A stretch of 64,000 bases of DNA from positions 839,308-903,307 of the forward strand of contig NZ_KI912149.1 of assembly GCF_000517105.1 (NCBI RefSeq), written 5' to 3'. Positions 1-64,000 of this stretch are shown here, piece by piece (position 1 is the stretch's first letter; each line of letters starts with the position of its first letter). The notes below the pieces were generated by a model, which worked only from the letters and a program-made list of their open reading frames with translations, was not told where the DNA came from and ran no database searches. The DNA is from Fischerella sp. PCC 9605 (lineage in GTDB: Bacteria > Cyanobacteriota > Cyanobacteriia > Cyanobacteriales > Nostocaceae). Made by a program: the position numbers and the translations under genes.

Positions 1-169
1 TCGCGCTGGTTTGTATGGCTATTATCAGACCTTGGTAGGAGATTTGGAACCAGCCTTTGACTATCCAAATCACATTCAAGCACAGGATGTAAATGACCTA
101 ATGCAAGCCGCTCAAAAGTATCTTTCCCCGGATGCTTACGGCGTGGTTGTGCTTAAGCCACATAGTTAG
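1..169 (+). CDS. M16-family (insulinase-like) peptidase, C-terminal fragment
   Basis: The window opens inside a gene read from base 2 and ending at the TAG at 167-169. The 55 visible residues end in a pattern typical of the C-terminus of M16 zinc peptidases or their inactive partners: an aromatic-rich helix (GLYGYYQ), then DVNDLMQAAQKYLSPDAYGVVVLKP. The last part matches the usual ending in which a helix precedes a strand carrying a V-V-L-K-P motif. The catalytic HxxEH region is outside the window, so activity cannot be judged. The family call rests on this tail only. Confidence 0.55.
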   Translation, partial: RAGLYGYYQTLVGDLEPAFDYPNHIQAQDVNDLMQAAQKYLSPDAYGVVVLKPHS

Positions 170-311
170 TGGTTAGTGGTGAGCTAGCGCGGTCTTGGGG
201 GTTCCCCCCATGAGCGACTAGCGAACCCGAAGGGTTAGTGGTTAGTAGTTAGTGGTTTACTACTTCCCCACTCCCCCCATCTCCCCAAGTTCCCTATTTC
301 CCAATTTCATC
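170..311. repeat. Short tandem repeats of the TTAGTGG/TTAGTAG type
   Basis: Heptad-like units (agttagtggttagtggt and variants) occur at 165-180 and 232-256 around a short GC-rich segment. The same units recur at 8536-8575, 8676-8705 (as the complement) and about 48220-48250. This is the short tandemly repeated (STRR) kind of repeat known from heterocyst-forming cyanobacteria. An upstream in-frame ATG at 252 lies in this material and was rejected as the start of the next gene. Confidence 0.6.
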
Positions 312-1172
312 ATGTGGACTGATATTGATGCCCATATTAGCCAAGTTACTGGCGAAAAATTCCACTCTTCACAACGACGTTCAGTTGGTGGTGGGTGTAT
401 CAACCAAGGTTATGCTGTCTCTGATAGCAAGCGTACCTACTTCATCAAGCTCAACCAAGCTTCTCAAGTTGCCATGTTTGAAGCAGAGGCGGTGGGTTTA
501 GAACAAATGTTTGCCACAGCTACCATCCGGGTTCCCAAACCAATTTGCTGGGGTACAGCTGGTAATTCTGGCTACTTGGTGTTGGAGTGGCTAGAAATGG
601 ATTCGGGTAATAGCAAAGCCTGGGAAGAGATGGGGCGCAAGTTGGCACAGATGCATAAAGCTACCAGTCAGAGCGGTTTTGGCTGGGATATAAATAATAC
701 AATCGGTTCTACACCCCAAATCAATACCTGGACATCCGATTGGGCAGAATTTTTTGGCAAACATCGCCTTGGTTATCAATTTCAGTTGGGAAGGCGGCGA
801 GGAGGTCGTTTTCCACAAGCAGAAGAGTTACTAAAAGCTATTCCCGAACTCTTGGCACACGATCCACAACCTTCTTTAGTACATGGTGATTTATGGGGAG
901 GTAATGCTGGCTGTACCGTACAAGGAGAGCCAGTGATTTTCGATCCTGCCACTTACTTTGGGGACAGAGAAGTTGATATTGCCATGACCGAACTTTTCGG
1001 TGGTTTCCCTGCGGCATTTTATCGGGGTTATGATGAAGTGTTTCCCCTAGATCCAGGATATGAAAAGCGGAAGACTTTGTATAACTTGTATCACATTATC
1101 AATCACTTCAATTTGTTTGGAGGTGGGTATGAATCGCAAGCTAACAGTATGATTGCAAGGATTTTGCGTTAA
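312..1172 (+). CDS. Fructosamine kinase family protein
   Basis: This 286-residue protein belongs to the fructosamine-3-kinase/ketosamine kinase family, which has an aminoglycoside-phosphotransferase-like fold. Members phosphorylate sugar adducts on protein amines and so help deglycate proteins in the cytosol. The catalytic loop LVHGDLWGGN is present at about residues 193-202, and the metal-binding FDPATYFGDREVDIAMTELFGG follows. Length matches the family (about 290). I chose the ATG at 312 (MWTDIDAHIS) because the 20 residues before it are Pro/Ser-rich and derive from upstream repeat DNA. It stands alone between a peptidase gene and nifJ. The substrate is not evident. Confidence 0.85.
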   Translation: MWTDIDAHISQVTGEKFHSSQRRSVGGGCINQGYAVSDSKRTYFIKLNQASQVAMFEAEAVGLEQMFATATIRVPKPICWGTAGNSGYLVLEWLEMDSGNSKAWEEMGRKLAQMHKATSQSGFGWDINNTIGSTPQINTWTSDWAEFFGKHRLGYQFQLGRRRGGRFPQAEELLKAIPELLAHDPQPSLVHGDLWGGNAGCTVQGEPVIFDPATYFGDREVDIAMTELFGGFPAAFYRGYDEVFPLDPGYEKRKTLYNLYHIINHFNLFGGGYESQANSMIARILR

Positions 1173-1796
1173 CCAAGCCTATAAAGCGATCGCTTTTATC
1201 AGAGTTTTTTCAAAAATAAAATAGAAACCTTATATGTAAAAATAGATATCTGAGTAGGTCGGCGTAAATAATTAAAGGTATGTAGTAAGCGCTGTCTTCG
1301 CTGTAGACGCAAAGCGGCTTCTCGCAGAGTAGCCCTTACTATAAGCTAATTTCCAATTTTTACTTTTCTTTACATAGTTTGATTTTTTCTCACCTACTTA
1401 CTTGTAATCGCTGAAATTATAATGATTTTTATAAGAAAAATTTTGCGATAAGTCTTTTTAACTAAAAAACCCTAATTATAAAAAATTCTCGAACCAATAC
1501 CCCAAAAAATTTTCTTTATTTCTCGAAATACCTGCTCAGTAGTAGTTTTTCTATTTGAGTACATTCGTAATTAACATGGATAATCACTTTTTTTAAAGTG
1601 AGATACTATGCATGGTTTTGCTAATGCAACCTAGTTAATAGCAGAAAGCAGGAGGCATTCCTACTCTAAGGGAAAGCCTTTAGCGTACGGGAATGAAAAA
1701 TTAAAAATTAAAAATTCGAGCGATTCAATTTTTAATTTTTTATTCTCAATTTTTCATTCTTTAGGGGGCAAAAGGCAGCTATGCTGGAGGAAATTA
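1173..1796. other. 624-bp intergenic region upstream of nifJ
   Basis: No gene is seen here. At 1302-1335 there is a copy of an interspersed repeat (gtagacgcaaagcggcttct...), related to 6187-6219 inside the metalloprotease gene and to about 54944-54970. The rest is AT-rich and should hold the nifJ promoter. A long inverted repeat (1691-1759) lies just before the nifJ ribosome-binding site GGAGG at 1786-1790. I could not identify a convincing NtcA site or sigma70 promoter by eye. Confidence 0.6.
1691..1759. repeat. AT-rich inverted repeat before nifJ
   Basis: GAATGAAAAATT at the left end is matched by AATTTTTCATTC at the right end, with further AAAAATTAAAAATT / AATTTTTAATTTTT pairing inside. 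It ends about 25 bases before the Shine-Dalgarno sequence. It would form a long hairpin in the nifJ leader, so it could affect transcription or mRNA stability, but it also looks like dispersed repeat material. Confidence 0.55.
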
Positions 1797-4700
1797 ATGA
1801 ACAAAACCTTTGCAACCATCGATGGGAATGAGGCTGTAGCCCGTATTGCTTACCGCTTAAGTGAAGTCATAGCCATTTATCCCATCACTCCCTCTTCAGC
1901 AATGGGTGAATGGGCAGACACTTGGTCGGCAGATGGTCGTCCCAACCTGTGGGGTATGGTTCCGAGTGTAATTGAGATGCAGAGTGAAGGAGGAGCTGCT
2001 GCTGCTGTACATGGGGCGTTGCAAACGGGTTCCCTGACAACTACCTTCACCTCATCGCAGGGATTATTATTAATGATTCCTAACTTGTACAAAATGGCAG
2101 GTGAATTGACTGGTGTCGTTATCCATGTTGCAGCCCGTTCTCTGGCTACCCATGCTTTATCAATTTTTGGCGACCATAGTGATGTCATGGCAGCCCGTGG
2201 TACTGGCTTTGCCCTGCTGTGTTCTGCCTCGGTGCAGGAAGCGCACGACTTTGCCCTTATTGCCCAAGCTGCTACTCTGGTGGCGCGAGTGCCGTTTATG
2301 CACTTTTTTGACGGCTTTCGCACTTCTCATGAAATTCAGAAAGTGCAACTGTTAAAAGACAACGACATTCAAACACTAATTGATCCGGAATTAATACTTG
2401 CCCACCGCGATCGTGCTTTAAGCCCAGACCATCCAGTGTTGCGGGGAACAGCCCAAAACCCCGATGTCTACTTCCAAGCCCGCGAACGCGTTAACCCTTA
2501 CTACGATGCCTGTGCCAAAATTGTTCAGCAAGTCATGGATAAATTTGGAGAACGCACAGGACGGTATTACCAAATTTATGAATACCACGGAGCAAGGGAT
2601 GCCGATCGCGTTATTGTGCTGATGGGTTCAGGCTGCGAGACAGTGCATGAAACTGTTGATTACCTCAATGCCCGTGGCGAAAAAGTAGGTGTAGTGAAAG
2701 TGAGGCTCTATCGCCCCTTTGACGCCCAACGGTTTGTACAAATTTTACCAAAAACAACAAAGGCGATCGCAGTTCTCGATCGCAGTAAAGAACCTGGAAG
2801 CATCGGAGAACCGATGTATTTAGATGTGGTCGCAGCTATCAATGAAGCTTGGAGTGGAGGAGATGAAGATGATCGAGGAAGTGGGAGAACTTCTTGCCTC
2901 CTCCGTCCTAAAATCGTCGGTGGTCGCTACGGTCTTTCCTCCAAAGAATTTACCCCGGCGATGGTGCGGGCAATTTTCGACAATCTGGCACAACATTACC
3001 CGAAAAACCACTTTACTATTGGTATCAACGACGACGTTAGCCACACTTCCCTAACCTTCGACTCTAACTTCTCTACCGAAGCAGATAACGTTGTTCGAGC
3101 AATGTTCTATGGGTTGGGTTCTGATGGCACAGTGGGTGCAAACAAAAACTCGATCAAAATTATTGGCGAAGAAACTGACAACTACGCCCAAGGCTATTTT
3201 GTCTACGACTCGAAGAAATCTGGCTCGATGACCGTCTCTCATCTGCGTTTCGGCCCGCAGCCAATTCGCTCTACCTACCTGATTGACAAAGCTAATTTCA
3301 TTGGTTGCCATCAGTGGGTACTTCTGGAACGTGTGGATGTGCTCAAAGCTGCTGTGCCTGGGGCAACATTTCTACTTAATAGTCCCCACGGTGCCGATAC
3401 TGTCTGGCAACATTTACCAATTGGAGTGCAGCGGCAGATTATCGAGAAAAAACTAAAATTTTATGTTATTGATGCTACTAAAGTTGCCCGTGAGAGTGGC
3501 ATGGGTGGACGAATTAATACAGTAATGCAAGTATGCTTTTTTGCCTTAGCAGGGGTTTTACCCCAGGAGGAAGCGATCGCCAAAATTAAGCAGGCAATTG
3601 CAAAGACTTACGGTAAGAAAGGGGCGGAAGTTGTCCGCATGAATTTGCAAGCAGTAGACCGGACGCTGGAAAATTTTCATAAGGTCGATGTTCCCAGATG
3701 GGGAGATGCAGAGAGGGGGAAGGGGGGGGCCCCACTTTGTGGGGATAAGGGGCAATGGGGTGATGGGGTGATGGGGAGATGGGGAGAAATCCAAAATCTT
3801 GCGAGTGCGCCGGAGTTTGTGCGAGAAGTTCTCGGTAAAATGATGGCTTGGCAGGGGGATGAGTTACCTGTGAGTGCCTTACCAGTAGATGGCACTTTTC
3901 CCACAGGTACCTCTCAATGGGAAAAACGCAATATAGCAATAGAAATTCCTGTTTGGGAACCCGATGTCTGCGTACAGTGCAGTAAGTGTGTGATGGTTTG
4001 TCCCCATGCTGCGATTCGCAGCAAGATTTATACAGTAGGTGAGTTAAATAAAGCTCCTGTTACCTTCAAATCAACCCATGCCAAAGATAAAGACTTTGCC
4101 GGACAGCAATTTACCATCCAGGTAGCACCGGAAGACTGTACGGGATGCGGTATTTGCGTAGATATTTGTCCTGCTAAAAATAAATTACAGCCAGAAAGCA
4201 AGGCGATTAATATGAAACCGCAGCTACCTTTGCGGGAGCAAGAGCGGGAAAATTGGAATTTCTTTTTAAATTTACCAAACCCTGATCGACGCCAACTAAA
4301 ACTCAATCAAATTCGCCAACAACAACTGCAAGAACCATTGTTTGAATTTTCTGGTGCTTGTGCGGGTTGTGGCGAGACGCCTTATTTAAAATTATTAACA
4401 CAACTATTTGGCGATCGCGCTATGATTGCTAACGCCACAGGTTGTTCTTCTATCTATGGCGGTAATCTGCCCACAACTCCTTGGACAAAGAACAGTGATG
4501 GTAGGGGGCCTGCATGGTCTAATAGTTTATTTGAAGATAACGCCGAATTCGGTTTTGGCTTTCGCCTCTCCCTCGATAAACATGCTGAATATGCTACCCA
4601 ATTGTTGCTGGAATTGGGGAATGGGGAATGGAAAAGGGGGAAGGGGGAAGGGGGAATGGGAAATGGAAAAGATTTTCAAAAGCTTATTCCGCCTGATTTG

Positions 4701-5537
4701 GTTCAGTCTATACTAAATGCTCCCCAAAATACTCAAGCAGACATATATGAGCAAAGACACAGAATAGCATTATTGAAACAACTATTAGATGAAATTTTGA
4801 TTGATGTAGAGACGCGCTATGGTGCGTCTCTACAAATAAAATCCCAAATCCAAAATCTTAAATCCCTTGCTGACTACCTTGTTAAAAAGAGTGTCTGGAT
4901 TGTTGGCGGTGACGGTTGGGCATATGATATCGACTTTGGCGGACTTGATCATGTACTTGCCAGTGGTCGCAATGTGAATGTTCTGGTAATGGATACAGAA
5001 GTATATTCCAATACAGGTGGTCAATCTTCCAAAGCAACTCCACGAGCTGCTGTTGCCAAGTTTGCTGCCAGTGGTAAGCCAGCCGCCAAGAAAGATTTAG
5101 GACTAATCGCCATGAGCTACGGTAATGTCTACGTGGCAAGTGTAGCATTAGGCGCACGAGATGAGCATACCCTCAAGGCGTTTTTAGAAGCCGAAGCCTA
5201 CGACGGGCCATCGCTAATTATTGCCTACAGCCATTGCATTGCCCACGGCATCAATATGACCACAGCGATGAGCAACCAAAAAGCATTGATAGAATCAGGT
5301 CGCTGGTTGCTGTATCGGTACAATCCAGAGTTGCGAAAACAGGGTAAGAATCCCTTGCAGTTGGATATGCGACAGCCGAAGCAGTCACCAGAACAATCAA
5401 TGTATCAAGAAAATCGCTTCAAAATGCTTGCTAAGAGCAAACCCGAACTCGCCAAAAACTTACTGCAACAAGCACAAGCGGAAGTAAATGCACGTTGGCA
5501 GTTGTATGAGTACCTGGCAGCACGCCCAATAGGATAG
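1797..5537 (+). CDS. nifJ: Pyruvate:ferredoxin (flavodoxin) oxidoreductase
   Basis: This single-chain PFOR of 1246 residues oxidises pyruvate with CoA to acetyl-CoA and CO2 and passes electrons to ferredoxin or flavodoxin. In cyanobacteria it is linked to nitrogen fixation or fermentation. In order: the N-terminal pyruvate/TPP domain with YPITPSS (about 29), the EPGSIGEP domain II motif (about 340), two ferredoxin-type clusters CVQCSKC...CP (from 725) and CTGCGIC...CP (from 781), the proximal cluster CAGCGETP (from 855), and the TPP-binding GGDGWAYDI (from 1037) with NTGGQSS. The start has a good GGAGG six bases upstream. It is about 50 residues longer than usual. The excess lies in low-complexity stretches at about residues 635-668, 941-961 and 1004-1022, which are dispersed repeats read in frame. 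The key cluster cysteines are intact. Confidence 0.96.
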   Translation: MNKTFATIDGNEAVARIAYRLSEVIAIYPITPSSAMGEWADTWSADGRPNLWGMVPSVIEMQSEGGAAAAVHGALQTGSLTTTFTSSQGLLLMIPNLYKMAGELTGVVIHVAARSLATHALSIFGDHSDVMAARGTGFALLCSASVQEAHDFALIAQAATLVARVPFMHFFDGFRTSHEIQKVQLLKDNDIQTLIDPELILAHRDRALSPDHPVLRGTAQNPDVYFQARERVNPYYDACAKIVQQVMDKFGERTGRYYQIYEYHGARDADRVIVLMGSGCETVHETVDYLNARGEKVGVVKVRLYRPFDAQRFVQILPKTTKAIAVLDRSKEPGSIGEPMYLDVVAAINEAWSGGDEDDRGSGRTSCLLRPKIVGGRYGLSSKEFTPAMVRAIFDNLAQHYPKNHFTIGINDDVSHTSLTFDSNFSTEADNVVRAMFYGLGSDGTVGANKNSIKIIGEETDNYAQGYFVYDSKKSGSMTVSHLRFGPQPIRSTYLIDKANFIGCHQWVLLERVDVLKAAVPGATFLLNSPHGADTVWQHLPIGVQRQIIEKKLKFYVIDATKVARESGMGGRINTVMQVCFFALAGVLPQEEAIAKIKQAIAKTYGKKGAEVVRMNLQAVDRTLENFHKVDVPRWGDAERGKGGAPLCGDKGQWGDGVMGRWGEIQNLASAPEFVREVLGKMMAWQGDELPVSALPVDGTFPTGTSQWEKRNIAIEIPVWEPDVCVQCSKCVMVCPHAAIRSKIYTVGELNKAPVTFKSTHAKDKDFAGQQFTIQVAPEDCTGCGICVDICPAKNKLQPESKAINMKPQLPLREQERENWNFFLNLPNPDRRQLKLNQIRQQQLQEPLFEFSGACAGCGETPYLKLLTQLFGDRAMIANATGCSSIYGGNLPTTPWTKNSDGRGPAWSNSLFEDNAEFGFGFRLSLDKHAEYATQLLLELGNGEWKRGKGEGGMGNGKDFQKLIPPDLVQSILNAPQNTQADIYEQRHRIALLKQLLDEILIDVETRYGASLQIKSQIQNLKSLADYLVKKSVWIVGGDGWAYDIDFGGLDHVLASGRNVNVLVMDTEVYSNTGGQSSKATPRAAVAKFAASGKPAAKKDLGLIAMSYGNVYVASVALGARDEHTLKAFLEAEAYDGPSLIIAYSHCIAHGINMTTAMSNQKALIESGRWLLYRYNPELRKQGKNPLQLDMRQPKQSPEQSMYQENRFKMLAKSKPELAKNLLQQAQAEVNARWQLYEYLAARPIG
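3699..3800. repeat. G-rich dispersed repeat inside nifJ
   Basis: Reads gggagatg...ggggataaggggcaatggggtgatgggg..., including a GGCCCCAC/GTGGGG hairpin. The same kind of sequence occurs between genes at 30173-30240. Here it is translated in frame as a Gly/Trp/Arg-rich linker between the third domain and the ferredoxin-like domain of NifJ. Confidence 0.7.
4806..4833. repeat. Palindromic repeat (GTAGAGACGC type) inside nifJ
   Basis: A 28-base imperfect palindrome whose arms are GTAGAGACGCGCTA and its near complement. A perfect version is at 6375-6402, and a variant with a longer loop is at 62872-62904. It is followed at 4834-4862 by a caaatccaaaatctt segment that resembles the right end of the MITEs at 8582-8673 and 40819-40964. 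All of it is translated in frame within NifJ domain VI. Confidence 0.75.
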
Positions 5538-5545
5538 GGTGAGAG

Positions 5546-6430
5546 TTAAGAATTTAAAGACCATCCCAAACTCGTAGGCTGTTCATAAACTCGCTTTAAG
5601 GTATTCACATCTCTTGGAGAAATTGGCGGCGGGTTGCGAACTTGAGAAAAGTATAAAGCATCGCTTTGTAGCGGACTATGTCCCCATATTCCCAAGGCGT
5701 GGCCTAGTTCGTGGCGAGCAGCAGCTAAAAGGTATTTACCTGTTTGGCTGGGACTTAATAGAATCGTAAAACGATGGTATAAATTTTGATTTTTATTATA
5801 TAAATCGCAAGTAGTTTGGGCAGAACGCGCACGGGGAATTTTACTACCAGGAGAAGTTTGCAGAGGAGGAGCTTTTCTGATAACTGTGATATCAGCTACT
5901 TCTGGTTTTTCGATTACTTGTAGAGGTAAATAAGCGCTCCAATCCCGGACAGCTTGTAAAACTTCGTTGACCCATGCTTCCGCTTGCTTGGCGTCTATTG
6001 TTTTTGGAGTTTCTACGTAAACTTTAACGGGAAATTGCGACCAAATTAAATAGCCTACTTGCGTTGGTGCAATTTGAGAGAAGTAGTCATCACTGTTTGT
6101 ACTATCTTGCCAGTTTGCTAGTGTTGGCGGTAGGGGATGGGATTTGGCGGGAGGTAGGGAGGTGGGGTGATGGGGAGGTGGGGTGTAGACGCGCAAGCGG
6201 CTTCCCGTAGGGTAGGGGTGATGGGGAGGTGGGGAGAGTGGGAGAGGGGGAGAGTATGAAAAATTAGCAAATGACTGCGCGTTAGTCAAGATAACGAGCA
6301 GTCCTGTACTAATAGCCAATCCTATAATTGCCAGTAAACGTCGCCAAAGGAAAATTGTTGAGATGTTGGTTGTTGTAGAGACGTGCCATGGCACGTCTCT
6401 ACATTGGTTAGTGGTTGCTTGTCTCCTCAT
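5546..6430 (-). CDS. Matrixin-like zinc metalloprotease, membrane-anchored
   Basis: About 295 residues. A predicted N-terminal membrane segment (WRRLLAIIGLAISTGLLVIL) precedes a Pro/His-rich linker and a C-terminal domain with the extended zinc motif HELGHALGIWGH. The latter is typical of matrixin/metzincin peptidases, so an extracytoplasmic protease is likely. I placed the start at the ATG at 6430, which has GGGGAG eight bases upstream. Reading further upstream would overlap secG. The linker (PPPHHPYPTGSRLRV...) and the residues around VPWHVS are encoded by dispersed repeats (6130-6245 and the palindrome at 6375-6402). The substrate is unknown, and a GTG at 6397 is an alternative start. Confidence 0.7.
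   Translation of the reverse strand: MRRQATTNQCRDVPWHVSTTTNISTIFLWRRLLAIIGLAISTGLLVILTNAQSFANFSYSPPLPLSPPPHHPYPTGSRLRVYTPPPHHPTSLPPAKSHPLPPTLANWQDSTNSDDYFSQIAPTQVGYLIWSQFPVKVYVETPKTIDAKQAEAWVNEVLQAVRDWSAYLPLQVIEKPEVADITVIRKAPPLQTSPGSKIPRARSAQTTCDLYNKNQNLYHRFTILLSPSQTGKYLLAAARHELGHALGIWGHSPLQSDALYFSQVRNPPPISPRDVNTLKRVYEQPTSLGWSLNS
6375..6402. repeat. Perfect 28-bp palindrome (GTAGAGACGTGCCA / TGGCACGTCTCTAC)
   Basis: Two perfectly complementary 14-base arms meet without a loop. This is the intact form of the family seen in nifJ (4806-4833) and after the hli gene (62872-62904). It lies within the N-terminal coding part of the metalloprotease gene. Confidence 0.85.
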
Positions 6431-6456
6431 CTCCGGTTCTCCCCATCTCCCCATCC

Positions 6457-6690
6457 CTATTTGGGGAGCCAACCAGCACTCAAAACCACGGATAAACCGA
6501 GAAAAACGACTGTCAGCGCCCATGTAACTCGGTTCAATGTGTTTTCTGCACTTTTGGTACTGCTAAACAACTGGGCTTGTCCGCCAATGGCTCCGATGCC
6601 ATCTCCTTTGGGGCTATGCAGTAACACTAAGACAATCAAAGCGATCGCCGAAAAAACCCAAATGCCTTGTACGATGTTAGAAACGGTCAT
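6457..6690 (-). CDS. secG: Preprotein translocase subunit SecG
   Basis: A 77-residue protein with two hydrophobic helices (VQGIWVFSAIALIVLVLLHSPKG and WALTVVFLGLSVVLSAGWL) separated by the conserved loop GDGIGAIGGQAQLFSSTKSAENTLNR. This is the SecG signature. It is the small, non-essential subunit of the SecYEG channel in cytoplasmic and thylakoid membranes. It follows gpmI on the same strand, 81 bases downstream, an arrangement I recall from other cyanobacteria, so the two may be co-transcribed. Confidence 0.93.
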   Translation of the reverse strand: MTVSNIVQGIWVFSAIALIVLVLLHSPKGDGIGAIGGQAQLFSSTKSAENTLNRVTWALTVVFLGLSVVLSAGWLPK

Positions 6691-6771
6691 AGTAGCAATG
6701 TAGTTATGAATTATGAATTATGAATTATGAATCGTATTAAATTCTCATTCATAATTCACATTATTAACTTT

Positions 6772-8370
6772 TTACAGTCTAACTTCCACGGGAGTGCGAG
6801 ATAATTTTACTTCATACTCTGTGGGTTGTAGCAGCGATCGCCCTGTCATTTCTGGTGGCTGAGGCAGCTGTAAAATCTGCAAAATCGTAGGGGCAATGTC
6901 GGCTAACTTGCCATCGCTTCGCAAGGCAACATTTCCGCCATGTCCGGGAATTTTTGCTTGTTCTCCTTCCACGACGATTAGAGGAACTGGGTTGGTAGTG
7001 TGGGCTGTCCAGGGATTTCCCCTCTCATCGATCATATGTTCGGCGTTGCCGTGGTCAGCAGTAATAATTGCTGTACCTCCAGCTTTGCTCACACTTGCCA
7101 GCAGGCGTGCTAAACAGCTATCCACAGTTTCTATGGCTTGAATCGTAGCTTCCATCTTACCTGTGTGTCCCACCATGTCTGGATTGGCATAGTTAATCAC
7201 AATTAAGGAGTAGATGCCCTTTTCAATCGCTGCTACTGCTATGTCTGTAACTGCTTCGGCTGACATGTTTGGTGCTTTGTCATAAGTAGCAACCATCGGA
7301 CTGTTTACTAGTTCCCGGTCTTCTCCTGGGAAAGGTTCCTCTAGTCCGCCATTCAAGAAGTAGGTGACGTGAGCGTATTTCTCGGTTTCAGCGGTGCGAA
7401 ACTGCTTGAGACCGTGCTGGGAAATTACTTCTCCTAAAATATTACTCAGATTCTGCGGTTCAAAGGCAACCTTTACTGGTAAATCTGGGTCATACTGCGT
7501 AAAGGTGACAAAGGACAATGGCGCGATCGCCTGTCTTTCAAAACCGTTAAACTCTGGATTGACGAAAGCTTGGGTGAGTTGTCTGGCGCGGTCGGGGCGG
7601 AAGTTAAAAAATATTACCCCATCTCCTGGTTCTATCGCACCGGGTGCAATGCGTATGGGGGCGATGAACTCGTCTGTGACACCCTCTGCATAGGATGCTT
7701 GCAGAACTTCCACAGCAGAACGACCATTGCTGGGGCTATCTTGCGTCATCACATCATAGGCGCGTTTAGTCCGATCCCAACGGCGATCGCGATCCATCGC
7801 ATAATAACGACCACTAAGGGTAACTATGCGTCCGATGCCAATCCGGTCTATATAGTTTTGGATGAGTGCAATTGCCTTGACACCATCTGTTGGGGCGGTA
7901 TCGCGACCATCTGTGATGGCATGTATGCATATTTCCGAAATTCCCTGACTTTTCGCTAAGTCAAGTAGTCCGAATAGATGACTGACGTGCGAGTGTACCC
8001 CACCCTCAGAACAAAGCCCGACTATATGCAGCTTGCCATTGCGATTCTTGACTTCTTGGCAAATACTGACAAGTGCTGGGTTCTTGAGAATGGAACCGTC
8101 TTCTACCGCATCGGAAATGCGTACTAACTCTTGGGGTACAACCCTCCCAGCACCAATGTTCAAATGACCAACTTCAGAGTTGCCCATTTGACCCTCTGGC
8201 AATCCCACTGCTTTTCCGGATGTGCGGATCAGGGTGTGCGGATATGCTGCCCATAAGCTATCCATTACCGGAGTTTTAGCAGCTGCAATAGCATTTCCTT
8301 GTGTCTCCTCGCAGTAGCCCCATCCGTCTAAAATGACTAGCACCACGGGAGCAACAGGTGCTTTGGTCAT
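6772..8370 (-). CDS. gpmI: 2,3-bisphosphoglycerate-independent phosphoglycerate mutase
   Basis: A 532-residue cofactor-independent mutase that interconverts 3- and 2-phosphoglycerate in lower glycolysis, using two metal ions and a phosphoserine. Visible signatures: N-terminal VVLVILDGWGYCEE with the metal-binding Asp, the active-site Ser in GQMGNSEVGHLNIGAGR, AITDGRDTAP, and the C-terminal ITADHGNAEHMID metal ligands. Length and motif order are normal. The start at 8370 is conventional (MTKAPVAPVVLVILDGWG). It heads a probable gpmI-secG unit. Confidence 0.96.
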   Translation of the reverse strand: MTKAPVAPVVLVILDGWGYCEETQGNAIAAAKTPVMDSLWAAYPHTLIRTSGKAVGLPEGQMGNSEVGHLNIGAGRVVPQELVRISDAVEDGSILKNPALVSICQEVKNRNGKLHIVGLCSEGGVHSHVSHLFGLLDLAKSQGISEICIHAITDGRDTAPTDGVKAIALIQNYIDRIGIGRIVTLSGRYYAMDRDRRWDRTKRAYDVMTQDSPSNGRSAVEVLQASYAEGVTDEFIAPIRIAPGAIEPGDGVIFFNFRPDRARQLTQAFVNPEFNGFERQAIAPLSFVTFTQYDPDLPVKVAFEPQNLSNILGEVISQHGLKQFRTAETEKYAHVTYFLNGGLEEPFPGEDRELVNSPMVATYDKAPNMSAEAVTDIAVAAIEKGIYSLIVINYANPDMVGHTGKMEATIQAIETVDSCLARLLASVSKAGGTAIITADHGNAEHMIDERGNPWTAHTTNPVPLIVVEGEQAKIPGHGGNVALRSDGKLADIAPTILQILQLPQPPEMTGRSLLQPTEYEVKLSRTPVEVRL

Positions 8371-8712
8371 AATAAAATTGCCCTTTACTTTTTGTAATAC
8401 CCGAATGATACCACTGCTAATGGAAGCCGCAAGTAGATTTGTGCCTATTAACTTATTTTATAAGAGTATTTCGATTTTTTAGATATTTCTTAAAGTTTAG
8501 CAATTTTTTCTTAATTTTTGTGGTATTGGTTGGCTGTTAGTGGTTAGTAGTTAGTGGTTAGTAGTTAGTAGTTGGTTGTTATACCAATTTTAAAAAAGAA
8601 TGCGACAGATGGATTTACAGAACTCTTATGCAGAAAGAGTTTCCCAATCCAAAATCTAAAATCCAAAATGGTATTACCCACTAACCACTATCTACTAACT
8701 ACTAACATTCTC
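8371..8712. other. 342-bp intergenic region with heptad repeats and a MITE
   Basis: Between two minus-strand genes. It contains AT-rich DNA that should include the gpmI promoter (8371-8520), TTAGTGG/TTAGTAG tandem units (8536-8575 and, inverted, 8676-8705), and a 92-bp MITE-like element between them (8582-8673). No gene is seen. Confidence 0.65.
8582..8673 (+). mobile_element. MITE-like element, TACCAATTT family, copy A
   Basis: A 92-bp element that starts TACCAATTTTAAAAAA and ends AATCCAAAATGGTA, so the ends are inverted (TACCAATTT versus TACCATTTT). It is flanked by TTA on both sides (8579-8581 and 8674-8676), consistent with a 3-bp target duplication. It shares the internal GCGACAGATGGATT and the AATCCAAAATCTAAAATCC end with copy B at 40819-40964. 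It encodes no protein and would be non-autonomous. Confidence 0.7.
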
Positions 8713-10407
8713 TTACTTCTTCTTCGCCGCCGCTTTAGCAGCTTTAGCAGCTTTTTTAGCGGCTTTTTCGGCTGCGATCGCTGCTAGCCTAGCTTGTTCT
8801 TTTTCTTCCGCTATTTTCTCCAGGTAGTAATGATAGTCACCTAAGTAGACGCGGAATTCTCCATCTCGAATTTCCACGATTTTATTGGCTACCTGAGAGA
8901 TAAAATATCGGTCGTGAGAAACAACTATCGCTGTGCCATCATAGTTTTGCAGCGCTTCTTCCAGCATTTCTTTGGCTGGAATATCTAAGTGGTTGGTTGG
9001 CTCATCTAGTATTAGTAAATTTGCTGGACACAAGAGCATTTTTGCTAACGCTAGACGCGCTTTTTCACCACCACTTAAGGCAGCAACTTTTTTAAACACC
9101 GTATCGCCACTGAATAAAAAGCGTCCCAGCAGTGTGCGGACTTCTTCATCTTTCCAATCAGGCACTTCATCATGGATAGTTTCCATAACAGTTCTTTGCA
9201 AGTCCAAAGCTTCCGCCTGGTTTTGCTCAAAGTAACCCGGGATCACATTGTGTTCGCCTAATTTGACTATGCCTTCTGTGGCTTGTTCCATACCCATAAT
9301 CAGGCGTAACAAAGTAGATTTGCCAGCACCGTTGGGGCCAAGAAAAGCAATGCGATCGCCTCTTTCAATCAGGAGATTTGCTCCTAAAAACAAGATTTTG
9401 TCATCGTAGATGTGAGTTAAATCTTTGATTTCCACTACCTCTCGTCCGCTGCGGGGTGCAGCGGGAAAACGGAAGTGTAATGTTCTTACCCCAGCAGTAG
9501 GTGCTTCGATGCGCTCAATTTTTTCTAGTTGCTTTTCCCGGCTTTTTGCCTGAGTGCTACGGGTAGCGCTAGCACGGAACCTGTCAACAAAAGCTTGTTG
9601 CTTCTCCAGTTCTTTTTGCTGGCGTTCGTAAGCACTAAGTTGTGCTGTTTGATTTTCGGCTTTCTGTTGTAGGTATGCCGAGTAGTTACCGAGGTAGGTA
9701 GTGGAAACACCACGTTCGGTTTCTACAATTTGGGTGCACAGACGATCGAGGAACTCGCGGTCATGGGAAACTATTACCATCGGCGTACTCAAGCCTTTGA
9801 GGTAATTTTCCAGCCACTCAATAGTTTCTAAATCTAGGTGGTTAGTTGGCTCGTCCAGAAGCAACAAATCAGGCTCTTGCAGGAGGATTTTACCCAAACT
9901 GATTCGCATCTGCCAACCGCCACTGAAAGCACTGACAAGGCGATCGCCATCTTCTGGTTCAAAGCCCATTTCTGGTAATATCTTGCCAATGCGTGCCTCT
10001 AGGACATAGCCATCTAAGGCTTCAAACTGCCGCTGCAAGCGATCTAACTTATTGATCAGTTTTTCCAGTTGTTCTGGTGAGGCGGTTTCCATCTGCTGCT
10101 GTACCTGCACCAGAGACAACTGTACCTGGTTTGCCTCCTTGAAGACTGTCCAAAATTCTTCTCTGATGGTGCGGCTGGGATCTACATCAAACTCTTGGTT
10201 GAGGTAGGCTATGTGTAAGCTGGCAGGACGAATAACTTCACCAGAGGTTGGCTCAACTTTGCCAGTGATGATTTTGAGTTGAGTGGATTTACCAGCACCA
10301 TTGACACCAACTAAACCAACGCGATCGCCAACTTTCACTTCCCAATTAATATCCTTGAGGACTTCGCCAGTCGGATAAATTTTACTAATATGTTCTAGTC
10401 TTAGCAT
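8713..10407 (-). CDS. ABC-F family ATP-binding protein (ribosome-associated type)
   Basis: A 564-residue protein with two ABC ATPase domains and no membrane segments, typical of the ABC-F translation factors (Uup/EttA/YdiF relatives) that act on ribosomes. Walker A motifs are GVNGAGKST (about 36-44) and GPNGAGKST (second half). The signature regions are SGGWQMRISLGKIL and SGGEKARLALAKML, each followed by LLLDEPTNHLD or LILDEPTNHLD. The inter-domain linker is charged and contains the RASATRSTQAKSREKQLEKIE stretch usual for the family. The C-terminus is an Ala/Lys-rich tail (KAAKKAAKAAKAAAKKK) that may contact RNA. I cannot place it in a specific subfamily. Confidence 0.9.
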   Translation of the reverse strand: MLRLEHISKIYPTGEVLKDINWEVKVGDRVGLVGVNGAGKSTQLKIITGKVEPTSGEVIRPASLHIAYLNQEFDVDPSRTIREEFWTVFKEANQVQLSLVQVQQQMETASPEQLEKLINKLDRLQRQFEALDGYVLEARIGKILPEMGFEPEDGDRLVSAFSGGWQMRISLGKILLQEPDLLLLDEPTNHLDLETIEWLENYLKGLSTPMVIVSHDREFLDRLCTQIVETERGVSTTYLGNYSAYLQQKAENQTAQLSAYERQQKELEKQQAFVDRFRASATRSTQAKSREKQLEKIERIEAPTAGVRTLHFRFPAAPRSGREVVEIKDLTHIYDDKILFLGANLLIERGDRIAFLGPNGAGKSTLLRLIMGMEQATEGIVKLGEHNVIPGYFEQNQAEALDLQRTVMETIHDEVPDWKDEEVRTLLGRFLFSGDTVFKKVAALSGGEKARLALAKMLLCPANLLILDEPTNHLDIPAKEMLEEALQNYDGTAIVVSHDRYFISQVANKIVEIRDGEFRVYLGDYHYYLEKIAEEKEQARLAAIAAEKAAKKAAKAAKAAAKKK

Positions 10408-10552
10408 TGAGTGTCTCCAAGGTAGGCAATGTGCAGGGAAGGCTAACTCACATCGAGTCCAATCTTAACAAAATTTAATTACAAATTCTGTACGAGAAAT
10501 TCCTTGAAGATAGAGAAAAATTTTAGCTAGCGATACGCTAATAGTTGCTGTA

Positions 10553-11341
10553 TCAATTTGAGGATTGATTTTGTGCTGCTTGCCTGACTTGTTCAATCTC
10601 TAAGCCTAGTGCCTCTGCTATCTGTTCTACAGTCAAACCCAATGCCAATAATCTCGGTATTGCTTCTAATTTACCTTCTTGCTTACCTTCTTGAAAAGCT
10701 TCTTGATAGACTCGTGTTTGCTTTAGCTCACTCAATCCAAACATGGCCTCTATTTCCTCCCTACTCATCCTTGGAAACTTGTAAACCAAGATAGTCTCTA
10801 TTAATTCTAATAATTGCCGCTGTTGCAGTTCAGAGTTGATCTCTTGCCTAGTTCTTTCTATTAACTGCCTTGCTTGTGTAATTGCTGTATCTTCATCTTC
10901 AATGACTAATTTTACAGTTGCGATGTCAATCGGTAGTGAAGCAACTCCGCCTAATTCATCAAGATAAATACGTAGGATGCGCTGACTAGCAAAAAACTCT
11001 CGATCATACTTGATATCTGCTGTATCTATACTGCGGGTTGGATATATAACCACACCCCGCCAATCATTTTGTGGTATATTTTGCCGCAGGTACAGAAAGA
11101 TTTCTGCAAATAGTCGAGCGTAAATTTCTGAGTCTGATTGAAACTGGACTTCTACAAAGTAAGTGGGGTTTTCGTCAGCTTGTATGGGAAGAAATACGCC
11201 ATCAATTCTAAATGCAGTTTGTTTGATTTCAACCGATGAAAATTGATAAGCATTCGCTTCTGTTGCAAGTTCACCGATGAGTTCAAAGAAGATACTAGGT
11301 AACTCTTGAAAAAGGCGATAGAAAATACTGTCTGTTTTCAC
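10553..11341 (-). CDS. Rpn-family (DUF2887-type) putative nuclease/transposase
   Basis: About 262 residues. The N-terminus VKTDSIFYRLFQELPSIFFEL and the core ADENPTYFVEVQFQSDSEIYARLFAEIFLYLRQN match the cyanobacterial DUF2887/Rpn group, a PD-(D/E)xK nuclease-like family linked to recombination. The conserved E-x-Q (VEVQFQ) fits the active-site strand. The C-terminus has a KQEGKLEAIPRLLALGLTVEQIAEALGL tail, which is common in the group. An ATG at 11371 adds ten residues, but these are encoded by a palindromic repeat. The GTG at 11341 gives the family-typical start with AGG five bases upstream, so I prefer it. The gene upstream (11395-11904) is close and may be a partner. Confidence 0.75.
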   Translation of the reverse strand: MKTDSIFYRLFQELPSIFFELIGELATEANAYQFSSVEIKQTAFRIDGVFLPIQADENPTYFVEVQFQSDSEIYARLFAEIFLYLRQNIPQNDWRGVVIYPTRSIDTADIKYDREFFASQRILRIYLDELGGVASLPIDIATVKLVIEDEDTAITQARQLIERTRQEINSELQQRQLLELIETILVYKFPRMSREEIEAMFGLSELKQTRVYQEAFQEGKQEGKLEAIPRLLALGLTVEQIAEALGLEIEQVRQAAQNQSSN

Positions 11342-11352
11342 AAAAACCTGCC

Positions 11353-11391
11353 TATCTTGTGGAACGGGCATCTTGCCCGTTCCACAAGATA
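11353..11391. repeat. 39-bp palindrome overlapping the upstream end of the Rpn gene
   Basis: Arms TATCTTGTGGAACGGGCA and its perfect 18-base complement are separated by three bases. It lies between the stop of the 169-aa gene (11395) and the GTG start of the Rpn gene (11341). The transcript would form a very stable hairpin just before the Rpn start, and an ATG inside it could extend the Rpn reading frame by ten residues. Confidence 0.85.
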
Positions 11392-11394
11392 TTT

Positions 11395-11904
11395 TTAAGG
11401 AAAAATGTATAATTCGCTTTCTTCTTCAGAACCATCACGCACTTCCAGCAACCGCTCTTTTGATATGCCTAAGATTCTCGAAAGTGGCGCTAATAAACTA
11501 TCTTCAACTGCTTCTCCTGAATAAATATTATGCAGTTCTGTAGGTGACAATTTAAAGGTATCGCAGAATTTAGCAAACTCCTGATTATCCAAATCAAGCT
11601 CTTTTTGTCTTTCATTCAATAAAGCAGCGATCGCTCTTTTTCCATACTTAGGCCGCTCGCTCATTTTTATATATTTTTTGATTAAATCTTTAACCTGCTT
11701 GGGATCGCCACCAGAATTTTTGATTAAGTCAAGACAAGCTTTTTGCAATGCTTTTTGTAAGAGTTCTTCTTCATTTAAAAACTTAAGAACTTCATCCGTA
11801 AATTCTTGTTTAAAAAATCCTGCGATCTCACCTTTATAATAAACTGGTAGATAAGTCTCATTCGCTTCTAATTGCCAAGCTAGGGGTTCATTACGTAGAG
11901 ACAT
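11395..11904 (-). CDS. Conserved hypothetical protein with C-terminal HTH-like helices
   Basis: A 169-residue protein I do not recognise by name. The N-terminal part (MSLRNEPLAWQLEANETYLPVYYKGEIAGFF) looks like a small beta domain. The C-terminal half is helical, and LDNQEFAKFCDTFKLSPTELHNIYSGEAVEDSLLAPLSRILGISKERLLEV resembles an XRE-type helix-turn-helix. The ATG at 11904 has GAGGTG six bases upstream and is preferred over an in-frame start at 11919. It lies upstream of the Rpn/DUF2887 gene on the same strand, with a palindrome between, which suggests a regulator or partner of that gene. That role is inference. Confidence 0.55.
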   Translation of the reverse strand: MSLRNEPLAWQLEANETYLPVYYKGEIAGFFKQEFTDEVLKFLNEEELLQKALQKACLDLIKNSGGDPKQVKDLIKKYIKMSERPKYGKRAIAALLNERQKELDLDNQEFAKFCDTFKLSPTELHNIYSGEAVEDSLLAPLSRILGISKERLLEVRDGSEEESELYIFP

Positions 11905-12246
11905 GGTAGCACCTCGCACAAAAATGATACCTCACCATGTTAAACACCAATAACCGTAAGTTCCAATGCAAGCAATGAGGTAAAAGGGACTGGGGACTGG
12001 CGATCGGGTACTGAGGTAGTGGTTTTCAATGGAAAAATTTTAGACGGCCACCTCCCGACTGTTGCAACTGGTGTAACATCTGAGGGACTTCCAAAGAAAA
12101 AAACATCCCAAATTTTCTTGTGGGATGGGTGTCTTCACCCGTCCCATCTGAGGGGCGGGTCAGGATGCCCACCTCACCATCCGGGATAATTTATTTCTTG
12201 GAAATCCCTGAGTTCTACCTCACCTGAAAATACTTGATGTCTACTC

Positions 12247-12569
12247 TAGCCCTGTCAAGGTGGGTAAAAAACGAACCACTATCTTAGTAGAGAAGACTAT
12301 TTTCCTCTTCGTGTCTTAGTGTCTTAGTGTTTCAATCATTCTTTTTTCACCACCCTACTCTGCCTTGAGCCGCTGCGCGTCTACGGGTTCGCCACTTTGC
12401 CTACCCTGGCGGGAAGCCGCTGCGCGTCTACGTGACGGGAAGCGGAGCCACTGCGGTGGACGGGTCTCCCGGCATAAGGCATGTGGCGTCCAAGACGGCA
12501 AGTGGACTCACCAAGACACAAAGACACCAAGAAAAATCCATTTCCAAAACTCAAACCTTGACAGGGGTA
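12247..12569 (+). mobile_element. MITE-like element, CCCTGTCAAGG family, copy 1
   Basis: Left end TAGCCCTGTCAAGGT and right end ACCTTGACAGGGGTA are inverted repeats (14-15 bp, one mismatch). The element is flanked by a 9-bp direct repeat TGTCTACTC (12238-12246 and 12571-12579), the mark of a target duplication. The outer about 115 bp on the left and 65 bp on the right are nearly identical to copy 2 at 44964-45185, which lies in the opposite orientation. The middle differs and carries two GCCGCTGCGCGTCTAC segments from other repeat families. There is no transposase gene. Confidence 0.8.
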
Positions 12570-12899
12570 GTGTCTACTCTTACGGGAAGTCGAAGAAGGC
12601 GCGTCTGTGTGCCTTGGTGGACGCAGTTTATGACAGCTACTTATGAAAGACTGTTGTTGAGGCTGATATACGGATACCTAAGCTTGAGAGTCGCTCCTCT
12701 GATTCTCTGGCTTAGGCATCAGCAGCATGAATTTTATATTCAGGGTCTTTATATTAGTTGACCCCGTTATTATTGCAACAAGTAAACTAGTATTTAGATT
12801 CGCATCAAATTAGTAAAGTTTATTAACATTTAATATTTTCTTAAGATTTACAATTTAATATTTTCTTTAGATTGTTCACGATAACCGACACAAACGATA

Positions 12900-12923
12900 C
12901 CCCGGCTACCAACCGGGGTTTTT
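12900..12923 (+). terminator. Intrinsic-terminator-like hairpin
   Basis: CCCCGG-ctaccaa-CCGGGG followed by TTTTT. The stem is short but all G/C. No gene is seen upstream on this strand, so it either ends a small RNA transcribed from the AT-rich 12780-12880 region or acts in the leader of the 73-aa gene starting at 12978. Confidence 0.5.
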
Positions 12924-12977
12924 GTCCAAGTCAGCTATTGTAGTCTTGCTGTAGGCTGTCGCAACGGGGTACGTGCT

Positions 12978-13199
12978 GTGAACTCATCAACATTGCGTCA
13001 ACTCTGGTCTGTAATTGAAGATACTCAGACTAGTATTCTTTTAGAAGACAACGACACGGAATTGGTTCAACAGTTACTAAGGCAACTAGAAACTCAGAAA
13101 ATACTTAGCAGCGAAGAAATCAGTGTCATCAGTGCTTATATTAGTTCTAGGTTGCCACTAATTCGGGATCTTGCTCTGTTACGTAGAGGATACATTTGA
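12978..13199 (+). CDS. Small conserved hypothetical protein (73 aa)
   Basis: Starts with GTG at 12978 and encodes an acidic-to-neutral helical protein: NSSTLRQLWSVIEDTQTSILLEDNDTELVQQLLRQLE..., ending LIRDLALLRRGYI. Composition and codon usage look real, and I have the impression that similar small proteins occur in other filamentous cyanobacteria, but I cannot name a domain. It is followed convergently by the lipoprotein gene. Function unknown. Confidence 0.65.
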   Translation: MNSSTLRQLWSVIEDTQTSILLEDNDTELVQQLLRQLETQKILSSEEISVISAYISSRLPLIRDLALLRRGYI

Positions 13200-13233
13200 G
13201 CAGAAACCTAGAGCGATCGCTTTGGGATAACAG

Positions 13234-13728
13234 TTATTTATTAAAACTGAAACGTCCGTCAACCTTTTGATTGCCAATACTCGCAGTAACTTTCACCTGA
13301 TACTGACCAGCTGCATTTCCAGGAAAAAAAGCAGCGTAGTGTTTCCCAGTAGCATCATAACTAAAAGGAATAGTCTTTTGTGTCCCATCTGGTTGCTGAA
13401 CTTGAGCTGTGACTTTGGCATTAGGTACTGCTTCATGGCGATCGCCTGTTTGCAGATATAAGTCTAGATGAGTTCCGTTGGCTTCTTTTTCAGGCACGAA
13501 CTCTAAATGATATTTTCCTGTCTCCACAACTTGACCACCTTTGGATGCACCATGCTCATTATTTGTTTTAGCAGCAGGTGAAGCTAAAGTGCTTGGAGAC
13601 TCGTTATTTGAGGTAGAAGTAGCAGGATTATTTTCTGTATTAGCTGCTTGATTGCTGTTACTACAAGCTCCTAAAAAAAGCAGTCCTGTACTTCCTAGAA
13701 CTATCAAACTGAATTTGAATGATTTCAT
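13234..13728 (-). CDS. Secreted lipoprotein, possibly metal-related
   Basis: A 164-residue protein with a lipoprotein signal (KFSLIVLGSTGLLFLGAC, lipobox LGAC, Cys at about 22). A Ser/Asn/Thr-rich spacer follows, then a small beta domain (YHLEFVPEKEANGTHLDLYLQTGDRHEAVPNAKVTAQVQ...GQYQVKVTASIGNQKVDGRF). The domain resembles YtkA/FixH-like beta sandwiches in spacing, but this is a weak impression. A good Shine-Dalgarno (AAGGAG) precedes the ATG. It is divergent from the DUF305 gene, with which it shares a 278-bp intergenic region containing two dyads. Shared metal control is inferred from that context. Confidence 0.65.
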   Translation of the reverse strand: MKSFKFSLIVLGSTGLLFLGACSNSNQAANTENNPATSTSNNESPSTLASPAAKTNNEHGASKGGQVVETGKYHLEFVPEKEANGTHLDLYLQTGDRHEAVPNAKVTAQVQQPDGTQKTIPFSYDATGKHYAAFFPGNAAGQYQVKVTASIGNQKVDGRFSFNK

Positions 13729-13927
13729 TAATTTCTCCTTAATATTGAGAGTCGCATTATTCTTAAATATTTATAGTCAAGCAGCAAAATTTCAGAATAA
13801 ATAGAAATATTTGCGGTCAAGGTTATCACTTAATTTGCCAAAAGAATGTGAAATCAAGATGAAACTGAACCGAATTCTGCTGATTTCATTCTTATTTCAT
13901 TTCTTTGCGCCAAACTGAACAGTAAGT

Positions 13928-13949
13928 ATGTACGGAAAGTACGGTACAT
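13928..13949. promoter_or_regulatory. ATGTAC...GTACAT dyad
   Basis: ATGTAC and GTACAT, ten bases apart, sit just upstream of the MerR-type element. It may be a second regulator site, or the -35 side of an extended promoter of the DUF305 gene. Confidence 0.4.
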
Positions 13950-13957
13950 CACGGTCA

Positions 13958-13979
13958 ACTCTCCATCTAACTGGAGCCT
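13958..13979 (+). promoter_or_regulatory. MerR-family (metal-type) operator/promoter
   Basis: ACTCTCCATCTAACTGGAGCCT has a CTCCA-6-TGGAG dyad of the form bound by MerR-family metal regulators (CueR/ZntR/CadR type). In those promoters the dyad fills an over-long spacer. A -35-like GTCAAC lies at its left edge and CAATAAT at its right edge, followed by the DUF305 gene. No merR gene is in the window, so the regulator would be elsewhere. Confidence 0.55.
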
Positions 13980-14006
13980 TCAATAATAGAGAAGGAAATT
14001 CTTTAA

Positions 14007-14756
14007 TTGCAAAATTCAAAGATTGATTTAAAGTCTATGCAATCTATTTCTTGGAAAACAGGATTTTTTGCGCTTACCTTTGTAGCGATTACATCCTTAA
14101 GCAGTGGTGTGCTTACAGCTTGTTCTACAATTGCTTCTCAAAACCAAACTCAAGCACCAAACACCACTGCTACTAATATTAGCGATCGCCAACAAGTGAG
14201 TCAACATCACGACATGATGAATCATGGCGGCATGAATCACAGTATGGCAATGGATTTAGGGCCAGCTGATGCTAACTATGATTTGCGCTTCATTGATGCA
14301 ATGACTTTGCATCACCGAGGAGCGATCGCTATGGCAAAAGAAGCTGAGCAAAAATCTCAACGCCCTGAGATCAAGAAATTAGCACGTAACATCATCGTTG
14401 CTCAAAGTAGAGAAGAAAATGAGCTATTGCAGAAGTGGCGAAAAGCCTGGTATCCCCAAGTAAGTGCTGAGCCTGTAGCCTACGGCGGCGAGGGTAAATC
14501 TGTAGTACCTATGTCCAATGAACAACAGCAAAGCATGGCAATGCTTGAGGATCTGGGATCTGCGGATGCAGAATTCGATCTGCGCTTTATGAATGCCATG
14601 ATTGCTCATCATGAGGGTGCTGTAAATATGGCTCAAGATGCTTTGAACAAGTCTAAACGTCCTGAAATCAAGAAATTAGCTCAAGAGATTATTGATTCAC
14701 AGCAAGCAGAGATTAACCAAATGAAGCAGTGGCGACAAGCTTGGTATAACAAGTAA
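14007..14756 (+). CDS. Secreted protein with two DUF305 domains
   Basis: About 249 residues. An N-terminal signal/lipoprotein-like segment (FFALTFVAITSLSSGVLTACST) precedes a His/Met-rich linker (HHDMMNHGGMNHSMAMD) and two tandem DUF305 repeats. Each repeat has the motif D-x-x-F-I/M-x-x-M-x-x-H-H-x-G-A (residues about 95-107 and 193-205) and ends KKLA...W+xAWY. DUF305 is a ferritin-like helical fold often found near copper and other metal resistance genes. The TTG at 14007 has AGAAGGA upstream; an ATG at 14037 is the alternative. The MerR-type operator directly upstream and the following SmtB-type repressor support a metal-stress role. Confidence 0.8.
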   Translation: MQNSKIDLKSMQSISWKTGFFALTFVAITSLSSGVLTACSTIASQNQTQAPNTTATNISDRQQVSQHHDMMNHGGMNHSMAMDLGPADANYDLRFIDAMTLHHRGAIAMAKEAEQKSQRPEIKKLARNIIVAQSREENELLQKWRKAWYPQVSAEPVAYGGEGKSVVPMSNEQQQSMAMLEDLGSADAEFDLRFMNAMIAHHEGAVNMAQDALNKSKRPEIKKLAQEIIDSQQAEINQMKQWRQAWYNK

Positions 14757-15021
14757 TATCGTGTCTGCATGAAATTTATACTCTCGCCTAGAACGTCGAT
14801 TCAGTATTCAGAAATTGTCTTTATGGATCAGACAAGGGAAACACCTTCGGGAAGTCACGCATTCAAAAGTCAAAAGTCAAAATTAGAATCTTGACTTTTG
14901 AATTGTTTTGTCTTCCTTCCCTTGTCCTTCTTGTCAAAAGAAGTTTCTGTGTCTGCCAAGACGGCGATCGCTAACCCAATCAATACTAACTGAGGATTTT
15001 AGGATACTTAATTTAATATAA

Positions 15022-15043
15022 CAATTGAACAGTTATTCAATTG
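15022..15043. promoter_or_regulatory. SmtB/ArsR-type operator dyad
   Basis: CAATTGAA-cagtta-TTCAATTG is a perfect 8+8 inverted repeat. It contains the TGAACA-GT-TATTCA core expected for SmtB/AztR repressors. It lies about 60 bases upstream of the repressor gene, so autoregulation is likely. Confidence 0.65.
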
Positions 15044-15104
15044 TGCAATTTTTGAATTTTAGTTAAAATTGATATTGATAACCATTGCCTAAAAGAAAAT
15101 TGCC

Positions 15105-15503
15105 ATGAACAAGCAAAAGGGAAAGCAAGATTTGGACCTACTCCCAGGTTCTGAAACGCCTAAGTGCGATACCCATTTGGTGCATTTAGATCGTGTACGT
15201 TCAATAGGGGCGCAAATTCTGCCAACAAACAAAGCACAGGAGATGGCAGAAATTTTTGGGGTGTTGGCAGATACGAACCGTCTACGCCTCTTATCAGCTT
15301 TGGCAAACCAAGAATTGTGTGTATGCGATTTAGCTGCATTGACAAAAATGACAGAATCAGCAGTTTCACACCAACTAAGATTATTAAAGGCAATGCGTTT
15401 AGTCAGTTATCGCCGAGAAGGTCGTAACGTCTATTACAGCTTGGCTGACAGTCACATCATTAACCTGTATCGTTCTATAGTAGAACACTTGGATGAATCC
15501 TAA
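15105..15503 (+). CDS. ArsR/SmtB-family metal-sensing repressor (SmtB/AztR-like)
   Basis: A 132-residue winged-helix repressor that releases DNA on binding metal. Two metal sites can be read. The N-terminal/alpha3 part has CDTHLVHL (from residue 24) plus ELCVCDL. The alpha5 site DSHIINLYRSIVEHLDE fits the D-x-H-x10-H-x2-E pattern exactly. Having both makes it resemble AztR/BxmR/SmtB, which sense Zn, Cd, Pb or Cu, rather than ArsR. The recognition helix is MTESAVSHQLRLLKAMRLV. A matching dyad lies upstream (15022-15043). No efflux ATPase or metallothionein gene is adjacent; the nearest metal-type gene is the DUF305 protein. The actual metal is uncertain. Confidence 0.88.
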   Translation: MNKQKGKQDLDLLPGSETPKCDTHLVHLDRVRSIGAQILPTNKAQEMAEIFGVLADTNRLRLLSALANQELCVCDLAALTKMTESAVSHQLRLLKAMRLVSYRREGRNVYYSLADSHIINLYRSIVEHLDES

Positions 15504-15615
15504 TTTCCCTCATTAGAAATAGCTTGTTGACATTGAGAAATTAATAAGTGCGATCGCGCTGTCTAAATATTAGATATCTATAAAATTAAAGATGCAGGTG
15601 ACAATTTTTGTAACT

Positions 15616-16245
15616 ATGAGTGAGAAAGTAATTCGCCAACAATATGACCAAGTGGCAAACTTGTACGATCGGCGCTGGAGTACTTATATTGCCAAAACAC
15701 TATCTTTTCTCAAAACTTGGGCGCATATTTCACCAGAGGCGACAGTGCTTGATATTGGCTGTGGAACAGGAGAATTTGAGCGATTACTACTAACCGAAAA
15801 TCCACAGCAGATGATTACCGGAGTAGACATTTCAGAAGAGATGCTGCTTGTAGCTAAACAAAAATGCCGTGCTTATCCCAACGTTTCATTCCTGACAGCA
15901 AGTGCATCAGCATTACCATTTGCAAATAATAGCTTTGATGTCATCGTATCTGCTAGTACATTTCATTATTTTGACGATCCTGAGACTTCATTAAAAGAAA
16001 TGAGACGTGTGCTAAAGCCAGACGGTAAAGTAGTTATTTTAGATTGGTGCAAAGATTATCTATTATGTCGCATTTGTGATTTTGTATTGAAGTTTGTTGA
16101 CCCTGCTTACAAGCAATGTTATACCCAAAGAGAATTTCATAGCTTATTTACATCTGCACAATTTGATATCAAGTGTGCAACTAAATTTCGTTTTGGTATT
16201 ATTTGGGGAATGATGATTGCTACTGCTACGCCACAAACTTACTAA
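15616..16245 (+). CDS. Class I SAM-dependent methyltransferase
   Basis: A 209-residue methyltransferase with motif I VLDIGCGTGEFERLL, motif II GVDISEEMLLVA, and post-motifs FANNSFDVIVSASTFHYFDDPETSLKEMRRVLKPDGKVVILDW. The pattern is UbiE/Methyltransf_11-like. I chose the ATG at 15616 (MSEKVIRQQYDQVANLYD), the usual start for this group, over one eight codons upstream. It follows the SmtB-type repressor by about 110 bases on the same strand and may be in its transcription unit. The substrate cannot be told. The Cys residues near the C-terminus do not form a clear ArsM pattern. Confidence 0.8.
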   Translation: MSEKVIRQQYDQVANLYDRRWSTYIAKTLSFLKTWAHISPEATVLDIGCGTGEFERLLLTENPQQMITGVDISEEMLLVAKQKCRAYPNVSFLTASASALPFANNSFDVIVSASTFHYFDDPETSLKEMRRVLKPDGKVVILDWCKDYLLCRICDFVLKFVDPAYKQCYTQREFHSLFTSAQFDIKCATKFRFGIIWGMMIATATPQTY

Positions 16246-16265
16246 AGCTGTGTTCTATAGAGTAC

Positions 16266-17321
16266 TTAACTCGCCCTAGTATAGACTTTTTCTCTTAATT
16301 GAGCAATTTCATAATTTAATTTTTCTGTAATTGGTAACTCTAAAATCTTAAACATATCCTTTAGGCGATAACGCCAATCATGTCTTAAGAGACATTCACG
16401 GTAGTTTCTCTGCGAGTTAGCTATTAGAGTCGCATTATCATTCAACAATTCCTCAAAAAATGAAATCCAGTCTGCTGAATTGTTAGGTATTTCAATTGCG
16501 CTATTTTCCCAGTCCAACAAATCAGCCACACCTTTACCAAAAGGTTTTGTTCCCACAACTGTGCAACCAGATGACCAAGACTCAAACCAACGCATTAGAA
16601 TTGGGGAATATCCTTGAAAACGTTCTATTTTGCTTGCTTCAAAGCATAAACTAATTTTTGATAGACTTAAGAGTTTGAATAACAATTTTGTATGCTTTTT
16701 TATATCAAAAACTTCAGGTTGAGAGAATGTAGAGTGAAAATAGATTTTATCGCTTTTCTGCTCATTGAAGTGTAGCTGTAAACACTTATTTATCTCGGGA
16801 TCGGTTCTTCCATAGCTGATGACATCGATGCTGCGATTAATAGAGTTTGAGCCTAGGTGTAGCACGTTAGTTGCCAGTGGTAAGAATGTTGTACTTACAG
16901 TACCACTGCTACTGATATCATTAGCAGTTTCAGCACATATTACGAATAGATGATCCAAGTATGGAATTATTTCTCTATCAAGATAGCGGGGATTAAAGCC
17001 ATCCAATAGATAGCCAATCCGCAGATCAAACTTCTTGAACAGAGAACCAAGAGCATACATTGATAAAAGAAAATCAGGTCTTATACCCACGGCTAAGAGA
17101 ATATTTGGCCCTTTACCTAGAGTAGGTAAGTCCTTAATCTTGTGCCATGACTTGAAAATTCGATGTCTGTAGCGCCTAAGAAATTGAATATTATTGTTCG
17201 GTAAAGGGTAAATGAATGTAGCATCACATGCAGATGACAACACTTCCTCAAGAGGATAAAGTGCTGACCAGCCAACATGTTGATTTCCGGGATAAAGTTC
17301 TGACAATACAAATAGATTCAT
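16266..17321 (-). CDS. Glycosyltransferase, GT1/CgeB-like
   Basis: A 351-residue cytosolic protein whose C-terminal half has the pattern of nucleotide-sugar glycosyltransferases of the CgeB-like/glycosyl transferase group 1 type: QGYSPILMRWFESWSSGCTVVGTKPFGKGVADLLDWENSAIEIPNN. A cell-surface polysaccharide role is inferred from position, as the last gene of the left (minus-strand) arm of the exopolysaccharide locus. It is separated from the next gene of that arm by 526 bases, so it may have its own promoter. Donor and acceptor are unknown. Confidence 0.65.
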   Translation of the reverse strand: MNLFVLSELYPGNQHVGWSALYPLEEVLSSACDATFIYPLPNNNIQFLRRYRHRIFKSWHKIKDLPTLGKGPNILLAVGIRPDFLLSMYALGSLFKKFDLRIGYLLDGFNPRYLDREIIPYLDHLFVICAETANDISSSGTVSTTFLPLATNVLHLGSNSINRSIDVISYGRTDPEINKCLQLHFNEQKSDKIYFHSTFSQPEVFDIKKHTKLLFKLLSLSKISLCFEASKIERFQGYSPILMRWFESWSSGCTVVGTKPFGKGVADLLDWENSAIEIPNNSADWISFFEELLNDNATLIANSQRNYRECLLRHDWRYRLKDMFKILELPITEKLNYEIAQLREKVYTRAS

Positions 17322-17847
17322 ATTTTTCTCAGCCTTGTTATTGGCTGATTCTTTGCCCAGTCAACTCACTCAGCCAAGCAGCTACTATGTGTCTATTCCA
17401 TAACCCATCACCCTGGCATTTTTCCACTAAAGCTTACCAAAACAATGCTTACTGCACATTGTCAGCAATCATTTGCGTATTTGCTACTAGATAATGGCGC
17501 TTTTGTCAATAAGTAATAGTAATAAAAAATCCCGAAAACTATGCAGTTAGAAAACATAATTTTTAGGAAAGCGATGCACTATAAATTACACGCTTCATCT
17601 ACTGTTAATCTGAAAACTCAGTAAACAGCATATTTTCTTACACCATAATTTTACTCACTTTTCAGCATATTTTGAATAACATCAAGATTTTTAGATCGAA
17701 ACCGTCACGAATAGTCGAGATAGCAGCTGTAATTGCTGATTTACTAGTAATTTGACTTTTATGGTTCTGAAGATTGAGGAGAAAGGGACTTTCAGCCATT
17801 TTGCTAGTCTTCGTTCGTGAGTACATCCTTTTGAAGGAGCGCTAAAG
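17322..17847. other. 526-bp intergenic region in the exopolysaccharide locus
   Basis: AT-rich, with no gene and no clear repeat or terminator that I can see. Reading frames across it are short and shadow-like. It should hold the promoter for the glycosyltransferase at 16266-17321. Confidence 0.5.
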
Positions 17848-19107
17848 TCAGTAAACGAAGTGGTATCCAATGTAGTCAGCAACTACTTGCAACATCTTGG
17901 CATCGTTATCGGTGAAATGTCGGGGACGAAATGTACCAACATGTAAGACTCCAAGCGCTCGGCCTTTGACAAACAGCGGCACACCAAGCATCGATCGGAT
18001 TCCCTTGTCACGGAGAATTGGGCTGACAACCTCCTGCTTAGACATGTCATCTACGCTCATGCAAGTACGGCTAGCTGCAATCTGTCCGGCAAAGCCGCGA
18101 CCAAGAGGGATGCGAATATTTGCTGATTTTTCTTCCTCCAGCCCAATGGTGGCAAACACAGCCAATTCTTGCTTGTTCTCTATTTGTAGCAGCACTGTAC
18201 TGGTGTCAACGATCATTAGCCGACAGATGCAGTCTAGTAGTAGATACAGCAACTGCTCTAAGAGCAACTGAACCGGAACAGTGTCGGTGACGTTTTGAAA
18301 GTACTTGTGGTCTTGCTTTACGGTCTGCTCAATTTGGGTGAAGACAGCACTAAGCGGAGTGGAAAAGCTACTGTCATCTGAACGCATGTCTTCTTGACTG
18401 TGTGTGGATGGCAGGAGCATATTAGGCTTTCGGCTGCGACTCACCCGCGCTGGTACACCAACAGCAACTGAGTAAGGAGGAATATCTTTAGTGACGACTG
18501 CTCCTGCTCCAATTACACTCCCCTGACCAATAGTAACTCCATCTAAGATTCTCACCCCACTACCGATCCAGCAGTCATCTTCAATGACAATGCCTTTACA
18601 GCTTATTCCTTGCAACGCGATCGCACTTGTAGGATCGGCAAAATTATGATTATTGGCATAGATGGCCGAGTGGGATGCAATCAAACATTGTTTGCCAATT
18701 TTGATATGACCAGGCCCAGCCATGCAAACATAGGGGCCAATAAAACTAGATTCACCAATTTCAACATAGCCATTTTCCAGAACTTTGATATCTACACCAC
18801 GCTCAAGCCAAGTCCGATCGCCAATGACAATCCTACTGTTGGGAGCACCGCAATCTAAGCAAACATCACGGTAAATTCTAACCTCGTTTCCCAGCTCAAT
18901 TGCAAAAGCGTGGATAAACTCAACACCGGTTTGGATAGTAACTGAGTTACCTAATCGGGCAAAAATATAACGATATAGCAGCCTCCGTAGAGCTACACCC
19001 AATTTGAGTGGAATTGAACCCACTAACGAAATTGCAATCGATTCCTTGTGAGGAAACCAAGGAAAAAGAGGTTTTTTCCGGCTTTGATAATTCATATTTA
19101 ATCTCAT
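17848..19107 (-). CDS. Hexapeptide-repeat acetyltransferase fused to a GAF domain
   Basis: A 419-residue two-domain protein. Residues about 45-225 form a left-handed beta-helix O-acetyltransferase, with hexapeptide repeats and the typical C-terminal VTIGQGSVIGAGAVVTKDIPPYSVAVGVPAR. Residues about 268-419 form a GAF domain (LLLEQLLYLLLDCICRLMIVDTS... to LGVPLFVKGRALGVLHVGTFRPRHFTDNDAKMLQVVADYIG). The first half would acetylate a sugar of the polysaccharide. The GAF domain usually binds a small ligand or chromophore. No conserved chromophore-type Cys is obvious. The join is in frame and clean. I do not know this architecture as a standard family, so allosteric control of acetylation is an inference. 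An ATG at 19095 is an alternative start. Confidence 0.8.
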   Translation of the reverse strand: MRLNMNYQSRKKPLFPWFPHKESIAISLVGSIPLKLGVALRRLLYRYIFARLGNSVTIQTGVEFIHAFAIELGNEVRIYRDVCLDCGAPNSRIVIGDRTWLERGVDIKVLENGYVEIGESSFIGPYVCMAGPGHIKIGKQCLIASHSAIYANNHNFADPTSAIALQGISCKGIVIEDDCWIGSGVRILDGVTIGQGSVIGAGAVVTKDIPPYSVAVGVPARVSRSRKPNMLLPSTHSQEDMRSDDSSFSTPLSAVFTQIEQTVKQDHKYFQNVTDTVPVQLLLEQLLYLLLDCICRLMIVDTSTVLLQIENKQELAVFATIGLEEEKSANIRIPLGRGFAGQIAASRTCMSVDDMSKQEVVSPILRDKGIRSMLGVPLFVKGRALGVLHVGTFRPRHFTDNDAKMLQVVADYIGYHFVY

Positions 19108-19196
19108 ATTAGAAACATAAATATTCGTATTTATGTATGATTAAAATATGAGAATTTATCCTAAATAATTAATATAAATAAAGCTTCCCAAAATCC

Positions 19197-20420
19197 CTAC
19201 TTCTCAGTAACGGAATCCCGTTGCGTCCGAATCCATTTTGTCTGAGGTTGAACTAGAAAAGCTAAATAAAGTGGAATCTTCCGCAGGATGTATAGAGGTA
19301 CGGCAAACATCGTCTGCACAGGGAAGTTAGCCCGGCCAAACTTACTCCAAGCTGCAACGATCGAGATAAAAATTAGTAGCCCTTCCATTGCTAGCAAGAT
19401 GGTTGGCAGCCAAGAAGTCCCCAAACCTCCAGCTAAGGCGGCTCCTCCTATAGCAGTTGCCCACATCATTACCAACAACGAGAGTGGTGGTACACATAAG
19501 TCCAGGGCGATCGCCAACAAATCAAAACGCTTCTGATCAATAGAAGCTCGTAGCAGTGTGGGAATTTGCGTGAGCATGATTTGCAAATAACCATGTTCCC
19601 AGCGTGTCCTTTGGCTGTTGGCTGCGTGCTGCTGTTGTGGGAATACCCCTGTGACTTGAGCATCTAAGCAAAATTGGGGAGAATATCCAGCGATGGCAAG
19701 ATCCACAGCAAGTTGCATATCCTCAACAATATTACCGCTAGCTAAAGAAACCTTTTGGATGACTGACCAGGGAAAAGCCATACCTGTACCCGTTAATAAG
19801 CAGGGTAGGCCTAGTTGCTTTAATCCCGTCGGACGGACTAAGTTCTTAACCATAAATGCTAGTGCCGAAACCAGTTCCTTTGGTTCTGGGTTCGGGGGTG
19901 GTGTCAACAGGTAGACAGCCTGAATTGGACGTACTGTAGCTTTAGCCAAACAAGCAATCCGAGCGATCGCGCCCGGATGAACTATACAGTCTGCATCCAC
20001 CATCACCACTACCTCGGGAGGATTAGTCGCGATATATTGCAGACCATAGTCTAAAGCGTAACCCTTACCCCTGTGCTGGGGATCGTAGCGCGAGATCGCG
20101 GTTGTGCCTGCCTTTTGGGCTACAGCTGCTGTTTCATCGTCACAATTATCGGCAATGACGATCGGGCGATCCTGTTCTGATAACTGTGGTAGCAACGATT
20201 GCAGTGTGGCACTAATTCCTGCTGCTTCATTATGGGCTGGAACTAAAACGTCAACTCTGGGTTGAGAGACAAGTGCGTCTTTACACTCAGTTTGGTGTTG
20301 GGAAAAGAGTGCCGCAATACATTCAACGAAAAAGACAGAGATGGGAATGAAAAGCCCGAGGGCGATCGCCAACAAGACAATTTCAAAACATCGGATCGCC
20401 AGTTGATAAACTATCACCAC
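19197..20420 (-). CDS. Membrane glycosyltransferase family 2 (BcsA-like)
   Basis: A 407-residue inner-membrane processive-type GT2. An N-terminal membrane helix (FEIVLLAIALGLFIPISVFFVECIAAL) precedes the catalytic domain, with DVLVPAHNEAAGI, DNCDDET, the metal-binding DADC, the ED pair in NIVEDMQLAVDLAIAGY, and QRTRW (the QxxRW motif). C-terminal membrane helices follow. All four catalytic D/D/D/QxxRW elements are present, so it should be active. In the left arm of the exopolysaccharide locus, 31 bases downstream of the Wzz/kinase gene. It probably makes part of the repeat unit or a beta-linked polymer. Confidence 0.85.
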   Translation of the reverse strand: MVIVYQLAIRCFEIVLLAIALGLFIPISVFFVECIAALFSQHQTECKDALVSQPRVDVLVPAHNEAAGISATLQSLLPQLSEQDRPIVIADNCDDETAAVAQKAGTTAISRYDPQHRGKGYALDYGLQYIATNPPEVVVMVDADCIVHPGAIARIACLAKATVRPIQAVYLLTPPPNPEPKELVSALAFMVKNLVRPTGLKQLGLPCLLTGTGMAFPWSVIQKVSLASGNIVEDMQLAVDLAIAGYSPQFCLDAQVTGVFPQQQHAANSQRTRWEHGYLQIMLTQIPTLLRASIDQKRFDLLAIALDLCVPPLSLLVMMWATAIGGAALAGGLGTSWLPTILLAMEGLLIFISIVAAWSKFGRANFPVQTMFAVPLYILRKIPLYLAFLVQPQTKWIRTQRDSVTEK

Positions 20421-20451
20421 TTTTGAACCTTTTTTGTTTGGCTTGGTTTTT

Positions 20452-22740
20452 TTATAAAGAACTGGAAGCAGCCGATGATTTGGCTTTTAGCAAGTTACGG
20501 ACACTGGATGAACTTTTTTTGCTTGTCTCGATATTATTAGCGACTATACCCAAAACAGGTAAGTGCAACATTCGCAGGCGGTGCAGTGCCTGAGTTAATA
20601 ACGAACGTTTGGTTTTGCCCACTCCCACAACCATCAATATTCCATCTGTATGCTCAGCTAGAAAATAGCTATCAGCAAAACCAAGCAGATGGGGTGTGTC
20701 ATAAATCACTAAGTCAAAAGCTTGATGAAATTGCTCCATTACATGCTGCATCTGAGTAGATCCAAGCATCCTGGTAGAGGATGGTAGGATTTTGCCAGAG
20801 GTCAACACAAAAAGGTTATTTTGTATACGTGATAGCTGGGTGTTAGATGGGCGAGGAGCCAGGTCTTCAGAAATCATGTTGCTTAACCCATGCACATTTT
20901 CCAAACCTAGCTTAGTGTGGAGATAAGGTAGACGGAAGTTTGCATCAACTAGTAAAGCTTTCTTACCCATATAGGCTGCGGCTTGAGCCAAATGCAAAGC
21001 AATAGTTGATTTTCCATCTCCAGGTGCAGGTGAAGTCACAACTAAAGATTGGGTTTTAGGAGCACCAGCAAGAAAACGAACGCTGGCGTAGAGAGAATCG
21101 AAAGCTGACAAAAATTTAGTATCTTCCTCAGTCCCGTCAATTGCGCCGATAACTTCTGAAGAATGTTGTGCATTTTCATTCCAAGGAATCACCTCTAACA
21201 CAGGTAATTTGATTTCATTTTCAATGTCTTCAGAGGTGTAGAAGACATTGCTGTGTTTTTCTTTAAGGGCAGCAGCTCCCAATCCCAATGCACCAGCCGC
21301 AACCAATCCCATAGCTAGCTTCTTGAGATTATCGCTCTTAGTTGATATCAAGTTGCCATTTTCATCGCGCGGTATTCTGGGCGGAGAAACGACTTCCCAA
21401 GGCACTTCGCGCTGTGCTGCATCGACTTGCAAGGTTTCTCGCTGTATTGAAAGTTGGTTGAGCGTTTTGGTAGCAATTTCTAGCCGCCGCCGCAGTTCAT
21501 TATACTGGCGCATATTAACTGGAAACTGATTTACTTGCTGAGCCAGGTAAGCTTCAGACTGAGCAAGTGCACCAAGACGACTCTCTAAAACTTGAATATT
21601 ATTAGTAGTATCAACCAGTTGTTTGATTAGTGTCAGACGGGTAGGATCTTGAAAATTTAGTAATTTGGGATTTACCCCTTGAGTTGGCAGCTTTTGCCCC
21701 AGAATATTTTGGGCTTCCTGATTCAACAGCTGAGATAAATTTTGCTGCTGCTGCCGCAGCTTTTGAAAAGATGGATGTTCTTCACTAAACCTTGCTGCCT
21801 CCATGACCATCACACTCTCTAGTTTCTTCAACTCTCCCAGTAGCTCTTGATAGCGAGGTTCTTGACTAAGAGTAGAAGCAGCTAGTGCTTCATCAGGTGT
21901 TAGCCTTAATTGTTGTTGCAATCTCTCGTAGAGCCGCTTATTCTCTTGCAAATCCTTTTGGGCGTTTAGTTTCTGAGCTTCGACTTCACGAACTTGCTGA
22001 GATAATTCTTCAACTTGACTTTCGGGATCGCTCAATTTGTATTTCTGTTGAAGCCTTTGTAAATTGCCCTCTAGGGTACTAACTTGCTGTTGCAATTTCG
22101 GGAGCTGAGCATCAATGAATTTAACACCTGCGTTAATACGCTTCTTGCGATCGTTAAGACTGAAACTTAAATACTCTTTAGCAATTTCTGACAAAACAAA
22201 CTCGACTTTTTCAGGGTCAGAATCCTTGTAAATAACTTCTATGATGTTAGTCGAGTCAAGTAAATCTTCGCCAATGCGTTGAACTACTAAATTCTGATTA
22301 AGTGTTTCGTAAGTAATGTCAGGATATCGGGCTTGGATTTTTTGAACAACTCGCCCCAGCATCTCAGTTCCTTGCAAAACCCGAAGCAGAGATGGATAAT
22401 TTACATCAGTTTTTGGATTGTTATTAACTTCTCCATTACGCGATATAAAAGAAGGATCTGTCAGTTTAGCTTCAGAAGTTACAGGCTCTACTAAAATCTG
22501 AAAATTGCCTTCGTAGCTACGAGGGGAAGACAAGACGAAGTATATAGTTATAGTCGCCACTAAACTGGCAATGCTACTAATCAAAAGGAGATTTCGCTGA
22601 AACATTCTCATGAATGGACGCAGATCCAATCCTCGTTTCTTAAATTCAGCAAAATCATCTGTTTCAACTAATCTCAGGTCTTGTAACTGATCTCTACGCT
22701 CGATAAGTGTAAAGGCTTGAGCTTCTTGTTTATCCTTCAT
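20452..22740 (-). CDS. Polysaccharide co-polymerase fused to a BY-kinase domain (Wzc-like)
   Basis: A 762-residue Wzc/GumC-type protein that controls chain length and export of exopolysaccharide. The N-terminus has a Wzz domain with a membrane helix (LLLISSIASLVATITIYFVLS). Residues about 180-430 are a long coiled-coil. The second membrane helix is LAMGLVAAGALGLGAAAL. The kinase domain follows, with Walker A SPAPGDGKST at about residue 570, Walker A' LLVDANFRLP and Walker B LVIYDTPHLLG. Usually A' reads D-A-D and the C-terminus carries a Tyr cluster. Here A' is D-A-N, and the tail (VRNLLKAKSSAASSSL) has Ser but no Tyr. The kinase may therefore be altered or inactive in autophosphorylation. 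Confidence 0.9.
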   Translation of the reverse strand: MKDKQEAQAFTLIERRDQLQDLRLVETDDFAEFKKRGLDLRPFMRMFQRNLLLISSIASLVATITIYFVLSSPRSYEGNFQILVEPVTSEAKLTDPSFISRNGEVNNNPKTDVNYPSLLRVLQGTEMLGRVVQKIQARYPDITYETLNQNLVVQRIGEDLLDSTNIIEVIYKDSDPEKVEFVLSEIAKEYLSFSLNDRKKRINAGVKFIDAQLPKLQQQVSTLEGNLQRLQQKYKLSDPESQVEELSQQVREVEAQKLNAQKDLQENKRLYERLQQQLRLTPDEALAASTLSQEPRYQELLGELKKLESVMVMEAARFSEEHPSFQKLRQQQQNLSQLLNQEAQNILGQKLPTQGVNPKLLNFQDPTRLTLIKQLVDTTNNIQVLESRLGALAQSEAYLAQQVNQFPVNMRQYNELRRRLEIATKTLNQLSIQRETLQVDAAQREVPWEVVSPPRIPRDENGNLISTKSDNLKKLAMGLVAAGALGLGAAALKEKHSNVFYTSEDIENEIKLPVLEVIPWNENAQHSSEVIGAIDGTEEDTKFLSAFDSLYASVRFLAGAPKTQSLVVTSPAPGDGKSTIALHLAQAAAYMGKKALLVDANFRLPYLHTKLGLENVHGLSNMISEDLAPRPSNTQLSRIQNNLFVLTSGKILPSSTRMLGSTQMQHVMEQFHQAFDLVIYDTPHLLGFADSYFLAEHTDGILMVVGVGKTKRSLLTQALHRLRMLHLPVLGIVANNIETSKKSSSSVRNLLKAKSSAASSSL

Positions 22741-22847
22741 AGTGACCGCTATAGATTTTATGTAGTTTTCCCCTGAATCAGTGCTTAAAAAGCATGGACA
22801 TCAAATGCTAAATAGTCCAAAAATCCTAATTAATTAATAGTTAGATA

Positions 22848-23651
22848 TTATTGCGTACTAGGACAATCCTTTTTTATTTCATACAACTCTGATATCTGCT
22901 GTTCAGTAAATGGCATTTTATATAAATTGAGCTTTTGTTTGAGAATTAACCAAAAAAAAGGTATGTCTTCTACCAAGTATCTTTTCCATAATCTTCTAGG
23001 TTCAGATGCCAACCTGTATAACCATTCCAACCCCACCTCTCTCATCCATTTTGGAGCTCTTCCGATCTCACCTGCTTCAAAATTAATAGTTGCGCCTATG
23101 GCCAAAAATATTTTTATATTTGGTAACTTGTTTTTGTATTTACATATCCATTTTTCTTGTTTTGGTGCACCTACTCCGATTGCTAACACTGTTGCACCAG
23201 AGTTATTAATCATGGCAATAATTTTTCTACACTCTTGTTCTTTATTTTCAAACCCCCAAGAGGGAGAATAAGAACCAACAACAATATCTCTTCCTAATTT
23301 ATTATTAATTCTAGTTTGAGCTTTGACAGCAACATCATTACTTCCCCCCAATAAAAATATCTTAATTTTTTCATTGTTTTTGTGATATTCATAAAATGCA
23401 GGGAAAAAATCAGAACCTGCTATTTTTTCTTGGATTGACGTACCTAAAAATCGAGATGCATAAATTAAAATTTGACTATCGCATAACTTGTAGTCAGCAA
23501 TGCTATAAACATTGAAAAACTCACTGTCGTATTGCAATTTGATGATGTGATCCACGTTAGGTGTAAATACAATACCGGAGTTGAGATTTTGTAACACTTC
23601 CTTGAGAGATACATTGCTAATTTCAATATTTAACAATCTAACTCTTTTCAT
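22848..23651 (-). CDS. WecG/TagA/CpsF family glycosyltransferase
   Basis: A 267-residue GT26 enzyme of the WecG/TagA/CpsF group, which adds the second sugar (often ManNAc or a uronic-type sugar) to an undecaprenyl-linked acceptor at the membrane. Signatures: FTPNVDHIIKL near the N-terminus, GSDFFPAFYEY, KIFLLGGSNDVA, VLAIGVGAPKQEKWI and the C-terminal GLEWLYRLASEPRRLWKRYL. Length is normal. First gene of the left arm, divergent from the right arm across a 1-kb gap. A matching phosphoglycosyltransferase that would add the first sugar is not in the window. Confidence 0.9.
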   Translation of the reverse strand: MKRVRLLNIEISNVSLKEVLQNLNSGIVFTPNVDHIIKLQYDSEFFNVYSIADYKLCDSQILIYASRFLGTSIQEKIAGSDFFPAFYEYHKNNEKIKIFLLGGSNDVAVKAQTRINNKLGRDIVVGSYSPSWGFENKEQECRKIIAMINNSGATVLAIGVGAPKQEKWICKYKNKLPNIKIFLAIGATINFEAGEIGRAPKWMREVGLEWLYRLASEPRRLWKRYLVEDIPFFWLILKQKLNLYKMPFTEQQISELYEIKKDCPSTQ

Positions 23652-24641
23652 ATTTATCTCTTTAATGCTTGACCCTGATTTTGCTTGATTAACTCTTGCT
23701 TTTGCTGTATGACTGTTGTGTTCAAAGTGAGAAACACTTTATTTAGCAAAGCAAGTTATTCTGATGAACTGACAGTAGACTTTCGCTACGTAGCGACAAA
23801 CTAAGCATTGACTGGGCTTGAACAGGGTAAAAGCTTTCACATTATCCTCCCTTGTTGGAAGTATCTGGAAAGCAGCTGCCAAGCTTATTGTTGAGAGATT
23901 ATCTGTGTTATGCTCAATTAAACATCAATTTTTTTTGAAATGATTTTTTTCATAGAAAGTCTCAGGCTGATGTATCAATCCAGGCTTTCTCAGTAGCGCG
24001 ATCGCATCTTTTAGATACGCTTGGAATTAAAATTTAAATTTACTTGATTGGGGCGTACCTAGTTAGCTACTGGGGAGCCTCATTTTTTATTCAGTGTTGA
24101 GTTGACGTAAAGTTAGAGAAAGTTTACCTAAATAGTAAATACTAAAAATGCTGCTGTGACTGTGTTTTAGCTGTGTTCTCTTGAAGCCTCAAGAGCTTAC
24201 ACGGTTGCGATTTGATGTTATGATTCACACACTGTTCAGACAGCAGCCACTTACTTTAAGGATGGAAGGCCACAAACTCAACCATAAAGATAAAGTTCTG
24301 ACCCACAAACTTTAAGCTTTATACAAAATTGCCTGGCGGAACATAGCACTGGGTGTAAGCTTCTGTATGCATAGTCCCTAGTTATGAAAAATTCTTTCAT
24401 TGACTAGGTAGCCAATTGATGAGTCGACAGTAATGTCTAATTTGTGACAATCAAGCCGCCAGTTCTACAAAGGTAAATCTCCCATACGCATAACACGTCA
24501 TTGAAAAGCAATGCTAAAAAGAGTTCTTTACTGATATTTAACTATATGCTTTCAAAGTTTTTACAATAGCTCAATATAGCGCTTCCTAATTGAGTGCAGT
24601 ACAGTAATAGAAGTGACTATGCTCGTAGGTGACTAGTAAAA
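23652..24641. other. 990-bp intergenic region between divergent arms of the exopolysaccharide locus
   Basis: No supported gene. AT-rich, with many stop codons in all frames. A 31-codon frame at about 24221-24316 was considered and rejected. It probably contains the promoter(s) for the left-arm operon (22848-23651 and on) and upstream control DNA. No known operator could be recognised. Confidence 0.5.
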
Positions 24642-25019
24642 ATGAAAGCTTACTCGTTGGATCTGCGGCAGAAAATCATTGACATTTACAACACAGAACA
24701 GATCTCACAACGTCAACTGGCAAAACGCTTTGGTGTCAGCAAAAGCTTTGTGCAAACGCTGCTTAAACGCTATCGCAAAGAAGGCACGATAGCCAGAAAG
24801 CCACGCGCAGGAGGAAAACCAAGACTATTAACTTCAGTACATTTAGAACAACTGAGACATTTAGCAACTGAGAACAAGCACGCCACCTTAGAAGAATTAT
24901 GTGAATTGCTATATCAAAAGACACAGGCACGAGTCAGTCGTTCTACAATGGGACGTATCTTGCAAGAGATGAATTTAACACGCAAAAAAAAACCTCCCCG
25001 CCAGCGAACAAAACAATAA
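24642..25019 (+). pseudogene. IS630-type transposase, orfA only (degraded element)
   Basis: 125 codons of the N-terminal helix-turn-helix half of an IS630-family transposase: MKAYSLDLRQKIIDIY..., QRQLAKRFGVSKSFVQTLLKRYRKEG, then the second HTH (VSRSTMGRILQEMNLTRKKK). It stops after an A9 run at 24984-24992. In the +1 frame from 24991 the reading continues with LPASEQ and ends at 25053. That resembles the start of orfB, so the A-run may have been a frameshift site. The DDE catalytic half is missing and no terminal inverted repeats were found, so the element cannot move by itself. It sits between the two arms of the polysaccharide locus. Confidence 0.75.
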
Positions 25020-26469
25020 TTATATCCAGAACCTTAAGATGATAGTGAGATGAGATTAGTGCTGGGTTAGAACGTATTTATACTAGACAGCTAAGTTTTA
25101 ATTGATTCAAAACACAAAAAAATTACCTTCATGACGATCGCGAGTTCTCACCGATTGTAAACTACTGCTCTAAAGTCAAATAATTATTGCAAAAAGTTGC
25201 TGTTTTTACCTATTAAGCTGTTAGCTTTACTACTATTAAAATCTTCTCTTCTGCAAAGACAAAGGATATTACCTATCGGTTACTGTATTGTAGGCAATTG
25301 AGAACAGCTATATTTTCTTTTTCAAATCTTAAAAAATAGACTGTTGTCAAATCAACTCACAATTTATTGTTGTTATGTAGATAGGGCAAAGCTTTTACCA
25401 TCCTAAAATACAGAGGATTTTCTGGAGAGAATATGTAAAGTTTTTATGAAGATGCACTAAAAAGTTGAATTGCTAGTAGTAAGCCAAAGTGATTTTGATA
25501 AGTTTTGAATTTTGGCAGCGAGTAGAAATAGAACAGCAAATCAGGTTAAGCTAGAAACGCTCGCTATGTGGTTTTGTGGCGGTTTTGCTTTAGGTAAATG
25601 ACTGATATAATTTCACTTTCAGGTTGCTCAAATTAGCAGCGATGACTGATTCCGGTCAGTATAGTGGAGACAACTGCCAAAGCGATCGCACGCTCTTATT
25701 CATTAAATGCGGCTGTGATTGACAGTTTAGAGCTAGCGGTAAATCAGCATAATGTACTTCGGAAATGTCACGGTGCAATCATTGCTTGCAACACTCGACT
25801 TATAAGGCATTTTGATGCACTGCATTGTCAAAAAAACCTACTGGATCAAGGATTTCGTATTTGCAGAGAATGATATCCTGACAGTCGATAGCTATGAGGG
25901 AATGCAAAGATTATATTTTTATATAAAAAATCATACTCAGGAGTGAAATTTATAGTAGCTTGATATAGTCTTGCTCAAATCTTCATAAATAAGCATGACC
26001 AAAATCTGCTGCTGGCTTTTTCTCAAAGCTTAATTTGTAGGGCTTCGGGTGGAAAAAAAGCTTACGGGATGGGATAGAAAGTATATGAATATTTTATGAA
26101 GATTGTACGCAGTTAACAGCTTAACATTAATATAATTTTATAACTTTAAGTTTTCGTGGCAAAAATTTGCAGAGAACATAAAAGCTCTGTTGCAAAGGCT
26201 CGGTTTATGTGGCCACTCTAAAGATTTCAGCCGTAAATTTAACTCATTCTCTGTCCTCCAACGTCAAATAGTTGAAGAAAATCGCGGTGTGGTTAATGCC
26301 AAAACCTCACCCATCAATCATGTCTGCTAGTTACTAGTGACACCACTTGTAGCTTATTCACTGTGGGTAGAGATAGGGGTTGGATTAGAGGTCATATATT
26401 GGCATGAGTTATCCAATAGCTCGCCTCGCTCTTTTCTTTTAACCCAGTTCGTCAATTGCGAGAGTAAAG
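25020..26469. other. 1.45-kb non-coding region before the right arm
   Basis: The longest gene-free stretch in the window, AT-rich. The first about 30 bases are the orfB remnant. Two similar segments end in TTTTATGAAGAT (about 25441-25455 and 26088-26101) and might be repeated promoter or regulator elements. A 69-codon frame at 25664-25873 has no recognisable domain and was rejected. The promoter of the right-arm operon should be near 26100-26460. Confidence 0.5.
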
Positions 26470-27813
26470 ATGTCTTTCACGATCGCCTACTTAATAAATC
26501 AGTATCCCAAGGTCAGTCACAGTTTTATTCGCCGAGAAATCAACAGCCTAGAGACATATGGAATCAAAATACAGCGATTTGCAATCCGTTCTTGCAGCAC
26601 AGAGTTGGTTGATGAAGTGGACAAATTAGAACAACAGAAGACTCAGGTAGTCTTGGGAATTGGGATAGTAGGCTTGCTTATTGCTTTACTCCGCACTGTT
26701 CTAGTCCGACCAATTCGTTTTCTACAAGCCTTGTGGTTGACGCTCAAGCTTGGTTGGCGTTCGGAGCGAGGTCTTTGGTATCATCTGATCTACTTAGCTG
26801 AGGCTTGCGTTCTTTTACGTTGGTGGACAGATGCAGGTATAGTCCATGTTCACGCTCACTTTGGCACGAATTCCACCACAGTAGCGATGTTGTGCCGCGC
26901 CATCGGTGGGCCACCCTACAGTTTCACTGTACATGGCCCTGAAGAGTTCGATTCTGTCAAGTCTCTAGCCTTAGCAGAAAAAGTTGAACGGGCTACTTTT
27001 GTCGTCACCGTTAGTTCCTTTGGCAAAAGTCAGCTTTATCGTTGGTGTCCTCAACAGCAGTGGTCAAAAATTCATGTGGTTCGTTGTGGTGTAGATAATG
27101 CATTTCTGGATATAGCACCCACCGCTACACACTCCCAGCCACGCTTCGTCTGTGTTGCCAGGATGGGCGAAGCCAAGGGGCATCTGCTTTTAATGGATGC
27201 CGTAGCTCAATTAGTAGCCCTTGGCTTGCAGTTTCAGCTAGTATTGGTGGGCGATGGGCCTCTACGCGACGAAATTGAAAATGCGATCGCCCGACTCGGA
27301 CTACAAGATTGTGTCAAAATCATCGGCTGGGCCAGCAATGCTGAGGTTCGTCAACAGATCCTAGCTGCACGAGCAATGGTGCTACCTAGCTTTGCTGAAG
27401 GTTTGCCAGTAGTACTCATGGAGGCTTTAGCACTAGGCTGTCCAGTTATCAGCACCTATATTGCCGGAATTCCAGAACTAGTAGAGCCGGGTGTCTGTGG
27501 TTGGCTAGTTCCACCCGGCTCAGTCGAAGCATTAGTAGCAGCTATGCGAGAAGCATTGCTGTTACCAATGAACAAGCTGGAACAAATGGGTATCCAAGGG
27601 CGAAAGCGAGTTATTCAACGGCATAATGCCACAGTTGAAGCTGGCCGCCTAGCGACACTATTTCGTTCTAGCATCGAGAATTCCAAAAATCAGGCAATTG
27701 AAATTTCGTCAACTGTTGATTATTCAAATAACCGTAATGTCGAGGAGAAAGTGCTACATCAAAACTTACTGAATTTCTCTGCTACCGATTTACCTTCTTC
27801 CCAGAAATCATGA
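26470..27813 (+). CDS. Glycosyltransferase family 4
   Basis: A 447-residue GT-B enzyme of the exopolysaccharide type. The N-terminal acceptor domain begins TIAYLINQYPKVSHSFIRREI (shared with colanic-acid-like GTs) and includes HVHAHFGTNST. The C-terminal donor-binding domain has FVCVARMGEAKGH, LVLVGDGPLRDEIE, and the E-x7-E motif PSFAEGLPVVLMEALALGCPVI. It starts 12 bases after GAGAG. Its last four bases overlap the Wzx start (ATGA), so the two are translationally coupled. It probably adds one sugar of the repeat unit in the cytosol. Confidence 0.9.
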   Translation: MSFTIAYLINQYPKVSHSFIRREINSLETYGIKIQRFAIRSCSTELVDEVDKLEQQKTQVVLGIGIVGLLIALLRTVLVRPIRFLQALWLTLKLGWRSERGLWYHLIYLAEACVLLRWWTDAGIVHVHAHFGTNSTTVAMLCRAIGGPPYSFTVHGPEEFDSVKSLALAEKVERATFVVTVSSFGKSQLYRWCPQQQWSKIHVVRCGVDNAFLDIAPTATHSQPRFVCVARMGEAKGHLLLMDAVAQLVALGLQFQLVLVGDGPLRDEIENAIARLGLQDCVKIIGWASNAEVRQQILAARAMVLPSFAEGLPVVLMEALALGCPVISTYIAGIPELVEPGVCGWLVPPGSVEALVAAMREALLLPMNKLEQMGIQGRKRVIQRHNATVEAGRLATLFRSSIENSKNQAIEISSTVDYSNNRNVEEKVLHQNLLNFSATDLPSSQKS

Positions 27814-29156
27814 CCTCACTGAAGAAGCTTGCCATCAGTGGTACGGTTTGGACTATCGCTGGCTATGGAGTGAGCCAACTCCTGAGACTAGGCGGTAACT
27901 TGATTTTGACTCGTCTACTCTTCCCACAATTTTTTGGCCTGATGGGTCTGATCAGCATTTTCCTGATGGGCTTGCAGCTGTTCTCGGACATTGGTATTAA
28001 TGAAAGCATCATCCAGAATAAGCGCGGGGATGAACCAAATTTTCTTAACACTGCCTGGAGCTTACAGGTTATTCGTGGCATTGGTTTGTGGTTATGTTGC
28101 GTTTTGATTGCTTGGCCGCTTGCTAAGTTTTACGGAGAACCCCAGTTCTTATTGTTGCTTCCGGTGGTTGGTCTGAGCACTGTGATCTCTGGCTTCAACT
28201 CCACTGCCTTATCCACGCTCAACCGTAATATGTTTGTCCGTGAGTTGGCACTTTTTGAACTTAAAGTGCAGGCGGTATCCCTGACAGTGATGATTATCTG
28301 GGCTTGGTTTAGTCCAACGATCTGGGCTCTTGTAATTGGTAACATTACAGCAGCTTTGCTACGTATGGTTTGGAGCCATCGCTTGAATTCTGGGCCACCT
28401 AATCGCTTTGCTTGGGATCGAGATGCAGTCAAAGCCATATTTTCTTTAGGTAGGTGGATATTTTTTTCGACGGCTTTATTCTTCTTAGCTGAACAATCTG
28501 ACCGACTGATTCTCGGCAAATTGATTTCTATAGAGCTTTTGGGTATATATAGCATTGCTTTCACACTTGCTGACATCCCACGTCAGGTTCTTTTGGCGCT
28601 CAGTAGTAAAGTAATTTTTCCAGTTTTTTCTAAATTTGCTGACCTTCCTCGCGAAATCTTTCGTGAGAAAATTCAAAAGAACCGCAAGTTTATTTTGATC
28701 GCAATGGCATTGGGCTTGACGGTTCTAGTCAGCTTCGGAGATATCGTAATAATTACCCTGTACGATCGCAGGTATCTTCAAGCCGCGTGGATGTTACCGA
28801 TTTTGGCATTAGGCATCTGGCCGCGAGTACTTACCCAAACAATTGATACGTCACTTTTGGCTGTTGGCAACGCTAAATATTTAGCAATTGGTAGTTTTTC
28901 CAAGTTTATTTTTATGATTCTTGGATTGCCCCTGGGATTTTACCTCATGGGTCTTCCTGGAGCTGTGATGACAGTTGCCCTTAATGACCTTCCCTTCTAT
29001 AGCGTAATAATTTATGGTCTTTGGCGTGAGAAACTTGCCTGTATAAAACAAGATATTGAAGCTACTTTGATATTGTTTGCATTCATCAGTTTCGTGATGA
29101 TTTTTAGAATCATTTTGGATTGGGGACTACCTATAAGTACTCTCTATAATTCTTGA
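27810..29156 (+). CDS. Wzx-type polysaccharide flippase
   Basis: A 448-residue polytopic membrane protein (about 12 helices) of the MOP/polysaccharide transport family. It flips undecaprenyl-linked repeat units across the cytoplasmic membrane. Typical features: KKLAISGTVWTIAGYGVSQLLRLGGNLILTRLLFPQFFGLMGLISIF at the N-terminus, DIGINESIIQNK, and later FFLAEQSDRLILGKLIS. Coupled to the preceding GT4 by a 4-bp overlap. With the Wzy-like protein and the Wzz/kinase protein it indicates a Wzx/Wzy-dependent pathway. Confidence 0.9.
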   Translation: MTSLKKLAISGTVWTIAGYGVSQLLRLGGNLILTRLLFPQFFGLMGLISIFLMGLQLFSDIGINESIIQNKRGDEPNFLNTAWSLQVIRGIGLWLCCVLIAWPLAKFYGEPQFLLLLPVVGLSTVISGFNSTALSTLNRNMFVRELALFELKVQAVSLTVMIIWAWFSPTIWALVIGNITAALLRMVWSHRLNSGPPNRFAWDRDAVKAIFSLGRWIFFSTALFFLAEQSDRLILGKLISIELLGIYSIAFTLADIPRQVLLALSSKVIFPVFSKFADLPREIFREKIQKNRKFILIAMALGLTVLVSFGDIVIITLYDRRYLQAAWMLPILALGIWPRVLTQTIDTSLLAVGNAKYLAIGSFSKFIFMILGLPLGFYLMGLPGAVMTVALNDLPFYSVIIYGLWREKLACIKQDIEATLILFAFISFVMIFRIILDWGLPISTLYNS

Positions 29157-29181
29157 ACTTTATGAATTGTTGAGAAAAACA

Positions 29182-30162
29182 ATGACTGTTTGTGCAATTT
29201 GTAATCACTCGCTCGGTAATAAATCTTATTTCGTACGAGAAATGATGTTTGGATTTAGAGATGAATTTGAATATTTTGAATGTGGTCAATGTGGATGCTT
29301 GCAGCTTAAAAATATTCCGGAAAATATTTCCAAATACTACCCTGATGATTTTTATTCTTTTCAAATTCCTGTAGTCGAAGAGGAAAACACACTTCAGTCT
29401 TTTCTCAGACATCAGAGAATGAAATACTTAATTGCTGGAAATACTTATTTGGAGCCTTTACTTTCAAAAATCCTGACCAAAATATCTGGCATACCTCAAC
29501 CAATTTACTATGATTGGGTAAAAAAACTGAAATTACCTATGGATTCAAAAATTTTAGATGTAGGTTGTGGAGTTGGTAAATCTCTTCTGAGTATGCGCTC
29601 TGATGGGTTTACCGACCTCACAGGAATCGATCCTTTTATAGAAAAAGATATTTTCTATGAAAATGGAGTGAAAATTTTTAAGAAACACTTAGATGAAATG
29701 GAAGGGCAATTTGATTTCATCTTTCTCAACCATTCTTTTGAGCACATGCCCAACCCATTAGCTGTAATTAAGAAATTATATAGTCTATTAAAGAGCGATA
29801 AACATATAATTATTAGTATCCCATTAGCTTCTTCTTTTGCTTGGCGCAAATATGGTATTCATTGGGTACAAATAGACGCTCCACGTCATTTTTTTGTGCA
29901 TACAATTAAAAGTATGGAAATTTTGGCAAATCAAGGAGGTTTTCAAATTGCAGATGTTGAATTTAACTCAAATTGTTTTCAGTTCTGGGGAAGCGAACAG
30001 TTTCTCAGAGACATACCCTTGATAGACAGTATTTCTTATGCTGTAAATCCTGAAAATTCTATTTTTTCTAAAAATGAAATCAAAAGCTTTGCGAAAAAGT
30101 CTACACAGCTAAATAAGGAAAAAGATGGCGATCAAGCAAGTTTTTACTTGTATAAACCTTAA
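29182..30162 (+). CDS. SAM-dependent methyltransferase with N-terminal Cys cluster
   Basis: About 326 residues. The N-terminus has CAIC and later CGQCG, a zinc-ribbon-like pair common in C-/O-methyltransferases of sugar pathways. The methyltransferase core has ILDVGCGVGKSLLSM, TGIDPF, FDFIFLNHSFEHMPNPLAVIKKLYSLLK and IISIPLASSFAWRKYGIHWVQIDAPRHFFVHT. This arrangement fits methylation of a sugar in the polysaccharide. The ATG at 29182 (MTVCAICNH) is chosen over a TTG at 29167. The AT content is higher than in neighbouring genes, which may indicate a different origin. Confidence 0.8.
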   Translation: MTVCAICNHSLGNKSYFVREMMFGFRDEFEYFECGQCGCLQLKNIPENISKYYPDDFYSFQIPVVEEENTLQSFLRHQRMKYLIAGNTYLEPLLSKILTKISGIPQPIYYDWVKKLKLPMDSKILDVGCGVGKSLLSMRSDGFTDLTGIDPFIEKDIFYENGVKIFKKHLDEMEGQFDFIFLNHSFEHMPNPLAVIKKLYSLLKSDKHIIISIPLASSFAWRKYGIHWVQIDAPRHFFVHTIKSMEILANQGGFQIADVEFNSNCFQFWGSEQFLRDIPLIDSISYAVNPENSIFSKNEIKSFAKKSTQLNKEKDGDQASFYLYKP

Positions 30163-30351
30163 AGGGGACTGGGGATTGGGGAACTCAGGGCCCCCACGAC
30201 CGCTCTTAGTGGGGATTAGGGGCAACGGGGATTGGGTATAAGTTATTTCCCGATCGCCGTTCCCCGTTCCCTGTTAAGAGTTCCCTGTCTTTCTTAGGAA
30301 CTAACTTACAACTACGTCAAACTCAATTTATATTTTTACTAAGTAAAGCTG
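30163..30351. repeat. G-rich dispersed repeat between methyltransferase and wzy-like genes
   Basis: Contains ggggactggggattgggg, a GGCCCCCAC...GTGGGG inverted pair and gttccccgttccctgtt. It is the same family as the insert at 3699-3800 in nifJ. It breaks the otherwise tight right-arm operon. Confidence 0.65.
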
Positions 30352-31710
30352 ATGAACCCTCTGGTATATATTGTCATGTTTGGCTGGATTCCGTTTGTCA
30401 TCTATCTATTTAGGTGGGTGCCAGCTCAGAGGGCAGTGATTGTGTGTTTCATCATCGCGTGGCTATTCCTACCCGTCGTCAAGTTTCACTTCTCAGGTCT
30501 CCCAGACTATACCAAAATGTCAGCGACCTGTTATGGCATTCTATTAGCAACTATTATATTTGACATTAAACGCTTCAGTTCCTTTCAGCTAGGTTGGCTT
30601 GACCTGCCGATGTTAGTTTGGTGCTTATGCCCTCTCGCATCGTCAATTACTAATGGTTTGGGTTTATACGATGGGTTATCATCTGTTCTCGACCAAACTG
30701 TCACTTGGGGATTACCGTATTACCTGGGTCGATTGTATCTCAATAACCTGGATGGATTGCGTAAGTTAGCCATTGACATATTCATCGGCGGTTTAATCTA
30801 TATCCCTCTGTGCTTATTTGAACTCCGCATGAGTCCACAGTTGCACCGAATATTTTACGGCTTCCACGCACGCAGCGCTTTTGGCCAAACAATCCGAGGT
30901 GGAGGATACAGGCCAACAGTTTTTATGGAACACGGCCTCATGGTTGGTGCGTGGATGATGGCAGCTGCACTACTTGGTGTTTGGTTGTGGAAGGCTGGCA
31001 TTATCAAGCAAGTCTGGGGTATTTCAGTTAAGTGGCTTGTAGCTGCATTAATAATAACAACCATATTAGTAAAATCCACAGGTGCGGTAATTTTACTGGT
31101 ACTGGGGCTGTGCATCTTATTCTTTTCCAATAGGTTTCGTACTTCCCTGCTGATATTGATGGCGATCGCCGCGATCTCATCACATGTGTATCTGGGAGTG
31201 AGCGGACAATTTCCTGCAGATCAAATTGTTGCTGTTGTATCCAATGTGTTCAATGAAGAACGAGCACAATCAGTGCAGTTTAGATTTGAGAATGAAAAGC
31301 TCCTTTCCGAAAAGGCGCGGGAGAGAATCGTTTTTGGGTGGGGAGGATGGGGACGCAGCCGCGTGTATGACGAGTGGGGAAAGGATATTTCAGTCACTGA
31401 TAGTTTGTGGATTCTTGCTTTTGGCACTAAGGGGTTAGTAGGCATCATCAGCTTAATGGCATCGATATTACTGCCGGCGATCGCATTTGTGCTACTTTAC
31501 CCGGCTCAGATGTGGAATCACCACAAAGTGGCATCAGTTGCAGCTCTAGCAGTGCTTTTGGTTTTGTATATGTTGGACTGTCTGCTAAACGCGATGATCA
31601 ACCCCATCTACATACTCGCATGTGGTGGCATAGCAGGGCTGGTAATCAAGCAAACAACAATTAGTAAAGAAATCAAGCAATTAGAAACTCATATACCTCG
31701 TTATAGATAA
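30352..31710 (+). CDS. Wzy-like O-antigen polymerase/ligase family membrane protein
   Basis: A 452-residue protein with about 10-12 hydrophobic helices and a large periplasmic loop in the middle-to-C-terminal part (ARERIVFGWGGWGRSRVYDEWGKDISVTDSLW). That is the arrangement seen in O-antigen polymerase/ligase-like proteins. Sequence conservation in this family is low, so the call rests on topology, the loop and position between Wzx and glycosyltransferases. It would polymerise repeat units on the periplasmic face. Confidence 0.7.
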   Translation: MNPLVYIVMFGWIPFVIYLFRWVPAQRAVIVCFIIAWLFLPVVKFHFSGLPDYTKMSATCYGILLATIIFDIKRFSSFQLGWLDLPMLVWCLCPLASSITNGLGLYDGLSSVLDQTVTWGLPYYLGRLYLNNLDGLRKLAIDIFIGGLIYIPLCLFELRMSPQLHRIFYGFHARSAFGQTIRGGGYRPTVFMEHGLMVGAWMMAAALLGVWLWKAGIIKQVWGISVKWLVAALIITTILVKSTGAVILLVLGLCILFFSNRFRTSLLILMAIAAISSHVYLGVSGQFPADQIVAVVSNVFNEERAQSVQFRFENEKLLSEKARERIVFGWGGWGRSRVYDEWGKDISVTDSLWILAFGTKGLVGIISLMASILLPAIAFVLLYPAQMWNHHKVASVAALAVLLVLYMLDCLLNAMINPIYILACGGIAGLVIKQTTISKEIKQLETHIPRYR

Positions 31711-31879
31711 GGAACTTTTAAATAAAAAATATCCAATCGCTCGCAAGACGAGGGAGACAAGGAAGACAAGGAGGAAGAAGTTGTTGGATGCAGGAGGAGT
31801 TTTCTAAGAGCAATTCTCTCTATATGTTCCGAAAATCAACTACTGAAAGTATTAAAAAACGGCGCTTAAAGAAAAATTT

Positions 31880-32872
31880 ATGTCTAATGCAATTCAGCTA
31901 GATAACCTATCTCGCCTGTTGGTAGTCATCCTTAACTACCGCACCCCCCAGCTGACAATTGCCTGCTTGCGTTCTTTGGTGGATGAAGTGCGATCGCTAC
32001 CAGGTACGCGCGTTGTAGTAGTTGACAACGCTTCTGGTGATGGATCTGCGGCACAAATTCAAGGGGCGATCGTAACTGAAAGCTGGGGTGATTGGGTTTC
32101 GCTCCTACCACTAGAGCATAATGGCGGATACGCCTTCGGCAATAACGCTGCAATCCGCTTGGGACTTGAGTCAACTAATCCACCATCCTATTTTCTGATC
32201 CTTAACCCAGATACGCTTGTTCGTGCTGGAGCCTTAAAAGCTCTGGTAAACTTCATGGATGAACACCCCGATGTAGGAATTGCGGGTAGCCGCCTAGAAG
32301 ATCCTGACGGCACTCCGCAGCGCTCAGCTTTTCGCTTCCACACTATCTTCAGTGAACTTGATTCCGGTTTGCGTCTGGGAGTGATAACGAAATTATTGTC
32401 AAGATGGGTGGTTGCCCCTCCTGTTCGTGAAGACACCTATCAAACCGATTGGGTGTCTGGAGCAAGCATGATTGTTCGCCGCGAAGTCTTTGCATCAGTA
32501 GGTTTGCTCGATGAGAAATATTTCCTATATTTTGAAGAAGTAGACTTTTGCTTGCAGGCAAACAAAGCAGGTTGGTCTTGTTGGTACGTTCCTGCTAGTC
32601 GAGTTGTGCATCTAGTCGGGCAAAGTACAGGAGTAAATAACCCCAACCAGCGACCCAAACGCCTACCCAAATACTGGTTTGATTCTAGACGCAGATACTT
32701 TATCAAAAATCACGGTTGGCTATATGCAGCCCTAGCTGATGCAACTTGGGTGTTTGGTTTCTTTGTGTGGAGATGGCGGCGGGTGATTCAGCGCAAGCCA
32801 GACACAGATCCACCCAAGCTAATGAGTGACTTTCTGCTCAATAGCATATTCATGAAAGGAAGTCAAGCTTAA
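31880..32872 (+). CDS. Glycosyltransferase family 2 (WbbL/rhamnosyltransferase-like)
   Basis: A 330-residue GT-A enzyme: RLLVVILNYRTPQLTIACLRSL at the N-terminus, VVDNASGDGSAAQIQ, NGGYAFGNNAAIRLGL, the DxD-like LNPDTLV, and DWVSGASMIVRREVFASVGLLDEKYFLYFEEVDFCLQANKAGW. This matches the rhamnosyltransferase-like subgroup found in O-antigen and capsule clusters. A C-terminal hydrophobic stretch (WLYAALADATWVFGFFVWRWRR) may hold it at the membrane. Sugar specificity is not evident. Confidence 0.88.
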   Translation: MSNAIQLDNLSRLLVVILNYRTPQLTIACLRSLVDEVRSLPGTRVVVVDNASGDGSAAQIQGAIVTESWGDWVSLLPLEHNGGYAFGNNAAIRLGLESTNPPSYFLILNPDTLVRAGALKALVNFMDEHPDVGIAGSRLEDPDGTPQRSAFRFHTIFSELDSGLRLGVITKLLSRWVVAPPVREDTYQTDWVSGASMIVRREVFASVGLLDEKYFLYFEEVDFCLQANKAGWSCWYVPASRVVHLVGQSTGVNNPNQRPKRLPKYWFDSRRRYFIKNHGWLYAALADATWVFGFFVWRWRRVIQRKPDTDPPKLMSDFLLNSIFMKGSQA

Positions 32873-32992
32873 CACGGATGACCTATCTGTAGTCGATTTT
32901 TAAAACACGATTTTGGTCATAACCTTAATTCACATCAGGCGTAATTCCGGAAGATAAATTCAAAGACAGCGAGATGGTTTGTTCGCAGGGGG

Positions 32993-34045
32993 GTGCAAGT
33001 GCCAAGCTTTTCCAACAACATTGGGGTAGTTGTCATTGGACGCAATGAAGGCGATCGCTTAATCAAAAGCCTAGATGCTGTTGTCGATGGGTCGCGCGTA
33101 GTAGTATACGTTGACTCCGGTTCCACCGATGGCAGCTGCGAAATTGCATCTCAACGCGGAGTCGAGGTGGTTAATCTGGATATGTCGATCCCATTCACTG
33201 CTGCCAGAGCTCGCAATGCTGGCTTTGAGCGGCTGCGCGCAAAGCATCCTGAAGTAGAGTACGTCCAATTCATTGACGGTGATTGCGAGGTCGTCGAGGG
33301 CTGGATCGAGGCAGCCGCCCAAACACTGAATGCCAATCCCGATGCAGTTGCTGTCTGTGGCTGGACGTGCGAACGTTACCCAGACCACAGTATCTATAAC
33401 CGCATCTGTAGTGTCGAGTGGCGGATGATGGGGCCAATCGGACGGACATCTAGCTTCGGTGGCAACGTGATGATTCGTGCCGATGCCCTGGCGGCCGTAG
33501 GGGGCTACGACGCCAGCGTCATCGCCGCCGAAGATGATGAACTGAGCGTGCGGTTGCGTCAAAATGGCGGTACGCTCCTCCGCATCGACCAAGACAGCGT
33601 CCTGCACGACGCCGACATGCACAGCCTGTCGCAATGGTGGCGACGTGCCAAACGCTGCGGCTATGCATTTGCTCAAGTTTCGCACATACACGGAGCTTAT
33701 CCTGAGCGCAAGTTTGTCAAAGAGATATGGCGCACTTGGATTTGGGGGGCGATCGCACCTTTGGGTACACTAGCGCTGTTGCCTTTCACACATGGGCTAT
33801 CGTTGATTGTCTTGGGGCGCTATCCACTGATCGCTCTGCGGACGATTTTCAAAACGCAGCGACAGGGATTTTCTTGGGCTGACAGCATCGCTTGGGGTTT
33901 TTCGTGTGCAGTATCGGTGTTTCCTCAAGCAATTGGTGCTGCCAAGTTCCACCGCGATCGCCTGCTCAAAAAACAGCATGAAATTATTGAACACAAGCTT
34001 CCGCAAGCATCCGCGATGAAAGCGATCCAACCAACTGGGAGATAG
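32993..34045 (+). CDS. Glycosyltransferase family 2
   Basis: A 350-residue GT-A enzyme starting with GTG at 32993 (a G-rich stretch, CAGGGG, lies upstream). Motifs: GVVVIGRNEGDRLIKSL, YVDSGSTDGSCEIA, FIDGDCEVVEGWIE and GGYDASVIAAEDDELSVRLRQNGG, followed by C-terminal hydrophobic helices. Part of the gene (about 33420-33660) is richer in GC than the neighbours. The next gene begins four bases after the stop, so they are in one operon. Confidence 0.87.
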   Translation: MQVPSFSNNIGVVVIGRNEGDRLIKSLDAVVDGSRVVVYVDSGSTDGSCEIASQRGVEVVNLDMSIPFTAARARNAGFERLRAKHPEVEYVQFIDGDCEVVEGWIEAAAQTLNANPDAVAVCGWTCERYPDHSIYNRICSVEWRMMGPIGRTSSFGGNVMIRADALAAVGGYDASVIAAEDDELSVRLRQNGGTLLRIDQDSVLHDADMHSLSQWWRRAKRCGYAFAQVSHIHGAYPERKFVKEIWRTWIWGAIAPLGTLALLPFTHGLSLIVLGRYPLIALRTIFKTQRQGFSWADSIAWGFSCAVSVFPQAIGAAKFHRDRLLKKQHEIIEHKLPQASAMKAIQPTGR

Positions 34046-34049
34046 GTAA

Positions 34050-36197
34050 ATGGCTGATCACAATCGACGTAGTCACCCCGTTGCCGTCGCGCTTCTCGGC
34101 GCTGGCTACATTTCTGATTTCCACATTCGGGCGCTGTGCTTGTTACCCAACGTCGAGGTACGAGCCATCTGCGATTTGAACCGCAGACTAGCACAGCGAT
34201 TTGCCGAGGCCAAGGGCATACCGAACGTCTACAACGATCTGGGCGAGATGCTGTCTCGCGAACAGCTAGACGTTGTTCACATCCTGACGCCGCCTCACGT
34301 TCACTTCACGACTGGTAGCCAAGTGATAGAGGCTGGTGTTGATGCCCTGATTGAGAAGCCACTGTGCCACAAAGTTACTTACTGCCAGGAATTACGCAAG
34401 CTTGCAGATGCTGCGGGTAGAGCGATCGCTGTTAGCAACAACTTCCTGTATTTCCCGGTGTATGAGAAGTTGGTAGCCGATCTGCGTAGCGGTCGGTTAG
34501 GGCAGATCGATCAAATAGACATAGTTTGGAACAAAGAACTTGGACTGCTCAAAGGCGGCCCATTTGGGGCGTGGATGCTCCAGTCACCAAAGAACATTCT
34601 ATTTGAGGTAGCTCCCCATTCATTCGTCCACCTTATCCATCTCCTCGGTCAGCCCGATTCAATTTCCGTCGATGTCCATGATAAAGTGGAACTGCCGCGC
34701 GGGCTAGAATTTTACCGTCGCTGGGAAATCCGAGGTTGGCAGGGTAACACCAGCATCCGGCTGCGGTTTTCGTTCATTGATGGATATCCAGAACACTACA
34801 TCCATATTCGCGGCACGAATGCAGTGGCGCGGGTGGACTTCGAGAACAACACCTACGTCTGCCAAGAGCATACTCCCTACCTACTCGATGTCGATCGCTA
34901 TGCCAATGTAGTAACTAGTGCCCGTGACTCTCTACTGCAAGCTAGTGGTACATTGACCAGTTTCGTGCTATCGAAAATGGGTCTATCCAAAGCATCAGGC
35001 CCATTCCCCTACAGCATCGCGCGAACAATCGAGAGCTTTTATAACGGTAGGGGAGGGATTCTGGACGAGAGGTTGAGTCCGGCAATTAGTGAAGCCGCAG
35101 TTGCACTAGCTGAGTGGGTTGCCCGCGAGGCTAATTTGCCAATACCCGATCAAGCGGTATCTGTTGTCAACGAATTGGCCGAGCCGATCGTACCAAAATC
35201 TACAGTGCTGGTGATTGGCGGTACGGGTTTCATTGGTCAAGCCCTGGTGCGCCGCCTCCGTAAAGACGGTTATGGCGTCCGCATTCTTGCCCGCGATCCC
35301 AATAGCTGCCCGGCAGAATTACGTAACCTCGGAGTTGAGTTTGCCAAGGGCGACTTTGCTGATGCCAACGCCGTGGAGGCTGCGCTGGATGGCATCCGCT
35401 ATGTTTACCACCTAGCACGGGGCAACGGCAAAACCTGGAGCGAGTACCTAGAAACTGACGTTAAGCCTACGCGCAAAGTTGCTGAGTTATGTCTCAAACA
35501 CGGTATTGAGCGGCTGTTTTACGCATCTTCAATTGCGATTTACTATGCTGGCAAGAACACATCGACCATTACGGAAGAAACCAAACCTCATGATGACATA
35601 ATCCGCGTTGCCCCCTATGCGAGATCGAAAGTAGAAAATGAGCGATCGCTGCTGGAACTCCATCACCAACAGGGCTTACCTGTAGTTATTTTCCGTCCGG
35701 GTGTGGTACTCGGTCGCGGTGGCAATCCTTACCACTGGGGAATTGCCGCTTGGCCCTACAGTTCAGTGTGCAGCCTCTACGGTGATGGCAATAACCCCTT
35801 ACCGATTGTGCTTGTAGATGACGTTGCTGATGCGATGGTGCGGGCGATCGCAGTACCAGGTATTGAAGGTGAGTCTTACAACCTTGCCAGTACCCCTTGT
35901 ATCACAGCTAATGAATACCTCGATGAGTTTGAGCGTCAGGCGAACATCAAACTACGACGGGTAGCCACAGCTGCTTGGAAATCGTACACCGAAGCCCTTT
36001 TTAAGTGGGCAATCAAGAGCATCGGTCGCGATCCCAACGCCGCGTTTCCCAGCTATGCAGATTGCGAGGGTCGCAGCTTTGCTGCTACGTTTGATTCCTC
36101 AAAAGCAGAGCGTCAGCTGGGCTGGTCGCCAGTCAAAGACCGCGAAACTATTATCCGCGAAGGCATACATATTCCTGTTGAAGAGTTCTTTAGGTAG
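34050..36197 (+). CDS. Fusion of Gfo/Idh/MocA oxidoreductase and NAD-dependent epimerase/reductase
   Basis: A 715-residue bifunctional protein. Residues 1-370 are a Gfo/Idh/MocA dehydrogenase (VALLGAGYISDFHIRAL dinucleotide fold, ILTPPHVHF, the catalytic-lysine motif EKPL, then the C-terminal beta-sheet domain). Residues about 385-715 are an extended SDR: VLVIGGTGFIGQALVRRL from about 385, ASSIAIY, and the Y-x3-K in PYARSKVENE. The two halves are usually separate enzymes that modify NDP-sugars in successive steps. Fusion suggests coupled oxidation/reduction of one sugar nucleotide for the polysaccharide, which is inference. Well placed in the operon, with an SD-like GGGAG upstream. Confidence 0.88.
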   Translation: MADHNRRSHPVAVALLGAGYISDFHIRALCLLPNVEVRAICDLNRRLAQRFAEAKGIPNVYNDLGEMLSREQLDVVHILTPPHVHFTTGSQVIEAGVDALIEKPLCHKVTYCQELRKLADAAGRAIAVSNNFLYFPVYEKLVADLRSGRLGQIDQIDIVWNKELGLLKGGPFGAWMLQSPKNILFEVAPHSFVHLIHLLGQPDSISVDVHDKVELPRGLEFYRRWEIRGWQGNTSIRLRFSFIDGYPEHYIHIRGTNAVARVDFENNTYVCQEHTPYLLDVDRYANVVTSARDSLLQASGTLTSFVLSKMGLSKASGPFPYSIARTIESFYNGRGGILDERLSPAISEAAVALAEWVAREANLPIPDQAVSVVNELAEPIVPKSTVLVIGGTGFIGQALVRRLRKDGYGVRILARDPNSCPAELRNLGVEFAKGDFADANAVEAALDGIRYVYHLARGNGKTWSEYLETDVKPTRKVAELCLKHGIERLFYASSIAIYYAGKNTSTITEETKPHDDIIRVAPYARSKVENERSLLELHHQQGLPVVIFRPGVVLGRGGNPYHWGIAAWPYSSVCSLYGDGNNPLPIVLVDDVADAMVRAIAVPGIEGESYNLASTPCITANEYLDEFERQANIKLRRVATAAWKSYTEALFKWAIKSIGRDPNAAFPSYADCEGRSFAATFDSSKAERQLGWSPVKDRETIIREGIHIPVEEFFR

Positions 36198-36262
36198 AAG
36201 GAATACCCCGGTTTCTAGGTGTGAGGAGGATGTCAAGTAAACCTACACACAGCACATAGCTT

Positions 36263-37510
36263 ATGAATTATTTACTAGTTAGCTATGTACCCTTTGGCAA
36301 GGGATCATCACCAAATACATATGTCTTAGGCGATATGTGGCTTGAAGACTTACGAGCGCAAGCTAAAGCATGGAGTCCATACGGCAGATTAGGTGTCGCT
36401 GTTCGATATGTTGACGATCTGACAGTGGCTGATAGCGGTAGCTTCAACTTAGTAGAAATTAATCCACAGGAAGAGGGATTTGATGTTTTCCCCTTGCCAA
36501 ATTACTACTCTTTGAAAACTTTCATCAAAACGCTTCCCAAACTCAGGAGGCAGCTAAATCAAGCTTGTCAATGGGCTTCTATTGTACAAGCTGATTACAA
36601 CGGTCATCCAGTGTCTTTGTCAGAGATTGTTTGGCCAATTGCGAAAAAGCATAACAACAAACGCATCTATGTGTTTAATGGAGCCGATCCTTTTCCTCGC
36701 CTAGAGCAGTTTGTTGCACAAGAGCCAAATCCCATTATACGAATGCTGAAACAGCAAAAAATGGTCAAGTATTTTGACCGTTTCTGTCGCCAAGCAATAC
36801 GTGAAGCTGACCTAGTGTTCGCGCATAACTTTTCAGTAGTTAAGCGGTTTCAGCAAGAGTGGAGCGATCGCTGTCACAATTTTGAACGCACCTTTGTGAC
36901 AGACGAGATTCTCATTAGCGACCAACAGGCAGCGTTACGCCAACAACGATTAATGGATGCTTCCCAACCACTACGTTTAATTACGGCTGGACGACAAACG
37001 CCAATTAAAGCAACTGACCACGTGCTGCGAGCAATGGCAATTGCCTTGTCCCGTGGTATTGACCTGCATTTGGATGTGGTTGGAGATGGGGACTCTCTGG
37101 AAAATTACAAGCAATTAGCGGTCGAACTTGGTCTAGAGGAGACAGTTCGGTTCGTCGGTGGCGTGCCTTACGGTCGAGAGTTGTTTGACTGGTTCGATCA
37201 AGCGCACATAATCGTAGTCACCAACCTAACCGCCGAAATCAGCCGTAACATATTTTTAGGAATGGCTCGCGGTCTACCAGTGATCCTCTATCGTAATCCC
37301 GGAAGCGACGCACTGTTAGAAAAACACAAAACCTCCATTCTCGTGCCCTCCGGTGATATTGACGCTTTGAGTGCAGCATTCATAGAAGCCCATCAAAATC
37401 GCACCTACTTAGCTGAGTTACTTGCCAATGGTCTGGCACTTGCTCGCACCAGAACGCTGGATGAAACCCATAGGCGTCGTGCAGAACTTGCTGCGTGTTT
37501 GCACGGCTAA
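36263..37510 (+). CDS. Glycosyltransferase (GT-B, group 1)
   Basis: A 415-residue GT-B enzyme. The C-terminal half has RLITAGRQTPIKATDHVLRAMAIAL, HLDVVGDGDSLENYKQLAVELGLEETVRFVGGVPYG, and NIFLGMARGLPVILYRNPGSDALLEKHKTSILVPSGD, typical of GT1/GT4. In this subgroup the expected E-x7-E is weak: the second Glu is replaced in GMARGLPVIL. Located 65 bases after the Gfo/Idh-SDR fusion in the right arm. Confidence 0.82.
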   Translation: MNYLLVSYVPFGKGSSPNTYVLGDMWLEDLRAQAKAWSPYGRLGVAVRYVDDLTVADSGSFNLVEINPQEEGFDVFPLPNYYSLKTFIKTLPKLRRQLNQACQWASIVQADYNGHPVSLSEIVWPIAKKHNNKRIYVFNGADPFPRLEQFVAQEPNPIIRMLKQQKMVKYFDRFCRQAIREADLVFAHNFSVVKRFQQEWSDRCHNFERTFVTDEILISDQQAALRQQRLMDASQPLRLITAGRQTPIKATDHVLRAMAIALSRGIDLHLDVVGDGDSLENYKQLAVELGLEETVRFVGGVPYGRELFDWFDQAHIIVVTNLTAEISRNIFLGMARGLPVILYRNPGSDALLEKHKTSILVPSGDIDALSAAFIEAHQNRTYLAELLANGLALARTRTLDETHRRRAELAACLHG

Positions 37511-37620
37511 AGCATTTACATAGCAATCCAATTTGATTCATGAACTTTACTCGTAAAGACAGGGAACAGGGAACGCTTAACAGGAAAACAATGTGTGTAA
37601 TTAATTCTGTTTGAATACTT

Positions 37621-39435
37621 ATGGATCACCGTAATAAATTAATTACCAAATTGCGTCGTTGGAAATATTTATTAATCAGGTTGTGCAGTCAAGATAAAAT
37701 TCTCATTTATCCTTGCCTAGCTTTGATAACTTTTTCGATTGTCATCAGTGGTTGTTCTCTACCAAGCAACCAAACAATGGTGACTGCTGAAAAGAGGATT
37801 CCTAGCTCCACTCCTTTTGTTGTAAGTGCCAAAAAGAGTATTCCTAATTCCACTTCTTTTGTAGGAATGGGTCTTAGTGGTATTGCCGATTGGTCAACTC
37901 AATTACCATTTTTGGATATTTTTAAACTGTCTCGGCAATGGATTACTCAATGCGAAAGTAGAGATCCAGGTTGTAATAGCAACGGAGAATGGGATACAGA
38001 TGAATCCAGACTTTTAAATTTAGACAAAAACGGTTGGGTTAAATCTCTACCAAATCCCAATGCTCCTCCTAAATACACCCGAGTCAGTACTTTACTATTG
38101 AGAGAAATAAAAGGCCGTTATCCTTCTGGAAAATATATTGTTTTGTATGATGGTGAAGGCACAATTGAGTATGGTTTTGATGCTCAAAAAGATAAAGCCG
38201 CTTCAACTCCTGGAAAAGATGTAATCAATGTCAATTCCGAAGGCGGCGGAGGCATATTAATTACTATCAGTTCTACCGACCCTAAAAAGACAGGTAATTA
38301 CATTCGTAACATTCGAGTTGTCAGAGCTGAAGATTTAGCTCTCTACACTAAAGGTGAAATATTTAATCCTGCTTTTATAAACAAAATTAAAAGCTTTAAA
38401 AATCTTCGCTTCATGGACTGGATGCAAACGAATGGCTCACAGCAGAAAGAATGGTCTTCTCGACCTACACCCACAACTGCTTCCTATGCCCTCAATGGAG
38501 TACCTGTAGAGGCAATGGTTGCTCTCGCCAATAAAATCAACGCCCAGCCGTGGTTCAATATGCCCCATATGGCTACTGATGAATACATGGCTAAATTTGC
38601 TCAAGTGGTGAAAGAAAAACTGAACCCAAAATTAAAGGCATATGTAGAGTTTTCTAATGAGGTTTGGAATTGGAAATTTCCACAGGCAAATTATGCTTTA
38701 AAACAAGGTCAAGCGAAATGGGGAAAAGATAAAAAAGATGCTTACATGCATTGGTACGGTATGCGTACTGCTCAAATGTGCAATACCTGGAAAAACACTT
38801 TTGCTAAGCAAAAGGATCGTGTAGTGTGCGTGATGGGCACTCAAACAGCATGGCAAGGGTTAGAGAATGCCGCTTTAGACTGCAAATATTGGGTAGCAGA
38901 AGGTAATAAATCTTGTTATCAACACGGTATTGATGCTTATGCGATCGCTGGATATTTCGGTACAAGTTTGGGTGCACCGGAAAATACTAAAACAGTAGAG
39001 TCTTGGTTGAATGAGCCAGATGGTGGTTTTAGTAAAGCTTTTCAGCAGTTAAAGCAAGGAGGGTTACTTAAAAACTCTAGCGATAGTTTAGCAGATAATT
39101 ACAACAGCTTTATTTATCATGCCAAGGTAGCCCGAAAAAGAAATTTGCAGCTAGTTGCTTACGAAGGGGGTCAACATATCGTTGGTCATTCTGGAGTGGA
39201 GAATAACGAAAAGTTGACCAATTTCTTTATCAAACTAAATCGGCATCCAGCCATGTATGAAATCTATACCCAATTACTAAATGATTGGAAAAAAGCTGGA
39301 GGAGGATTATTCATGCATTTTGTCGATATCGGAGCACCTGGTAAGTGGGGAAGTTGGGGCGCATTAGAATACGTAGGACAAAATAGTTCACCTAAATATC
39401 AGGCATTAGTAGATTTTAATAAAAATAATCGTTAG
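37621..39435 (+). CDS. Secreted lipoprotein with glycoside-hydrolase (clan A-like) features
   Basis: A 604-residue protein with an N-terminal anchor and lipobox (LALITFSIVISGC, Cys at about 46). A clan-A-type Asn-Glu (VEFSNEVWNW, about residues 342-351) is followed later by a Glu in LVAYEGGQHIVG (about residue 516). These could be the acid/base and nucleophile of a TIM-barrel glycosidase. Trp and Gly residues around them fit carbohydrate binding. It would act outside the cytoplasmic membrane, perhaps trimming the polymer made by the locus. I cannot assign a GH family number. Residues about 57-84 contain a 14-residue tandem duplication. Confidence 0.65.
   Translation: MDHRNKLITKLRRWKYLLIRLCSQDKILIYPCLALITFSIVISGCSLPSNQTMVTAEKRIPSSTPFVVSAKKSIPNSTSFVGMGLSGIADWSTQLPFLDIFKLSRQWITQCESRDPGCNSNGEWDTDESRLLNLDKNGWVKSLPNPNAPPKYTRVSTLLLREIKGRYPSGKYIVLYDGEGTIEYGFDAQKDKAASTPGKDVINVNSEGGGGILITISSTDPKKTGNYIRNIRVVRAEDLALYTKGEIFNPAFINKIKSFKNLRFMDWMQTNGSQQKEWSSRPTPTTASYALNGVPVEAMVALANKINAQPWFNMPHMATDEYMAKFAQVVKEKLNPKLKAYVEFSNEVWNWKFPQANYALKQGQAKWGKDKKDAYMHWYGMRTAQMCNTWKNTFAKQKDRVVCVMGTQTAWQGLENAALDCKYWVAEGNKSCYQHGIDAYAIAGYFGTSLGAPENTKTVESWLNEPDGGFSKAFQQLKQGGLLKNSSDSLADNYNSFIYHAKVARKRNLQLVAYEGGQHIVGHSGVENNEKLTNFFIKLNRHPAMYEIYTQLLNDWKKAGGGLFMHFVDIGAPGKWGSWGALEYVGQNSSPKYQALVDFNKNNR
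37789..37863 (+). repeat. Tandem duplication with 42-bp period in the lipoprotein gene
   Basis: AAAGAGgATTCCTA...CTTTTGT at about 37791-37820 is repeated with a few changes at about 37833-37862, exactly 14 codons later. It extends the spacer between the lipidated Cys and the enzyme domain (KRIPSSTPFV / KSIPNSTSFV). Confidence 0.7.
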
Positions 39436-39513
39436 CGTGTTGAGTGCTAAAGGCAATTGTAGAAGGGAGCAAGAATTCAATTGCAACAGCCGGGAGGCAG
39501 CAGCCCACCACCC

Positions 39514-39540
39514 TCGTTACCAGGTTGAACCTGGTAACGA
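39514..39540. repeat. Perfect palindrome TCGTTACCAGGTT-G-AACCTGGTAACGA
   Basis: Two perfect 13-base arms around a single G. It lies 79 bases after the lipoprotein gene and could act in mRNA stability or termination. A second copy at 40794-40972 is split by a MITE, so this one shows the empty site. Confidence 0.85.
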
Positions 39541-39653
39541 TAATTAGAGCCTCTGGCTCTTATATAAACTGTTGCGAGATATCAGATAAGCAGCAAGAAT
39601 TCATAATTATTAAAAATACTTGGTGTGACTAGAAAATTTGTGAGGTAATCAGC

Positions 39654-40727
39654 ATGACAGATAAAACTATAATTGAACCAACTCCATATAAAAATACTAA
39701 AAATTCATCAAAATTTTTAAGATATATACATAATTTTCGGGGGTTTGCAATTCTCACAATTGTGGCTACTCATATCATTCCTACTCTAGAATGGGGTGAT
39801 GAAAGAGTAGAAAAAATAACTTCTATTTTGATTGGCAATGGAACTGTATATTTTATCTTCATAGCAGGATTTTTATTCCAGTTTTTATCTTCCAAATATG
39901 AATACAAAAAATACTTGAGTAAAAAACTGCAATACGTTATTCTGCCTTATCTATTAATATCAATACCAGCAATTATATTTTGCATTGCTAGGAAAATATA
40001 TATTCCACCAGATTGGTTTAGTGCTCGTTTTTCAGATTGGTCAATTCCTGGTCAAATCATCATGTACTTACTGACCGGAGCACATTTACCACCCTTCTGG
40101 TTCATTCCCATGATTACCATTTTTTATATTATCTCGCCCATATTGCTATGGGTGGATAGGCATCCCCAAGCCTATCGCATACTCCCCATGTTACTGACGA
40201 TCACCGCAGTTGTACCTAGACCCTATCAGAATGATAATGTTATGCAGTCATTTGTCCATTTCCTATCTGTCTATATGATAGGTATGTTTTGTTCGCACTA
40301 TAGAGACAAGCTGTTTTTGATTGTGCAGAAAAAATATTTCTGGCTGCTGATAGGCTTCGTTATCTTAACTGCTTTAGAAATTGCGATCGTACCAAGACCG
40401 ATTGCGATTAATTCACTGAGTAAACTAATTCTGTGTGTACTAATCATCTACGTTTTATGGCTCATTGAATCACGCCTACCAAAAAAATTTCATGAGATCA
40501 TGGGTTTCCTAGCTGAATTGAGTTTCGGAATCTATTTTCTCCACGACTACTTCATAATTGCCTACTCTGGGGCAGCTAATAAGTTTGGATTCGATCCATT
40601 TTGGACTCAAGCTAATCCATTAACTTTTTCGCTAATTTTCTTCACTGCGGTAGGAGCAAGCATCGTTTCAATCTTGATCGTGAAGAGAATTTTTGGGAAA
40701 AATAGCCGATTTGTTATTGGCTCTTAA
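39654..40727 (+). CDS. Acyltransferase family 3 (OafA-like) membrane protein
   Basis: A 357-residue polytopic protein. The N-terminal YIHNFRGFAILTIVATHII is a variant of the family start (usually R-x-x-D/R-G-x-A-x-x-x-V-x-x-x-H). About ten hydrophobic helices follow, with HLPPFWFIPMI and a late GFLAELSFGIYFLHDYF. Such enzymes transfer acetyl or other acyl groups to sugars of surface polymers across the membrane. GAGGTAA lies six bases before the ATG. AT-rich like the methyltransferase gene at 29182. Last gene of the right arm of the exopolysaccharide locus. Confidence 0.85.
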   Translation: MTDKTIIEPTPYKNTKNSSKFLRYIHNFRGFAILTIVATHIIPTLEWGDERVEKITSILIGNGTVYFIFIAGFLFQFLSSKYEYKKYLSKKLQYVILPYLLISIPAIIFCIARKIYIPPDWFSARFSDWSIPGQIIMYLLTGAHLPPFWFIPMITIFYIISPILLWVDRHPQAYRILPMLLTITAVVPRPYQNDNVMQSFVHFLSVYMIGMFCSHYRDKLFLIVQKKYFWLLIGFVILTALEIAIVPRPIAINSLSKLILCVLIIYVLWLIESRLPKKFHEIMGFLAELSFGIYFLHDYFIIAYSGAANKFGFDPFWTQANPLTFSLIFFTAVGASIVSILIVKRIFGKNSRFVIGS

Positions 40728-40818
40728 ATGGAGTTTCCGAGATATCTGTTAAGAGCTTGCAAGATTTGATTGAGATAGCCAGAGATTCTAATTCTCGTTA
40801 CTAGGTTGAACCTGGTAA

Positions 40819-40964
40819 TACCAATTTAAAAAATTATTGCGACAGATGGATTGACACAAACCCGACACAGACAGTAATTCCCAATCCAAAATCTGTCTTG
40901 AAAAGCTTTGATCGGAGGAAACCTCCGCTCAAACTTTTCGCAAAATCTAAAATCCAAAATGGTA
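40819..40964 (+). mobile_element. MITE-like element, TACCAATTT family, copy B
   Basis: A 146-bp relative of copy A (8582-8673), with ends TACCAATTT and AAAATGGTA, flanked by a TAA target duplication. It shares GCGACAGATGGATTGACA and AATCCAAAATCT...AAAATCC with copy A. It is longer because a 47-bp hairpin element (40895-40941) interrupts it. No coding capacity. Confidence 0.78.
40895..40941. mobile_element. 47-bp hairpin element nested in the MITE
   Basis: Arms GAAAAGCTTTGATCGGAGG and CCTCCGCTCAAACTTTTC pair around AAA. AAAATCT is present on both sides (40888-40894 and 40942-40948), while the uninterrupted MITE copy at 8582-8673 has it once. That makes it a 7-bp target duplication. Confidence 0.7.
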
Positions 40965-41291
40965 TAACGAGGATGGTTTGGCTTTGATCCCCCCTGCTCC
41001 CCTTTGAAAAGGGGGAATATAGCAGTTTGCCTGAAAAAATTTTTCTGCTACCTCATGCACTTCCGTACTTTCTGTTACTCTTTGATTATCCCAAAGTAGG
41101 CTCATTTGTCCTGGCGACTTTTTCGACTTGCTACCTTTCTTGATTGGTGGCAAAAATCGGCTTCCCCAATGGCTCCTTTTTTCCGGCTTCGGCTGTGGTC
41201 GATATTTTTTACAAAATCCTAGGTATTTAGTAGCACATTCTTCTAAATTTCTCTCAATTGCAAAAATGCCGGATGCTATTGGGTGATAACA
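40947..41291 (-). pseudogene. Remnant of an unidentified gene
   Basis: Read on the minus strand from 41291, an open frame gives HPIASGIFAIERNLEECATKY... through PQPKPEKRSHWGSRFLPP and KKSPGQMSLLWDNQ to about 41015. The composition is protein-like. There is a stop (TGA) just before it, no proper start codon upstream of 41153 (TTG), and the last about 23 residues come from dispersed repeats and the MITE end. I take it as the 3' part of a broken gene whose original ends are lost. The family is not recognised. Confidence 0.4.
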
Positions 41292-41384
41292 TCATTACTC
41301 AGGCGGTCATGAGTACCATAATTCCTGAATTCATAGAAAAACCCTGCTGCATCCCTTAAGAAGGGAGATTAACTAAAGCGCGAA

Positions 41385-42248
41385 ATGCCAACATACACCT
41401 ATAAACAACAGCCACTAAAAACAAAATCAGGATGGTCTCTGGAAAAACGAGATCCACAATTTATCAAATTTGTGATGCCTATTTGGGAGTGGTTGTATAA
41501 ATATTATTTTCGAGTGCAGACAAGTGGTTGGGAGCATATCCCAGCCAACAAAAAAGTTTTATTTGTTGGTTCGCACAATGGGGGATTTGCTGCTCCTGAT
41601 ATGCATATGATGATGTACGACTGGTTCCGACGATTTGGTGTGGAACAGCTAGTCTACGGCTTGATGCATCCTACAATTTGGCAGGCGTGTCCGCCATTAG
41701 CAGAAGCAGCCATGAAAGTAGGAGCCATCGTTGCACATCCAAAAATGGCGATCGCCGCTTTGCGTTCTGGAGCCAGTGTACTCGTCTATCCTGGTGGCGT
41801 GGAAGATGTATTTCGACCTCATTGTCTGCGTAACAAAATTTACTTTGCTGAACGCCAGGGTTTTATTAAGCTGGCATTACGAGAACATGTGCCGATAGTG
41901 CCTGTCATTTCCAGTGGCGCTCACGATACGTTGATTGTGCTGGCTGAGTGCTACGGAATTGTGCAGCAACTCCATCAATGGGGGATGCCTTGGCTATTTG
42001 GTATCGATCCAGAAGTATTCCCCATTTACTTAGGACTACCTTGGGGAATTGCATTCGGCCCTTTGCCTAACATTCCTTTGCCAGTGCCTGTTTATACACG
42101 AGTTTGTCCGCCAATAGTGTTTGAATGGTATGGTCGAGAAGCAGCGCGCGATCGCGATTATGTCAATGCTTGTTATGAGCTTGTCCGCACTCAGATGCAG
42201 AAAGAGTTGGATAATTTAGTCAAACTGAGGATGCAAAGCCAGAATTGA
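41385..42248 (+). CDS. Lysophospholipid/diacylglycerol-type acyltransferase family protein
   Basis: A 287-residue membrane-associated acyltransferase. It has VLFVGSHNGGFAAPD (corresponding to the catalytic His region of the PlsC/LPLAT fold, although the classical H-x4-D spacing is not kept) and VLVYPGGVEDVFRPH, which fits the DGAT/MGAT-like variant of the substrate motif. VPIVPVISSGAHDTLIVL follows. A role in lipid or wax/phytyl-ester-type acylation is possible; the acyl acceptor cannot be told. It stands between repeat DNA and an EamA transporter gene on the same strand. Confidence 0.78.
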   Translation: MPTYTYKQQPLKTKSGWSLEKRDPQFIKFVMPIWEWLYKYYFRVQTSGWEHIPANKKVLFVGSHNGGFAAPDMHMMMYDWFRRFGVEQLVYGLMHPTIWQACPPLAEAAMKVGAIVAHPKMAIAALRSGASVLVYPGGVEDVFRPHCLRNKIYFAERQGFIKLALREHVPIVPVISSGAHDTLIVLAECYGIVQQLHQWGMPWLFGIDPEVFPIYLGLPWGIAFGPLPNIPLPVPVYTRVCPPIVFEWYGREAARDRDYVNACYELVRTQMQKELDNLVKLRMQSQN

Positions 42249-42319
42249 ACGACCAATTAACAATGCGTGATAATTAGCTCAAGCAACAATCTGGAAAAAT
42301 AGAGGAGCGAGAAGATCAC

Positions 42320-43267
42320 ATGGTGTCATCTTCATTGGTCTACCATGCTAGCAATTCCAAGCCGCCTCAATCAAATGCCCATACACAAGAACGCTATCCC
42401 AAAGCACTGGCGATCGCTGCGATTATTACTAGCGTTATTCTATGGGCATCGGCATTCCCTGCTATTCGAGTTGCGCTGGGTGCATATACTCCTGTGGAAG
42501 TCGCTCTTCTGCGATACCTGATTGCATCTACTATCCTAGCTGTTTACGCCGCAGTTAATCGCATGCCAATGCCAAGATTGCAAGACTTGCCACTGATTGC
42601 CCTATGTGGTTTTGTCGGTTTTGCTCTTTACAATTTCATGTTGAATGCAGGTCAACTGACCGTCTCGGCAGGCGCAGCAAGCTTTATCATCTCATCAGAA
42701 GTAGGCATTATTGCACTATTAGCAAAGCTAGTATTTGGCGAACACCTTAGCAGAGTAGGCTGGATTGGTGTTGCGCTATGCATTGCGGGTGTTGGTGTGA
42801 TTTCGCTCAATACAGGCAGCACATTTCAACTCTCATGGGGAGTAGTGCTAGTTTTCATTGCTACATTATCGATTAGCTTCTACTCAGTGCTGCAAAAGCC
42901 ATTATTACAAAGATACAATGCAATTCAGTTTACAACTTATGCAATTTGGGCAGGAACATTATTTCTGTTTTTCTTTGCACCTAGTGCAGTTTTGTCAGTT
43001 ACTCATGCACCTATTGCCCCTACGCTGGCGATCGCGTATATGGGGTTGTTTCCAGGTGTAGTTGCATACATAGCATGGTCTTACGTTCTGTCAAAAATTC
43101 CGACTTCACAAGCAGGTAGTTACCTTGCACTGATTCCAGTAGCAGCATTGTTGATTTCATGGCTATGGCTGAACGAAGTGCCTACAACAGTCTCCCTGTT
43201 TGGTGGTACTATCGTCTTGTGTGGTGTACTGCTTGTCAATCGACGTACTACGCAGTCAGCAACCTAA
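42320..43267 (+). CDS. EamA/DMT-family transporter
   Basis: A 315-residue inner-membrane transporter with about ten helices in two EamA repeats. The first repeat starts ALAIAAIITSVILWASAFPAIRVALGAYTPVEVALLRYLIA. The second contains WGVVLVFIATLSISFYSVLQKPLLQRYNA and ends GGTIVLCGVLLVNRR. Typical substrates are metabolites or amino acids exported from the cell; nothing here identifies the substrate. GAGGAG lies 14 bases before the ATG. Confidence 0.9.
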   Translation: MVSSSLVYHASNSKPPQSNAHTQERYPKALAIAAIITSVILWASAFPAIRVALGAYTPVEVALLRYLIASTILAVYAAVNRMPMPRLQDLPLIALCGFVGFALYNFMLNAGQLTVSAGAASFIISSEVGIIALLAKLVFGEHLSRVGWIGVALCIAGVGVISLNTGSTFQLSWGVVLVFIATLSISFYSVLQKPLLQRYNAIQFTTYAIWAGTLFLFFFAPSAVLSVTHAPIAPTLAIAYMGLFPGVVAYIAWSYVLSKIPTSQAGSYLALIPVAALLISWLWLNEVPTTVSLFGGTIVLCGVLLVNRRTTQSAT

Positions 43268-43626
43268 TTTAGCGTCAATTCGAGTGATGGAGAAAGCTGG
43301 ATTAGCTTTGAGGAGTATTTCACACATACATCTCCTCGGGGATTAGAGAAGCCATCCGTAAGGTACGCTTTATCTAAGAAAGAGTGGGAGCAGATCTTCT
43401 GAACGAATGAAATTTAGAAAGACTCTGCGCCCCTGGTGCGCTTACTCTGCTACAGGCGTGTGTTTAAAAAAGCTACTCTTTTACGCAAAGCTGTACTAAT
43501 ACTAGGTTGCAGTCAAAGATAGTACTTCCCTCACCCCCTCACCCCCTCTCCCAAATTGGGAGAGGGGAGGGGGAGAGGGCACGAATTGCTATATCTGAAC
43601 ACAACTTGGTATAAATGCAAGTAATG
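43268..43626. other. 359-bp intergenic region with a G/C-rich hairpin repeat
   Basis: Between convergent genes. At about 43528-43580 the sequence ccctcaccccctctcccaaattgggagaggggagggggagagg forms a strong inverted repeat. It could terminate transcripts from either side. The remainder shows no gene. Confidence 0.6.
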
Positions 43627-44838
43627 TTAAAAATAATTCATCGGGTCTACTGGTGTACCATTTTTCCGCACTTCAAAATGGAGATGGGGGCCAGTAGATA
43701 AACCTGTGGAACCAACTGCGGCGATCGCTTGTCCGCGCTTTACCGTTTGTCCTTCAGAAACATACAATTCACTGCTATGTCCGTAGAGGGTAGTAATGCC
43801 ATCGCCGTGATCGATAATTACTGCTCTACCATAACCGCCATACCAGCCAGCAAAAATGACTGTTCCGGAGTCTGCTGCTCGAATTGTACTGCCGTAACTG
43901 GCGGCAAAATCTTGACCGGCGTGAAAACGGCGATAACCTAAAACAGGATGCATTCGCCAACCAAAGGGACTGCTGGTAGGTGCATCGGTAGGATACGCTA
44001 GCATACCTGTACCGCGAACAATTATACTGTTGCGGCTGTTTGTCTTAGCTGCTGCTTCTCTAGCCCTGGCTTCGGCAACTTTTTTTTGAATTAAAGTTGC
44101 GATTGTCTGGGAATCTTTCTCTAATTGAGTTTGTGCTGCTTCTAATGCGAGGCGATCGCTATTGAGGCGCACAATTAATTCCTGTTGAAAGTCTGTTTGC
44201 GTTTGATAATTGGCTTTTTGTGCCAGTAATTGCTGCCTAATCAAGGCTATTTCATTCTTTTGTTGTTCTACTTCTATTCTTTGTATATTGATCTGATTTG
44301 CTTGTGTTGTCAGTTTGACTAAGATTTGCTGGTCTGCCTGATAAACTAACTTCAGATAACGACGGTGGCTGATAAAGTCACTCAGATTTTGACTTTGTAG
44401 CAAAACTGCCCATCCCTGATTCACTGGAGAGCGTTGTAGAAAGCGCAGGCGGGCAATTGTTGCTGCTTGTCGTTCTTGATAAGAAACTTCTGCTGCTGCT
44501 AAATCGGCTTGTAGCTGTTGCAAGCGTTCTGTTGCTAGCTTTAGGCGTAACTCGCTGTCTTTAATTTGAGTGTCAGTGGTTTTTAAGTTTTGCTGCAAAC
44601 CGTTGAGTCGTTCTTGCGCTGCTTGTTGCAAATTGGTGAGGCGATCGCGTTCTTGTTTGACATTCTGATGCAGTTTGTCAATTTGTTGCTGCTGCTGTCG
44701 CAAACTTTTAATTGCATCGGGTGTTGCTGTCGGCGCTGCATCAGCTGGTAATGCTGGCAGAAACATCAACCATATGCACACAATCATCCAAAATGCAAGA
44801 TTTAAAATACTCTTTTTTTCTACAAATAGCGCTCTCAT
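43627..44838 (-). CDS. M23-family peptidoglycan endopeptidase/EnvC-like murein hydrolase activator
   Basis: A 403-residue exported protein. A signal or anchor segment (LNLAFWMIVCIWLMFLPALPADA) is followed by a long coiled-coil rich in Gln and Leu (about 40-255), then a C-terminal LytM/M23 domain. The zinc ligands of active M23 enzymes are present: H and D in RFHAGQDFA and the HLHFE near the end. Unlike E. coli EnvC, it may therefore be catalytic. It would act in cell-wall remodelling at division. The ATG at 44838 is used. Confidence 0.87.
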   Translation of the reverse strand: MRALFVEKKSILNLAFWMIVCIWLMFLPALPADAAPTATPDAIKSLRQQQQQIDKLHQNVKQERDRLTNLQQAAQERLNGLQQNLKTTDTQIKDSELRLKLATERLQQLQADLAAAEVSYQERQAATIARLRFLQRSPVNQGWAVLLQSQNLSDFISHRRYLKLVYQADQQILVKLTTQANQINIQRIEVEQQKNEIALIRQQLLAQKANYQTQTDFQQELIVRLNSDRLALEAAQTQLEKDSQTIATLIQKKVAEARAREAAAKTNSRNSIIVRGTGMLAYPTDAPTSSPFGWRMHPVLGYRRFHAGQDFAASYGSTIRAADSGTVIFAGWYGGYGRAVIIDHGDGITTLYGHSSELYVSEGQTVKRGQAIAAVGSTGLSTGPHLHFEVRKNGTPVDPMNYF

Positions 44839-44963
44839 GTTGTTAGGTAGAACAAGCGCGATCGCTCAAAACACCATGAGTAGTTTTCCCAAAATCCGGT
44901 TAACTTATTTCAATCTCTGGGGAATTGGGAATTTACCTTGTGCTTTGCTACAGGGCTTGACAC

Positions 44964-45185
44964 TACCCCTGTCAAGGTGTGAGTCTTAGAAATGGATTTT
45001 TCTTGGTGTCTTAGTGTCTTGGTGAGTCCAGCCCCCGTCTTGGCTTCTGCCGAGATGGGGGACTGGCGAACCCGGAGGGTGGTGAAAAAAGAATGATTGA
45101 AACACAAAGACACAAAGACACAAAGAGGAAAATAGTCTTGTTTACTAAGATAATGGTTCGTTTTTTACCCACCTTGACAGGGCTA
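44964..45185 (-). mobile_element. MITE-like element, CCCTGTCAAGG family, copy 2
   Basis: A 222-bp element in the opposite orientation to copy 1 (12247-12569). Ends as seen on the plus strand are TACCCCTGTCAAGG and CCTTGACAGGGCTA. It is flanked by the 10-bp direct repeat GGCTTGACAC (44954-44963 and 45186-45195), which differs from the flank of copy 1, so the two are independent insertions. The middle holds a different GC-rich hairpin. It ends 21 bases before the -35 box of the thrS2 promoter. Confidence 0.82.
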
Positions 45186-45206
45186 GGCTTGACACTTCGC
45201 AGAAAT

Positions 45207-45235
45207 TTGTTTAAATGAATTTAAATAGGTAATAT
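45207..45235 (+). promoter_or_regulatory. Sigma70-type promoter of the thrS2 leader
   Basis: TTGTTT (45207-45212) and TAATAT (45230-45235) with a 17-bp spacer predict a start near 45242. That is about 20 bases before the first leader peptide. The spacing is ideal for an attenuated leader. Duplicated cyanobacterial thrS genes can also be under Zur control, but no clear Zur box is seen here. Confidence 0.6.
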
Positions 45236-45262
45236 CGACTGCCAAAAAACTTTCAACTCGCA

Positions 45263-45334
45263 ATGCAAGTAAACGTTCGCCTAACAACTACCACCACTAC
45301 TACCCAAACAACCAATTGGGGGGTTGTGAGGTGA
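45263..45334 (+). CDS. Threonine-rich leader peptide 1
   Basis: A 23-codon ORF: MQVNVRL, then seven consecutive Thr (codons 8-14, 45284-45304), Gln, two more Thr, then NWGVVR and TGA. Nine of 23 residues are Thr and they use ACA, ACT and ACC. No Shine-Dalgarno is evident. The downstream GGGGGGTTG (45318-45326) can pair either with ACAACC over the last Thr codons (45308-45313 with 45322-45327) or with CAACCCTCC of terminator 1. This is the 1:2 versus 2:3 choice of a classical attenuator. Translated to the stop, the ribosome would cover segment 2 and let the terminator form. Confidence 0.75.
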   Translation: MQVNVRLTTTTTTTQTTNWGVVR

Positions 45335-45367
45335 TCGCGTTGATTTAAAATTCGACAGCACCCCATC

Positions 45368-45405
45368 AACCCTCCAGGCAATGCCCAGGAGGGTTTTGAA
45401 TTTTT
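45368..45405 (+). terminator. Attenuator terminator 1
   Basis: AACCCTCC (45368-45375) pairs with GGAGGGTT (45388-45395). An inner GGC/GCC pairs as well, and TTTTGAATTTTT follows. The 5' arm is the same segment that pairs with 45318-45326 in the antiterminator form. Confidence 0.7.
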
Positions 45406-45428
45406 ATAGAAGAACTAGGAGAAAACAG

Positions 45429-45485
45429 ATGTCTATTCGTTGGACTACCACCACTACCACCACAATCGCGCCTGGAGGGACGTGA
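45429..45485 (+). CDS. Threonine-rich leader peptide 2
   Basis: An 18-codon ORF: MSIRW, then seven consecutive Thr (codons 6-12, 45444-45464), then IAPGGT and TGA. Eight of 18 residues are Thr. It has a good Shine-Dalgarno, AGGAG, about eight bases before the ATG, just after terminator 1. The segment CCTGGAGGG (45471-45479), overlapping its last codons, is complementary to CCCTCTAGG (45520-45528), the 5' arm of terminator 2. A 1:2 pause hairpin is not obvious by eye for this copy. Confidence 0.78.
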   Translation: MSIRWTTTTTTTIAPGGT

Positions 45486-45517
45486 GGATAGATGCTGCGT
45501 GCAATCGAAACCCAACC

Positions 45518-45548
45518 ACCCCTCTAGGTCAAACCTAGAGGGGTTTTT
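45518..45548 (+). terminator. Attenuator terminator 2
   Basis: ACCCCTCTAGGT and ACCTAGAGGGGT form a perfect 12-bp stem around CAA, followed by five T. It is a very strong intrinsic terminator only 32 bases before the thrS2 ATG, so thrS2 cannot be expressed from upstream unless it is bypassed. Confidence 0.85.
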
Positions 45549-45580
45549 CATTAGCAAATTATTCACAAGGAGATACAACC

Positions 45581-46771
45581 ATGTTCGATCATCGAGAACT
45601 AGCAAAAGTGATGGATTTATTTCATTTTGAGGAGCATAGTCCGGGAATGATGTTTTGGCATCCCATCGGACTTCAGTTTTTCCGAGTTATCGAAGACTTT
45701 ATGCGACAAGTTTACCAAGCTTACGGCTTTGAGGAAGTGCGATCGCCTGTAGCATTGAATCGATCGCTTTGGGAACGTTCAGGACACTGGCAAAAGTTCC
45801 GTAAGAACATGTTTGTTGTGGGTATTCCGGATGCTGATGCAGAACCTGACTATGCGTTAAAACCAATGTCATGCCCAGCACACATTGCCATCTACAAATC
45901 TCACAAACGGAGTTATCGGGAAATACCGATGCGATTGCTGGAATTTGGCATTGTCCATCGTAACGAACCTTCCGGTACGCTATCTGGCTGTATGCGTCTG
46001 CGTCAGTTTGTGCAGGACGATGCCCATATTTTTTGCCGGGAAGCCGATATCCGAGATGAGATTAGCAATTTTCTCAGGATGGTCAAGCAGGTTTATGCAG
46101 CCTTTGGATATAATAACTTTTCAATTCGGATTGCTCTACGACCAGAGCAACGTCTTGGATCGGATGAGTTATGGGATCGGGCTGAGTCTGCCTTGATTGA
46201 GGCAGTTCAAGCACTGGATTACGCCTATGAATTAGCGCCTGGTGAAGGATCTTTCTACAGTCCCAAGATTGAAGTTAGCTTGCAAGATCACTTAGGGCGA
46301 TCGTGGCAGTGTGGCACGATTCAGGTTGATTTCAACTTTCCTCAACTTTTTGATTTATCCTTCGTCAATGAGAAAGGCGATTTAGAGCAGCTGGTGATGC
46401 TGCACCAAGCGGTTCTAGGTTCTTTGGAACGCTGGATTGGCATTTTGTTGGAAAATCACGGTGGGGTTTTACCGCTTTGGGTTGCTCCTGTGCAAATTGC
46501 CGTGGCTTCGGTTTCTAAAAAATCGGCAGATTGGGCGGAAGTGATTTTCAAAAGGCTGAAACAGATAGGGGCAAGAGTAGAATTGCATGTGAGCGATCGC
46601 ACGATTGCCAAAAAGATTCGAGAACTGTCTGTACGCAAGATACCGCTGATCGCTGTTGTGGGTGAAAAAGAAGCGATGAATCAATCTCTCAACTTGCGTC
46701 GTCTCGGAATTGCTGGACAACAGGAAATTCAGCTTCCTGAGTTAGAAACAGAATTATTAAATCTAAGATAA
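45581..46771 (+). CDS. thrS2: Threonyl-tRNA synthetase paralogue lacking the editing domain
   Basis: A 396-residue class II aminoacyl-tRNA synthetase. It starts directly at the catalytic core (FHFEEHSPGMMFWHPIG), so the N-terminal TGS and editing domains of full-length ThrRS (about 600+ residues) are absent. Motif 2 is FGIVHRNEPSGTLSGCMRLRQFVQDDAHIF. The zinc ligands Cys (KPMSCPAH), His (DDAH) and His (MLHQAVLGSLERW) are kept, as is motif 3 (GSLERWIGILLE). The anticodon-binding domain follows (LPLWVAPVQIAV...SVRKIPLIAVVG). AAGGAG precedes the ATG. Anabaena PCC 7120 has a comparable pair of ThrRS, one without editing. Expression should be governed by the tandem attenuators. Confidence 0.9.
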   Translation: MFDHRELAKVMDLFHFEEHSPGMMFWHPIGLQFFRVIEDFMRQVYQAYGFEEVRSPVALNRSLWERSGHWQKFRKNMFVVGIPDADAEPDYALKPMSCPAHIAIYKSHKRSYREIPMRLLEFGIVHRNEPSGTLSGCMRLRQFVQDDAHIFCREADIRDEISNFLRMVKQVYAAFGYNNFSIRIALRPEQRLGSDELWDRAESALIEAVQALDYAYELAPGEGSFYSPKIEVSLQDHLGRSWQCGTIQVDFNFPQLFDLSFVNEKGDLEQLVMLHQAVLGSLERWIGILLENHGGVLPLWVAPVQIAVASVSKKSADWAEVIFKRLKQIGARVELHVSDRTIAKKIRELSVRKIPLIAVVGEKEAMNQSLNLRRLGIAGQQEIQLPELETELLNLR

Positions 46772-46777
46772 AGCTTT

Positions 46778-46846
46778 CTTTGTGTCTTTGTGTCTTTGTG
46801 GTGAAAAACTAAGTTTTATTAACCACCAAGACACCAAGACACCAAG
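46778..46846. repeat. Inverted heptad repeat after thrS2
   Basis: Left arm CTTTGTGTCTTTGTGTCT... (46778-46802) is matched by ACCACCAAGACACCAAGACA... (46822-46846), about 22 of 25 positions complementary. The tgtcttt/acaccaag heptads also occur inside both CCCTGTCAAGG MITEs. It may end the thrS2 transcript, although no T-run follows the stem. Confidence 0.65.
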
Positions 46847-46877
46847 TTGAATCATGAAGCAATAGACATCTTAAGGA

Positions 46878-47108
46878 TTAATCATCAAACCGCACCCCTA
46901 GATCCACGCCCAAAACTTCTTCTATTTTGCGAAGCGTCGGTTCTGGTAAAACATCATTTTCTTCACGTTCTATTCGATACCAATTAGCACGAGTCATATT
47001 GGCGGCTTTTGCTAACTCTTCTACCGACCGTGGATCTCGCTCTCTGGCTTCTTTAATTTTTGCTCCGATGCCAGGGGCATCTATCCTTATAACCCGTTCT
47101 ATCTGCAC
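46878..47108 (-). CDS. XRE-family helix-turn-helix regulator (76 aa)
   Basis: A small DNA-binding protein. The HTH is GAKIKEARERDPRSVEELAKAANMTRANWYRIEREENDVLPEPTLRKIEEVLGVDL. It starts with GTG at 47108 and no better start is seen. It is divergent from the 71-aa gene at 47283. The intergenic region holds a perfect 10-1-10 dyad (47175-47195), the likely operator. Such small XRE proteins can be antitoxins or simple autoregulators. The opposite gene is not a recognisable toxin. Confidence 0.8.
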   Translation of the reverse strand: MQIERVIRIDAPGIGAKIKEARERDPRSVEELAKAANMTRANWYRIEREENDVLPEPTLRKIEEVLGVDLGVRFDD

Positions 47109-47174
47109 GTTTATAACATGGACAACCCTCTTTTATTCAATCATCTTGTAAATCTTATGTAAAATGTAGAGTAT

Positions 47175-47195
47175 CACTTGACAATTTGTCAAGTG
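47175..47195. promoter_or_regulatory. Perfect 10-1-10 dyad (CACTTGACAA-t-TTGTCAAGTG)
   Basis: It lies between the divergent XRE gene and the 71-aa gene. The TTGACA inside it could be a -35 box for the plus strand, with TACAGT 18 bases further. Repressor binding would then block that promoter. Most likely the XRE protein's own operator. Confidence 0.65.
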
Positions 47196-47220
47196 AGAGG
47201 ATACAGTAAAGATATAGAGA

Positions 47221-47254
47221 AAGCGCTCTGACTGGTAATCTGAAGCGCTTTTTT
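47221..47254 (+). terminator. Terminator-like hairpin in the leader of the 71-aa gene
   Basis: AAGCGCT ... AGCGCTT followed by TTTT, with a 16-base loop. It lies between the putative promoter at the dyad and the start at 47283. It could make a short RNA of about 50 nt or act as a conditional terminator. Confidence 0.5.
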
Positions 47255-47282
47255 AATCCTAAATTCAAGGAATAGAACAATT

Positions 47283-47498
47283 ATGACACAACTCATCCTT
47301 TGCCAAACACCCACAAAAGGCTGGGTGAATTTGGCTTATGTCCGTCAAATTCAGTTCCGGCGAATTCACATTCATAGATCGCTGCAAATTACTTGCCTTG
47401 TTACTTGGAGCAATGGAGATAAGGAAGCTTTTTTCGCAAAGGATGCTGAGGCTATAGCTCAAGCACTGAACAAGCAGCCATATCACTCACCCCGTTAG
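47283..47498 (+). CDS. Small hypothetical protein (71 aa)
   Basis: An ATG start with AAGGAAT upstream. The sequence TQLILCQTPTKGWVNLAYVRQIQFRRIH... LVTWSNGDKEAFFAKDAEAIAQALNK suggests a small beta-rich domain of about 60 residues. I do not recognise the family. It is divergent from the XRE gene and may be under its control. Confidence 0.6.
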   Translation: MTQLILCQTPTKGWVNLAYVRQIQFRRIHIHRSLQITCLVTWSNGDKEAFFAKDAEAIAQALNKQPYHSPR

Positions 47499-47902
47499 CA
47501 ATGATCCAAAATTTGTTCGCCAGACACCAAAGCAAAATCTTAGCTATGCCAGCATTAATTTAGATATATCAAATGGTTAAGGTTGTTTGACATTCTGCCT
47601 TTTTTTTGCAGGCTGATTTTGGAGGGATAAATGTCTAAACTACACTCACACTAGTTTACCCGATCTTTGCAAAATATCAAGTCCCCTAATCTTGCTTTTC
47701 AAGGGGGATTAGGGGGAATCGACAACAGATTACAACTAACTGGGTGCGATCGCCAGGCATTAGTTAACTACATGCCACCCTTTAACCAAAACCTCCCTTT
47801 GCCCTTTGGGTTTACAGCTCAGGTGAGGGGTGATTAAGTCTTAACGTAATTGTCTTCTCTTGTTTCAAGACAGAGAGTTACCCAACTGAAAGTGAGGTTT
47901 CT
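47499..47902. other. 404-bp intergenic region with a dispersed hairpin
   Basis: Contains an inverted repeat of the type tcccctaatcttgcttttcaagggggattaggggga (about 47682-47718), common between genes in these genomes. No gene is seen. The promoter of the 105-aa gene should lie at about 47800-47890. Confidence 0.55.
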
Positions 47903-48220
47903 ATGAATATAGGCAGAGCCATTCTTTTGATTGCTTTAGTTTTTCCAGGCTTGATGGTGGCGGGAACATCGATTTACTCGTTCAACAATGATTACGCAGC
48001 GATGGAAAGAACCGAGAGATATGTGGATCAGTTAGCAAGGCAGAGAAGAGTAAGTCAGAGACAGTTAGATTTAGCCTACCATCGCAGTATGGTTCACCGC
48101 ATGAATGCATTCACTAATGGCACATGGGGATTCATCGGCGCGACGATCGCAGCCATTGGTATACATGGGTTAGCAATTACCAAAGATGAATCATTTCAAG
48201 ACCAAAAGAAAGCATCATAG
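47903..48220 (+). CDS. Hypothetical membrane protein (105 aa)
   Basis: Two hydrophobic segments, AILLIALVFPGLMVAGTSIY at the N-terminus and GTWGFIGATIAAIGIHGLAI near the C-terminus, flank a charged helical loop (DYAAMERTERYVDQLARQRRVSQRQLDLAYHRSMVHRMN). GTGAGG precedes the ATG. No domain recognised. Probably a small bitopic or hairpin inner-membrane protein. The next gene, trmFO, is convergent. Confidence 0.6.
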   Translation: MNIGRAILLIALVFPGLMVAGTSIYSFNNDYAAMERTERYVDQLARQRRVSQRQLDLAYHRSMVHRMNAFTNGTWGFIGATIAAIGIHGLAITKDESFQDQKKAS

Positions 48221-48268
48221 TTAGTGGTTGGTTTTTGGTTGTTAGTTGGTACAAACAACAAACAACTC

Positions 48269-49618
48269 TCAACAACGATCAATGATAAATTTCTTGAGGT
48301 CAGCTAAAGCGCGATCGCGATAGCGTCCGTATCGTTCCTGCTTGTTTTTGATTTTCTCTCCTAGTTCGGGCAAAATTCCAAAGTTGGGTGGCATGGGTTG
48401 AAAATGCTTGGGTGAAGCCGAACTGATAAACTCAAACAGCGCCCCCATCATCGTTGTTGTCGGTAGATTTAACGGTTCTTTACCCAAAGCCAGCCGTGCG
48501 GCATTTGTGCCAGCCAGCCATCCACCCGCAGAAGCAGCAGTGTAGCCTTCAGTACCAATCAACTGCCCAGCACCTAACAATGTCTGACGATTTTTAAATT
48601 GCAAGGTAGGTAGCATCAACTGCGGTGCATTAATAAAGGTATTGCGGTGCATCACCCCTAACCGTACAAACTCGGCATTTTCCAAACCGGGTATCATTTG
48701 GAATACGCGCTTTTGCTCGCCCCAGCGCAGGTTAGTTTGGAATCCTACCATGTTCCAAAGTTGACCTGCTTTGTCTTCTTGTCGCAGCTGCACCACGGCG
48801 TAAGGACGTTCACCACCCCCCCTTACATTCCCCCCGCTTGTGGGGGGGACAGAGGGGGGGTTCAATCCTACTGGTTTGAGCGGGCCGTAGCGCATTGTAT
48901 CTTCTCCTCGCCGTGCTAGTTCTTCAATAGGCAGACAAGCTTCAAAAAATTTTGCTGTTTCCCGCTCAAAATCCTTCAATTCTGTTTGTTCAGCTGCACA
49001 AAGTTCTTGCCAAAACCGCAGGTACTGCTCTTTATTCATCGGACAGTTGAGATAAGCGGCTTCGCCTTTGTCGTAGCGAGAGGCAAGAAAAGCAATGTCG
49101 TGGTTAATCGTTTCTCCAACAACAATAGGGCTAGCGGCATCGAAAAAGCTGAGATATTCCATCCCGGTGAAGCGACGCAAATCTTCTGCTAAATCGGGAC
49201 TGGTAAGCGGGCCAGTTGCTAAAACTACAATTCCTTCCGGTATACTACGTATTTCATCCCGACGCAGTTCGATTAAAGGATGTTGAGAGAGGGTTTGTGT
49301 TAAATCTTGGCTAAATTGTCCCCTATCAACAGCTAGCGCCCCCCCGGCGGGGACTTGATGTTCATCCGCTTTAGCAATCACAATCGAACCGAGTTGACGC
49401 AATTCTTCATGTAACAAACCAGCAGCGCGATCGCTAGCCATTGCACCAAAAGAATTACTGCACACCAATTCTGCTAAATGTTCTGTATGATGGGCGGGAC
49501 TGAAGCGATGGGGACGCATTTCATAGAGAATTACGGGTACTCCCGCCTGGGCAATTTGCCAAGCTGCTTCTGTTCCAGCCAGTCCACCTCCAATAACTAC
49601 GATCGGTTGTTTTTCCAT
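48269..49618 (-). CDS. trmFO: Methylenetetrahydrofolate-tRNA-(uracil-5-)-methyltransferase
   Basis: A 449-residue FAD- and folate-dependent enzyme that makes m5U54 in the T-loop of tRNA. N-terminal FAD-binding motif [16 protein letters not shown], then [28 protein letters not shown], the [11 protein letters not shown] segment and [15 protein letters not shown]. It is about 10-15 residues longer than usual because of an in-frame Pro/Gly-rich insert ([17 protein letters not shown], around residues 253-269) encoded by a C/G-rich hairpin repeat at 48811-48863. All expected motifs around the insert are intact, so it may still be active. Confidence 0.93.
48811..48863. repeat. C/G-rich hairpin repeat inside trmFO
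   Basis: CCCCCC-gcttgt-GGGGGG at 48830-48847, extended by outer caccacccccc / ggggggg segments. It looks like the dispersed intergenic hairpins of this genome and is translated in frame. Confidence 0.7.
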
Positions 49619-49867
49619 AATTAAATACTTAGTTTCACCCTTTGCACTTTACTAAAACTTTCACTGTCTGAGAAAGATTATTTTTTAATGCTATATATCA
49701 ATTTATACTTTTAACCAGAGGTTGTTAATTGCTAAATAAAAAAGATAATTGACGTATAAAGTATGAAACATGTACATACAATGATACTGTTTACTAGTCC
49801 AACCGAGGTTGAATAATAAAGTTATTTGGGTGCGTTTGTGAGTAAACACAACCCAAAATCATTGCAT

Positions 49868-50743
49868 TTAATCAGTAGCTGTCCACCGAGCTATAAATTC
49901 TTGACCTTTGTCTTTTCCATGCTGGTAAACTGCACAGAATCCCTCAACAGTAGCATCTGTAAAACTAACTCCGAACTCTTGGGGATCTACATCCGGTTTA
50001 ATAATGTGGATATCCACCCCTTTGTAATTCTCAGGAATTGGCTGTAGTTGGAACATATCACGATAGAGGGTTCCTGGTTCGTTAGCGATCGCGATCGCTT
50101 CGGTGTATCCCAACTCAACCATTTCTATTGCTGGACACAAACAAGTGTAGGAAGCGTCAACGTAAGGCTTTCCACCTATCCAAGCGGGGACATCCCAAGC
50201 ATGCAGCATTCGAGAAGAAGCATAAGCCACTTCTTCAAAATTACTGGTATCAAGACGCAGTTCATCTTTGAGATTGTTGGTGCTAAATAACACCGCCTGC
50301 AAATGCTCGTTTACCCAACTGCGATCGCCTTTGCTTGCGGATACCAATAAACGCCGTCCTAAACGTCTCGCTTTTTCAGTTTGAGTCTCGTTAGTAGCTT
50401 CTGGAGTGATTACTGCACTGGTAGCAACAAAATATTCTGGTGTTTGTGCTGCAAATAGTAGTTCTTTCGGCGGACTGAAATGTGCAATTCCCCCAAGTGC
50501 TAATTGACTCATCCCCACATCTGGTTGTTTGATTACTTTTAACCCGGCTAACCAGTAATCAACGCCCAAATCTGTAGCTTTGCCAATGGTAGCCCAAGCA
50601 GTTGGTATAACCGACGAAGATGCAGCGGCATAGGCATCAGCTCGAATTCCGGCAGATTCTAGCGCACTTAATACACCATGAGTGAAAGCGCCTTTAAAGC
50701 TACCAGAGGAACAGGCGATCGCCAATTTTTGTGTATTTTTCAT
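49868..50743 (-). CDS. Patatin-like protein with an atypical active site
   Basis: A 291-residue protein that begins LAIACSSGSFKGAFTHGVLSALESAGI, the oxyanion-hole region of patatin-like phospholipases (usually G-G-G-x-R/K-G). The expected nucleophile elbow G-x-S-x-G is AAASSSVIPTAWA here. The catalytic Asp motif D-G-G/A reads GGKPYVDASYTC. The fold is likely kept, but activity is uncertain. Twelve bases after the GST gene, last in the TetR-linked operon. Confidence 0.72.
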   Translation of the reverse strand: MKNTQKLAIACSSGSFKGAFTHGVLSALESAGIRADAYAAASSSVIPTAWATIGKATDLGVDYWLAGLKVIKQPDVGMSQLALGGIAHFSPPKELLFAAQTPEYFVATSAVITPEATNETQTEKARRLGRRLLVSASKGDRSWVNEHLQAVLFSTNNLKDELRLDTSNFEEVAYASSRMLHAWDVPAWIGGKPYVDASYTCLCPAIEMVELGYTEAIAIANEPGTLYRDMFQLQPIPENYKGVDIHIIKPDVDPQEFGVSFTDATVEGFCAVYQHGKDKGQEFIARWTATD

Positions 50744-50755
50744 AATATATTTCTA

Positions 50756-51421
50756 TTACTTTGCATGATTTACTCGGTTCATCTCGCGTTGATGCAGCTT
50801 CATCAAAACCCGCCGGAATTGCTCAAATTCTTCTGCACTCAATTCCGTCTTTTGCCATGCAGGACGTTGCATCAATCGCTCAAACCAATCATTTAATTTG
50901 GGATAATTACTCAAGTTAATTCCCAATTTAGGTAATAAAGATATATCTGTGCCAACGCTAATATCTGCTAAAGTTAACTGCTCACCTCCAAAATAAGAGC
51001 TATTGCCCAAAGTTGTCATTAAAAATTGGAGTACTTTCTCTACATGCTGCTTTGCTTGTATAAATTTTGGTGAATCGTCACTTGCAAAAATGAGAGAAAT
51101 TGCTTTTGGCAGTAGTTCATTTGTGGATACCATTTGCACCATTCTTACTTTTGCTAGTGCTTGAGCTTCTCTCGGTAACAGTGCAGGATGAGGATATTTT
51201 ATTTCTAAATAATCCAAAATTGCTAGTGATTCTAACACCCTAAAACCATCATCAATGATTACTGGAATGTGATGAAATGGATTAATTTCTAAAAAATTAG
51301 ATTGTAATTGATCGCCATCCAATTTCATCAAAAAAAGCTCAAATGAGACATTCTTTTCTAGTAAAGTTCGCCATACGCGAAGCGCCATTGGAGAACGGGG
51401 ATTGTAGTAAAACTTGAGCAT
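50756..51421 (-). CDS. Glutathione S-transferase family protein
   Basis: A 221-residue GST. The N-terminal thioredoxin-like domain is KFYYNPRSPMALRVWRTLLEKNVSFELFLMKL..., with the glutathione-binding cis-Pro and ES pair in IPVIIDDGFRVLESLAILDYLE. The C-terminal domain is helical, with TLADISVGTDISLL. Such enzymes conjugate glutathione to electrophiles in the cytosol. A 14-bp dyad matching the TetR box set (51451-51464) lies 30 bases before its start, so it probably has its own regulated promoter inside the operon. Confidence 0.87.
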   Translation of the reverse strand: MLKFYYNPRSPMALRVWRTLLEKNVSFELFLMKLDGDQLQSNFLEINPFHHIPVIIDDGFRVLESLAILDYLEIKYPHPALLPREAQALAKVRMVQMVSTNELLPKAISLIFASDDSPKFIQAKQHVEKVLQFLMTTLGNSSYFGGEQLTLADISVGTDISLLPKLGINLSNYPKLNDWFERLMQRPAWQKTELSAEEFEQFRRVLMKLHQREMNRVNHAK

Positions 51422-51450
51422 GATGATTTATCTCCTAAAATCAATCAAAA

Positions 51451-51464
51451 AGACTGATTGGTCT
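51451..51464. promoter_or_regulatory. TetR-type operator box 1 (AGACTGATTGGTCT)
   Basis: AGAC...GTCT dyad between the membrane-protein gene and the GST gene. It has the same consensus as the boxes at 53195, 53250 and 53904. Confidence 0.65.
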
Positions 51465-51494
51465 GTAATTCAACAAAAAAATTATCTTGGACTT

Positions 51495-51917
51495 CTAAAC
51501 AAGAGTTATGAGACAGCCAAAGATAAGCAGCAGAGTGCCAATTAATGAGCTAATGGCACCGACAATATTGCCTGCATAGACGACTTTATTTTTACTTGAT
51601 CCTTGAATTGAAAGACCGCGATGACCTACCCAAGCGCCATAGGGCAAAGCAATACAAAATCCATATCCAGAAACCACAAATGACCAAACCAAAGTTAAAT
51701 CAGATATGGGGTCTAATTTCAAATGAGATAAGACACCAGCAATAGCAATCATCGTGGTTCCACCCATTGCTAATCCAGAATGTGCTACACGCCATCCACG
51801 AATAGTATTTTCATCTTGTTTTGTGTTGATAGCGTGACCGTAGGGTATTCCTGTTAATAAACCAACCAGCAAAACTATGGCTCCATGAAGTGTTAATTGA
51901 ATAGCAAGTGGATTCAT
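51495..51917 (-). CDS. Small membrane protein resembling styrene-oxide isomerase (StyC)
   Basis: 140 residues with four hydrophobic helices. The start at 51917 (MNPLAIQLTLHGAIVLLVGLL) is chosen because the upstream extension overlaps the GST gene. The segment R-G-W-R-V-A-H-S-G-L-A-M-G-G-T-T-M-I-A-I matches my memory of StyC (G-W-A-R-A-H-S-G-P-A-L-N-G-M-M-V-I-A). That includes the His which in StyC ligates haem b. Size and topology also fit. Epoxide isomerisation fits with GSTs and a thioesterase in the same operon, but substrate and activity are inferred. Sixteen bases after the upstream GST. Confidence 0.62.
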   Translation of the reverse strand: MNPLAIQLTLHGAIVLLVGLLTGIPYGHAINTKQDENTIRGWRVAHSGLAMGGTTMIAIAGVLSHLKLDPISDLTLVWSFVVSGYGFCIALPYGAWVGHRGLSIQGSSKNKVVYAGNIVGAISSLIGTLLLIFGCLITLV

Positions 51918-51933
51918 TTTTAAACACCTATAT

Positions 51934-52707
51934 TTAACTGTTTCTATCGCGATAAAGACGCAGCACAAATTTACCAGCAGCGGTTTCCCTGAATGCATTA
52001 ATTTCAGATACTAGGTTTGGTGGTAATTCCTTGTAACTGACACGCTGCATCGGGTGTTGTGGTGGTTGTACAACCGGAGCAGCAAGCGCTGCAAAAGTGA
52101 GGTCAGCAGCAGAAAAACTATCTCCTACTAAATAAATGCGTCCATCAGCTAACAATTCGTTGACTTGCTCAAAAATGCTCTTGATTTTTTCATAAGCTTG
52201 TTCAGCAGATTCTGGATTTATATTTAGTTTCCGCTTAGCAAGTGAACGAGTGACGGGAAAAACTATTGGAAATAATGCTCGTTCAAAAAAAGGAACACCC
52301 TGACACCATCTGCTTTGCATAATTTTGTAGCTATTCATGACCTGAAAATAACCCCAACGGCGTGTAGCAGGGCCAAGCTGTGAGTTAAATAAATCTTCTA
52401 GTTCTTCTACTTCTCGATGTTGGTCTGGATCTGTAGGGTAAAGCTTGGCGTTGTCAGGAGCGATTGAATCCAAGTATCTTAAAATATCAGTCGAATCAAT
52501 AAAAACTCCTGTTTCTGTTATTAAAACAGGAGTTGTTTTTCCGCCGACACGACCCGTTGCTAATAGATGAAATGGTAGCGTATGTGGTTGTTCAACGTAA
52601 GTAAATTTCAATTTGGTAAGCGCCCATCTTGCTTTTTCGCAATAATGACTAACAGGAATAGTAATCAGACGAAAAGGTTTTGTCTGAGTTTCAATTGTTT
52701 TATTCAT
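51934..52707 (-). CDS. Glutathione S-transferase family protein
   Basis: A 257-residue GST of a divergent, longer class. FRLITIPVSHYCEKARWALTKLKFTYVEQPHTLPFH is the thioredoxin-like start, with a possible Ser/Cys catalytic residue in SHYCEKARW. TPVLITETGVFIDSTDILRYLD follows, then a longer helical domain with FSAADLTFAALAAP. The ATG at 52707 (MNKTIETQ) replaces an upstream reading that overlaps the thioesterase. Second gene of the structural operon, 16 bases after the thioesterase. Confidence 0.85.
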   Translation of the reverse strand: MNKTIETQTKPFRLITIPVSHYCEKARWALTKLKFTYVEQPHTLPFHLLATGRVGGKTTPVLITETGVFIDSTDILRYLDSIAPDNAKLYPTDPDQHREVEELEDLFNSQLGPATRRWGYFQVMNSYKIMQSRWCQGVPFFERALFPIVFPVTRSLAKRKLNINPESAEQAYEKIKSIFEQVNELLADGRIYLVGDSFSAADLTFAALAAPVVQPPQHPMQRVSYKELPPNLVSEINAFRETAAGKFVLRLYRDRNS

Positions 52708-52723
52708 TGCTAATTTGATGAAT

Positions 52724-53167
52724 TTAAATGTTTGAAGTAAGCTGTTGATGCTGTAAATATTTCTCCTGCAATTCCTCTGGAATAGGAATCGGACGACCAT
52801 TATTCAAATTAACAAATGCACCCTTCTGCGTAGCTGTTGCTGCCAGTTCGTGATTGCATAAAAATTCTGCTTGAACAGTCCACTTGAGACGCCCTAAACT
52901 ACTTAGCCACAATCGCCCTATGACTTGGTCGCAAAGCTTGATAGGGCGTTTATAATCAATTTCGGTTCCTGCAAGTATGGGAGCATACCCTTGCTCAATT
53001 TGTTTATCAAGTGGAAAGTGTTCATCCAAGCACTTTAAACGTAAATCTTCCAACCACCTGATATACACAATATTGCTAACTATTCCGACAAAATCAATGT
53101 CATATGTTCGTACAGGTATTGTAAGTTCCACTTCTAATGGTCTTTGCAGTTCCTGGGATATTAGCAT
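52724..53167 (-). CDS. Acyl-CoA thioesterase (4-hydroxybenzoyl-CoA thioesterase-like hotdog)
   Basis: A 147-residue single-hotdog thioesterase. VRTYDIDFVGIVSNIVYIRWLEDLRLKCLDEHF carries the active-site Asp region of the 4HBT group, and GTEIDYKRPIKLCDQVIGRLWLSSLGRLKWTVQAEFL follows. It would hydrolyse acyl-CoA in the cytosol. First structural gene after the tetR-type regulator; two operator boxes lie directly upstream (53195-53208, 53250-53263). Confidence 0.85.
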   Translation of the reverse strand: MLISQELQRPLEVELTIPVRTYDIDFVGIVSNIVYIRWLEDLRLKCLDEHFPLDKQIEQGYAPILAGTEIDYKRPIKLCDQVIGRLWLSSLGRLKWTVQAEFLCNHELAATATQKGAFVNLNNGRPIPIPEELQEKYLQHQQLTSNI

Positions 53168-53194
53168 GATTTTTCTGGAAATTTGGATTTTTTG

Positions 53195-53208
53195 AGACCG
53201 AATGGTTT
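53195..53208. promoter_or_regulatory. TetR-type operator box 2 (AGACCGAATGGTTT)
   Basis: A slightly degenerate AGACC-N4-GGT(T/C)T dyad 28 bases before the thioesterase ATG. Confidence 0.6.
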
Positions 53209-53249
53209 TTTAGAATCTTTATTCATAGTCACTACTTTAATTTAATTTC

Positions 53250-53263
53250 AGACTCAACGGTCT
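53250..53263. promoter_or_regulatory. TetR-type operator box 3 (AGACTCAACGGTCT)
   Basis: A second dyad in the same promoter region, 55 bases upstream of box 2. A pair of boxes spanning the promoter would give tight repression. Confidence 0.62.
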
Positions 53264-53298
53264 TTTTTTTCATAAAAAAAACAAAAAAGATGTTTACT

Positions 53299-53892
53299 TT
53301 ATATCCGCAATTGACTTTCTATGTAATCATTTAAATGCTTAGTTACTCTTTCCATATGAATGAAATCTCTGTATAGTCTGCTCATCATTACAGCCCCTTC
53401 TAGTGCTGAAATAATTATGGTTGCAACTTCATCAGCATCAACGTCCGGACGGATTTCTCCTTTTTCAATTCCTTTTTGAATGATTCGACAAAGCATATCG
53501 CGCCACGAATTCATTGCCTGTTGGGTACGTTCTCGCAATGCTGGGTGAGCATCATCACTCTCAACCGCAGTATTCAGCAGCGGACACCCTCCTTTGATAG
53601 GTGGATTATCTATATATTTGTGAAATACATCAATAATTGCTTGCAAGCGTTCAATTGCATGACGCTTGTTTCGCAAGGCAGTTCGATATAGTTGCCTAAT
53701 GCAGGCGATCGCATAATCAAAAGCCTGTAGCGCTAGTTCATCTTTGCTGTTGAAATGATTATATATCCCTCCTTTTTGCAATCCCGTCACTCGCATGATG
53801 TCTGAAATAGACGAGCCAGCATACCCCTGTTGATTAAACAGTTCGGCTGCTTGCTGGATAATTCTTGCTTTTGTTTCTTCGCCTTTTGACAT
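53299..53892 (-). CDS. TetR/AcrR-family transcriptional regulator
   Basis: About 197 residues. The N-terminal HTH is KARIIQQAAELFNQQGYAGSSISDIMRVTGLQKGGIYNHFNSKDELALQAF. The C-terminal ligand domain includes GGCPLLNTAVESDD, as in regulators that respond to electrophiles or aromatic compounds. The ATG at 53892 is chosen, which puts a 14-bp dyad (53904-53917) immediately upstream. The same dyad type occurs before the thioesterase gene (twice) and before the second GST gene, so it likely represses itself and the operon at 49868-53167. Confidence 0.9.
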   Translation of the reverse strand: MSKGEETKARIIQQAAELFNQQGYAGSSISDIMRVTGLQKGGIYNHFNSKDELALQAFDYAIACIRQLYRTALRNKRHAIERLQAIIDVFHKYIDNPPIKGGCPLLNTAVESDDAHPALRERTQQAMNSWRDMLCRIIQKGIEKGEIRPDVDADEVATIIISALEGAVMMSRLYRDFIHMERVTKHLNDYIESQLRI

Positions 53893-53903
53893 CAATATAT
53901 TTG

Positions 53904-53917
53904 CGACCAACTGGTCT
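53904..53917. promoter_or_regulatory. TetR-type operator box 4 (CGACCAACTGGTCT)
   Basis: GACCA-ac-TGGTC dyad 12 bases before the regulator's ATG, consistent with autoregulation. It matches the AGAC(C/T)nAnnGGTCT consensus of the other three boxes except at the first base. Confidence 0.65.
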
Positions 53918-54089
53918 GAATAAGTCTAACTTGATGTATAGTTTGCAGTCAAGCTGCGAGAGGAAAGAGGACAAGGAAAGGAAGGTGGGGAGATGGGGAG
54001 ATGGGGAGACATAATCCCATTATTCCATCACCCACCCCCATGCGACGGCTAGTGTTAACGGAACCGTATTAGATTGTTTTCTACATTCT

Positions 54090-54842
54090 TCAAGTGGGAC
54101 GATAGGCGATGCGCAGACTTTGCACAAGAATAACCAGAGATGCGATCGCCATCAAAGCTCCCCAGAACCAGTAAGGTAAAAACAATTCCTGCTGAATCTG
54201 TGCAGTATCAGATAGCCCCAGATAACCAGCACCATAGCTAAATAAATAATTGAGTTGATGATAAGTACTTACACAGGCTTGTACGCCCAGGAATTGAATG
54301 CCAAACTCCTGTACCCAACGAGGTGCTTTAAGACTAACACCCAATATCACAAAGCCTAACAGGGGAATTGCTACCAATCCAAACGGCGATCGCACCCAAA
54401 TTAGCGCTGAAAGCATCAAAAAACCACCTAAAATTTTCAAAATCCAGGTGGTAGTATTAAAGTTGCGTGAAGCTAAAATCAAAGCAGCACCAGCTATAGG
54501 CGGCCCCATTGGCCCAGCTGCTGCTACTAAAGCACGACCAAGCGGCCCCAATAAAAATCCACCACTGTAACTATAAGTTGCTACACCAGAACCATCAGGA
54601 AAAATCTGCAATTGCTGAAAATTTCCTCCTAACAACAGCGCCATCAACCCGTGACCCATTTCATGAAACCAAGTAGCCAGAATGCTAAATGGGTACAAAA
54701 TGTAATCACCTGCGGGTAGTTGCCATAATACAATGGTCGCGATCGCCGCTACTATTAACCAGGTAAACCCCATACGATCAAGTGGGGCTTCTTTGGTGAA
54801 TATGGGTTCAAAATCTTTCCTATGTTCCCTCATGGGTGACAT
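54090..54842 (-). CDS. M50-family (site-2-protease-like) membrane peptidase
   Basis: A 250-residue polytopic membrane protein. The zinc motif HEMGH is in the first half (ILATWFHEMGHGLMALLLGGNFQQLQIFPDGSGVATY), with AAAGPMGPPIAGAALI after it, as in M50B-type peptidases. An SREBP-like PDZ domain is absent. A substrate is not evident. Both neighbours are regulatory genes with no obvious link. Confidence 0.82.
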   Translation of the reverse strand: MSPMREHRKDFEPIFTKEAPLDRMGFTWLIVAAIATIVLWQLPAGDYILYPFSILATWFHEMGHGLMALLLGGNFQQLQIFPDGSGVATYSYSGGFLLGPLGRALVAAAGPMGPPIAGAALILASRNFNTTTWILKILGGFLMLSALIWVRSPFGLVAIPLLGFVILGVSLKAPRWVQEFGIQFLGVQACVSTYHQLNYLFSYGAGYLGLSDTAQIQQELFLPYWFWGALMAIASLVILVQSLRIAYRPT

Positions 54843-55112
54843 TCCTTAGCTTTTCAAGCCAAGTGCTGAAATTGCACTTGTATCCATCCTAGCCGCTTCT
54901 GAGAGTGAGGAGAACGCGGATTCAAATCTTGTACCCTACCCTGCGAGAAGAGCTACTCTCCGAGAAGCCACCCTCTGGGCATCTACGCCCTACAAGTGGG
55001 AGAGCCTCCTGGCTGTTGAACATAGGTGCAAGATATCATTTTATACAAAGTTATATTTGGTTTTGAAGACCAATAAGGGGAAAGGGAATCAGTTTCTACT
55101 TTACTATATTTC
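54843..55112. other. Intergenic region with dispersed repeat
   Basis: 270 bases. It includes accctgcgagaagagctactctccgagaagccac (about 54940-54974), a relative of the repeat at 1302-1335 and 6187-6219. No gene is seen. Confidence 0.5.
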
Positions 55113-55568
55113 TCATTCTCCAATTTCTGTGTCTTTTTCCCCACTTACCACTACGCTACTCCGCTGAAGTGAGGAAACATCTGCATGCGCTCCTCCATTT
55201 ACCATTGTTGCTGAGCAACGCCGCGAGGTGACTAGCAGTGCAGTCGATACTCCGAGATGAATTTGAATTTGTGGCCCAGAGCGAGCTAAGCGGAGAATGA
55301 CTCCATCTGTAACCAGTATTTGCACAATCGCTTCTCCATCTACATAAGTTCCATTTGCACCTAAGTTCACAACTTCCCAGCCACGATCTATTCGTCGTAT
55401 TTCGATGTGAAGGCGGGAAACCACAGCACTATAAAGAACAACATGGTTATCCGCCGCTCGTCCAATGCGAATGACTGGTTCGTCGTCTGCAAAAGTCCAA
55501 CTTTGAGCTGGAATGGATTGTAGTGGGTGCAGGAGGGTAAGTGTAATCACGCGCGAGGCTTGTATCAA
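55113..55568 (-). CDS. FHA-domain protein (151 aa)
   Basis: A phosphothreonine-binding FHA domain covers most of the protein: VIRIGRAADNHVVLYSAVVSRLHIEIRRIDRGWEVVNLGANGTYVDGEAI has the G-R, S-R-L-H and N-G-T residues. The C-terminal 45 residues are Ser/Val/Ala-rich with no known fold. It lies 23 bases after the larger FHA protein on the same strand, so the two are probably co-expressed. Partners in Ser/Thr-kinase signalling are unknown. Confidence 0.83.
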   Translation of the reverse strand: MIQASRVITLTLLHPLQSIPAQSWTFADDEPVIRIGRAADNHVVLYSAVVSRLHIEIRRIDRGWEVVNLGANGTYVDGEAIVQILVTDGVILRLARSGPQIQIHLGVSTALLVTSRRCSATMVNGGAHADVSSLQRSSVVVSGEKDTEIGE

Positions 55569-55591
55569 TTCCCTCCACTATAACTGAATAC

Positions 55592-56506
55592 CTAAGAGAA
55601 TTGAAACAGGAATGTTACCAAATCTCCCTTACCCAGGCTAATGCGATCGCCTGGTCTTAAACGATGTCGGTTTCCTGGCAATAGTGGCAAATTATTGATG
55701 TAAGTACCGTTAGAACTACCTACATCTTCAATATAGTAAGCGTCTCCCTCCACACGAATATCTGCATGAATCCGCGAAACAATTTCTGAATTGGGGAATC
55801 CAGAAACATCCACATCCGGGGGAATACGGTCATTGGGCTTACCAATATGAATGACAGAAAGATTCTGTGGCAATTCAATTTGTCTGTCGGTTTGGACATG
55901 AACAAGCCGCGCAGTTACCTGCTGTAATTGCGTTCTAGCAGCAGTGACTGGTGGTGTGGGCTGTGATGGTGCGGGCTGTGGTGGTTCTACTTTCGGTTCT
56001 GGTGTGGGCTGTGGTTCTGGTGCCGGACTTTCTTCTTCAGCAGTTATAGGCGGGGCTGCGACAGTTGGTGGTGGCGGTGGCACTGGTGGTATCGGGGCTG
56101 GAGACGGGCCTGTTTCCTCAGCAGTAAAAATTGGAGCTGGGGCGGCAGGTGGTTCCGGAATTTCATTTTCTGAAGGAGCTGCTACTGCTGTTGGTGGTAA
56201 AGGTGAAGAGTCAGGCGCAGTATAACTGGTAGATCCACTCATCGATACTGTTTGTTGTTGTACAAGTGGGTCAGGATTTACTAAAGGTTCTACTTCTAGA
56301 GGGATGTCCGGTGCTACGGTTGCTGCTACTGGTATTGGCGTACCTGTACGCAGGTGGTAGCCACACTGTCCGCAAAAAGAAGCATCTGCCTGCACGGTTG
56401 CCCCACAACTAGGACAGGTAGTAGTCGCTGGTAACGGGGTATAGCAAGCTTCACACTGGGTAGCGCCATCAGGGTTGTGGTGATTGCAGTTTGGGCAGAC
56501 GATCAT
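55592..56506 (-). CDS. Double zinc-ribbon, Pro-rich linker, FHA-domain protein
   Basis: 304 residues. Two zinc ribbons at the N-terminus (CPNCNHHNPDGATQCEAC and CPSCGATVQADASFCGQCG), then a long Pro/Ala/Glu-rich linker (about 75-200), then a C-terminal FHA domain with IHIGKPND, SEIVSRIHADI and DVGSSNGTYINN. The ATG at 56506 (MIVCPNCN) is preferred over an upstream start because the zinc ribbon begins at once. FHA domains bind phosphothreonine on partner proteins. Operon with the 151-aa FHA gene. Confidence 0.87.
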   Translation of the reverse strand: MIVCPNCNHHNPDGATQCEACYTPLPATTTCPSCGATVQADASFCGQCGYHLRTGTPIPVAATVAPDIPLEVEPLVNPDPLVQQQTVSMSGSTSYTAPDSSPLPPTAVAAPSENEIPEPPAAPAPIFTAEETGPSPAPIPPVPPPPPTVAAPPITAEEESPAPEPQPTPEPKVEPPQPAPSQPTPPVTAARTQLQQVTARLVHVQTDRQIELPQNLSVIHIGKPNDRIPPDVDVSGFPNSEIVSRIHADIRVEGDAYYIEDVGSSNGTYINNLPLLPGNRHRLRPGDRISLGKGDLVTFLFQFS

Positions 56507-56734
56507 GGAATTTAACCTTTGTTCTAGGTCATCATACAATAGTGCTGGCAAGCAGAGGGGCAAACTCTAGCTTCCGATCTTAGCAATTACTATTTATGAA
56601 GGCAGAAAGCAGAAGGTAGAAGGTTAAAAGATGAAAAATTTACACTTTAATATTTCATCGTTCATACTCTACCCTACTCTGCGGAAAGACGCCTTGACAG
56701 GCGTCTACATACTTCTTCTTTCTTCCTTCATCAC

Positions 56735-57454
56735 TTATTTAAGTTCATCACCCGCCGCTGCATCCAACAGCCACCAAAGTTCTCCTTGGGGTTGAATTAA
56801 GCGGGATGGGTAAGTGAAACTATCTGCTTGGAGTGCGAAAACTTGAGCTAAGGCTGGTTTTTTGTTGGCACCAGCCACTACAAAAATAACGCACCTTGCT
56901 GCGTTAATGAATGGATATGTAAAGGTGATACGTGGGTTTCCGTCTTTGTTACCTACTGTAACTAAGCGATCGCTTACTTTTAAAGCTTCTGTGTGGGGAA
57001 ACAAAGAAGCAGTGTGACCATCATCACCCATTCCTTGCAACATCACATCTAAAGCAGGAAACTCACCCGGCGAACAATGAAAAAATTCTTGCAGTTCCTG
57101 TTCGTACTTAGCCGCAGATACTGCTGGATCGCCTTCGGTAGTGGGCATTGGGTGAATATTAGCCGCTGGTATATCCACGCGATCTAACCATGTACGACGC
57201 GCCATGCCTTCATTGCTATCTGGATGATCGGATGGAACGTAACGCTCATCTCCCCAAAATACATGAATTTTATCCCAAGGTAGATTTTCTGTGGCGATCG
57301 CTTCGTATAACGGCTTGGGTGTGCTGCCGCCAGAAAGGGCGATGGTAAATCTCCCCCGCTGTTCAATCGCAGCGTTAATTTTTGAGAGAATCAATTCTTT
57401 TGCTCGCGCAATCAGCGCTGCCTGATCCGGTAGAATTTCAACCTTTCTGTTCAT
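56735..57454 (-). CDS. pgl: 6-phosphogluconolactonase
   Basis: A 239-residue enzyme of the oxidative pentose phosphate pathway that hydrolyses 6-phosphogluconolactone. Motifs: IALSGGSTPKPLYEAI, HVFWGDERYVPSDHPDSNEGMARRTWLD and LQGMGDDGHTASLFPHT. Length is normal and the start at 57454 is clear. In cyanobacteria this pathway supplies NADPH in the dark and in heterocysts. Confidence 0.94.
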   Translation of the reverse strand: MNRKVEILPDQAALIARAKELILSKINAAIEQRGRFTIALSGGSTPKPLYEAIATENLPWDKIHVFWGDERYVPSDHPDSNEGMARRTWLDRVDIPAANIHPMPTTEGDPAVSAAKYEQELQEFFHCSPGEFPALDVMLQGMGDDGHTASLFPHTEALKVSDRLVTVGNKDGNPRITFTYPFINAARCVIFVVAGANKKPALAQVFALQADSFTYPSRLIQPQGELWWLLDAAAGDELK

Positions 57455-57734
57455 CGCTTCCTCATGATATTGGCGACTTCCAGCATTACCATATCGAACT
57501 TATAACTAATCCTGTTTTGACCTTCTGAAACTTTTAACATCAACAATTTGTTTATTCAACACAGATACGGCAAAGTAATAAAATTTCGCCAAATCTTAAT
57601 AAAAATCATCAGTAACATTCTTCCTGCTGCTTTCTGTTAGCCCTGATACAGTTGATCTCAGTTAAGCATCATGATCGAATCATCGCTACCACGGATGAAA
57701 ATAAATCTTTCCTTTCCCCTTTCCCCTTTCTCCT

Positions 57735-58466
57735 TTACTCTATTTTCATCGGAGCGATCGCTTCCTGTTGGGCAATTAACAATTTCTGAATTCCTTTTTC
57801 TGCGAAATCTAACAGTTGATTCAACTGGGCACGGCTAAAACTGCCTTCTTCGGCTGTTCCCTGGACTTCAATAATCTCTAAATCTTGATTCATCACCACA
57901 TTGAAATCTACTGTAGCGGCAACATCTTCAATGTAGTTCAAATCTAGGAAAGCCTCTCCCTGTAGTAATCCGACGGAAACAGCTGCTACTTGTCCAACTA
58001 GGGGCGATCGCTCTAAATCTCCCTGCTGCATCAATTTGGAAATCGCATCTGCTAACGCTACAAACCCGCCTGTGATCGCTGCTGTTCTTGTACCTGCGTC
58101 TGCTTGTAGCACATCTGCATCTACATTCAGCGTGCGTTCTCCCAAGGCATCCAAATCTACTGCTGCCCGTAAGCTGCGTCCAATTAAACGCTGAATTTCT
58201 TGAGTCCGGCCAGATAATTTCAAAAATTCTCGTTCTTGCCGTTGTTGAGTGGCAGTTGGTAACATTCGGTACTCAGCGGTTAGCCAACCTTTACCAGTAC
58301 CAGCTAGAAATTTGGGGACTCCTTCAGCTACGCTCACGGTACACAGTACTTTTGTTTCACCGCAGATTGTGAGAACCGAACCAGGAGCAAAGCGAGTAAA
58401 ATTTTGCTGAAAGCTAACGGGACGGAGTTGATAAGGTTGCCGACCGTCTGGACGCTGCCAAGCCAT
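57735..58466 (-). CDS. rph: Ribonuclease PH
   Basis: A 243-residue phosphorolytic 3'-exoribonuclease that trims tRNA 3' ends. It begins [23 protein letters not shown] (the R-x-D-G-R-x-x-x-x-R-P motif). The [21 protein letters not shown] and [25 protein letters not shown] segments are the family's central signatures, and [20 protein letters not shown] and [27 protein letters not shown] follow. Complete and typical. Confidence 0.95.
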
Positions 58467-58604
58467 TGGAGTAGCCTCAAAATTTTAATATTAGGATACT
58501 GCCTTCAGATTATCCTTTCAGTTTGAGGTTTCGGTATTTTTAAACAACTATGTTAAGAATTTAGGGACTAGGGACTGGGGACTGAGGAAAAGTTCTATAG
58601 ACTG

Positions 58605-59159
58605 TTAAGCAACAGAGACGAGATTAATAATACAGTGCTGCACCATTTCTGGTGACTGATCGCCATTAATCGTCAATAAGCGGCGGCGGCGATCGTAATA
58701 TTCCAGTATGGGAATAGTGCGATCGTAGAATAATTCGACGCGGCGCTGTACAATTTCTGGTTGGTCATCAGGAAGAGAACGACCTAAAGCACGGCTGACC
58801 ATAACCGCATGTGGTACTTGTAAATAAATTGCCCAGTTTAAATCTTGTCCTAGGTCATCTAACAAAAAATCCAGTTCTTCTGCTTGAAAAGCAGTACGGG
58901 GATAACCTTCTAACACCCAACCACGGTTGACATTAGGCTGCTTCAGCCGAGCTAGGATGAATTCAATAATTATTTCGTCTGGAACTAATTCCCCTGTTTG
59001 CACGTATGGTTGAGTGAGACGTCCCCAGTCAGTTAATTTCGCTATTGCTTGGCGCAAAATTTCCCCTGTGGCAATCAGAGGAATATCAAAATGTTCGCTA
59101 AGCCTTTGTGCTTGAGTACTTTTTCCTGCTCCTGAACCTCCCAGAATGACCAATCTCAC
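58605..59159 (-). CDS. Adenylate kinase (short cyanobacterial paralogue)
   Basis: A 184-residue nucleoside-monophosphate kinase. The P-loop is GGSGAGKSTQAQRL, which differs from the usual G-x-P-G-x-G-K-G-T of Adk. GYPRTAFQAEELD and the SRALGRSLPDDQPEIVQRRVELF lid region follow. The lid lacks the long zinc insert, which makes it short. AMP/ADP interconversion is likely. Many cyanobacteria have two adk genes, and I cannot tell which one this is. Confidence 0.82.
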   Translation of the reverse strand: MRLVILGGSGAGKSTQAQRLSEHFDIPLIATGEILRQAIAKLTDWGRLTQPYVQTGELVPDEIIIEFILARLKQPNVNRGWVLEGYPRTAFQAEELDFLLDDLGQDLNWAIYLQVPHAVMVSRALGRSLPDDQPEIVQRRVELFYDRTIPILEYYDRRRRLLTINGDQSPEMVQHCIINLVSVA

Positions 59160-59525
59160 AACAATTCACTCCTAGTATCTCTGTCAATTTCACTACTGTC
59201 TTAATCTGTTTTGACAAACAAAAGGTAAATTTCACATCCGGACATTTCAGAAGTTTTTCAGAATCTTACAGCCCGATCTCAGGTGTTTCCGGGATTTAAG
59301 CTTCCAGTTAGGTGTTTTAATTTTGACCATCAATTGTAGAAGCAAGATGAAAAATTGAAAACGCAATAGCTCTTGACTTCAGTACAAACGTAGTGTTTGA
59401 CTAAGAATGCAAATTGCAAAATCCACTACACATTCTTAAAAATAGCTTGATTATACAAGCAGGTTTACCAAAACTAACCTCAGAAAAAGCGCTTTAATTT
59501 GTTGTAACTTTTTGAACATTTATCT
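59160..59525. other. 366-bp region between divergent genes
   Basis: AT-rich promoter region between the adenylate kinase gene (minus) and the CobO-like gene (plus). I see no gene, no repeat and no clearly recognisable operator. Confidence 0.45.
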
Positions 59526-60062
59526 ATGGTTGCCCAGCTAGAAACCCCAAGCGGAAATTCGACCCTTAGCTTACCATATGCTGTAGAGGGTCTCGTACAA
59601 GTTTTCACTAGTGCTCATCGTAACTTTTTTACTAGCGTTATGGCTCAGGCACTGAGAATTGCCGGTCAGGGTACGCCAGTGCTAGTAGTGCAATTCCTCA
59701 AAGGAGGCATCCGTCAAGGGCACGAACATCCCATTCGGTTAGGACAAAATTTAGATTGGATTCGCTGCGATTTGCCTCGTTGTATTGATACACCACACCT
59801 CGACGAATCCGAAGCTCAAGCTCTACAAAAGTTGTGGCAACATACACAAAAGGTTGTATGTGAGGCTAAGTATTCTCTCGTTGTATTAGATGAATTAAGT
59901 TTAGCGATTAACTTTGGCTTGATTCCTGAAGCAGAGGTTTTAGCATTTCTGGCAAAACGTCCCTCTCATATCGATATCATTCTCACAGGGCCAGACATGC
60001 CAAAATCGATTCTAGATATAGCAGATCAAATCACGGATATTCGTCGCAGTCATCAACCTTAA
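59526..60062 (+). CDS. CobO/CobA-like P-loop protein with degenerate Walker A
   Basis: A 178-residue relative of cob(I)alamin adenosyltransferase (CobO). The C-terminal part matches: VLVVQFLKGG, HTQKVVCEAKYSLVVLDELSLAINFGLI, and ILTGPDMPKSILDIADQITDI. Instead of the usual G-D-G-K-G-K-T, the Walker A loop region reads VFTSAHRNFFTSVMAQALR, so ATP binding at that site is doubtful. It may have another role. It is upstream of dcd with 123 bases between. I do not know a function for this variant. Confidence 0.68.
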   Translation: MVAQLETPSGNSTLSLPYAVEGLVQVFTSAHRNFFTSVMAQALRIAGQGTPVLVVQFLKGGIRQGHEHPIRLGQNLDWIRCDLPRCIDTPHLDESEAQALQKLWQHTQKVVCEAKYSLVVLDELSLAINFGLIPEAEVLAFLAKRPSHIDIILTGPDMPKSILDIADQITDIRRSHQP

Positions 60063-60185
60063 GTGATTTTGAATTAAAAATCTTCAACCATCAGGGCGTG
60101 TTAGTGTTTCTGAATGCGCTCTACTGCTTTGCGATCGCCAGCATTCAAGGTATCCTATTTATTTGATTTTGATTACTATCAACTT

Positions 60186-60785
60186 GTGATTAAGAACGAT
60201 ATTTGGATTTCTCAAATGGCCCAGAAGGGTATGATTACTCCCTTTGAGCCAAGTCTGATTCGAGAAATTAAAAACAATGAGACTCAGACCTTAAGCCATG
60301 TGATTAGCTATGGTTTGTCTTCTTATGGCTATGACATACGGCTTTCGCCAGTCGAGTTCCGGATTTTTCGCCACATTCCTGGAACTGTAGTTGATCCCAA
60401 AAACTTTAATCCTCACAATCTAGAACCGACACCACTAAAAACAGATGCACATGGCAGTTACTTTATCCTGCCAGCGCACTCCTATGGTTTGGGAGTTGCC
60501 TTGGAAAGATTGGAAGTTCCAGACAATATGACTGTAATTTGTATAGGTAAAAGTACATATGCAAGATGTGGTATAATAGCCAACCTCACACCTGCTGAGG
60601 CTGCGTGGCGCGGTCATCTAACCTTAGAATTTTCTAACTCTTCCAGTGCTGATTGTCGTATTTACGCCAACGAAGGTGTAGTACAATTGCTCTTTTTAGA
60701 AGGTGAACCCTGCGCTATTAGTTACGAGGCACGTCAGGGTAAATATCAGGATCAGCAAGAAAAAGTGACTCTTGCTAAAGTCTAG
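60186..60785 (+). CDS. dcd: dCTP deaminase
   Basis: About 200 residues. It converts dCTP to dUTP for dTMP synthesis. The core CIGKSTYARCGIIANLTPAEAAWRGHLTLEFSNSS contains the catalytic Glu and the conserved Arg. The GTG at 60186 gives VIKNDIWISQMAQKGMITPF, the usual N-terminus, and is preferred over ATGs at 60114, 60216 and 60231. It is convergent with the thymidylate-synthase gene, with stops only 24 bases apart, so the two enzymes act one after the other in dTMP supply. Confidence 0.9.
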   Translation: MIKNDIWISQMAQKGMITPFEPSLIREIKNNETQTLSHVISYGLSSYGYDIRLSPVEFRIFRHIPGTVVDPKNFNPHNLEPTPLKTDAHGSYFILPAHSYGLGVALERLEVPDNMTVICIGKSTYARCGIIANLTPAEAAWRGHLTLEFSNSSSADCRIYANEGVVQLLFLEGEPCAISYEARQGKYQDQQEKVTLAKV

Positions 60786-60790
60786 TCCGT

Positions 60791-60822
60791 AAGGTGCGTT
60801 ACATTTTCACTAACGCACCCTT
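60791..60822. terminator. Bidirectional terminator between dcd and the thymidylate synthase gene
   Basis: GGTGCGTTA (60793-60801) and TAACGCACC (60811-60819) form a perfect stem flanked by AA and TT. It overlaps the last codon of the minus-strand gene and serves both convergent genes. Confidence 0.65.
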
Positions 60823-62363
60823 GTATCTACAAACTCAATATTTAATGGTTTATCTTGCTCGTAAATAAATTCTTTTTTCATTGACAAAGCAATTTCTGCT
60901 TTTTGTAATTCCGTGCCCAAATACATTGCATGTTCAACTTGCAAGCCAGGACAATCTGCTGCTATTTGCTGATATAGTTTTTTTGCAGATTTACCTGAAT
61001 AATAGTTAACTATTTCTCCTGAACCAGGAGTCATATGTTCTACTAAAATTTGATTATCTTGTACGATAATGACAAAACTGCCTGCCGGATCGGCGTAATC
61101 TCTTTGCTGATAAATTTGAGGATATTGAGATTGAATCAGTTTTTCTGCATTTTCCCAACAGTCATCATAAATATGGGCGCTTTGACTAATGGTAATTAAT
61201 GGCCCTATTTTCAATTGATGATAAAACCTTTGTATGATTTCATCTCGAATATGTCGTTGCAAAGCCCTTAATCCCATTGCATTAGCGGGCCAGGCAGAAA
61301 ACATGTCATTGCTGCGAAAAGTCGCCGTTAAAGATAACTCATTATCTACTATTCTTACCCAAATATGATTCAAGCAAGGTGGACTGTCGTTACCATCCTT
61401 ACTAACATCCCATAAAGACATTACCGCTCTGGCTGAATCAATATCTTGTACTAAGCGTGAAATAACTTGTTCAATTTGGTCACGTCCGAACCAAGAACGT
61501 AACCTTTGACCGTATGTATATTTCACTCCTTCTTGTGTCGGCGAATCATCTAAAACTTGGGAAATATATTCTTGTAAAAAACTGCGGTCAATGGGCAAAT
61601 AGTTCGGTTCTGGAAAATAAAAATCTTCTGGTTCCTCCGTGACAATTGCCACTAAATCAATTAATTCTTGCCATTGCCCATCATAACCAGTAGGTCGAAT
61701 TGTTCCAGTTGTTTTAATGCGATGGATTATTTTTACCCAAGTTTCAGCGATGGTTTTACCTTCTATGCGATGTCCATAACGTTCTCCAGGTAAAATAGTT
61801 GGTTCAGCCTTTGGCATGGGATATTCTTTTTCTTCCCCCCAAGATTCAAGAGGTTCTTGCTTTGCAAAAGTCCTCACAAAATCACAAGCTTCCGCGATTG
61901 ATTTTGCTTCTTTAATTTCTATACATTCCCGCAATTTTTGTAGGACATTGGCTGGAATTACTTCATCAATATATCCAGGAATGCTAGAGCGAATTCTCCA
62001 ACAAAATCGCCCGGTATCACACACTCCTTTCTCAAAGCCATGATTAAAAAAGTCCAACAAACAAGTCCCAGCACCCGCGTTTTTGTCTTCTTTTGTAGCG
62101 TTGAGAACAACTAAAAAACGAACGTGGGGGTTATTCAGTAAATTGCGAATTAATAAATTTATTCCCCTTGTAGGTGAATATAGCTGACCAATTACAGCAT
62201 ACTCTCGTGGCTGAAGGTGTTTGGCTATGGCCTGTTTTACCGTCCATCCTGTAATTACTGCTGTCTGTCCTGAACCGTAGATGAGTTGGTTGGGCTTATA
62301 CAGCGCCGTGTACTGAAATTGGGTCACTTTACCCACTGCTGTTATTGCTTGACTTAAAGTCAA
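60810..62363 (-). CDS. Multi-domain thymidylate synthase with C-terminal DUF4346
   Basis: A 517-residue protein. The N-terminal about 200 residues (REYAVIGQLYSPTRGINLLIRNLLNNPHVRFLVVLN) resemble the MtrA-like/tetrahydromethanopterin S-methyltransferase A fold. The middle has the thymidylate synthase core with the catalytic Cys in DSPPCLNHIW and LSLTATFRSNDMFSAWPANAMGL. The C-terminal (FVIIVQDNQILVEHMTPGSGEIVNYYSGKSAKKLYQQIA) is the DUF4346 domain. The combination is one seen in cyanobacteria. It would make dTMP from dUMP and methylene-folate. Its convergent position next to dcd is consistent. Confidence 0.82.
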   Translation of the reverse strand: MTLSQAITAVGKVTQFQYTALYKPNQLIYGSGQTAVITGWTVKQAIAKHLQPREYAVIGQLYSPTRGINLLIRNLLNNPHVRFLVVLNATKEDKNAGAGTCLLDFFNHGFEKGVCDTGRFCWRIRSSIPGYIDEVIPANVLQKLRECIEIKEAKSIAEACDFVRTFAKQEPLESWGEEKEYPMPKAEPTILPGERYGHRIEGKTIAETWVKIIHRIKTTGTIRPTGYDGQWQELIDLVAIVTEEPEDFYFPEPNYLPIDRSFLQEYISQVLDDSPTQEGVKYTYGQRLRSWFGRDQIEQVISRLVQDIDSARAVMSLWDVSKDGNDSPPCLNHIWVRIVDNELSLTATFRSNDMFSAWPANAMGLRALQRHIRDEIIQRFYHQLKIGPLITISQSAHIYDDCWENAEKLIQSQYPQIYQQRDYADPAGSFVIIVQDNQILVEHMTPGSGEIVNYYSGKSAKKLYQQIAADCPGLQVEHAMYLGTELQKAEIALSMKKEFIYEQDKPLNIEFVDTRVR

Positions 62364-62567
62364 AAAAAATTACCAAATTATAATCACACCACAACCAGTA
62401 ACGTTTACGCAAGGTCTGCTAAGGAGCTTAACAAGGTAAATGATGTTAAATCCTGGCAATTATTGGAGAAATGGTCTTTATTGGTCAAGCGTATACAAAT
62501 TTAGACCTAGATAAATGCGATCGCCCTTATTACACATCTTATTTGCTTTACAAAATTTAACTTTATC

Positions 62568-62585
62568 GTTACAATTATTTACATA
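62568..62585 (+). promoter_or_regulatory. HLR1 element (RpaB-binding type)
   Basis: GTTACA-at-ta-TTTACA-ta exactly fits the HLR1 consensus (G/T)TTACA(T/A)(T/A)NN(G/T)TTACA(T/A)(T/A). It lies 33-50 bases before the hli ATG. RpaB binding near the promoter would hold the gene down in low light and release it in high light. Confidence 0.8.
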
Positions 62586-62617
62586 GATGCAATTATCTCA
62601 TTCATTAGGAAATATCC

Positions 62618-62833
62618 ATGCGTACAAACGGTGCAATTGTTGACGATCAGGGCAAGATGAACAATTTTGCGATCGAGCCAAGGGTTTATGTAGATGAGCA
62701 AGGCGATCGCACTGGCTTTACTCCCTACGCCGAATTGCTCAATGGTCGTTTAGCAATGATAGGCTTTGTGTCTTTGATTGCATTAGAAGTATTTACTGGA
62801 CACGGCATTTTTGGTCTTTTTGGAAACCTGTAA
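62618..62833 (+). CDS. High-light-inducible protein (HLIP)
   Basis: A 71-residue one-helix chlorophyll-binding stress protein. The helix has the [12 protein letters not shown] motif, with Glu, Asn and Arg ligating chlorophyll or forming the salt bridge, followed by [11 protein letters not shown]. It acts in thylakoids with photosystem II assembly factors. TTAGGA lies eight bases before the ATG. The HLR1 site upstream and a T-rich hairpin downstream (62872-62909) bound a single-gene unit. Confidence 0.93.
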
Positions 62834-62871
62834 AAATTGAGCTTTAACATCACTGACGGCTGTTTTAGTAG

Positions 62872-62909
62872 ATGTAGAGACGCAAAAATGTTGCATCTCT
62901 ACATTTTTT
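62872..62909 (+). terminator. Terminator made from a GTAGAGACGC-type palindrome
   Basis: ATGTAGAGACGC and GCATCTCTACAT (62872-62904) are nearly complementary and are followed by TTTTT. The repeat of the nifJ and metalloprotease genes serves here as the hli terminator. Confidence 0.65.
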
Positions 62910-63129
62910 ATTTTCAATCTCAACATCTATTGAAATGTTTGGTCTTTTCTACTGCAAGTCGTGTGGTAGGGGCAATTCATGAATTGCTCCTACCCGTGAC
63001 CCGTGTACCTCATTCAAACGAAAAGCACTAGAAATCTATAAAAGCTATCCGTTTGAGGGAGTATTTCTTTAAACTCAATAGATATAGTGATAGTGTTTTC
63101 TTGTGGATGAGAGGGTAGCAAAGCTAATC

Positions 63130-63567
63130 ATGAGCAAAACGCCCAAAATTGACCGTCAAAGGGAGCATCAGGCGAATGAGCGTACATTTTTGGCTTGGTT
63201 AAGAACTTCAATAGCATTAATTGGTTTTGGTTTTGCTATTGCTCGGTTTGGTTTGTTTATGCGCCAGTTAAGTTTTACCCTAACGCAACAGGAAATGCCG
63301 CCACATCCTTTTTTTAACTCGGAAACTTTAGGTGTTAGTTTAGTAATTTTTGGTATTGTTACTATCGTTTTTGCAGCCTGGCGATATAACCAAGTTTTCT
63401 GGCAAATTGAAAGTGGCGATTATCAACCTATTCGGTGGACGGTTTGGATTATAGCTGGAATAGTAGTGGTATTTGGATTTTTCAGTCTACCTTTGCTGAT
63501 TATGCGAAATAAAGTATCTCCACCACAGCGAGGTTTAAATCAGCCCCTGTCTCGTAATTCTCGTTAA
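63130..63567 (+). CDS. DUF202 (YidH-like) membrane protein
   Basis: A 145-residue protein with three predicted helices: FLAWLRTSIALIGFGFAIARFGLFM, TLGVSLVIFGIVTIVFAAWRY and WTVWIIAGIVVVFGFFSLPLLI. The RTFLAWLRTSIALIGFGFAI region is the DUF202/YidH signature. Function is unknown. The ATG at 63130 (MSKTPKIDRQ) is preferred over an upstream GTG at 63103. Confidence 0.85.
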   Translation: MSKTPKIDRQREHQANERTFLAWLRTSIALIGFGFAIARFGLFMRQLSFTLTQQEMPPHPFFNSETLGVSLVIFGIVTIVFAAWRYNQVFWQIESGDYQPIRWTVWIIAGIVVVFGFFSLPLLIMRNKVSPPQRGLNQPLSRNSR

Positions 63568-63732
63568 ATGTCAAACTCTATTTTTTAGGAAAAATAATAT
63601 TGATAATTAACCGCAGAGTCAGCATAATTCATAGATGAGAGAGAAATAATGTGTTTAATCAAGCACTAAAAATTGATATATTAAAGACAAGTGATAACAA
63701 GTAATTTTCCAGGTAATATTTTCAGGTGAAAT

Positions 63733-64000
63733 ATGGCTTTAACTGCTTCAACAATGTTACCCCTAGGGACTAATGCACCAGATTTTCATCTACTGGATGT
63801 AGTATCTGGCGAGATGATTTCACTTTCTAAATTTGCCGATAAAAAAGCACTGCTAGTCATGTTTATTTGTCGGCATTGTCCTTTTGTGAAGCACGTTCAA
63901 CAAGAACTAGCAAAGTTAGGAAAAGATTACTCACAAAGTGATTTAGGAATTGTTGCGATCAGTGCCAACGATGCTAGCAACTACCCAGATGATGCCCCAG
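63733..64000 (+). CDS. Thioredoxin-fold redoxin, N-terminal part
   Basis: Runs off the window after 89 codons. MALTASTMLPLGTNAPDFHLLDVVSGEMISLSKF is the start of an AhpC/TSA-like redoxin. The active-site motif is ICRHCPFVKH (C-R-H-C, with the CPF that follows). This pattern is common in cyanobacterial thioredoxin-family proteins of about 190 residues. Rest not visible. Confidence 0.85.
   Translation, partial: MALTASTMLPLGTNAPDFHLLDVVSGEMISLSKFADKKALLVMFICRHCPFVKHVQQELAKLGKDYSQSDLGIVAISANDASNYPDDAP

Follow-up and report, generated by a model that had tools for sequence, protein, structure and literature searches.

What governs the expression of a second, short threonyl-tRNA synthetase (ThrRS) gene in Fischerella sp. 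PCC 9605, and why do two short open reading frames with runs of threonine codons stand ahead of it? The trp, his, thr and ilv leaders of amino-acid operons are the classical cases of ribosome-mediated transcription attenuation, and we consider it very probable that the 5' region of this thrS gene, which lies within the 64,000-nucleotide stretch of DNA analysed here (the window), contains two complete attenuators of that kind in series, both reading Thr codons. The comparison of homologous sequences establishes the anatomy of the two gates, the conservation of both, their covarying terminators, a conserved antiterminator pairing and a conserved geometry. The locus thereby offers a case of a classical mechanism in cyanobacteria that is broadly conserved and directly testable.

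The proposed mechanism is as follows. With plentiful Thr-tRNA, ribosomes would reach the stop codon of each leader, where a ribosome would cover a GGAGGG-type arm of the RNA, the next terminator would form and little transcript would extend into thrS. When charged tRNA-Thr drops, a ribosome would stall within the Thr run and leave the arm beyond it free to pair with the terminator's 5' arm while the 3' arm is yet to be made, such that polymerase passes. Since both gates would have to be passed, they should act as an AND gate in which basal leakage and response are each the product of the two; a steep response of thrS to uncharged tRNA-Thr is a deduction from this arrangement, and the backup synthetase would be expressed upon failure of the housekeeping ThrRS. 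We infer that the leaders are translated and that termination and read-through take place in vivo, as we do the trigger and the steeper response.

Anatomy of the two gates

Leader ORF 1 (positions 45263-45334, forward strand; MQVNVRLTTTTTTTQTTNWGVVR, then a stop) carries seven consecutive Thr codons at 45284-45304 plus two more, and leader ORF 2 (45429-45485, forward strand; MSIRWTTTTTTTIAPGGT, then a stop) carries seven at 45444-45464, both as described in an initial annotation of this DNA, which had also correctly seen the Shine-Dalgarno sequence of leader 2 (AGGAG, 45417-45421, forward strand, 7 nt 5' of the ATG). Each leader is followed on the same strand by an intrinsic terminator. That of gate 1 spans 45367-45405, with a stem at 45368-45395 and a T tract at 45394-45405 (minimum-energy fold and covariation), and that of gate 2 spans 45518-45548, with a 12-bp stem at 45518-45544 and a T tract running to 45548 (pattern scan and covariation). 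The antiterminator 5' arms lie on the forward strand within the leaders: GGGGGGTTG at 45318-45326 pairs with 45367-45375, which is the 5' arm of the gate 1 terminator, and CCTGGAGGG at 45471-45479 pairs with 45520-45528 in the gate 2 terminator. From the letters and by duplex computation, both pairings have the claimed 9 bp with one G.U.

Both terminator stems are part of the minimum-energy fold of 45242-45580, which is more stable than expected (z -3.24; 0 of 100 shuffles equally stable). A terminator pattern scan of the window found terminator 2, with a scan count of 2 against a shuffled mean of 1.7, and missed terminator 1, whose stem is interrupted. In-frame runs of at least seven Thr codons begin in the window only at 45284 and 45444 and occur in none of 100 first-order Markov simulations of it, and for these reasons we do not regard the tandem runs as chance. 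Across the 8.08-Mb genome, six consecutive ACN codons give 11 matches in seven places, two of which are these leaders, and the reversed pattern used as a control gives 68. A strict arm pattern failed even on the gates of the window, because gate 1 reads GGGGGG and terminator 2 CCCTCT; with a relaxed pattern, gate 2 was the sole match in the whole genome, and no regulon beyond thrS emerged by pattern. An Rfam search over 44000-47500 at E up to 1 gave no match to the T-box riboswitch family; its only two listings were other families, far below their cut-offs.

A short synthetase that lacks the editing domain

The gene behind the gates (45581-46771, forward strand) encodes a ThrRS of 396 aa that consists of a class II core and an anticodon-binding domain according to Pfam, NCBIfam and alignments. 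The initial annotation called it editing-deficient, and this is borne out by the absence of the editing domain: Pfam recognises only tRNA-synt_2b and HGTP_anticodon, and the product covers positions 172-558 of the 565 in TIGR00418 (NCBIfam). The other ThrRS of the genome is a full-length protein of 615 aa with the editing domain tRNA_SAD. Residues C98, H149 and H275 are conserved in the short ThrRS (alignment A1) at the positions that correspond to the zinc ligands of E. coli ThrRS. In a midpoint-rooted tree of 64 ThrRS with some long branches, the 32 short enzymes from cyanobacteria fall into a single clade (100/99) and, together with 11 gammaproteobacterial short enzymes from Marinomonas, Xenorhabdus, Aliikangiella and Exilibacterium, into a clade of 43 (100/100) that stands apart from the 21 others. 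Short copies are scattered: a family search yielded 18 with at least 72% identity in 192 family genomes, the window's own genome included, and a search of the phylum under a strict E-value limit detected the short thrS in 2 of 386 genomes. On this sequence evidence we take the short thrS to be a patchily distributed auxiliary ThrRS. Fifty-seven ThrRS relatives on IMG/VR contigs (L159-L215), some of which are several hundred kilobases long, are distant, at 53% identity or less.

The name thrS2 given earlier to the gene should not suggest the thrS2 gene of Anabaena, whose product T2 is a different, full-length and Zur-regulated protein. In the cited parts of PMC4787780, an insertion has damaged the editing domain of T2 from Anabaena sp. 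PCC 7120, whose gene is repressed by Zur and lies in an operon; the two proteins are alike as second cyanobacterial ThrRSs with poor editing, whereas the window enzyme is without the editing domain and no Zur box was found at its gene, which rules out their identity.

What the gates might report

All readings of the trigger share one sensor, uncharged tRNA-Thr. One of them, which we hold as possible though tentative, is zinc limitation: the cell would make the backup ThrRS once its housekeeping ThrRS, which depends on zinc, has lost the metal, with uncharged tRNA-Thr as the signal. The gene neighbourhoods on two conjugative plasmids, pREC1 (L157, wider L216) and pREC2 (L158, wider L217), fit this, the pREC1 copy lying near COG0523/ZigA, folE, cysS, metH, dihydroorotase and metallothionein genes and the pREC2 copy near a zinc ABC transporter, a Fur-family regulator, cysS and dnaG, although both plasmids come from one strain of Acaryochloris. 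Proteobacterial ThrRS paralogues with conserved zinc ligands stand in predicted Zur regulons in the passages cited from PMC2770081, and the portion of PMC4787780 cited here has Anabaena T2 induced upon zinc loss. The window, L033, L034 and pREC1 also have M23 metallopeptidase genes next to thrS, which is an ambiguous sign. Against zinc, the short enzyme itself keeps the zinc ligands; no Zur-like match of at least 13/15 to a consensus precedes thrS at 32 loci other than the plasmids; none of 30 neighbouring proteins at 23 of the 28 named loci belongs to zinc transport, to COG0523, to Zur or to zinc sparing; and the window's genome has no COG0523 match closer than about 205 kb. On pREC1 the cysS gene has a Zur-like box, TGAGAATGATTATCA, upstream of it.

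Another reading, which we think rather doubtful, takes a ThrRS inhibitor as the trigger and sees the short enzyme as an inducible resistance paralogue, comparable to ObaO in the case of obafluorin. It draws on Ser227 of the window enzyme, which aligns to Gly463 in E. coli ThrRS chains: serine stands at this position in 13 of the 32 cyanobacterial short ThrRSs, the window's among them, and in 0 of 32 other ThrRSs compared. According to the cited sections of PMC11252418, either of the changes G463S and G463A confers resistance to obafluorin and to borrelidin on E. coli ThrRS, and ObaO likewise has Ser at the Gly463 position; unlike the window enzyme, ObaO appears there as a full-length protein (residue numbers to 637) in the producer. 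Against a resistance function, the other 19 of the 32 enzymes and both Acaryochloris copies have Gly at this position, and no biosynthetic cluster was recognised among the 30 neighbouring proteins, that is, the immediate neighbours. The top PDB match, 8wia, has Ser at the Gly463 position in its printed sequence; we set it aside as evidence because its score is within 2 bits of wild-type-like chains.

Conservation of both gates

A family search and a scan of named genomes, the latter represented by the best 80 of at least 558 stretches (28 of these 80 being cyanobacterial short thrS), gave 33 cyanobacterial short-thrS loci: the window, L006, L009, L010, L021 and L033-L060. L044, whose sequence ends 67 nt upstream of the gene, was excluded, which leaves 32 evaluable loci. 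Gate 1, defined by at least five Thr among the last 22 codons, a GGAGGG-type arm and a CCCTC-type terminator, is found at 32/32, at some of them with a Thr run interrupted by other codons. Gate 2 is found at 30/32, including L047, where Thr codons are few, and L006, where it is split by an insertion; both of these were omitted from the gate 2 alignment and folding test. The hosts include Hapalosiphonaceae, Chlorogloeopsidaceae, Nostocaceae, Scytonemataceae and Calotrichaceae as well as Coleofasciculaceae, Leptolyngbyaceae, Nodosilineaceae, Chroococcidiopsidaceae and Xenococcaceae. Leaders, arms and terminators thus recur at nearly every homologue examined, the very outcome on which the initial annotation had made its reading depend.

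The insertion in L006 is about 170 bp long; its ends are inverted (GGGAGCATCCCA ... TGGGATGCACCC) and 9 bp, GATAGTTGC, are duplicated. It lies (reverse complement) at about -265 to -85 before thrS between leader 2 and terminator 2, parts the arm from the terminator and so constitutes a natural interruption of gate 2.

Substitutions in the leaders were counted by codon position after setting aside the leaders with register shifts (L054 for gate 1; L010, L051, L053 and L057 for gate 2). Differences per sequence pair at codon positions 1/2/3 were 2.42/2.29/5.38 in 25 leaders 2, a pattern of substitution that demonstrates reading-frame selection on leader 2 with a clear third-position bias, and 3.64/5.80/6.09 in 31 leaders 1, where the bias is weak. 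Across 61 leaders, Gly-Gly pairs are written GGA GGG in 53 of 54 cases and Thr codons vary among ACC, ACT, ACA and ACG; the fixation of the former while the latter drift argues for a constraint on the RNA beyond the amino acids.

A predicted sigma-70 promoter precedes the leaders in the window at 45189-45216 (forward strand), with TTGACA at 45189-45194, a spacer of 16 and TTAAAT at 45211-45216, or alternatively TAAATG at 45212-45217 as the -10 hexamer. Transcription is therefore likely to start near 45223-45226, about 40 nt 5' of leader 1, rather than near 45242 as had been proposed. At 30 of the 32 loci an exact TTGACA, followed after 16-18 nt by a -10-like hexamer, lies 116-175 nt before the leader-1 stop, a count for which the best match was taken without a shuffled control; the exceptions are L006, where no promoter was found, and L034, where it is poor. 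A general promoter scan omits the window promoter, its rule demanding A at position 2 of the -10 hexamer, and the two Acaryochloris plasmids have no TTGACA within 500 nt upstream. Just 5' of the predicted promoter, between 45000 and 45130 of the window, the near-complementary repeats cttggtgtcttagtgtcttggtg and caaagacacaaagacacaaagag flank a spacer.

Pairing of terminators and antiterminators

The idea that the paired arms co-vary held for the terminators by some measures and failed for the antiterminators, whose arms are nearly invariant. Double-changed cells number 30 in the gate 1 terminator against 14.2 in shuffled alignments (32 sequences) and 19 in the gate 2 terminator against 6.9, and in both gates neither this number nor the covariation score was matched by any of 500 shuffles; the numbers of double-changed pairs and of further pair types were not above shuffles. 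The antiterminator helices have standard pairs in 88.5% of cells in gate 1 (32 sequences) and 89.7% in gate 2 (27 distinct sequences), and versions of these helices slid along the alignment only in 41-63%. A shuffle test gave covariation support to the antiterminator helix in neither gate, and covariation leaves it unproven because the arms hardly vary. A C-G pair of terminator 2 has become U-A in six sequences while the antiterminator retains a G.U at that place, as expected when one strand has two partners. The arms of both gates bind far better on average than shuffled arms, and RNAalifold, applied to 23 gates aligned jointly, gives the antiterminator helix as their consensus. In gate 1, matched arms also form better pairings than mismatched arms do (permutation 0.001, with relatedness not removed); in gate 2 the difference is not significant (permutation 0.14).

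These comparisons bear on whether both gates count. It is improbable, in our judgement, that only gate 2, with its Shine-Dalgarno sequence and its place beside thrS, is functional and that gate 1 is a decaying duplicate which adds merely a terminator. Leader 1 of the window has, on inspection, no clear Shine-Dalgarno sequence, its substitutions across loci fall on codon position 2 nearly as often as on position 3, the arm of leader 1 in L054 lies just past a premature stop, and a strict scan, which demands a continuous stem and a T-rich tail, detects a terminator after 12/32 leaders 1 compared with 23/29 leaders 2, the remaining terminators having interrupted stems and being located via the arms. 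Yet it is gate 1 that is present more consistently (32/32 loci against 30/32 for gate 2), L048 and L059 have lost gate 2 and retain gate 1, and it is the gate 1 arms that pair better when matched. Two working gates remain the reading that we prefer.

Folding with a ribosome in place

In folding with a ribosome-sized mask (gate 1, n=32; gate 2, n=28), a ribosome placed at the first Thr codon gave a nascent antiterminator above 0.5 in 29/32 of gates 1 and 27/28 of gates 2, and at the middle Thr codon in 31/32 and 28/28. With the ribosome at the stop codon the antiterminator exceeded 0.5 in 0/60 and the terminator in 60/60. The former number follows from the mask covering the arm, and the informative part of this model result is the conserved distance that places the arm there. 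Duplexes, alignments and mask folding agree with the earlier claim that terminator and antiterminator are mutually exclusive, and they place the 5' arm under a stop-codon ribosome. When the full transcript is folded at equilibrium with a stalled ribosome, the terminator often wins (means 0.60-0.67), and antitermination would therefore have to be kinetic.

The pause hairpin proposed for leader 1 (45308-45313 with 45322-45327) can pair but is weak, and the antiterminator of gate 1 in the window still forms in a ribosome-free fold (0.97); for gate 2 of the window, the simulated ribosome-free state gives 1.00. Across loci the thermodynamic model predicts antitermination without a ribosome for 19/32 of gates 1 and 27/28 of gates 2. 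Since the antiterminator is favoured without a ribosome, the default-off pause hairpin of the trp model is not evident here.

Relation to known attenuators

In the structural features tested on these sequences, the gates resemble classical attenuators. With the trp, his, thr and ilv leaders they share a run of cognate codons, an arm that would lie under the terminating ribosome and a downstream intrinsic terminator; unlike them, the window has two gates for the same amino acid in series, ahead of a synthetase paralogue and in a cyanobacterium, and a convincing default pause hairpin is missing. Vecchione and Sello reportedly described, in 2010, an auxiliary tryptophanyl-tRNA synthetase under ribosome-mediated attenuation, which resembles the window gene in being an auxiliary synthetase and has a single leader where the window has two. 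The thrL-thrS attenuator of Streptomyces lividans, as given in the cited portion of PMC8079986, also sets a Thr leader ahead of thrS, with two Thr codons in thrL and an unclear mode of termination; in contrast to the window it is a single leader.

Tandem attenuators have a precedent in Salmonella mgtCBR, where, according to the cited part of PMC3641672, two short ORFs in one leader each control transcription of the same operon and act additively, but that precedent concerns two different signals, ATP and proline, whereas both leaders of the window carry Thr runs and each has its own terminator. A 2016 paper speaks, in the passage cited (PMC4833913), of no reliable data on attenuation in cyanobacteria. 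In the open-licence literature, which leaves most subscription papers aside, we found no report of leader-peptide attenuation of a cyanobacterial synthetase, nor, within the same bounds, of two attenuators for one amino acid placed in series. Attenuation of a synthetase gene and tandem attenuation are each known already; what is new is the combination, with both gates reading the same amino acid, in cyanobacteria and ahead of a mobile backup ThrRS. It raises three testable questions. Is the coupling of transcription and translation in cyanobacteria tight enough for ribosomes to control termination? What does doubling the attenuator bring in leakage and steepness? And what is the reason for such control over a synthetase that has no editing domain and may mischarge Ser? 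The gates are also a possible genetic sensor of ThrRS failure.

Gates beyond the aligned loci

A covariance model built from the gates was used for out-of-sample searches. Both gates were found 5' of the short thrS on the two conjugative plasmids of Acaryochloris marina MBIC10699 (E 5e-16 to 3e-19), copies that took no part in building the model. Thirty-nine of 184 family genomes matched at E 0.01, in a survey limited to 20 candidates per genome under stricter filters, where absence is not proof. Twenty-four matched strongly (best E 5e-11 or better), and two adjacent gates are present in 21 of these. Eighteen of the 24 have a near-full-length short thrS (in G119 the gates are on a separate contig from the gene), five have broken, split or partial copies, and one has an orphan gate 1. 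Since all 24 were traced to thrS or to such remnants and the orphan, no other gene was seen under the gates.

The damaged copies comprise a short thrS with three internal stops (G059, L021), two deleted copies (G004, L133; G008, L149), one in two pieces (G022) and a partial one near a contig end (G030); the orphan gate 1 without a gene is in G126 (L150). Together, broken copies and orphan gate point to repeated loss of an accessory gene. At L021, L133 and L149 one or both gates remain beside the broken or deleted gene.

The 15 genomes with only weak matches have best E values of 3e-5 to 0.01; six of them, viewed by eye at one locus each (L151-L156), have ACC/ACT low-complexity repeats without gate anatomy and were rejected. 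Such repeats elsewhere are what could be said for the notion that Thr runs and hairpins ahead of thrS are low-complexity sequence there by chance, to which we give practically no credence. Conservation at 32 loci and on two more plasmids refutes it; the synonymous drift, the invariance of the arms, the covariation in the terminators and the inheritance of gates and gene together speak against it as well.

In gammaproteobacteria, a single homologous gate precedes the short thrS at 10 of 11 loci (E 0.0076 or better); the eleventh, L061, reaches only E 0.18 and its terminator stem is missing. We consider it quite possible, if somewhat short of probable, that the promoter, the two Thr gates and the short enzyme together make up a self-contained mobile cassette for sensing failure of the host ThrRS, its attenuator having moved between phyla and its gate having been doubled in cyanobacteria. 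Such a cassette would respond through uncharged tRNA-Thr to any cause, be it metal loss, an inhibitor or threonine shortage, and two attenuators for an identical signal would silence an error-prone synthetase without editing until it is needed. Gene and attenuator would have crossed phyla together, with the doubling falling in the cyanobacterial lineage.

By eye, seven of the 11 gammaproteobacterial loci (L062, L065, L066, L067, L080, L082 and L099) have TTCGCTCAGAG just 3' of the terminator. It is complementary to CTCTGAGCGA(A) in the terminator 5' arm and might form a further alternative helix near the thrS start.

Full-length genes were also inspected. None of 10 cyanobacterial full-length thrS loci has an ORF with four consecutive Thr codons, L031 among them being without upstream DNA. 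Among 52 proteobacterial loci (L061-L112), 11 alphaproteobacterial full-length thrS genes (L085, L093, L095, L096, L098, L104, L107-L109, L111 and L112) have a Thr-run ORF about 690-730 nt before the match, for example MKKYFIFFVTTTTTTPAGV followed by a stop, a leader that could possibly be a single attenuator of the housekeeping enzyme.
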